A DNA stretch of 24,682 bases. Origin: Patescibacteria group bacterium. GTDB lineage: Bacteria > Patescibacteria > Microgenomatia > Daviesbacterales > UBA10151. The notes under the pieces were generated by a model. The model did no database searches, was not told where the DNA came from, and saw only the letters and a program-made list of their open reading frames with translations. Positions 1 to 24,682 of this stretch are shown here, one piece after another. A program made the translations under genes and the position numbers. The first letter of the stretch is position 1; each line of letters begins with the position of its first letter. The DNA is taken from the NCBI GenBank assembly GCA_023487645.1, contig JAMDBX010000063.1, forward strand, positions 1-24,682. Direction: 5' to 3'.

Positions 1-436
1 ACAATGGGTCCCCCATTGGTTTTAAGTAGGTTAAGTCTAATCCGGTAATAATTTTTTCCAATAGCTGGATTTGCTCCACCTCGGTGATACTGTCGGCAGA
101 AATTAAGTGGGGAAAATTTTCCGGATGGCGCTTGATCACTTCATTGCAAAAACCATGAAAGGTGTAAATTTCCACCTTGTAGCCCGGGGTACCAATCATA
201 TCCACCAGCCGCTCCCGCATTTCCGATTTGGCTGACTCGGTAAAAGTTAAAGCTAAAATATTTTCCGGGTTAACTTGGGTTTTTAGTAAAATATTGGCAA
301 TCCGTAAAGTTAAAATTTGCGTTTTACCGGTACCCGGACCAGCCACCACCATCACCGGACCTTCTATCTCATCAACCGCCTGTTTTTGCTCACGGTTTAA
401 TTTTGAATACAGACTCTTGAATTGAGAAGAAACCAT
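1..436 (-). CDS. UvrD/PcrA/Rep-type superfamily 1 DNA helicase, N-terminal part (runs off the left end)
   Basis: The reading frame is open from the ATG at 436 to the window edge, giving about 145 residues. It begins with a Q-motif-like LNREQKQAV (about residues 13-21). The Walker A motif AGPGTGKT follows at 32-39, then the motif Ia region ALTFTESAKSEMRERL and the motif Ib-like TFHGFC. This order is typical of UvrD/PcrA/Rep helicases, which unwind DNA 3'-5' with ATP in repair and replication restart. The 1B, 2A and 2B domains and any C-terminal nuclease domain lie outside the window, so a UvrD/AddA-type fusion cannot be excluded. The start overlaps the stop of the DUF2130 gene (TAATG), which suggests translational coupling. 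I see no separate promoter. The family call is firm; the exact subfamily is open. Confidence 0.9.
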   Translation of the reverse strand, partial: MVSSQFKSLYSKLNREQKQAVDEIEGPVMVVAGPGTGKTQILTLRIANILLKTQVNPENILALTFTESAKSEMRERLVDMIGTPGYKVEIYTFHGFCNEVIKRHPENFPHLISADSITEVEQIQLLEKIITGLDLTYLKPMGDPL

Positions 437-1614
437 TATTCTTCGACTACTTCTTCCAAAACACTAATTTCTCTTTCTTCCTCAATTTCAAAACCAGCCA
501 GCTGGGGGAGCGATCTTCCTATGATTCCCTGCAAGTCCCCATACATACCATGGGTATGATCTAAAACTTTTCTGATCTCTTTTTCCTGCCGCCCCCATTT
601 AACACTGAACCACCTTTTTTCTCTTTCTAACTCATCTTGTAAACCGCTAAAAGCTTCGACTATAGCTTCTACCCTTTGTTTAAATTCTGTTCCGGTTAAA
701 TATTGATAAAGAATTTCTTTCTTTTCATTTTTCCCTTCACTTAATGATTTTTCGTGATTAAGGCTAATTAAATTAAATCTCAAAGCCAGCGCTAACGGAA
801 TTACAAATTGCCAGGTAGTCAACCATACTCCTTCCCTATAAGTAAACGTCTCCAAACCCTCCGGCTTATGTATTGTCACTAAAACAGCTAAATCTGCCTT
901 TTTAGCTCTTTGGTCTTCTTTTAGCTTCGTAATCCAATCATTTTTCCATTGCGCATTTTTCGATTCCCATAAAATAGTCCCACTATTTCTTCCGAGCTTA
1001 TCTACAACCCGATGGACAATATCTGCCCCGCGTTCACCTTTTTTAACCTCTTCTAAAATATCCATTAGGAATTCTTGTTTAAGCGCTTTTTCTAACTCCA
1101 GTTCCAATACCTCTCCTTGAGTCTGCTGTGAACCTTGCTGCATTTGATTTTGAAGTTCATCTAATTTTTTTAACGCATCATTGAGTTTTTTGTCTTTTTC
1201 CAAATTCTTGAGCTGATTTTCCTCTTCTGCTTGTTTCCTAACCTCACTCCTTATTCTCTCCTCGTCTTCCATCGCCTTCTTTTTCATTTCAATTTCTCTT
1301 TCTTCATCTTTTCTTCTAAGCGCTTTAAAATCATCCAATAATTCACTCATTTGTGAAGTTAATTTTTTATTTCTTTCTTTCTCCTCATCATTCTCTTTTT
1401 GCATCCTTACCATTTGGATTCCAAATTGTTCCTTGGCATTTTTCTCAGCCTTCTCTTCCGCCAATCTTGTGGCTTCTTCAATTTCGCTTTTATGTTTTTG
1501 TTCTAAAGAGGCTGATACTTGTTCTTCCATTTGATGAGTCAAAGCCTCGCCAATGGAGAATTTATGCTGGCATTTGGGGCAGGTAACAGTAACTTGGTTT
1601 GTTGGGGAACTCAT
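436..1614 (-). CDS. DUF2130-family coiled-coil protein with a putative PD-(D/E)XK-like nuclease core
   Basis: The protein has 392 residues. The N-terminus carries a CPKC pair (residues 12-15) like half a zinc ribbon. Residues of about 30-165 are strongly charged and Q/E/K-rich, as in a long coiled coil. The C-terminal half has the DUF2130 signature: GERGADI (193-199), then ILWESKNAQWKNDW (214-227), then an AVLVT strand. The D198 ... E217-x-K219 spacing resembles a PD-(D/E)XK nuclease site; that is inference from pattern. The layout (coiled coil then nuclease-like fold) recalls RmuC but is a different family. Its stop codon overlaps the start of the helicase gene, so both are probably made from one mRNA, and a joint role in DNA processing is plausible. 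Cellular function is unknown. The ATG at 1614 is preceded by an extended -10 box and only a weak AGG. Confidence 0.85.
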   Translation of the reverse strand: MSSPTNQVTVTCPKCQHKFSIGEALTHQMEEQVSASLEQKHKSEIEEATRLAEEKAEKNAKEQFGIQMVRMQKENDEEKERNKKLTSQMSELLDDFKALRRKDEEREIEMKKKAMEDEERIRSEVRKQAEEENQLKNLEKDKKLNDALKKLDELQNQMQQGSQQTQGEVLELELEKALKQEFLMDILEEVKKGERGADIVHRVVDKLGRNSGTILWESKNAQWKNDWITKLKEDQRAKKADLAVLVTIHKPEGLETFTYREGVWLTTWQFVIPLALALRFNLISLNHEKSLSEGKNEKKEILYQYLTGTEFKQRVEAIVEAFSGLQDELEREKRWFSVKWGRQEKEIRKVLDHTHGMYGDLQGIIGRSLPQLAGFEIEEEREISVLEEVVEE

Positions 1615-1632
1615 AAAACCTGAACGGTTTCG

Positions 1633-1641
1633 ACTATACCA
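1633..1641 (-). promoter_or_regulatory. Extended -10 promoter for the DUF2130-helicase pair
   Basis: On the minus strand the sequence reads TGGTATAGT, a TGn extended -10 followed by TATAGT. It ends 18 bases before the ATG at 1614, so the predicted 5' leader is about 12 nt. I see no convincing -35. This unit is one of the few here whose leader is not close to zero. Confidence 0.5.
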
Positions 1642-1687
1642 CGATTGCTATTTGTAAAAAAGATATCGTTTCTGGATCTTTTTGAGT

Positions 1688-1693
1688 TACAAT
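1688..1693 (+). promoter_or_regulatory. -10 box (TACAAT) of the 1700 gene, leaderless arrangement
   Basis: TACAAT ends six bases before the ATG at 1700, so transcription would be expected to start at or within a base or two of the start codon. No good -35 is visible at 17 bp spacing. Confidence 0.45.
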
Positions 1694-1699
1694 TAGTTT

Positions 1700-2080
1700 A
1701 TGTCCAGAATTATTTCAAAAATTATTCCTGCTTTGATCTTTTGGGGAGCCTTTGTGGGAGTAGTTTTAAATGTTCCTTACCCAGATAGCTTTGCCCAGGC
1801 AAATTTTAACCAGATCATTCCCTTCTCTGTCTGCTTTTTTTTGGCATTACTTTTCACTGCCAATATCTTCTTAAAAAATATTTTGCAGTCATTTTCCCTT
1901 GCCTTAGGCTTATTTTTTTTATTAGTTTTAAAAGCCTTAGATTCTTTAAACTTAGTCACCGGAACTTTAACCCTGACCGCCACCGGCTTACTTTTCAGTT
2001 ATTTCCATAAAGGAAAGAAGAATAATTTGACTAAACAGTCAAAAATCCCCAGACTAACAAAGCTCTCAAAACAAAAATAA
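1700..2080 (+). CDS. Small membrane protein of unknown function, three predicted transmembrane segments
   Basis: The 126-residue product is very hydrophobic. Likely membrane segments cover about residues 7-26, 40-60 and 66-100 (the last stretch may be two passes). It ends in a basic tail rich in K, R, S and T. I recognise no family motif. The gene stands alone, divergent from the DUF2130 gene, and is followed by another gene with its own promoter. A TACAAT box lies six bases upstream of the ATG, with no Shine-Dalgarno. The long open frame, the coherent hydrophobic pattern and the promoter support it being real. The 68-aa frame on the opposite strand is its shadow. Confidence 0.65.
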   Translation: MSRIISKIIPALIFWGAFVGVVLNVPYPDSFAQANFNQIIPFSVCFFLALLFTANIFLKNILQSFSLALGLFFLLVLKALDSLNLVTGTLTLTATGLLFSYFHKGKKNNLTKQSKIPRLTKLSKQK

Positions 2081-2083
2081 AAT

Positions 2084-2112
2084 TTGCAAAATACGCTTCT
2101 CTAAGATATTAT
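2084..2112 (+). promoter_or_regulatory. Sigma70-type promoter TTGCAA-17-TATTAT for the zincin-like gene
   Basis: TTGCAA (2084-2089) and TATTAT (2107-2112) are separated by exactly 17 bp. The -10 ends nine bases before the ATG at 2122, so the predicted leader is only 2-3 nt and has no room for a Shine-Dalgarno. Confidence 0.6.
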
Positions 2113-2121
2113 CCGCCAGAA

Positions 2122-3834
2122 ATGGCTATCGACCAAGAACGAGAAACATCAACAGAAAACTCTGCGGCAAGACCTTCAAGGCCAAAAAGGAGAATCTCCA
2201 AAGCCTTAGAGCTGGCAGCCAACACCCTTGTCGCTTTCACTATTCTCGGTACCAGTGGATGCACAGCCTGGAGTATATGGAATACCATTCAAGACCGCAG
2301 ACAGATCGAAGAATTATATAAAAAAGCTTCCGCCACGCTAGACGAACGCTTTAATCCTCATTTTCCTAGCTTTAATCCGGGAAATATTAATTTGGAACCA
2401 GACCAACAAAAAATCGATTTACAACCAAAGCTATTTCAACTACGGAAAGAGACAGATATATTAAATGGAGCTTTCTTTGAATTCGCCAAACGTCCTAACG
2501 CCGAATTAGCAAACGCCGAAACAACTTTTCGCCAAATCGCTACTGAACACCTTTTTGACTATTTGCAATTACTTAACACCACTAATCCTCAGCAAAAAGC
2601 CATATTTGTAAACAAAAACGGCAGATCAGAAGTTCAACTCGACAATGAAATTTACGACCTTTCAAACCCTCTTCAGTTTCAAACACTTTTCGCCGTCACC
2701 TCGCTTAAATTAGAAACGGCAAGCTTAGATCAAGAAATCGACAAGACAACTGATCAAACCACTAAAGAGATTTTGCTGAGAAGAAAAAGCATTACCATGC
2801 TAAGCCAGCAATCCGCCATCTGGCTTAAAGACCAGGATATTCGCTTAGGCATTGCTGAAAATGGCATACTTTTAGCCAGCCCTTTAAGTTTTGCCAGTTT
2901 TGCCCGGACCCTACAGCTTACCAACGATCTCGGCTATCCTCTACCTCGGACTGGAATCTTTGGTCCCAATCCAAAATACGGCGGCGAATATCTTGAGAAA
3001 GACTCAATTTCTAGTAAAAGCACAATTATTGACTACTTAGATCCTTACGGCTCTCTTGATTCTTTAGTACACGAAACCGGACATTATGTAAGTGATGTAT
3101 CAACCTCTATCCGCCCGCAGTTTTCCCAATCAGCCTTTGAGGCACAAGCGTTACAATCAGAGACAGGAGGCTTAGCCACAGTCCGCGACCCCAAAAATGT
3201 CCACTATTTCCTGGCTGATCGTGAAAGAAATAACCGGAAGGAACAATATGCCGAGCTTTTTGCCCAGTATATAACAAAAGGTAAAGTAGTGAGAGAAAAA
3301 CTCATCCAACTTCAATCTGACGATCCTGCTGCGGCGCAAATCTTACAAGCAGAATATGACTTTTTCAAAACTTTTTTTCAGGGAAGAGAATTTATCGAAG
3401 GAGGTTTTACCCAAGCAGAAATCAACCAACAAATTGTAAAAATTACCAAAGAGGCTGAGACCGCAATAACACAAGAATTACCAAAAAAACGGGTTTATAC
3501 TGTCGGAGAAAAGGTAACTATTGTTGACAAAGATACCAAGCGCCCCGGTATCCTGCTTAAAGATCTTCCTAATAACCCGACTAAAGCCGATTCGCCGGCC
3601 GTGTTTGACTATGATGTTGTAGAAATAATCGAGGGGCCGGTTGAACTAGCAACCGAGTATAATCTAGACAAAAAAACTATGACATTTATACCTAAGAATA
3701 GTAAATGGTGGAAAGTCCAACTTAAAATGCAAGGCGGTCAAAGCTATTCCCGAATTGGTTTCCGAGGCGGAGAAACCGGATGGATTGAAGAAAAATGGTT
3801 AGGCGATACTTACAAACAAGCGCCTTCTAATTAA
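2122..3834 (+). CDS. Putative membrane-anchored zincin metallopeptidase-like protein with C-terminal SH3-like domain
   Basis: The protein has 570 residues. After a polar, basic N-terminus there is one hydrophobic stretch (about 29-50) ending at C47 in GTSGC, which could be a signal anchor or a weak lipobox. Residues 55-300 are mostly helical and unrecognised. LVHETGHYV at about 315-323 is an HExxH zinc-binding motif (H317, E318, H321). EQYAELFAQYI (374-384) follows some 55 residues later and could supply the third ligand as in gluzincins; E374 or E378 is the candidate. The C-terminal part (about 460-565), with KWWKVQL and GWIEEKWL, resembles an SH3-like wall-binding domain. I infer an extracytoplasmic peptidase. 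No named family was recognised, and substrate and activity are unknown. It has its own strong promoter and no operon partner. Confidence 0.6.
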   Translation: MAIDQERETSTENSAARPSRPKRRISKALELAANTLVAFTILGTSGCTAWSIWNTIQDRRQIEELYKKASATLDERFNPHFPSFNPGNINLEPDQQKIDLQPKLFQLRKETDILNGAFFEFAKRPNAELANAETTFRQIATEHLFDYLQLLNTTNPQQKAIFVNKNGRSEVQLDNEIYDLSNPLQFQTLFAVTSLKLETASLDQEIDKTTDQTTKEILLRRKSITMLSQQSAIWLKDQDIRLGIAENGILLASPLSFASFARTLQLTNDLGYPLPRTGIFGPNPKYGGEYLEKDSISSKSTIIDYLDPYGSLDSLVHETGHYVSDVSTSIRPQFSQSAFEAQALQSETGGLATVRDPKNVHYFLADRERNNRKEQYAELFAQYITKGKVVREKLIQLQSDDPAAAQILQAEYDFFKTFFQGREFIEGGFTQAEINQQIVKITKEAETAITQELPKKRVYTVGEKVTIVDKDTKRPGILLKDLPNNPTKADSPAVFDYDVVEIIEGPVELATEYNLDKKTMTFIPKNSKWWKVQLKMQGGQSYSRIGFRGGETGWIEEKWLGDTYKQAPSN

Positions 3835-3860
3835 AACGCTTGCATTTCAGATCTTTTGCC

Positions 3861-3889
3861 TCGAAAAAATACCTCGAAAATGCTAAACT
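3861..3889 (+). promoter_or_regulatory. Promoter of metG-tatD (TCGAAA-17-TAAACT, extended -10)
   Basis: TCGAAA (3861-3866) lies 17 bp from TAAACT (3884-3889), which is preceded by TGC as in an extended -10. The box ends eight bases before the ATG at 3898, which predicts a leader of 0-2 nt. Confidence 0.5.
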
Positions 3890-3897
3890 AGTGGGCA

Positions 3898-5310
3898 ATG
3901 AAGAAATTTTACATAACAACAGCCATACCATATGTCAACGGCCTACCGCATGTTGGCCATTCTCTGGAATACTTCCAGGCTGACACGGTCAGAAGGTATC
4001 ACCGACTGAAAGGCTACGATACCCTGCTTTTGTCAGGGGCGGATGAAAACGCCTTAAAAAATGTCCAGGCGGCGGAAAAAGAAGGCCTGCCAGTCCAGCA
4101 GTTTTTAGACCGAAATTCTAAAATTTGGCACGATACTTATGAATTTTTAGGAGTGCATTTGGATGTTTTTCAACGAGGCTCGGATCAAAAAAAACATTGG
4201 CCGGGAGTACAAAAATTATGGAAACTCTGCGCCGAAAATGGAGATATTTATAAAAAAGCATATGAAGGTTTGTATTGCGTTGGTTGCGAATCATTTAAAA
4301 CTGAAGGGGAATTAGTGGACGGACTGTGTCCGATTCATCAAAAAAAACCGGAGCTAGTCAAAGAAGAAAATTATTTTTTTAAATTATCAAAATACCAGGA
4401 AAAATTAATTCAGTTAATAGAAAGCAACGAATTTAAAATTACTCCGGCCAATAAAAAAGCCGAAGCTTTATCCTTTATCAAATCCGGTTTGGAAGATTTT
4501 AGCGTGTCCCGGTCAAACGAGCGGGCCCGGGGTGTTGGAGTGCCAGTCCCGGGCGATCCCAGCCAAAAAATTTATGTCTGGTTTGACGCTTTGGATATTT
4601 ATATGACCGGCGTTGGTTTCGGCTGGGACGAAAAAGAATGGGAAAAATGGTGGCCGGCTGATTTACATATTATCGGCAAAGATATTAATAGATTTCATAC
4701 AGTGTATTGGCCAGCCATGCTATTATCTGCCAAGTTGCCTTTACCAAAACAAATCCTAATCCATGGCTTTGTTAATTTGAAGGGTGAAAAAATCAGCAAA
4801 TCTGTGGGTAATGTCATCTCGCCGCAAGAAGTAGTCAAAGAATACGGGCTCGAGCCGCTTCGCTATTTTATGCTGTCACAAATCCCGATTGATGCTGACG
4901 GAGATTTTTCATACGAAAGATTTGAGGAAGTTTATAATGCCGACTTGGCTAATGGTTTAGGGAATCTGGTGGCCAGGGTGGCCAAATTAAGTGAGAAAAA
5001 TAATATTTCCGGCCCCCAAACAAAACAGGTATGGAATGAAAAAGTTGAAACATTTTTAGGACAATATCGTTTTAATGAAGCGCTCACTAGTATTTGGAAA
5101 GAAATTTCCGAGGCAGATAAAGTGATTAATCAAGAAAAACCATGGGAATTATCAGAAGAAGCAGCCAAACCGGTTTTGGAAGGTTTGGTCAAAAGAATAC
5201 AAGGTATTGCTTTTAATTTACAACCATTCCTTCCGGAAACTGCTGATAAAATTTTGCAACAATTTTCCGGGGCCATCAAGTCTGCCCCACCACTTTTTCC
5301 CCGGCTATGA
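3898..5310 (+). CDS. metG: Methionyl-tRNA synthetase
   Basis: This class I aminoacyl-tRNA synthetase charges tRNA-Met with methionine in the cytosol. In 470 residues it shows the N-terminal FYITTAIPYVNGLPHVGH signature, with HVGH (18-21) as the HIGH motif. The connective peptide has a zinc knuckle with C127, C130, C144 and H147. The catalytic loop KISKS (298-302) stands in for KMSKS. The end is an alpha-helical anticodon-binding domain. It lacks the C-terminal EMAP-like tRNA-binding extension of longer MetG proteins, giving a short form similar to other reduced genomes. The last bases overlap the tatD start (ATGA). This metG-tatD pairing is common in bacteria. Start choice fits a -10 box eight bases upstream. 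Confidence 0.97.
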   Translation: MKKFYITTAIPYVNGLPHVGHSLEYFQADTVRRYHRLKGYDTLLLSGADENALKNVQAAEKEGLPVQQFLDRNSKIWHDTYEFLGVHLDVFQRGSDQKKHWPGVQKLWKLCAENGDIYKKAYEGLYCVGCESFKTEGELVDGLCPIHQKKPELVKEENYFFKLSKYQEKLIQLIESNEFKITPANKKAEALSFIKSGLEDFSVSRSNERARGVGVPVPGDPSQKIYVWFDALDIYMTGVGFGWDEKEWEKWWPADLHIIGKDINRFHTVYWPAMLLSAKLPLPKQILIHGFVNLKGEKISKSVGNVISPQEVVKEYGLEPLRYFMLSQIPIDADGDFSYERFEEVYNADLANGLGNLVARVAKLSEKNNISGPQTKQVWNEKVETFLGQYRFNEALTSIWKEISEADKVINQEKPWELSEEAAKPVLEGLVKRIQGIAFNLQPFLPETADKILQQFSGAIKSAPPLFPRL

Positions 5311-6170
5311 ACTTAATCGATACTCATGCCCATCTTTATTGGGAATCATACAAAGAAGATTTTGATCAAATGATTCAACGGACGGTTGATAATGGGATAT
5401 CCACCATTATCAACATTGGAGTAGATTTAACAACTAGCCAGCAAGCTTTAGACCAAGTTTTAAATACCAACTGGCCCAAAGATTTATCAGTTTATTCCTC
5501 TATAGGTATCCATCCTCACGAAGCCATTACTTTTGCCGAGAATCCAGCTGAATTCCTACAAAAAGCCATGGATAAACTGGAAAAAATTTATCAAGGTAGT
5601 CCCCAAAAAGTAGTAGGTGTTGGTGAATGTGGTTTGGATTTCTTTTTCGGAAACAATCCCGGTTTTATTCCTCCATCTATCTCTATTGAAAAAGTTAAGG
5701 ATTTACAGAGACAACTATTTCAGGCCCAAATTGATTTGGCCAAAAAATTAAGCCTGCCTTTAGTAGTCCATTGCCGCGACGACCGATCAAAAGATCCACA
5801 AAACTCCGAAGCCTGGGATGAAGCCTTGCAAATGATTGGCGACCACCCTGCTATCTTGCATTGTTATTCTGGTTTATCCCATACTACCAACTACGTACTG
5901 CAAACTACCAACCTATACGTTTCTTTTGCCGCCAATATCACTTATCTCAAAAATGATTATTTAAGGGAAGCTGCCAAACTTTTGCCTCTTAATAAGATCC
6001 TTTTGGAAACTGACTCCCCTTTTTTAGCACCCCAGTCTAAAAGAGGCCAGAGAAACGAACCCTCTTCAGTCAAAGAAATTGCTACCATCATTGCTAATTT
6101 AAAAGGCATTTCGTTTAAAGAAGTAGCAAGTCAAACTACAAAAAATGCCAAACGAATATTTGCTTTCTGA
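5307..6170 (+). CDS. tatD: TatD-family metal-dependent hydrolase (putative DNase)
   Basis: TatD proteins are TIM-barrel amidohydrolase-fold enzymes with two divalent metals and 3'-5' DNase activity in characterised members. The 287-residue product has the N-terminal metal motif DTHAHL (5-10), then IGIHPHE, GVGECGLDFF, VVHCRDD and LHCYSGL. It ends with the LLETDSPFLAP motif and then the RNEPSSV loop. These cover the expected metal ligands in order. Length is slightly above the usual ~260 because of an insert after the GECGLDFF strand (NNPGFIPPSIS). The ATG overlaps the metG stop as ATGA. No Shine-Dalgarno is visible, so translation probably depends on coupling to metG. Confidence 0.95.
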   Translation: MNLIDTHAHLYWESYKEDFDQMIQRTVDNGISTIINIGVDLTTSQQALDQVLNTNWPKDLSVYSSIGIHPHEAITFAENPAEFLQKAMDKLEKIYQGSPQKVVGVGECGLDFFFGNNPGFIPPSISIEKVKDLQRQLFQAQIDLAKKLSLPLVVHCRDDRSKDPQNSEAWDEALQMIGDHPAILHCYSGLSHTTNYVLQTTNLYVSFAANITYLKNDYLREAAKLLPLNKILLETDSPFLAPQSKRGQRNEPSSVKEIATIIANLKGISFKEVASQTTKNAKRIFAF

Positions 6171-6194
6171 GGCTGAAATGAGTACACTTATGAA
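6160..6194 (+). promoter_or_regulatory. Promoter of the 6201 envelope operon
   Basis: TTGCTT (6160-6165) lies 17 bp from TACACT (6183-6188), giving a leader of about 6 nt. A second candidate -10, TATGAA (6189-6194), would place transcription start on the ATG at 6201. The promoter overlaps the 3' end of tatD. Confidence 0.4.
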
Positions 6195-6200
6195 TACACC

Positions 6201-7976
6201 ATGCGAATATTATTGTTCTTTTTTATTGGCTTTCTGTCCTTTTTCTATTTTTCGGAAATCCTGCGCCGTATAAGCAAAAATATCCGCTATAGCTTTATCG
6301 GGGTATTTTTTGTAGTGCTGGGATTTTTGGTCGGCTTTCTGGGCCGGCCTTTTTTTGCCGGCGGGGTCAACGTGTTAACCTCTCTTTTCTTAATCGGTGC
6401 CGGCCTGGGGCTGATCATCCATCATTTATTGTCCCGGCGTTTCATTTTTTTCCAAAAACCGGAAAGGGACTTTGCCTTCAAACACGAAAATAGTTTTGAA
6501 AGGTTTTTAGAAATCTTACCTGGCTCCTTAACCTGGCTGGCTTTAACTTCTCCCATCTGGTTATCTTTTACCCTGCCCTATGCTGTCGCTTATTTAATTT
6601 TGATTGCCGATGTTTACTGGCTGCTGACTGCTTTTCGGATTGCAATTCTGGTTTTACTGGGCTACAGAAAAATGGAAGGAGCCAAAAAAGAAGATTGGCA
6701 AAAACTTTTGGAAGGTGATTTCCCTCAAAATTGGGAAAAATATTATCAGCTGGTATTGGTGCCAACCTATAAAGAAGCTTTGTATATTTTAAAGCCTACT
6801 TTCGACGCTATTACCAATTGCACTTATCCAAAGAAAAAAATATTCATCGCCGTTGGGTTTGAGGAAAGAGATGACCCACAAAAAATTAAGGAAACAAAGG
6901 AGTATTTGAAGAAAATTGAAGGAAAAATTGCCGGCGTTTTTACCACCATTCACCCCTATAATTTACCCGGTGAAGTGGCTGGCCAGGGATCAAATAAAAA
7001 TTGGATGATCAAACACATCGTGCCGGAGCTGGAAAAACAAGGCGTTAAAATAGAAGACGTCTTTGTCACCACTTTAGATGCAGATTTTACCATCCACCCG
7101 CAATTTTTATCGGGCGCTTTATACACTTATTTATCCTTGCCAACTGACGAGCGCGATAAAAGAACTTTTACCGGCGTATTTTTATACCATAACAACTATT
7201 GGCAAACCCCCACTCCGATGAGGCTAATGGCGGCCGGCACCAGCTTTTGGCAACTGGCGGAAATGGTGGGCTCGGATAAATACATGAACTATTCTTCCAT
7301 GTCTATTTCCCTGAAAGCACTTTTGGATATTGGCGGCTGGATACCGGATAAAGTTAATGACGATAACGGTTTTTACTGGAAAGCCTATTTCCATTTCAAC
7401 GGGGATTATAAAGTTATTCCGCATTTCTTGCCGATTTCCGGCGATGCCGTCCAGGACACCACCCTTTTAAAAACTTTCCAAAATCAATATCAACAAATTA
7501 AAAGATGGGCTTACGGTGTGGAACATATCCCATTTATTGTCAAACAATATTTCACTAAAGATATTGATTTCTGGAACAAAACCGACCGGGTACTTTTCAA
7601 ATTCTGGGGAGATTTAAAATGGGGATTTTTAGCGATCTTTGTCACCTTTGGCAGCTTATTGATTCCAGTGGTTAACCCTAACTTTAAAGCCTCGGTAATG
7701 TCGGTTAACCTACCCATTGTTTCCTCCTGGATTTTAACAGTCACCTTTTTTGGACTGTTTGCCACCATTTATGTCCATGAAAAAGTGGCACCTAAACGGC
7801 CGGAAAATTGGTCTGCCTTCAGAAAAATCTGGTCATACATTCAGTGGCTATTGGTGCCGCTGATTTTGATCACCATCTCCTCTTTGCCGGCTATTGATGC
7901 TCAAACTTCTTTAATGTTTGGCAGAAAATTAGAGTTCCGGGTTACTAACAAGGCTCGACTACTAAAGAAAGGTTAA
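6201..7976 (+). CDS. Membrane-bound family 2 glycosyltransferase
   Basis: The 591-residue protein has about three N-terminal membrane segments (1-20, 31-50, 57-76) and two more around 110-160. A cytosolic GT2 domain follows, with VLVPTYKE (185-192) at its start. LDADF (292-296) is the metal-binding DxD-like motif and QQIKRW (431-436) is the processive-type QxxRW motif. Further membrane segments lie at about 470-490, 505-530 and 550-570. This is the layout of polysaccharide-forming or lipid-linked-sugar transferases that work at the inner leaflet; the sugar and acceptor cannot be told from sequence. It heads an operon with a WecA/MraY-like enzyme and a UbiA-family phosphoribosyltransferase, which points to envelope glycan assembly. 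Confidence 0.85.
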   Translation: MRILLFFFIGFLSFFYFSEILRRISKNIRYSFIGVFFVVLGFLVGFLGRPFFAGGVNVLTSLFLIGAGLGLIIHHLLSRRFIFFQKPERDFAFKHENSFERFLEILPGSLTWLALTSPIWLSFTLPYAVAYLILIADVYWLLTAFRIAILVLLGYRKMEGAKKEDWQKLLEGDFPQNWEKYYQLVLVPTYKEALYILKPTFDAITNCTYPKKKIFIAVGFEERDDPQKIKETKEYLKKIEGKIAGVFTTIHPYNLPGEVAGQGSNKNWMIKHIVPELEKQGVKIEDVFVTTLDADFTIHPQFLSGALYTYLSLPTDERDKRTFTGVFLYHNNYWQTPTPMRLMAAGTSFWQLAEMVGSDKYMNYSSMSISLKALLDIGGWIPDKVNDDNGFYWKAYFHFNGDYKVIPHFLPISGDAVQDTTLLKTFQNQYQQIKRWAYGVEHIPFIVKQYFTKDIDFWNKTDRVLFKFWGDLKWGFLAIFVTFGSLLIPVVNPNFKASVMSVNLPIVSSWILTVTFFGLFATIYVHEKVAPKRPENWSAFRKIWSYIQWLLVPLILITISSLPAIDAQTSLMFGRKLEFRVTNKARLLKKG

Positions 7977-7981
7977 AGTTT

Positions 7982-8311
7982 ATGCTAAATAAATCTCATT
8001 TTTGGATCGGACTTTTCCCGCTAATCTTAGGCATAATCACCACCTTAACTATTGTAGTTTTATTAAATTTTTTGCCTCCCAAATTACCTCTTTTTTATTC
8101 ATTACCTTGGGGAGAAGGACAGTTAGCTACTCGCCAGCAGTTTTTCATTATCCCGGCTAGCATTTTTCTCATTACACCTTTAAATTTAGTCATCTCTTGG
8201 CAACTGCATCCCTCCCAAATTTTTTTGAAAAAAGTCCTGCTTATCTCCTCCACCGTAGTAAGCTTCATCCTGACCGTCGCACTAATTAAAATTGTCCTAA
8301 TGTTTATCTAA
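7982..8311 (+). CDS. Small three-helix membrane protein in the envelope operon
   Basis: The 109-residue product has three hydrophobic segments (about 8-30, 55-75, 85-108). A conserved-looking loop PPKLPLFYSLPWGEGQLA lies after the first, weakly reminiscent of DUF1648-type proteins. I do not recognise a function. It starts five bases after the glycosyltransferase stop, with GAAAGG (7967-7972) as a Shine-Dalgarno. Its stop overlaps the next start (TAATG at 8309-8313). It is therefore embedded in the operon and may be a partner of the membrane enzymes on either side. Confidence 0.7.
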   Translation: MLNKSHFWIGLFPLILGIITTLTIVVLLNFLPPKLPLFYSLPWGEGQLATRQQFFIIPASIFLITPLNLVISWQLHPSQIFLKKVLLISSTVVSFILTVALIKIVLMFI

Positions 8312-9369
8312 TGGATTTAACATTACCAGCCATAATCTCATTTTTAATAACTATTTTGGCCATTCCTCCGACTATTATTTTTGCCAAAAAATTTAAATTG
8401 CTGGATAACCCCCAAATCAGACAACATCCGGCTCATACCCAAAAACGAACCGTGCCACGGGCGGGCGGACTGGCAGTTTTTTTAGGACTAATATTTACCA
8501 TCTTAATCTTTATTCCTTTCCAAAATTCCACGGCCGGAATCCTGATTGGACTTTTTATTTTATTAGTAGTGGGCCTTTTGGATGATAAATACCATAATCT
8601 TTCCCCCTATATCCGCCTAATCGCCCAATTTCTGGCGGCCTTAGCAGCAGTGGGAAGTGGCATCGGGATTGCTTTTATCACTAATCCTATGGGCGGTATC
8701 CTTCACTTTGATACTACCCCACAGATAATAACTCTCGCTAATTTTTTGACTTTAGTTTGGATCGTGTGGGTCATGAACATGATCAACTGGTCAAAAGGAG
8801 TAGACGGACAGATGCCGGGCATTGTAGCTGTGGCCGCTTTTATTTTAGGGTTATTATCTTTAAAACTCAGCTTACTGTCTGATCCGACCCAGATTAATGT
8901 GGCCAAGCTTTCTTTCATCACTTCCGGCACTGCCGCCGGTTTATTAATTTTTAACTGGCATCCGGCCAAAATTTTTCCCGGTTTTTCCGGATCAACTATT
9001 TTAGGGTTTATGATTGCCGTTCTGGCCATTCTTTCCGGAGGAAAACTGGCCACCGCCGGACTAGTGCTTTTAATCCCGGCCACTGATTTTGCCTATACTT
9101 TCCTAAGAAGAATCTTGCAGGGCAAATCGCCGGTTTGGGGCGATCGAGGACACTTACATCACAAGCTGCTGGAGGCTGGGCTCTCTCATCAACAAATTGC
9201 CTTGTTTTACATTTTAGGAAGTGTTATTCTTGGTGCAGCAGCCCTCAGCTTGTCTTCCAAAGGTAAGCTGTTTGCAGCTACGCTGGTGGGAATCATTATT
9301 TTAGGAGCAATTTTATGGTTAAACTTTTTTGGGCAATTCTCAAAGCCTCACGACCAAGACAATGGATAA
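8311..9369 (+). CDS. WecA/TagO/MraY-family polyprenyl-phosphate phosphoglycosyl transferase
   Basis: These enzymes move a sugar-1-phosphate from a UDP-sugar to a polyprenyl phosphate in the membrane. The 352-residue product has about ten hydrophobic segments and the family motifs in order: VPRAGGLAVFLG (48-59), LLDDK (89-93, Asp pair), NMINWSKGVDG (156-166) and a DRGHLHH motif (288-294). The HLHH form matches the HIHH motif of WecA/TagO-type enzymes rather than MraY, so the substrate is more likely UDP-GlcNAc or a similar sugar than the cell-wall pentapeptide. The product would be a lipid-linked sugar primer for glycan assembly. The 3' end overlaps the ubiA-like gene by 55 bases. No classical mraY neighbours (mur genes) are adjacent. 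Confidence 0.9.
   Translation: MDLTLPAIISFLITILAIPPTIIFAKKFKLLDNPQIRQHPAHTQKRTVPRAGGLAVFLGLIFTILIFIPFQNSTAGILIGLFILLVVGLLDDKYHNLSPYIRLIAQFLAALAAVGSGIGIAFITNPMGGILHFDTTPQIITLANFLTLVWIVWVMNMINWSKGVDGQMPGIVAVAAFILGLLSLKLSLLSDPTQINVAKLSFITSGTAAGLLIFNWHPAKIFPGFSGSTILGFMIAVLAILSGGKLATAGLVLLIPATDFAYTFLRRILQGKSPVWGDRGHLHHKLLEAGLSHQQIALFYILGSVILGAAALSLSSKGKLFAATLVGIIILGAILWLNFFGQFSKPHDQDNG
9303..9307 (+). promoter_or_regulatory. Shine-Dalgarno of the UbiA-family gene
   Basis: AGGAG lies seven bases before the ATG at 9315, inside the 3' end of the preceding gene. It supports the long 55-base overlap being real and the start being at 9315. Confidence 0.6.
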
Positions 9370-10247
9370 AAAACTTTGCTGTCTTTGCCGGTTTAATCTT
9401 CTCCGGCACACTGCTTGATCCGACCAACCAAATTAAAACTTTTGAAGCTTTTGCACTATTTTGCGCTTTTTCTTCTGCTACATATCTTCTCAACGATGTT
9501 TTCGATATTGAACGCGACCAGCTTCATCCGTTTAAAAGGAAACGGCCGATTGCCTCCGGGCTGATTCCTATTCCTTTAGCGGTAGGGCTGGCTCTGGCTG
9601 CCATCGCAGTTTCCCTGCCTTTGTCTTACGGGCTTTCCCCTAACTTTTTCTTTGCCGGCTTAACATACCTCACGCTGCAGCTGTTCTATTCATCTTACCT
9701 CAAACAAGTTATTTTAATTGATGTTTTAGTAATTGCCGCCGGGTTTGTCTTAAGAGTCTACGCCGGAGTTTGGGCCATTGATGCGCATTTGAATGTCTGG
9801 TTCCTGTTGTCCGTCACCAGTTTTGCTCTTTTCCTGGCTATCGGGAAAAGACGATCCGAACGGACTTTAATGGAATCCCAAGCTGCCCGCCACCGGGAAA
9901 CCTTACTGCACTATCCGGAAAATTTGTTGGATATACTAACCTCTATGTTTGCCAATTCCACCTGGCTGACTTATGCCTTTTTTGCTTTCCTCCAATCTCC
10001 TATCCAAGCCGGGCACGTGGTTACCAGATTTTTAGGCGGCTTTGAAATTCCTTTTTCTGAGGCTAAGTATTTGATGGTTACGGTACCGGTGGTGCTTTAT
10101 GCTGTCATGAGATACCTTTACATCATTTATGAGAAAAAAGAAGGCGAGTCACCGGAACGGGTAATTTTAACCGATACGCCGCTGCTGGCCGCTGTCTTAA
10201 TCTGGGCCGTTTTAGTTTTGGGAATCATCTATTATTTAGGCGCCTAA
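9315..10247 (+). CDS. UbiA-family prenyltransferase, decaprenyl-phosphate phosphoribosyltransferase-like
   Basis: The 310-residue membrane protein has the N-terminal SRPRQWIKNFAVFAGL (12-27) and the Asp-rich motif NDVFDIERDQLHP (60-72) followed by KRKRPIASG. This combination is typical of the DPPR synthase branch of the UbiA family (mycobacterial Rv3806c type) rather than menaquinone or heme prenyltransferases. Such enzymes transfer 5-phosphoribose from PRPP to a polyprenyl phosphate, the first step toward decaprenylphosphoryl-arabinose. Eight or so membrane segments are visible. The epimerase partners (DprE1/DprE2) are not in this window, so whether arabinose is made is unknown. It closes the four-gene envelope operon. 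Confidence 0.85.
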   Translation: MVKLFWAILKASRPRQWIKNFAVFAGLIFSGTLLDPTNQIKTFEAFALFCAFSSATYLLNDVFDIERDQLHPFKRKRPIASGLIPIPLAVGLALAAIAVSLPLSYGLSPNFFFAGLTYLTLQLFYSSYLKQVILIDVLVIAAGFVLRVYAGVWAIDAHLNVWFLLSVTSFALFLAIGKRRSERTLMESQAARHRETLLHYPENLLDILTSMFANSTWLTYAFFAFLQSPIQAGHVVTRFLGGFEIPFSEAKYLMVTVPVVLYAVMRYLYIIYEKKEGESPERVILTDTPLLAAVLIWAVLVLGIIYYLGA

Positions 10248-10256
10248 TCCCTTAAG

Positions 10257-10285
10257 TTGTCCGACTTGGTAAAATTTAGTAAAAT
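10257..10285 (+). promoter_or_regulatory. Promoter TTGTCC-17-TAAAAT of the Crp/Fnr-family gene
   Basis: TTGTCC (10257-10262) and TAAAAT (10280-10285) are 17 bp apart. The -10 ends seven bases before the ATG at 10293, so the mRNA is expected to be leaderless. This argues against the longer in-frame TTG start at 10257, which coincides with the -35. Confidence 0.6.
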
Positions 10286-10292
10286 ATGCAAG

Positions 10293-10952
10293 ATGGAGAA
10301 GGAAGCTTCGGAAAAGCTCAATAATTTCTTCTCTGGATCAAAAAAAATCTCGTTTAAAAAAGGCGAAACAATCTTACGTCCAGACGATGAACCTCATGGT
10401 GTTTTCTATCTCAAAGAAGGCTATACCCGGCTTTACTCTATTTCTAAAAATGCCCAGGAATTAACTTTGATAATTTATAAACCTGGTGAGTTCTTCCCCT
10501 TAGTCTGGGCCATCAACAACACTCATAATGCTTACTATCTGGAAGCCCTAACTAATGTTGAAATCTATCGGGCACAGCGGAACGAATTTATTAAGTTTAT
10601 CAAAAGTAACAATGAATTGATGTATGAAATAAACGTCCGGATTTTGCAAAGATTAGAAGGCGCCCTAAGGAGAATGGAATATGCCATGTTTGGTAATGCC
10701 CGCAGTAAAGTCGCCTCAATCATCCTGATTTGCGCGGAAAGATTCGGTGACAAAAATAAAAATCAGGTCCTGATCAAAGTTCCCTTAACCCACCAGGATA
10801 TTGCCAAACTCATCGGCATGGCCCGCGAAACGGTTAGTATTGAAATGAAAAAACTGCAGCAAATGGGCCTGATTGATTACAAAGGAAAACATCTGGTGGT
10901 CAAAGATTATTCGAAACTCAAAGGTGAATCAGCGCTCGGACTTATTGATTAA
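10293..10952 (+). CDS. Crp/Fnr-family transcriptional regulator
   Basis: The 219-residue protein has an N-terminal cyclic-nucleotide-binding-type beta barrel (about 10-115), with KKGETIL, FYLKEGYTRLYS and YKPGEFFP. A long dimerisation helix follows (about 115-140), then a winged helix-turn-helix (about 160-205) with LTHQDIAKLIGMARETVSIEM. It lacks the RxxSA-type cAMP pocket signature and the N-terminal cysteine cluster of FNR, so its effector is unknown. The start at 10293 is chosen from the promoter 7 bases upstream. The 3' end overlaps the convergent PEGA-domain gene by 11 bases. No target is obvious in the window. Confidence 0.9.
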   Translation: MEKEASEKLNNFFSGSKKISFKKGETILRPDDEPHGVFYLKEGYTRLYSISKNAQELTLIIYKPGEFFPLVWAINNTHNAYYLEALTNVEIYRAQRNEFIKFIKSNNELMYEINVRILQRLEGALRRMEYAMFGNARSKVASIILICAERFGDKNKNQVLIKVPLTHQDIAKLIGMARETVSIEMKKLQQMGLIDYKGKHLVVKDYSKLKGESALGLID

Positions 10953-11751
10953 CAACCTTCTTTTCCACATATGTTGAAGAGACAAATCCTTCCGCACCAT
11001 TGGATAACCGTACCCGGTCCCAGGAACCTTGTTCTTCCAATAGCACCAGTGTGTCCCCCGGCTTGACCTGGGCAATCTCTTTACCGTTTAAACCGGCTTT
11101 ATCCCTGACCCGCAAAAATCCCGTGGGAGTTTGTTTGACTGAAACTGTTGGCGTTTGGGTGATAACCGGGTTAGTAACGGTTGTTAAATCCGCCTCGGAA
11201 AGGGCTAAATCTACCGAAATAGCCAAGTTAAAATTTTTGGGTAAATCGGCCCTGATGCTTCTTTTTAAATAATTAGGATGGCTGATTAGAATAGTATGTT
11301 CCCCGGCATCTATGTCTATGGTAGTTGGAGTTTTGCCAAAAGATTTCCCGTCTATTTCTATATTGGATGCGGTGGGATTAGAAATAATGGTTAACCCTTT
11401 ACCTCTTTCCAAATTTAAAATCTCCCCGGAAGAAGAGGCCGGATCAGGTGCCAAGTCCCGGTTAACGACAGCCACAGTACCGGCGGTAAGCGTAACCTTG
11501 CCTTGCCAGGAAGATTTATCTTTTTCAATCCTAATAGTCCGGACTCCGACCGGTAGATTTTTATCCTCATACGGTGTCTTACCGGCTTCTTGATCATTAA
11601 GATAAACTGTAGCCTCAGAAGGAGTTGATAGAATGGAAATACCGCTGGTTGGTTTAATTCCCAAAAAAACTTCTGCTATCTTGTCGGAAAAACGTAAAAG
11701 CAAAGCCATTAAACTAAATAATACCAAAAGCCAAACCAGAAACTTTTTCAC
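10942..11751 (-). CDS. Membrane-anchored PEGA-domain protein with C-terminal SH3 domain
   Basis: The 269-residue protein begins at a GTG with a short basic start and one membrane segment (about 4-21), then lies outside the membrane. Two PEGA-type repeats follow, at about 37-105 (SILSTPSEATVYLNDQEAGKTP) and 119-185 (IISNPTASNIEIDGKSFGKTP). A T/P-rich linker leads to a bacterial SH3 domain (about 209-265) with GFLRVRDKAGLNG and GAEGFVSSTYVEK. PEGA domains are beta-sandwich modules of surface proteins, and SH3 domains often bind peptidoglycan. I infer a wall-associated structural protein. It is divergent from an M23 peptidase gene, which also suggests a cell-wall role. The GTG start fits a TATAAT box six bases upstream. 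Confidence 0.85.
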   Translation of the reverse strand: MKKFLVWLLVLFSLMALLLRFSDKIAEVFLGIKPTSGISILSTPSEATVYLNDQEAGKTPYEDKNLPVGVRTIRIEKDKSSWQGKVTLTAGTVAVVNRDLAPDPASSSGEILNLERGKGLTIISNPTASNIEIDGKSFGKTPTTIDIDAGEHTILISHPNYLKRSIRADLPKNFNLAISVDLALSEADLTTVTNPVITQTPTVSVKQTPTGFLRVRDKAGLNGKEIAQVKPGDTLVLLEEQGSWDRVRLSNGAEGFVSSTYVEKKVVNQ

Positions 11752-11757
11752 TAGATA

Positions 11758-11763
11758 ATTATA
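11758..11763 (-). promoter_or_regulatory. -10 box (TATAAT) of the PEGA/SH3 gene
   Basis: A perfect TATAAT on the minus strand ends six bases before the GTG at 11751, a leaderless arrangement. It overlaps the region of the divergent M23 promoter, so the two may compete or be co-regulated. Confidence 0.55.
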
Positions 11764-11772
11764 CTCTAATTT

Positions 11773-11801
11773 TTGACAATGGAGCTCAAATTTGGTATTA
11801 T
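11773..11801 (+). promoter_or_regulatory. Promoter TTGACA-17-TATTAT for the M23 peptidase gene
   Basis: A consensus TTGACA (11773-11778) lies 17 bp from TATTAT (11796-11801), the best -35 in the window. The expected transcription start is near 11808. The in-frame ATG at 11779 falls inside this promoter and so would not be on its transcript. Confidence 0.6.
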
Positions 11802-11838
11802 ACGCACTTGTTCATTTAAATTCATTACAGTATTCGCT

Positions 11839-12477
11839 TTGAAAAAACAAAGCAAAAACCTTCTGTCTACGATAATTTCTGAAAGGGATGCCCTAACCAG
11901 TAAATTATCTAAAATCAAGCTAAGGTTCCCAGGGGGGTTTAAACGGCTTGCCATAATTTCCTTTGTACTGTTTACTTTATCAGGTTACTACCCAACTTTA
12001 GCTATTCCACCAGTCAAACGGTCAGTGGTTAAAGCTCAGGCTGCCGAGCAAGCCGGGGAAGTCATCGCCGAATCTTTTTCCAAACCTTTAGTCTTGCCGC
12101 ATCCCGGCTATTTATCAACCAGGTTTTCCGCCTGGCATCCGGGAATTGATATTGCCACCGGTTTAGGTATGCCTATTCACCCGATTACTGACGGAGAAGT
12201 TACGGAAGTAGGAAGAGATTTGTTTGGCTTGGGTAATTTTGTAGTAGTAACTCACGAAAATGGTTTCAAATCGAAATATGCCCACATGGGTAGAATTTAT
12301 GTCAAAGTAGGCGATAAAGTTACTTCGGAAAATACTTTGGGCGAAGTCGGGTTAACCGGTCATACTTCGGGTCCCCACACTCATCTGGAGGTTACCTTAA
12401 ACGACAAGTACATCGACCCTCAACCTTTACTGCCGGAAATCCCTGATATGCCCATTCAAGTTGTGGCTAAGAAATGA
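11839..12477 (+). CDS. M23-family peptidase (LytM/lysostaphin-type)
   Basis: M23 enzymes are zinc endopeptidases that cut peptidoglycan cross-bridges. Using the TTG at 11839, the protein has 212 residues. A basic N-terminus is followed by one membrane segment (about 37-56), a short linker, and the peptidase domain from about residue 85. HPGIDIA (H100, D104) and HTHLE (H180, H182) supply the HxxxD and HxH motifs, so the catalytic set is complete. The start is uncertain. No ATG exists in frame between the promoter and the membrane segment; the TTG at 11839 has a TACAGT box seven bases upstream, and an ATG at 11779 would add 20 residues but lies within the promoter. The 3' end overlaps the PH-domain gene by 11 bases. 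Confidence 0.88.
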   Translation: MKKQSKNLLSTIISERDALTSKLSKIKLRFPGGFKRLAIISFVLFTLSGYYPTLAIPPVKRSVVKAQAAEQAGEVIAESFSKPLVLPHPGYLSTRFSAWHPGIDIATGLGMPIHPITDGEVTEVGRDLFGLGNFVVVTHENGFKSKYAHMGRIYVKVGDKVTSENTLGEVGLTGHTSGPHTHLEVTLNDKYIDPQPLLPEIPDMPIQVVAKK

Positions 12478-13060
12478 TCTCTCCTTCTACTTCCGTTAGA
12501 TTCACTCCCCGAAGGCCAAATTGCTCTCTTTCCCGATTTATCAACCTTTCCAGTAAATTCTTTAGCTCCAAAGGATAGTCTACATACTTCAGGCTAATTT
12601 CTCCTTTATTCATACCGGCCGTGTTAACAATGATGTTGCCATGATGCAAAAGTAATCTATCCATTATTGACTGATCCACCTCCAGATGAGTAATCTTATC
12701 AAACAGCGCCGCAGTTAATTTGACTGAAAACAAACCTTTTTTAATAACCACTCTCCTGGTAGTCAGCAAATATCTGTTGGCATGATAAACATGCAAAATC
12801 CTAATGACGGCGGACAAAAACATCAACACCAGGCCCAAAACTAAAGCCCAAATCCTGCCAATTCCCAACAACCACCCTAATCCCAAACCCAAGCCCAAAA
12901 AAAGCATACCCGGGAAAAGTATATACATAATAAATTGAGACCTGGTGTAGGCCTTAGATAAACCGGTTACTAAAACCAGCTCTTCATCTTCTGATAAATA
13001 CTTTTTGAAGGTATTTTTTTGCTTTTCAGTCGGTGACTCGCGATAATGAAACTTAGCCAT
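12467..13060 (-). CDS. Membrane protein with bacterial PH domain (DUF304-type)
   Basis: The 197-residue product has a polar N-terminal part with SEDEELVLVTGLSKAY. Two adjacent membrane segments follow (about 43-65 and 69-90), then a bacterial PH-like domain with NRYLLTTRRVVIKKGLFS, a LFDKITHLEVDQS strand and a GNIIVNTAG turn. The RYLLTTRRVVIKKG motif is characteristic of these YdbS/YdbT-like membrane proteins. The function is unknown; proposed roles relate to envelope stress or membrane scaffolding. The start is taken at the ATG at 13060, seven bases after an extended -10, rather than the TTG one codon upstream. It converges with the M23 gene with an 11-base overlap. Confidence 0.82.
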   Translation of the reverse strand: MAKFHYRESPTEKQKNTFKKYLSEDEELVLVTGLSKAYTRSQFIMYILFPGMLFLGLGLGLGWLLGIGRIWALVLGLVLMFLSAVIRILHVYHANRYLLTTRRVVIKKGLFSVKLTAALFDKITHLEVDQSIMDRLLLHHGNIIVNTAGMNKGEISLKYVDYPLELKNLLERLINREREQFGLRGVNLTEVEGEIIS

Positions 13061-13067
13061 CAAGAGT

Positions 13068-13076
13068 ATTGTAACA
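13068..13076 (-). promoter_or_regulatory. Extended -10 promoter of the PH-domain gene
   Basis: The minus strand reads TGTTACAAT, a TGn motif followed by TACAAT, ending seven bases before the ATG at 13060. The mRNA is predicted to be leaderless. Confidence 0.5.
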
Positions 13077-13119
13077 GAAATCTTTCCTAATCTGCATTTG
13101 ACACAAAAGAATTAGATTT

Positions 13120-14739
13120 TTAATATTCAGGCATGCCGCCGGGAGGCATCGGGGGTTGTGGTGCAGATGGTTCTGGTTTATCAGTAATCAGGCAATTTGT
13201 AGTCATGACCATGACTGCCACCGATGCCGCATTTTGCAAAGCTGACCTGGTCACTTTCACCGGATCAATCACGCCGGCTTTAACTAAATCTTTTACTTCC
13301 CCATCCATCACATCAATTCCCATATTGCCGGCAGAACCCATCACCTTGGACAAAGCAATTCCATCATCCATGCCGGCATTCTCCACCAGTTTCCTAAACG
13401 GTTGCTCCAGCGCTCTTTTGACAATCTCCACGCCAACTTTCTCTTCACCTTCAGCTTTTACAGAATCCAAGGTTTTACCAGCTCTCAACAAGGCTATTTC
13501 CCCTCCGGGCACAATTCCTTCTTCAATCGCCGCTTTAGTGGCAGCCACTGCATCAATCACCCGCTCTTTTTTCTCCTTCAGTTCGATCTCGGTGGCGGCT
13601 CCGACATTAATCACCGCTACTCCGCCGGTTAATTTCGCCAGTCTTTCCTGCAACTTTTCTTTATCAAATTCAGAGTCTGATGAAGCCAGCTCTCTTTTGA
13701 TTTGCGCAATTCTACCGTCAATGGCACTCTTTTTGCCTTTACCGTCGACAATCAAAGTATTATCTTTATTAGAAGTGACTCTGCCGGCTCTTCCCAAATC
13801 TTCCACTTCTACTGATTCTAATTTTGTTCCGGTTTCCTCAGAAATTACTCTTCCTCCGGTTAAAATGGCAATATCCTCAAGCATCTCCTTACGTCTGTCG
13901 CCAAACCCCGGGGCTTTAACTACTAACACATTAAAGGTTCCGCGCAGTTTGTTAACTATCAAAAGCGCCAAAGCCTCGCCATCAACATCATCAGCAATAA
14001 TGACCAAATTTTTAGAAACTTGGACAAATTTTTCCAAAAACGGCACTAAATCAGAAGCGGAAGAAATCTTTTTATCAGTGATTAGAATATAGGGGTCCTC
14101 AATAGAGGATTCCATTTTATCCGTATCAGTCACAAAATACGGAGAGACAAAGCCTTTATCAAATTCCATACCCTCTTTATAACTCACGTTCATTTCCATA
14201 GTTTTACCTTCTTCCACCGTCACTACCCCGTCTTTACCCACTTTTTGTAAAGATTCGGCAATTAAATTGCCGATTTGGGCGTCAGCGGCGGAAATGGTAG
14301 CTACTTGGGCCACTTCTTCTTGGGAAACAATTTTCTTGCTCATTTTTTTAAGTTCTTCCACTAAAACATCCACTGCTTTTTCAATCCCATGCCTTAAAAT
14401 CATTGGGTTAGAACCGGCCTGGATATTTTTTAGTCCTTCTGAAACAATTGCCTTGGCCAAAATAGTAGCAGTAGTAGTTCCGTCTCCGGCCACATCAGCG
14501 GTTTTAGAAGCAGCTTCTTTTAACAGTTGCGCCCCCATATTTTCAAACGGATCTTCCAAATCAATTTCTTTAGCCACTGTTACACCGTCGTGAACTACAT
14601 TTGGTGCTCCCCACTTTTTATCCAAAGCCACATTGCGGCCTTTGGGTCCTAAGGTAGTTGCCACCGCCTCAGTTAAGGTATTAATACCTTTTAATAATTT
14701 CTCTCTTGCTTCACTATCAAATTTCAAAATCTTTGCCAT
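13120..14739 (-). CDS. groEL: Chaperonin GroEL (60 kDa, group I)
   Basis: The 539-residue protein is full length. Recognisable blocks are [17 protein letters not shown] (28-44), the nucleotide-binding [18 protein letters not shown] region near 85, [13 protein letters not shown] in the apical domain, and [19 protein letters not shown]-type residues appear as [12 protein letters not shown]. It forms the double-ring folding chamber with GroES. The C-terminal tail is short and proline-rich ([13 protein letters not shown]) instead of the usual GGM repeats, so the flexible tail inside the cavity differs. The ATG overlaps the stop of the preceding small gene (ATAATG), with AAGGAG at 14752-14757 as Shine-Dalgarno. 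It is the third gene of the groES operon. The long frames on the opposite strand are shadows. Confidence 0.99.
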
Positions 14740-15056
14740 TATCTAATTTCTCTCCTTCTTGCTTGTTCTTGTTGTATTAAACCATCTACCTTACGACAAA
14801 ATACTTCTCCCATCAAACCAGTTACAGCTAATAAAGCGCCTCCTGCAAAAGAAGCTCTAGAAACAAACCTAGCAACTTTATTTTCTTTATACCTATTAAA
14901 AGCAGTACCAGCTCCTAAACCAACCATACCGAGAATTGCCGCAACCCTTGCTCCGGCTATAAGGTCAAAAAGCTCTCTTCTTTCTGCCATTAAATCAGCT
15001 TTTCTTAAGTTATAACTAATCTCATCCCAAAGACTTCCATAAGTTCTTTCTTTCAT
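14739..15056 (-). CDS. Small membrane protein of unknown function between groES and groEL
   Basis: The 105-residue product has a charged N-terminus ([13 protein letters not shown]...), two glycine/alanine-rich membrane segments (about 34-52 and 68-86) and a charged C-terminal tail ending in RRREIR. This is a helical-hairpin layout with both ends probably cytosolic. I recognise no family. It starts three bases after the groES stop with a good Shine-Dalgarno (GGAAGG, 15064-15069, seven-base spacer), and its stop overlaps the groEL start. It is therefore translated as a true member of the operon. groES and groEL are normally adjacent, so the insertion is unusual. A chaperonin-related or stress role is only a guess from position. 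Confidence 0.75.
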
Positions 15057-15059
15057 ATT

Positions 15060-15383
15060 TTATCCTTCCAATATTGCCATCAAGTCATCAAACTTGACCA
15101 GCTTTAATTCCTTTCCATCCACTTTAATTTCATCCCCGCCCCATTTCTTGTAAACTACCTTATCGCCAACATTAACCGGACACTTCATTACTTTGCCGTT
15201 TTCAAAAACCATCTCATCACCGCAAGCTACCACTTTTCCCTGGGCCGGTTTTTCCTGAGCTGATTCGGGAAGAATTATACCGGAAGAAGTTTTGGTTTCA
15301 GCGGAGGAGGGCTCAACTAACACATAACCCATGAGGGGTTTTATTGAAACTTTAGTACTATTATTTAATTTAGTTCTAGCCAT
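15060..15383 (-). CDS. groES: Co-chaperonin GroES (10 kDa)
   Basis: The 107-residue protein caps the GroEL ring. It shows the family pattern: IKPLMGYVLVEPSSAETKT, then SGIILPESAQEKPAQGKV as the mobile loop, GDKVVYKKWGGDEIKVDGKEL, and a final LVKFDDLMAILEG. A start six codons upstream (ATG at 15401) would give extra residues MTNSFT, but that ATG lies inside a palindromic repeat and the added residues are not family-like, so 15383 is preferred. No clear Shine-Dalgarno precedes 15383. The gene heads a three-gene operon and has a leader of about 90 nt carrying the repeat hairpin, with a CIRCE-like operator at the promoter. Confidence 0.97.
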   Translation of the reverse strand: MARTKLNNSTKVSIKPLMGYVLVEPSSAETKTSSGIILPESAQEKPAQGKVVACGDEMVFENGKVMKCPVNVGDKVVYKKWGGDEIKVDGKELKLVKFDDLMAILEG

Positions 15384-15396
15384 AGTGAATGAATTT

Positions 15397-15462
15397 GTCA
15401 TCCTGAACGAAGTGAAGGATCTCTAGATTAATCTTGAGATTCCTCGTTTCACTCGGAATGAC
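15397..15462. repeat. Palindromic repeat element in the groES leader (GTCATyCyGA family)
   Basis: The element is 66 bp with two 27-base arms (15397-15423 and 15436-15462) around a 12-base centre, TAGATTAATCTT, which contains a perfect AGATTAATCT palindrome. The arms match as inverted repeats at 19 of 27 positions, and all eight differences are transitions, half of which would give G-U pairs in RNA. It lies between the groES promoter and start codon, so the leader RNA should fold into a long hairpin. It belongs to the same family as the copies at 15671-15762 and 16889-16915. Confidence 0.85.
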
Positions 15463-15482
15463 AGAGGAGCAGTGCAAAAGAA

Positions 15483-15512
15483 TATATACCAGAGATTAGC
15501 ACTTCTTGTCAA
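15483..15512 (-). promoter_or_regulatory. groESL promoter TTGACA-18-TATATA
   Basis: On the minus strand a consensus TTGACA (15512-15507) is followed after 18 bp by TATATA (15488-15483). Transcription would begin near 15476, leaving a leader of about 93 nt before groES. The -35 sits inside the spacer of a CIRCE-like inverted repeat. Confidence 0.65.
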
Positions 15513-15522
15513 GGACTGATTA
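15496..15522. promoter_or_regulatory. CIRCE-like HrcA operator upstream of groES
   Basis: The plus strand reads TTAGCACTT, nine bases, then GACTGATTA. The CIRCE consensus is TTAGCACTC-N9-GAGTGCTAA. Matches are 8/9 and 6/9, with the exact nine-base spacer. It brackets the TTGACA of the groESL promoter, where a bound HrcA repressor would block transcription. It also covers the 3' end of the nucleotidyltransferase-like gene. One half site is degenerate, so binding is plausible but not certain. No hrcA gene is in the window. Confidence 0.6.
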
Positions 15523-16417
15523 TTTTTTTCAAGTTTTGTTGGTATTGGGATAAAATTTCCAGCCGGCAATCCTCCGGATGGAAATACAACGCCCCCTCTT
15601 CTATCCGCTCCAGACCTTGCGGCTTTTGCATGTACCATAATTGAAATTTCCTAGCTACATTTTCCATGCTCGTCATTGCGAGAGACCGAAGGGAGCGTGG
15701 CAATCTGGATTTGGGACTAATCCGACCCAAATTGCTTCGTCGTTTCACTCCTCGCAATGACGTATCGATAGAACCTACCCAGTTTGGTAGGTATTTAAAC
15801 ACCCATTGGTTATCCTCAAGGTACTTCTCATAAATCCCGCCTCTTTGCCACAACACCTTCATTTGTAAAATCTCATGAGCAGTAAAAATATCTTTATTGG
15901 CCTGCTCTAACTTATCCTCCTCCAGTAAAATATTTACACAAAGCTTTCCGGCTGCCCTCCTACCCTTTTCCCCCACCTTCCGTTTTTGCCTGGTCAAAGA
16001 TAATAATCCTAAAGCCAACAGCCGGGAAACCCACAAGCGGTTTTTAGAAGTAATAATAAACAAATCAATGTCATCGGTTTTCCCGGCATTATTTACCGCC
16101 AGTCCTCCGGAAATACCCACCAATTTTATCCAAGGAATAATTTTTAGGATTTGAGAAAGAGCTCTGACTTTCCTTAAATATTTTGCAGACTGCTCTTCTC
16201 GCCGGCGTCTTTGACTAATCAACCCATTTTTTTTCTTCAGAAAATAATAATCACTCTGCATCTTACACTTTTTACTTTGCACCAATTTCCCAAGCGTTTT
16301 TTCTATCTGCCTTAGTGTCACTTTTTTATCAATTAACCATTTATGGATCTCATAAATAGTCAGGGGATAATCAAACAAATCAGCATAAATTAGAGTTTTA
16401 AGAATCGCTTTTTCCAT
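15509..16417 (-). CDS. Nucleotidyltransferase-like protein with N-terminal winged-helix, carrying an in-frame palindromic element
   Basis: The frame gives 302 residues. Residues 1-70 look like a winged helix (LFDYPLTIYEIHKWLI). A Pol-beta-type nucleotidyltransferase core follows, with GISGGLAVNNAGKTDDIDLF (101-120), where S103 and the D116/D118 pair fit the GxS...DxD motif. The C-terminal part ends with YFHPEDCRLEILSQYQQNL. Residues 219-249 (TSLRGVKRRS...RSLAMT) are translated from a palindromic repeat at 15671-15762 and look foreign, yet the frame stays open on both sides. Function is unknown; related Patescibacteria proteins are only annotated as hypothetical as far as I recall. The ATG lies seven bases after an extended -10. 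The 3' end overlaps the groES CIRCE-like site. Confidence 0.72.
   Translation of the reverse strand: MEKAILKTLIYADLFDYPLTIYEIHKWLIDKKVTLRQIEKTLGKLVQSKKCKMQSDYYFLKKKNGLISQRRRREEQSAKYLRKVRALSQILKIIPWIKLVGISGGLAVNNAGKTDDIDLFIITSKNRLWVSRLLALGLLSLTRQKRKVGEKGRRAAGKLCVNILLEEDKLEQANKDIFTAHEILQMKVLWQRGGIYEKYLEDNQWVFKYLPNWVGSIDTSLRGVKRRSNLGRISPKSRLPRSLRSLAMTSMENVARKFQLWYMQKPQGLERIEEGALYFHPEDCRLEILSQYQQNLKKIISP
15671..15762. repeat. Palindromic repeat element inserted in frame in the nucleotidyltransferase-like gene
   Basis: The element spans 92 bp and starts CGTCATTGCGAG and ends CTCGCAATGACG as terminal inverted arms. Internal parts also pair: GGCAATCTGGATT with AATTGCTTCG, and TGGG with CCCA around GACTAATCCGA. 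It is translated in the host gene as a serine/arginine/leucine-rich peptide. Since 92 is not a multiple of three, the true insertion, including any target duplication, must differ by at least one base from the arms drawn here. It is related to the elements at 15397-15462 and 16889-16915 through the GTCATT..GAG end. Confidence 0.85.
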
Positions 16418-16424
16418 ATCCTGT

Positions 16425-16433
16425 AATTTAGCA
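16425..16433 (-). promoter_or_regulatory. Extended -10 promoter of the nucleotidyltransferase-like gene
   Basis: The minus strand reads TGCTAAATT, a TGn extended -10 with TAAATT ending seven bases before the ATG at 16417. It is divergent from and next to the murB promoter. Confidence 0.45.
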
Positions 16434-16449
16434 TATTAACCCAAGATAG

Positions 16450-16455
16450 TATAAT
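16450..16455 (+). promoter_or_regulatory. -10 box (TATAAT) of murB
   Basis: A perfect TATAAT ends seven bases before the ATG at 16463, so the mRNA should start at or next to the start codon. This favours 16463 over the in-frame TTG at 16457. Confidence 0.55.
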
Positions 16456-16462
16456 ATTGTCT

Positions 16463-17407
16463 ATGCTGAAACTTGAAGATAACTTTCCCTTAAAAAATAT
16501 CACCACCTTACAAATTGGTGGGCCGGCCAAAAAATTTGTTGCAGTAAAAACCCAGGAAGATTTGATTGAAGCCATCGCATACGCCAAAAACAACCAAATA
16601 CCCTACTTAATAATTGGCGGCAGCAGCAATTTATTAATCGCTGATGAAGGGGTAAATGGTTTGGTAATTAAAAACGAAATTTCCAGCATCGAATCAATAT
16701 CACACCTCGGAGGTGTAACATTGAAAGTTAAATCAGGTACTATTTTGCAAGATGTAGTTGACTATGCCATTAACCACAACTTGGCTGGTTTAGAAAAGTT
16801 GACCAAAATTCCTGGCACGGTGGGCGGAGCAGTTTATGGCAATGCCGGCGCTTATGGTCAAACCATTTCCGACCACATAACCCGCGTTGTCATTCTGAGC
16901 GAAGCGAAGAATCTCAAGACTTTAACTAAAAGCAAATGTAAGTTTGGTTACCGAAACAGTATCTTCAAAAAGAATAAATACCCAATTATAGAAGCCGCAT
17001 TCCAGCTGGAAACTGGTAATCCGGAAAATCTGCAAATGGCCGCCAAGGCAGTGGCGTGGAAAAGATTTGTCAAATATCCGCCTGGTCTAAAATGCCCGGG
17101 CTCTTTTTTCAAGAATTTAGTGGCGGCGGATATTCCCGAAGAAATCTTAAAAAATATTCCGCCGGAAAAAATTGTTTACGGCAAATTGCCTGCCGGAGCA
17201 CTGCTGGAAGAAGTGGGTGCCAAAGGGCAGTCCTTAAACGGCATCGCCATTTCGGACCGCCATGCCAACTTGTTTATCAACCAAGGCACCGGCACCGCCC
17301 AGGCTTTTTATAATCTAGCCAAAACTTATGCCCAAAAAGTGAAAGAAAAATTTGGTATTACCTTAGAACCCGAAGTCCAATTAATCAACCTGCCGCCATT
17401 TTCTTAA
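16463..17407 (+). CDS. murB: UDP-N-acetylenolpyruvoylglucosamine reductase
   Basis: MurB is the FAD-dependent cytosolic enzyme that reduces UDP-GlcNAc-enolpyruvate to UDP-MurNAc for peptidoglycan. The 314-residue protein has the FAD-binding LIIGGSSNLLIAD (49-61), then GLEKLTKIPGTVGGAVYGNAGAYG (108-131) in several family motifs. KFGYRNSIFK and the active-site serine region KCPGSFFKN follow, with LEPEVQLI near the end. The order fits a type II MurB without the extra C-terminal loop. A 27-base half-copy of the palindromic repeat encodes VVILSEAKNL in a variable surface turn before FGYRNS, without lengthening the protein. A 15-base palindrome lies at 16702-16716. The stop overlaps the convergent hydrolase stop by four bases. 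No other mur gene is adjacent. Confidence 0.96.
   Translation: MLKLEDNFPLKNITTLQIGGPAKKFVAVKTQEDLIEAIAYAKNNQIPYLIIGGSSNLLIADEGVNGLVIKNEISSIESISHLGGVTLKVKSGTILQDVVDYAINHNLAGLEKLTKIPGTVGGAVYGNAGAYGQTISDHITRVVILSEAKNLKTLTKSKCKFGYRNSIFKKNKYPIIEAAFQLETGNPENLQMAAKAVAWKRFVKYPPGLKCPGSFFKNLVAADIPEEILKNIPPEKIVYGKLPAGALLEEVGAKGQSLNGIAISDRHANLFINQGTGTAQAFYNLAKTYAQKVKEKFGITLEPEVQLINLPPFS
16702..16716. repeat. Short perfect palindrome inside murB
   Basis: ACACCTC-G-GAGGTGT is a perfect 7+1+7 inverted repeat, translated as part of SHLGGVTL. A similar sequence (TCACCCGGAGGGTGTAAA) occurs between vanW and the adenosine kinase gene, so the two may belong to a small repeat family. Confidence 0.5.
16889..16915. 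repeat. Half-copy of the palindromic repeat inside murB
   Basis: The 27-base sequence starting GTCATTCTGAGCGAAGCG and ending AATCTC matches both arms of the 15397-15462 element position by position with only transitions. The second arm is missing. It is read in frame as VILSEAKNL, a peptide recurrent in bacterial proteins carrying this repeat type. Confidence 0.8.
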
Positions 17408-17940
17408 CTTTTAGATATATTCCAAAAGTAGCGGAAATTGTTTATATTTTTCACTAGCTTCCAAGTTAAAATGTTTTTCTCCTGCATGATTTTACTCTGC
17501 CTGATACCACAATCATAAGGATCGTTATCAGAAGCAAAAAAGAAGAAATTCTGACACGAATCTTTAATCTTATTCCAGTTAAAAGGAATTTTTAACAAAT
17601 CTGCTTTATATTTGGATAATTCCGGAATACTTCCTTTATCAGCAAATCCGGCAACTAAAATCGCCTTATCGATTCTTTTACCAGGAGGTAGCTTTTCTAA
17701 AATTCTTAGGATTAGTGTGGCGCCGGACGAATGTCCCACTATTACTGACTCTTGATTAAAATCCCAATCTTTATTGGCAAAAACTGTGTCCAACCAATCT
17801 TCTAAAATTGGCGTCTCAGAATTAGGCAAATCAGGAGACCAAACTTGATAGCCCTTCTCCGCTAAAACCCATTTCAGCCAAGGGAACCAATTGCCGGAAG
17901 AATTATTTCCCGCTCCATGTAAAATTAAAATATTTTTCAT
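17404..17940 (-). CDS. Small alpha/beta hydrolase (RBBP9/YdeN-like), catalytic His apparently missing
   Basis: RBBP9/YdeN-type serine hydrolases are small alpha/beta hydrolases of mostly unknown substrate. The 178-residue product begins with KNILILHGAGNNSSGNWFPWL, has the nucleophile elbow GHSSG (69-73, S71) and the acid loop SDNDPYDCG (137-145). Near the C-terminus, where the family has a GHF-type catalytic histidine, this protein reads INNFRYF (166-172), with N168 at the expected position. The protein then ends after a few residues. It may be inactive, or the histidine may come from elsewhere. The ATG overlaps the upstream stop (ATGA), making it the last gene of a three-gene unit. It converges on murB with overlapping stops. 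Confidence 0.8.
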   Translation of the reverse strand: MKNILILHGAGNNSSGNWFPWLKWVLAEKGYQVWSPDLPNSETPILEDWLDTVFANKDWDFNQESVIVGHSSGATLILRILEKLPPGKRIDKAILVAGFADKGSIPELSKYKADLLKIPFNWNKIKDSCQNFFFFASDNDPYDCGIRQSKIMQEKNILTWKLVKNINNFRYFWNISKS

Positions 17941-18263
17941 AACTCTTCTTCTCCTATTAACTGGTAAATTTCCAAGGGGATTTCTTCATAAGGATGAGAG
18001 GTTTTAATAGCCGTTACCACACTTTTCACTTTATCTTTTTGACAAATTACTTCAATTCTTTCTTCCTCTACTTCTTCCAATTTACCAATTTCCCCAATGG
18101 TTGGATGCGCTCCTTCTCCTGGAATAAATCTACCAATACCTTTGGTAGAAAAAGAAGCATGATGATAATTTCCCAGCACTCCGGCCCCGGCATCGCCCAT
18201 GGCAATTCTGACTTTTTGAGCATCTGCCACCGGTACAAATGTCACAATTTTAACCATTTCCAT
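17937..18263 (-). CDS. COG3323 protein (YqfO/NIF3-insert, CutA-like fold)
   Basis: The 108-residue protein matches the small domain found either alone or inserted in NIF3/YqfO proteins. Its hallmarks are VKIVTFVPVADAQKVR at the start, GNYHHASFSTKGIGRFIPG (31-49), and EGAHPTIGEIGKLEEVEEER, ending with SHPYEEIPLEIYQL. The fold resembles PII/CutA. Its biochemical role is unknown; a metal- or ligand-sensing role has been suggested for the family. It starts three bases after the stop of the solute-binding protein gene and overlaps the next gene. A second ATG two codons in is an alternative start. Confidence 0.85.
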   Translation of the reverse strand: MEMVKIVTFVPVADAQKVRIAMGDAGAGVLGNYHHASFSTKGIGRFIPGEGAHPTIGEIGKLEEVEEERIEVICQKDKVKSVVTAIKTSHPYEEIPLEIYQLIGEEEL

Positions 18264-18266
18264 AAA

Positions 18267-19580
18267 TCATTGACCGCTTGGCACCGGTTGCGATTTAGTG
18301 TATTTATCCAGCACCTGCTTAACTCCTTTATCAACTGTTTGCAAGGCAGCTGCCGGATCAGTTCCGGCCAAAGTGGCATTAATACCATCTTCAAAATATT
18401 TAATCATTTCATCATTCATGCCGTTATCAAAAGTGTTGGAAGATAAATACCAGAATTTATAAATTGGCCCTTGGGTGACAAAAGCACCTACAATCGGGTC
18501 GCTGGCCAGTTCATTTGATAAACTGGCTAAAGAATAAGGCTCCCCAAATAATCTTACTTGCGCCGCTTGTTGGTAGGCCAACTTCTCTGTTTCAACCGAG
18601 GTTAAGAACTTGATGAATTTCCAGGCTTCTGCCGGGTTTTGCGATTTGGCAGATACAACTTGGCCCCAAAAAGTGGCCCAATCAACATTTTTCCCGGACA
18701 GTTGCGGCACCGGCGCCACTTTAAATTTTAAATCAGGATTAGCCACCCGCAATTCATGTGCCCGCCAGGAAGGGGCAAAGTAAAAACCTAAACGTCCTTG
18801 GGCAAACATGTCCGTGGATTTTGGCATATTTACATCCCAGGTCTTTTTCCGGGGATCTGTGACAAAACCGGTATAAAACTGCAGCACTTCTGCTGCCTGC
18901 GGGGAAGCCAGATTATTAAAATCCACCCCCGGTTGCTGCAAAAGAAGCAATCCTAAAATATCTGACCAGTGATCCACGTTGCCCGCCGTTCCCAAAGCCG
19001 CTCCGGCAGTTTGAAGATTACCGGCGGTGTCTTTGACAGTCATTTTAGTCGCCTCATCCATAAATTCCTGCCAATTTTTCGGCGGGGTGCCGCCAATGGC
19101 ATTTAGCATTTCCTCATTGTAAAAAAGTGCCAGGCCGTCTACTTCCATGGGTGCACCAAGGATGACATTCCCTTTTACAAAACTATCGGCAGCCACTGGA
19201 TAAAAGGCACTCTTATATTCCGGCACAGCAAAAACGTCGGCAGGAGCGGGAGCTAGATCATATTGGAACATCGGCAGCCAGGAGTTATGGATCATAAATA
19301 CATCCGGCCCTACCCCGGCCCGAATTTGGGTTTGAACGCGGGTCCGGTAATTAACCGAAGATTGCCGTTCGTAATTGATCACAATATTGGGGTGCTGGTT
19401 TTGGTATTGGGCAATTAACGGTTTAATTAAATTATCATCTTCCCATAAACCCCAATAAGTCAAAGTTATCGGGCCTTGTGGTTTGGATTTGTTAAAAAGG
19501 GAAATACTGGGCCCAAACTTCCAAAAGACAAACCCCAGCACAATACTCAAACTCAAAGCGATGATAATCACGCGTTTCAT
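18267..19580 (-). CDS. Extracellular solute-binding protein, family 1 (sugar ABC type), membrane-anchored
   Basis: Family 1 binding proteins capture sugars or oligosaccharides for ABC importers. The 437-residue protein has a basic start and one hydrophobic segment (about 3-20). It then shows the typical ITLTYWGLWEDDNLIKPLI, NIVINYE, GVGPDVFMIHNSWLPMF and later GAPMEVDGLALFYNEEML blocks, followed by EAWKFIKFLTS near the C-terminal third. The N-terminal segment has no cysteine lipobox, so it is probably kept as a membrane anchor. No permease or ATPase gene is nearby. The downstream genes (COG3323, hydrolase) do not look like transport partners, so the substrate and importer are unknown. The ATG lies eight bases after a perfect TATAAT. 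Confidence 0.9.
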   Translation of the reverse strand: MKRVIIIALSLSIVLGFVFWKFGPSISLFNKSKPQGPITLTYWGLWEDDNLIKPLIAQYQNQHPNIVINYERQSSVNYRTRVQTQIRAGVGPDVFMIHNSWLPMFQYDLAPAPADVFAVPEYKSAFYPVAADSFVKGNVILGAPMEVDGLALFYNEEMLNAIGGTPPKNWQEFMDEATKMTVKDTAGNLQTAGAALGTAGNVDHWSDILGLLLLQQPGVDFNNLASPQAAEVLQFYTGFVTDPRKKTWDVNMPKSTDMFAQGRLGFYFAPSWRAHELRVANPDLKFKVAPVPQLSGKNVDWATFWGQVVSAKSQNPAEAWKFIKFLTSVETEKLAYQQAAQVRLFGEPYSLASLSNELASDPIVGAFVTQGPIYKFWYLSSNTFDNGMNDEMIKYFEDGINATLAGTDPAAALQTVDKGVKQVLDKYTKSQPVPSGQ

Positions 19581-19582
19581 CT

Positions 19583-19611
19583 TTGTAAATTATACCTCAA
19601 AACAGTACAAT
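19583..19611 (+). promoter_or_regulatory. Promoter TTGTAA-17-TACAAT of the VanW gene
   Basis: TTGTAA (19583-19588) lies 17 bp from TACAAT (19606-19611). The box ends six bases before a GTG at 19618, which predicts a leaderless mRNA and fixes the start there rather than at the in-frame ATG at 19483. Confidence 0.62.
19589..19594 (-). promoter_or_regulatory. -10 box (TATAAT) of the solute-binding protein gene
   Basis: A perfect TATAAT on the minus strand ends eight bases before the ATG at 19580. It lies within the spacer of the divergent VanW promoter, so the two promoters overlap and would compete for polymerase. Confidence 0.55.
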
Positions 19612-19617
19612 ATCGGC

Positions 19618-21399
19618 GTGGCTAAAGCGAAGAAAAAGCTCCCCTTTCAAATCCTTAAAAAAAACCTACTGCCGATTATTTTATCCGTCCTGCTTTTTAT
19701 CCTAATAATTATTACTTACCTGATAACCATCTCAGATAAATATTATCCTTTAACTTTTGTCGGGGATACCAACATTTCTTTTTTAACCGAGGGCCAAGCC
19801 ATTAAATTAGTCCAGGCCAATTTCCAAAAAAGGGCCAGGCAGAAATTAAGCTTCACTCTTTCCACCGGCTCGGCCTCAGCTTTTACCATTGACTTGGCCA
19901 CCAGCTCGGCTGCCTTGGATTATACTGCCCTGGATAAAAATTTCCAGATTAACCATAATGTCTCTTTCTGGCATCAAGCCCAGGCTCAACTCCAAACCCT
20001 GTTCGCCCCTGCAGAAATCGATCCGGAAATCACTTTGTCTTTGGAAAGACAACTTGATACCATTGCCTCAGCAGTTAATCAGGAACCGCAAAATGCAGAG
20101 TTAATCTTTAACGAAACACCTGAATCACCAGACAGCACTCCTTCTGCCTCAATTAAAATCAAAGAGGGTGTCGACGGCCGGTCGCTGGATAAAAATACCG
20201 CAGAAAAGTTAATTAAGGAATTTTTGTTAACCGGTAAATGCTCGCCTCTGCTGCCTTTGAAATCCACTCCACCCAAGATTACTACTGACCAAGTCAATCA
20301 GGCTAAAGAAGCTCTAGAAGCAGTCATCAAAGTACCGATTAAATTAACGTTTGCGGATAAAACATTTGTTTTAGACGCCAAACAACTACTGACCCTTTTG
20401 GATTTAACTAAGGGAGAAAATTCCCTTTTGGACCGGGACCAAACCTACATTTATTTGAAAAGTATTGCCCAGGAAATTGACCAAAATGTCCAGGAGGGTT
20501 TATTTGAATTTGATCCAACCACTAAAAGAGTTTCGGCTTTCCGTCCCTCCAGTGAAGGCCGGAAATTAGACATCAATAAAACAGTGGATCTTTTAAATGA
20601 TGCTTTAACCGGCTCCTCGACTAAAACTATTACCTTGCCGGTTGAGGTTGTCAAACCTAAAATTGAAACTTCTGATGTTAACAAATTAGGAATTAAAGAG
20701 TTATTGGGCCGGGGAGTTTCTAATTTTGCCGGGTCAATCGACAACCGGATTTATAACGTGAGACTGACTGCTTCCAAAATCAATGGCGTGCTAATTGCTC
20801 CTGGTGATACTTTTTCTTTTAACCAAACAGTCGGCGATATTTCCGCCGCCACCGGTTTCAAACAAGCTTATGTGATTAAAGAAGGCCGGACAGTTTTAGA
20901 TGACGGCGGAGGAGTCTGCCAGGACTCCACCACCCTGTTTCGGGCAGTGTTAAATGCCGGCTTACCGGTAATCCAAAGAACCGCCCACGCTTACCGGGTC
21001 GGTTATTACGAACAAGGCTTTCCGCCGGGCTTGGATGCCACAGTATTTTATCCCAGTGTCGATTTCCAATTTAAAAATGACACTGCCAACCACATTTTAA
21101 TCCAGGCCTATACTGTTGGCACCACGCTATATTTTGATTTATACGGCACTTCTGATGGCAGAACAGTAAGTTTAACCCGGCCGGTAATCACCAACCAAAC
21201 GCCCCCACCCCCTGAGCTGCGCCAGGACGACCCGACTCTACCCAAAGGCACAGTTAAACAAGTGGACTGGTCAGCTTGGGGCGCCACTGTTACTTTTAAA
21301 AGAACTGTGACCAAAAATGGTCAGGTAATCGCCAATGAAACCTGGAAATCTGCCTATAAACCATGGCAGGCTGTCTTTTTAGTAGGGACAAAGGAATAG
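19618..21399 (+). CDS. VanW-family envelope protein (YoaR-like, with peptidoglycan-binding repeats)
   Basis: From the GTG at 19618 the product has 593 residues: a basic N-terminus (AKAKKK), one membrane anchor (about 16-36) and a large outer part. Two YoaR-type putative peptidoglycan-binding domains (about 40-170 and 215-345) precede the VanW domain. The VanW domain has GVSNFAGSIDNRIYN, NGVLIAPGDTFSFNQTVG, a DDGGGVCQDSTTLFRA block near 430, and GLDATVFYPSVDFQFKND. The C-terminal tail has a PPPP linker and a beta-rich end. VanW proteins are tied to envelope or glycopeptide-resistance contexts, but their reaction is unproven. A start at the in-frame ATG 19483 would overlap the divergent gene and is rejected. 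Confidence 0.9.
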   Translation: MAKAKKKLPFQILKKNLLPIILSVLLFILIIITYLITISDKYYPLTFVGDTNISFLTEGQAIKLVQANFQKRARQKLSFTLSTGSASAFTIDLATSSAALDYTALDKNFQINHNVSFWHQAQAQLQTLFAPAEIDPEITLSLERQLDTIASAVNQEPQNAELIFNETPESPDSTPSASIKIKEGVDGRSLDKNTAEKLIKEFLLTGKCSPLLPLKSTPPKITTDQVNQAKEALEAVIKVPIKLTFADKTFVLDAKQLLTLLDLTKGENSLLDRDQTYIYLKSIAQEIDQNVQEGLFEFDPTTKRVSAFRPSSEGRKLDINKTVDLLNDALTGSSTKTITLPVEVVKPKIETSDVNKLGIKELLGRGVSNFAGSIDNRIYNVRLTASKINGVLIAPGDTFSFNQTVGDISAATGFKQAYVIKEGRTVLDDGGGVCQDSTTLFRAVLNAGLPVIQRTAHAYRVGYYEQGFPPGLDATVFYPSVDFQFKNDTANHILIQAYTVGTTLYFDLYGTSDGRTVSLTRPVITNQTPPPPELRQDDPTLPKGTVKQVDWSAWGATVTFKRTVTKNGQVIANETWKSAYKPWQAVFLVGTKE

Positions 21400-21413
21400 G
21401 TGTAAAGCTATCT

Positions 21414-21426
21414 CACCCGGAGGGTG
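21414..21426. repeat. Small GC-rich hairpin CACCC-GGA-GGGTG after vanW
   Basis: A five-base-pair stem with a three-base loop starts 15 bases after the vanW stop. No T-run follows, so it is not a standard intrinsic terminator. Its flanks resemble the palindrome in murB at 16702-16716. Confidence 0.4.
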
Positions 21427-21439
21427 TAAACTTAAATGC

Positions 21440-21469
21440 ACATTAATGCTACGGTCGTAATATTAATGT
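21440..21469. promoter_or_regulatory. 30-bp imperfect palindrome between vanW and the adenosine kinase gene
   Basis: ACATTAAT pairs with ATTAATGT as outer arms and TACG with CGTA as an inner stem around GT, so 24 of 30 positions are self-complementary. It ends about 53 bases before the -10 box of the kinase operon. It could be an operator for the methyl-cycle genes, a terminator-like hairpin for vanW, or another repeat. The 136-base gap (21400-21535) holds this, the hairpin at 21414 and the promoter; I see nothing else in it. Confidence 0.45.
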
Positions 21470-21522
21470 CAACAAATTGATACATTATAGAGGCAACTTT
21501 CTTCATCTAAACAATTTTAGTG

Positions 21523-21528
21523 TATACT
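21523..21528 (+). promoter_or_regulatory. -10 box (TATACT) of the adenosine kinase-adenosylhomocysteinase operon
   Basis: TATACT ends seven bases before the ATG at 21536. The mRNA is expected to be leaderless, which leaves no room for a SAM or SAH riboswitch in the leader. Confidence 0.5.
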
Positions 21529-21535
21529 TAAAAAC

Positions 21536-22468
21536 ATGATTACCGTCACCGGCTCCCTGGCTTTTGATCACATTATGGATTATCCGGGGAAATTTTCCGA
21601 TCACATCATGTCGGATAGAATTCATCAAATCAATCTGTCTTTTTTGGTCACCACTTTAAAAAAACAAAATGGCGGCACTGCCGGCAACATTGCCTATAAC
21701 CTGGCCCTTCTTAAAACTCCGGTGTCTATTGTTGGGATGGCTGGAGTTGATTTTTTGGATTATGCCAAGTTTTTAGAAGAAGCCGGGGTGGATATTTCAA
21801 ATATCCAAACTGCGAAAAATAATTTAACCTCTTCGGCCTTCATTATGACCGATCAAACAGATAATCAAATTACCGCCTTTTATCCCGGCGCCATGGAAGA
21901 TACCCATAAATTATCTTTGGAAAGCATGGCGACTGATTTTGCCGTTATTTCTCCCAACAATCCCCAAGCCATGGTTAAGTTTGCGGCTGATTGCCAAAAG
22001 CAAGCCATCCCTTATATGCTAGACCCGGGTATGCAGCTGCCAGCCCTTTCTCCCGGCGATTTAAAAGACATGCTCAAAGGTGCCAAAATTTTAATCGGCA
22101 ATGATTATGAAATTGCTTTGTTGAAAGAAAAGCTATTCTTATCTGACTCCCAGCTTTTAGACAAGGTCAAAATATTAATCACTACCTTAGGGGAAAAGGG
22201 TTCAGTAATTCAAACTAAAGACCAAACTTTACAAATCGATTCCGGCAAAGTTACCGAGGCTGTTGATCCCACCGGCGCCGGCGATGCTTATCGGGCCGGA
22301 TTTTTGGCTGGTTTTACCAAAGGTTGGAATTTAAAGACTTGCGGGCAAATGGGATCAATTGCCGCTTGTTTCGCAGTCGAAAAATATGGTACAACTAGCC
22401 ATACATTTTCTTTGGAAGAATTTAAAAAAAGATATCAAGAGAACTTTGGAGAAGACTTAAATTTATGA
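21536..22468 (+). CDS. PfkB-family kinase, probable adenosine kinase
   Basis: The 310-residue ribokinase-fold protein begins with [20 protein letters not shown]. It has the first PfkB signature [15 protein letters not shown] (45-59) and the second signature [13 protein letters not shown] (244-256), with D250 as catalytic base. The FSDHI and NGGTAGN context is close to bacterial/archaeal adenosine kinases. Adenosine kinase would turn adenosine plus ATP into AMP. Its stop overlaps the start of the adenosylhomocysteinase gene (ATGA), which releases adenosine, so removal of that product is the likely role. A different nucleoside or sugar substrate cannot be fully ruled out. Confidence 0.88.
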
Positions 22469-23721
22469 AATCAGATGTAAAAGATCTAAAACTGGCGCCG
22501 AAAGGCAAACTGCGGATTGAATGGGCTGGTTCCCAGATGAAAGTGTTGGAACTAATCAAAAAACGCTTTCAAAAAGAACAACCGCTCAAAGGGGTTAAAC
22601 TGGGCGCTTGCCTGCACGTTACCGCTGAAACTGCCAACTTAATGATTGCTTTAAAGACAGGCGGAGCCGAGCTGTCTTTATGTGCCTCCAACCCTTTATC
22701 TACTCAAGATGATGTGGCCGCCTCGCTCATCGAAGATTACAACATCCCCACTTATGCTATTAAAGGCGAGGATAAAGACACCTATTATAAACACCTAAAC
22801 GAAGTCTTAGATTTTAAACCGCAAATTACCATGGATGACGGGGCTGATTTAGTCACCCTTTTACACACCGAAAGGAAAGATCAACTCAAAGATGTCATTG
22901 GTTCCTCTGAGGAAACCACCACCGGCGTCATTAGACTGCATGCCATGTTCAAAGACGGTACCTTACAAATCCCAGTGATTGCCGTTAATGATTCCAACAC
23001 CAAACATATGTTTGATAACCGCTATGGTACCGGCCAATCCACCATTGACGGGATTATTCGGGCCACCAATGTGTTGCTCGCCGGCAAAAAATTTGTGGTT
23101 TGCGGTTATGGCTGGTGCGGCCGGGGGCTGGCTAGTCGAGCCAGAGGCATGGGGGCACAGGTGGTTGTAACTGAGGTTGATCCGCTAAAAGCTTTGGAAG
23201 CTGTTATGGATGGGTTTGAGGTCATGCCTATTGCGCAGGCGGTAAAAGTTGCCGATATTATCTGCACTGCCACCGGTAATAAAGCGGTGTTATCAGTCGC
23301 ACACTTTAAACAAATTAAAGATGGAGCCATTGTTTCTAACACCGGTCACTTTAACGTTGAATTTGATTATGATGGTTTGGTGAAAATTGCCAAAAGCCGA
23401 CGGCATTTACGGGATAATTTGGAAGAAATTATTCTCAAAGACGGCAAAAAGATTTTTGTGTTGGGTGAAGGCCGCCTGATTAATTTAGCCTCCGCTGAAG
23501 GCCACCCGCCTGATGTGATGGATATGAGCTTTGCCAACCAGGCCTTGGCCGCCGAGTTTTTGGTCAAAAATAAAGGTAAATTAAAAGTTGATGTGTATAC
23601 GGTGCCACAAGAACTGGATGATATGATTGCCCAATTAAAGCTGGAATCATTAGGCGTCAAAATCGATACTTTGACTGCTGAACAGAAAAAATATTTATCT
23701 TCCTGGCACGAAGGCACTTAA
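22465..23721 (+). CDS. ahcY: S-adenosylhomocysteinase (adenosylhomocysteine hydrolase)
   Basis: This NAD-dependent cytosolic enzyme splits S-adenosylhomocysteine, the product of SAM-dependent methylation, into adenosine and homocysteine. The 418-residue protein has the substrate motif HVTAET (51-56), DDGADL (124-129), EETTTGV (149-155) and [17 protein letters not shown] (184-190 region). The NAD-binding loop is GYGWCGRG (214-221), and [21 protein letters not shown] follows. It lacks the extra insert of eukaryotic/proteobacterial forms and ends with [15 protein letters not shown] like archaeal and Thermotoga enzymes. It overlaps the kinase gene by four bases. Its last 22 bases are duplicated exactly at 24313-24334. 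Confidence 0.97.
23700..23721 (+). repeat. 22-bp direct repeat, left copy (3' end of the adenosylhomocysteinase gene)
   Basis: These 22 bases begin TTCCTGGCACGAAGG and end with the TAA stop. They recur exactly at 24313-24334 in the same orientation, flanking the GNAT gene. The unit between repeat starts is 613 bp. Confidence 0.9.
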
Positions 23722-23732
23722 GTTGTAATTAA

Positions 23733-24197
23733 TTACAGTATTTTTTCCATATGAATAGAAGGGAGCTTGCCTCCCTCAGAATTAACATGAAATCCCTCTT
23801 TGATCTTTCCGAATCCATGTTTTTCATAAAATTCCATTGCTGTCAAGGAAGAGTCAACCTTTAACTTCCTAACGCCCATTTTATATGCTTTTTGCTCTAA
23901 GTATGCAAGAATTTTTGCTCCTATTCCTTTCCTTAAATAATTTGCACTGACATATATTGCGGTAATTTCATCATCTTTTAAAGAGCCTACCCCCACAATT
24001 TGGTTATTTTCAATAGCAATACAGGTAAAACGATTTTTGTCTTGCATTCTCTCTTTTACTTTTTCTTCTGTATCCGTTTTTTTCCATACCTTTATCTGTT
24101 CTGGAGAATAATCCTTTGCATTTACTTTCCTGATTGTATCCTGCGTTAGCAAACTAATTTCCCTTACTTCACTAATTTTTGCTTTTCTGATTAACAT
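23733..24197 (-). CDS. GNAT-family N-acetyltransferase
   Basis: GNAT enzymes transfer an acyl group from acyl-CoA to an amine. The 154-residue protein has MLIRKAKISEVREISLL (motif C), NNQIVGVGSLKDDEITAIYV (motif D/A strand), RKGIGAKILAYLEQKA (91-106, the acetyl-CoA-binding RxxGxG/A loop) and SLTAMEFYEKHGFGKIKEG (motif B). The acceptor is unknown. The gene carries its own extended -10 promoter and sits on the minus strand between two 22-bp direct repeats that interrupt the convergent ahcY and methyltransferase genes, so it looks like a recent insertion. A 14-bp perfect palindrome (TGTAATTAATTACA, 23724-23737) covers its stop codon. Confidence 0.9.
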   Translation of the reverse strand: MLIRKAKISEVREISLLTQDTIRKVNAKDYSPEQIKVWKKTDTEEKVKERMQDKNRFTCIAIENNQIVGVGSLKDDEITAIYVSANYLRKGIGAKILAYLEQKAYKMGVRKLKVDSSLTAMEFYEKHGFGKIKEGFHVNSEGGKLPSIHMEKIL

Positions 24198-24203
24198 TCT
24201 TTT

Positions 24204-24212
24204 AGTTTATCA
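24204..24212 (-). promoter_or_regulatory. Extended -10 promoter of the GNAT gene
   Basis: The minus strand reads TGATAAACT (TGn plus TAAACT), ending six bases before the ATG at 24197, a leaderless arrangement. It lies within the inserted segment, so the gene came with its own promoter. Confidence 0.5.
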
Positions 24213-24277
24213 TCTCCAACATAAAATGTTTCATTTATCCCATGACCATGATATGTTTGTCCAATTCTAAAAGGAGC

Positions 24278-24661
24278 TTAGCTCAAGAGCAAAAACGTTA
24301 GGTTTAACCGCATTCCTGGCACGAAGGCACTTAAATTTTTAATATATTCCGGATTTGTACCGCAACATCCGCCTATTATCTGAACCCCGCTCTTAATCCA
24401 CTTTTGCGCTTCTTTTAAATAACTATCTGCTGCTTTTACTCCACCTCCCGTCCAACCCTGCACATCATCAACCCCCCCATCACCCTGGGCATAAACTCCA
24501 ATAGGTAAATCAGTTAATTTTCTCAGTTTTTTCACCACTTTAGTAATAATTCTTGGTGGCATGCAATTTAATGATATGAATAACGGTCCGTATGTTGCTA
24601 TGACAGACACAGCTTTTTGCAGATCCTCTCCGCCTAACAATTGCCCCTTTGAATTACAACC
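24278..24661 (-). CDS. Homocysteine S-methyltransferase family protein, C-terminal part (truncated at the contig end)
   Basis: About 127 residues remain. The frame stays open upstream into the poly-C run, so the TTG at 24640 is not the true start. The zinc-ligand motifs SLNCMPP and GGCCGTNPEYI are those of the homocysteine methyltransferase domain (MetH N-terminal/BHMT/MmuM-type), which uses three cysteines to bind zinc and activate homocysteine. The methyl donor cannot be told from this fragment. After [14 protein letters not shown] the last residues (MRLNLTFLLLS) come from beyond the 22-bp duplication and look like an acquired tail. Without the insertion the frame would have ended as ...AFVPGR-stop inside ahcY. 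Confidence 0.88.
   Translation of the reverse strand, partial: GCNSKGQLLGGEDLQKAVSVIATYGPLFISLNCMPPRIITKVVKKLRKLTDLPIGVYAQGDGGVDDVQGWTGGGVKAADSYLKEAQKWIKSGVQIIGGCCGTNPEYIKNLSAFVPGMRLNLTFLLLS
24313..24334 (+). repeat. 22-bp direct repeat, right copy (inside the methyltransferase fragment)
   Basis: This is an exact duplicate of 23700-23721, in the same orientation, read on the minus strand as the LSAFVPG codons of the methyltransferase. Together with the left copy it brackets the 591 unique bases that contain the GNAT gene. Confidence 0.9.
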
Positions 24662-24682
24662 CCCCCCCCCCCCCCCCCCCCC
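24660..24682. other. Terminal run of 23 C, probable sequencing/assembly artefact
   Basis: The window ends in an uninterrupted C homopolymer that would encode polyglycine in the middle of a conserved methyltransferase domain. This is not biologically credible and resembles poly-G read tails from two-colour Illumina chemistry assembled at a contig edge. Confidence 0.85.

Follow-up and report, generated by a model that had tools for sequence, protein, structure and literature searches.

Phages and genomic islands can integrate into the 3' ends of genes, whereby the gene is restored and its native tail is displaced. The gene cassettes of integrons are small inserts with one or few genes. Minimal mobile elements (MMEs) were defined in Neisseria (PMC3082526), with two conserved genes flanking a variable site as a criterion, and in homology-facilitated illegitimate recombination one end is anchored by homology while the other is joined without it (PMC3240628). 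Here we describe a locus of a Patescibacteria genome at which the 3' end of ahcY is present twice, on either side of an acquired gene. This structure is real and more general than the single locus in the window. In the literature searched we found no prior description of ahcY as an integration or island site, nor of an equivalent in Daviesbacteria, which does not prove its absence from print.

The doubled ahcY end in the window

The window, the whole stretch of 24,682 nucleotides that was analysed, corresponds to positions 40991-65672 of contig C21 of the genome G000, a 26-contig draft of 1.04 Mb that is 92% complete. The poly-C at 24661-24682 replaces real sequence, and these last 22 bases differ from the genome record. 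The nearest named ahcY loci were those of Daviesbacteria (L052, 83% identity), in a comparison from which records of the window's own genome were possibly absent. The gene ahcY (22465..23721, plus strand), encoding S-adenosylhomocysteine hydrolase (Pfam PF05221/PF00670), is intact with 418 aa and has retained its stop, as had been annotated. Its upstream neighbour, a pfkB-family kinase gene (21536..22468, plus strand), was used as reference gene. The repeat search agreed with the initial annotation that the last 22 bases of ahcY recur exactly 613 bp downstream. The direct repeat TTCCTGGCACGAAGGCACTTAA was found at 23700-23721 and 24313-24334, with 591 bp between the copies, and when up to 3 mismatches were allowed these two sites were the only ones in the window and in the 1.04-Mb genome. 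No such 22-bp repeat appeared in 100 shuffled windows. The repeat begins 19 bases before the ahcY stop and ceases with the last base of that codon. In a sample of about 324 kb of this genome (329 kb with overlap), six other sites have exact direct repeats of 20 bp or more at distances of 50-3000 bp, and two of these sites resemble duplicated genes. Thus the length alone is not distinctive; what is distinctive is that the repeat ends exactly at the stop codon.

Repeat search and codon alignment identified the proximal copy (23700..23721, plus strand, coding for SWHEGT*) as the ahcY end in service. The distal copy (24313..24334, plus strand), which reads SAFVPG in antisense within the methyltransferase, would be the displaced relic. 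Between them lies an acquired segment of 591 bp (23722..24312) with a G+C content of 33.3%, compared to 40.2% in a sample of the genome. Its sole annotated gene codes for a GNAT acetyltransferase of 154 aa (23733..24197, minus strand, Pfam PF13673), convergent with ahcY. The initial annotation had given this gene its own promoter, but a consensus scan of the GNAT strand from 23600 to 24400 yielded no sigma-70-type site. At 1e-12 the GNAT protein had no match in 11 other genomes of the same genus and a single other match (36% identity) among 373 genomes of the class. The G+C content and the lack of a match within the genus support the proposed recent acquisition of the segment. Plasmid relatives of the GNAT protein comprised 81 records, of which the 8 listed had 30-35% identity, and a phage search with the window junction gave no match.

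Downstream and convergent lies the C-terminal part of a homocysteine S-methyltransferase gene (24278..24682, minus strand, Pfam PF02574), which starts outside the window, is complete in the genome record with 307 aa and still overlaps the distal copy. Its last 11 residues, after VPG, are read mostly from the acquired segment, and the new 11-residue tail that had been proposed was thereby confirmed. When the flanks were joined by script without the insert and one copy, the methyltransferase had 297 aa and, as the initial annotation had reconstructed, ended LSAFVPGR* inside ahcY.

An original convergence with overlap was well supported by the ends of homologues, although the overlap measured 27 nt and not the approximately 28 first given. 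A search at 1e-60 returned 1066 homologues, of which the best 120 were examined; the window's own protein was not among the 120, and records of its genome were possibly omitted. The three nearest (69-74%) have 297 aa, just as predicted for the gene without interruption. Eleven of the best 120, all within the first 27 (P0005, P0007, P0014, P0016, P0018-P0021, P0025, P0027, P0029), end in [FL][VIML]P followed by 1-3 residues, for example LSAFVPGG, LSSLVPRG, LSSFIPGK and LSALVPGS, whereas 0.4 were expected from the density of the motif elsewhere in the same proteins. The same words appear when the ahcY ends of 27 genomes are read in antisense (SAFVPGR in G000, SSFVPGG in G037, SSLVPGG in G017), with SSFIP- or STFIP-like forms in other genomes. 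Very probably, many relatives have the methyltransferase gene in convergent overlap with the ahcY end, the homologues being known as proteins without their DNA context. In the 11 homologues this would be a conserved overlap of two methyl-cycle genes, the tail of one protein being written on the coding end of the other.

A junction of ahcY and the methyltransferase gene without GNAT, which the initial annotation had proposed to look for, was not found in the DNA of the relatives examined. At 1e-10 the methyltransferase was present in 1 of 45 genomes of the family, the window's own, and in none of the other ahcY loci examined.

Second gene ends in related genomes

An ahcY-end pattern was searched in the 45 family genomes, complemented by searches with each genome's own end and by a profile scan over 27 ends of 26 genomes. 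G012 and G022, with partial ahcY matches, were left out, and G010 and G015 were kept, their ahcY bodies being masked or broken and their ends usable. Family genomes with off-pattern ahcY ends are outside this set unless they were caught by a separate ahcY search. G052 matched the pattern and was dropped because the gene was not ahcY.

A second ahcY end on the same strand was found downstream in 4 of the 27 ends, at +613 in G000, +1466 in G008, +74 in G046 and +989 in G049. The aligned repeat stretches were identical in 22/22, 39/41, 25/28 and 29/38 nt, respectively, and in all four cases the homology stops at the stop codon or 1 nt past it. Between the copies of G008 both codon differences are synonymous (2/2). 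In G046 two of three are, and the third exchanges His and Asn, which are both used by relatives. The relic of G049 showed more codon changes, including Trp to Arg, as would be expected for a decaying relic. This case was caught solely by the profile scan, with a score of 30 compared to at most 24 for any other match in either direction, and was missed by the strict pattern. Across 373 genomes of the class, G000, G008 and G046 were the only ones in which the strict pattern found two same-strand copies on a single contig. The control comprised 79 ahcY loci, nearly all from outside the family and mostly belonging to other phyla; downstream of them the best match showed 8 mismatches in 25 positions, no better than the opposite strand (best 8) or the upstream side (best 7). 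After removal of three control loci that matched genomes of the in-family set, the scar was present at 4 of 25 ahcY loci within the family and at 0 of 76 others (Fisher p 0.003).

Several side observations concern the inserts. A palindromic repeat in the insert of G046 was considered as an attC-like site and rejected, as it is dispersed (12 matches in G046) and its flanks showed no shared boundary. This palindrome, CCTGGGGTTTGAAC...AACCCCTGGGGTT (L159, L172-L188), has 5 matches in G039, and some copies in these two genomes stand just after putative tRNA genes. At the end of the G049 insert (L165, roughly 850-970 bp after the ahcY stop) there are several hairpins such as CCACGGGCTTACGCCCGTGG, which we take to resemble the ends of IS200/IS605-type elements. 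G007 and G008 have sequence in common.

The scar was also found at genes other than ahcY. When the last 22 nt of 276 genes of G000 were scanned with up to 3 mismatches, one match was obtained, at the ribonucleotide reductase gene nrd, and the same scan of 301 genes in stretches of relatives returned ahcY matches only, in two genomes. At the peptide level, 284 genes of G000 gave nrd (score 71), ahcY (39) and one tandem paralogue, and 311 genes of relatives (some stretches doubled) gave ahcY in G008, G046 and G049. The null maxima were 24 and 29 for shuffled tails and 29 and 27 for the opposite strand. The scan of 311 genes also returned a phosphatase-family gene of G001 with a relic tail and a convergent Fic gene as insert. 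In G037 a PD-(D/E)XK nuclease gene has a relic tail, again with a Fic gene as insert, and thpR of the same genome is a weak case (score 32). A fresh sample of 400 kb from G006 and G011 (300 genes, null maximum 29) contained two strong cases, obg in G011 (score 97, 23-residue relic) and a VTT-domain (DedA-like) gene in G006 (score 93, 25-residue relic), and two weaker ones (44 and 35). Altogether five genes other than ahcY carried the scar in related genomes. Some of their inserts are as short as 26-63 bp, and relic lengths overall are about 22-80 nt. Two rows of the tail scan, L111 (64), which extends as a tandem paralogue, and L212 (54), a tandem paralogue as well, were not counted.

In nrd of G000 (L213:9913-12531, minus strand) the tail KKCHSCGYSMC* recurs 99 bp further on, and all codon differences (6/6) are synonymous. 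Inverted-repeat stretches are visible near this scar, and G005 has a double nrd end of its own.

Outside the family, 629 genes in L055-L131 (77 ahcY-centred loci, a few of them from other Patescibacteria) gave no clear case. Apart from one paralogue (64), rows reached up to 37 compared to an opposite-strand maximum of 31, and the ahcY locus L071, which scored 34, was likewise read as no clear case, though it may be a scar.

Origin of the two ends

In the two cases that were checked, G049 and nrd of G000, the DNA after the relic is native downstream DNA. In G049 it codes for two proteins that directly follow ahcY in the genus-mate G048 (56% and 58% identity); the relic therefore stands where the native end belongs. 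G010 has a single nrd end, and the sequence following it aligns to the DNA behind the nrd relic of G000 (77% over 215 bp). In the window itself we infer that the distal copy is the native one, since the ends of the methyltransferase homologues point to an ancestral convergent overlap in which this copy would have supplied the antisense end. We thus read the distal copy as the native tail, now displaced, and the proximal one as the end that arrived with incoming DNA.

Comparison of whole genes was informative for G049. Its pfkB is 74.1% identical to that of G048 and 57.3% to that of G000, whereas its ahcY is 68-69% identical to that of G048 and 78-79% to that of G000. This discordance made G048-G049 the second most deviant of 210 genome pairs (-2.9 SD); the most deviant was G046-G017, and G017 was low with many partners. 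The AU test did not reject G048 and G049 as one ahcY clade (p 0.068), and the ahcY tree was poorly resolved. It is suggestive, not proven, that the whole ahcY of G049 is foreign and its upstream neighbour pfkB is not. In G000 the last 15-30 codons of nrd are nearer to G004 than to G001, which is often the nearest along the body of the gene, and this weakly suggests a short foreign tract.

We consider it slightly more probable than an even chance that incoming DNA, consisting of a gene end plus cargo, recombined at the 3' end of the resident gene. The incoming DNA would have carried the cargo, here the GNAT gene, behind an ahcY 3' end or a complete ahcY of its own. Through recombination with the ahcY already present, the newly arrived end would have taken over as the functional terminus of the gene. 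The joint on the far side would lie within the final few dozen bases of the resident ahcY, and the tail severed in this way would have moved downstream, where as a relic it keeps its overlap with the methyltransferase gene, the convergent neighbour that it had before. The gene side would presumably have been joined by homologous recombination, and the other side illegitimately or through very short homology. We favour two gene ends of different origin because they account for three features, namely the boundary at the stop codon, synonymous differences between the copies and native DNA downstream of the relic. The ends of the methyltransferase homologues give slightly more weight to recombination with incoming DNA and slightly less to a recombinase.

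Several results count against this reading. No donor sequence for the incoming ahcY end was found, the two copies of the window are identical, and all relics are short, though illegitimate joints should also fall deeper in genes; loss of longer repeats by recombination could explain the latter. In addition, the AU test left G048 and G049 compatible with a single ahcY clade, and outside the family L071 scored slightly above the null maximum (34 compared to 31). Patescibacteria have been described as naturally competent and exchanging genes (PMC12455944, PMC10633639). DprA was found in the window's genome (92% complete) but ComEC (PF03772) was not, and the uptake of free DNA is thus no more than a candidate route of entry.

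Site-specific integration, by small elements whose att site mimics the 3' end of the target gene and with a tyrosine recombinase that acted in trans or was lost later, is in our view unlikely. It predicts an intact gene and a displaced native tail with mainly synonymous differences, as seen; ahcY behaves as a hot spot by the in-family count of 4/25 compared to 0/76 elsewhere; and the genome encodes two tyrosine recombinases. However, both recombinase genes are on other contigs. No integrase domain was detected in the insert proteins or neighbouring ORFs that were scanned (53 of 76 ORFs; one of 26 families was not displayed and one small ORF of the G008 insert was left out), and no attP with the ahcY end was found in viral contigs with one exact pattern. 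The five other genes with the scar, with inserts down to 26-63 bp, would also need many integrases.

It is doubtful that this lineage of Patescibacteria possesses a dedicated route, by which cargo with a gene-end attachment segment would be swapped onto the resident gene by a recombinase in trans and the old tail left as a scar, with ahcY as the main docking site and nrd and obg as others.

We regard it as quite improbable that replication template switching or end joining copied the nearby ahcY end while the GNAT segment was joined, which would involve no foreign ahcY end. The identity of the window copies and the inverted-repeat stretches near the nrd scar are in line with such copying. A local copy should be identical at birth, yet the copies in other cases differ mainly at synonymous positions, and the displaced tails carry native downstream DNA in both checked cases.

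The initial annotation had considered a staggered cut that duplicated the overlap on insertion. A transposase or staggered cut that placed the GNAT segment into the convergent overlap would leave a 22-bp target-site duplication, with which the exact copies in the window agree, and the convergent overlap itself is supported by the homologue ends. Such a duplication should have a set length, copies that are identical at birth and no regard for gene boundaries. It fits less well since the parallel ahcY repeats vary in length (22, 28, 38 and 41 nt), all terminate with the stop codon and have counterparts at other genes, and since the codon differences between the copies of the other cases are mainly synonymous. 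No inverted repeats flank the segment, and no transposase accompanies its GNAT gene, as the initial annotation had noted. This origin is highly improbable. Misassembly of the metagenomic contig, conceivable in a 26-contig draft, is extremely improbable, as the same scar is present in other genomes and the identical GNAT protein was counted on 4 contigs, the longest of 178,512 bp compared to the 70,239-bp contig of this genome, which argues against a one-off assembly error of that gene. A second record of the methyltransferase with its new tail was not found among the homologues listed.

The variable ahcY site and comparison with known systems

The region behind ahcY is a variable site in the relatives. 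In 12 genomes of the same genus, nine kinds of ORF (70 aa or longer) occupy the first position behind ahcY, some of the short ORFs possibly not being genes. The gene thpR (2'-5' RNA ligase family) was found within 7 kb after ahcY in 14 of 27 ends, some contigs ending early, and is itself that first ORF in G011. Convergent neighbours that stop in or beside the ahcY stop belong to a family of no assigned identity in G005, G010 and G037, and in G017 the neighbour codes for methylenetetrahydrofolate reductase. In G003 a convergent 409-aa ORF overlaps the ahcY end by about 20 nt. Several genes next to ahcY are methyl-cycle genes.

Upstream of convergent genes behind ahcY we also noted SAM-I riboswitch-like elements (L003:7168-7265, minus strand, beyond the window end; L044:15683-15781; L037:16716-16818). 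Their scores were 49.7 bits in G006, above the Rfam cut-off, and 32.5 in G010 and 24.9 in G000, both below it. A small protein family (L042:9471-9863, L044:15819-16193, L036:1374-1712, L160:14464-14859), two members of which had no Pfam match, adjoins ahcY in G005, G010 and G037 and is displaced in G008; in G010 the SAM-I-like element stands just upstream of its gene.

Displaced gene tails are a scar, recognisable from sequence only, that can mark the site where foreign DNA was joined and, given an uninterrupted relative, can also tell which end is native. Should the pattern hold, gene acquisitions could be counted in reduced genomes, most of them uncultured, and gene gain in Patescibacteria would become testable across public assemblies. 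The ahcY hot spot is at the same time a variable locus that carries methyl-cycle genes in several genomes.

Compared to transposons, the duplications seen here (22-41 nt, ending at stop codons, with mainly synonymous differences in the other three ahcY cases) are not of set length, identical and independent of gene boundaries, and the window segment contains neither terminal inverted repeats nor a transposase. Integron cassettes are similar in being small inserts with one or few genes, but no integrase or shared boundary site was seen here, and the boundaries are pieces of the resident gene. With the islands and phages that tyrosine recombinases place at gene 3' ends, the locus shares an intact gene and a native 3' end displaced beyond the insert, the native position of the relic having been checked for G049 and nrd. 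It differs by small and varied inserts, by several target genes and by the lack of a recognised integrase in the window insert and in the insert proteins scanned. Homology-facilitated illegitimate recombination is known from transformation and conjugation, whereas here its product alone would be seen, in genomes, with joints that cluster at gene 3' ends. The likeness to MMEs consists in a site between two conserved genes, ahcY and thpR (the latter in 14 of 27 ends), that holds different whole-gene cassettes, which vary between species of one genus (the comparison was made at the species level), and in the lack of an integrase domain among the ORFs scanned at ahcY sites. Incorporation by homologous recombination, as for MMEs, would agree with the ahcY/pfkB discordance of G049, on which the AU test (p 0.068) is not decisive. 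Different from MMEs, the cargo here has a relic of the resident gene's own 3' tail at its border in 4 of 27 ends, and the joints lie inside the gene end and not just in flanking homology.
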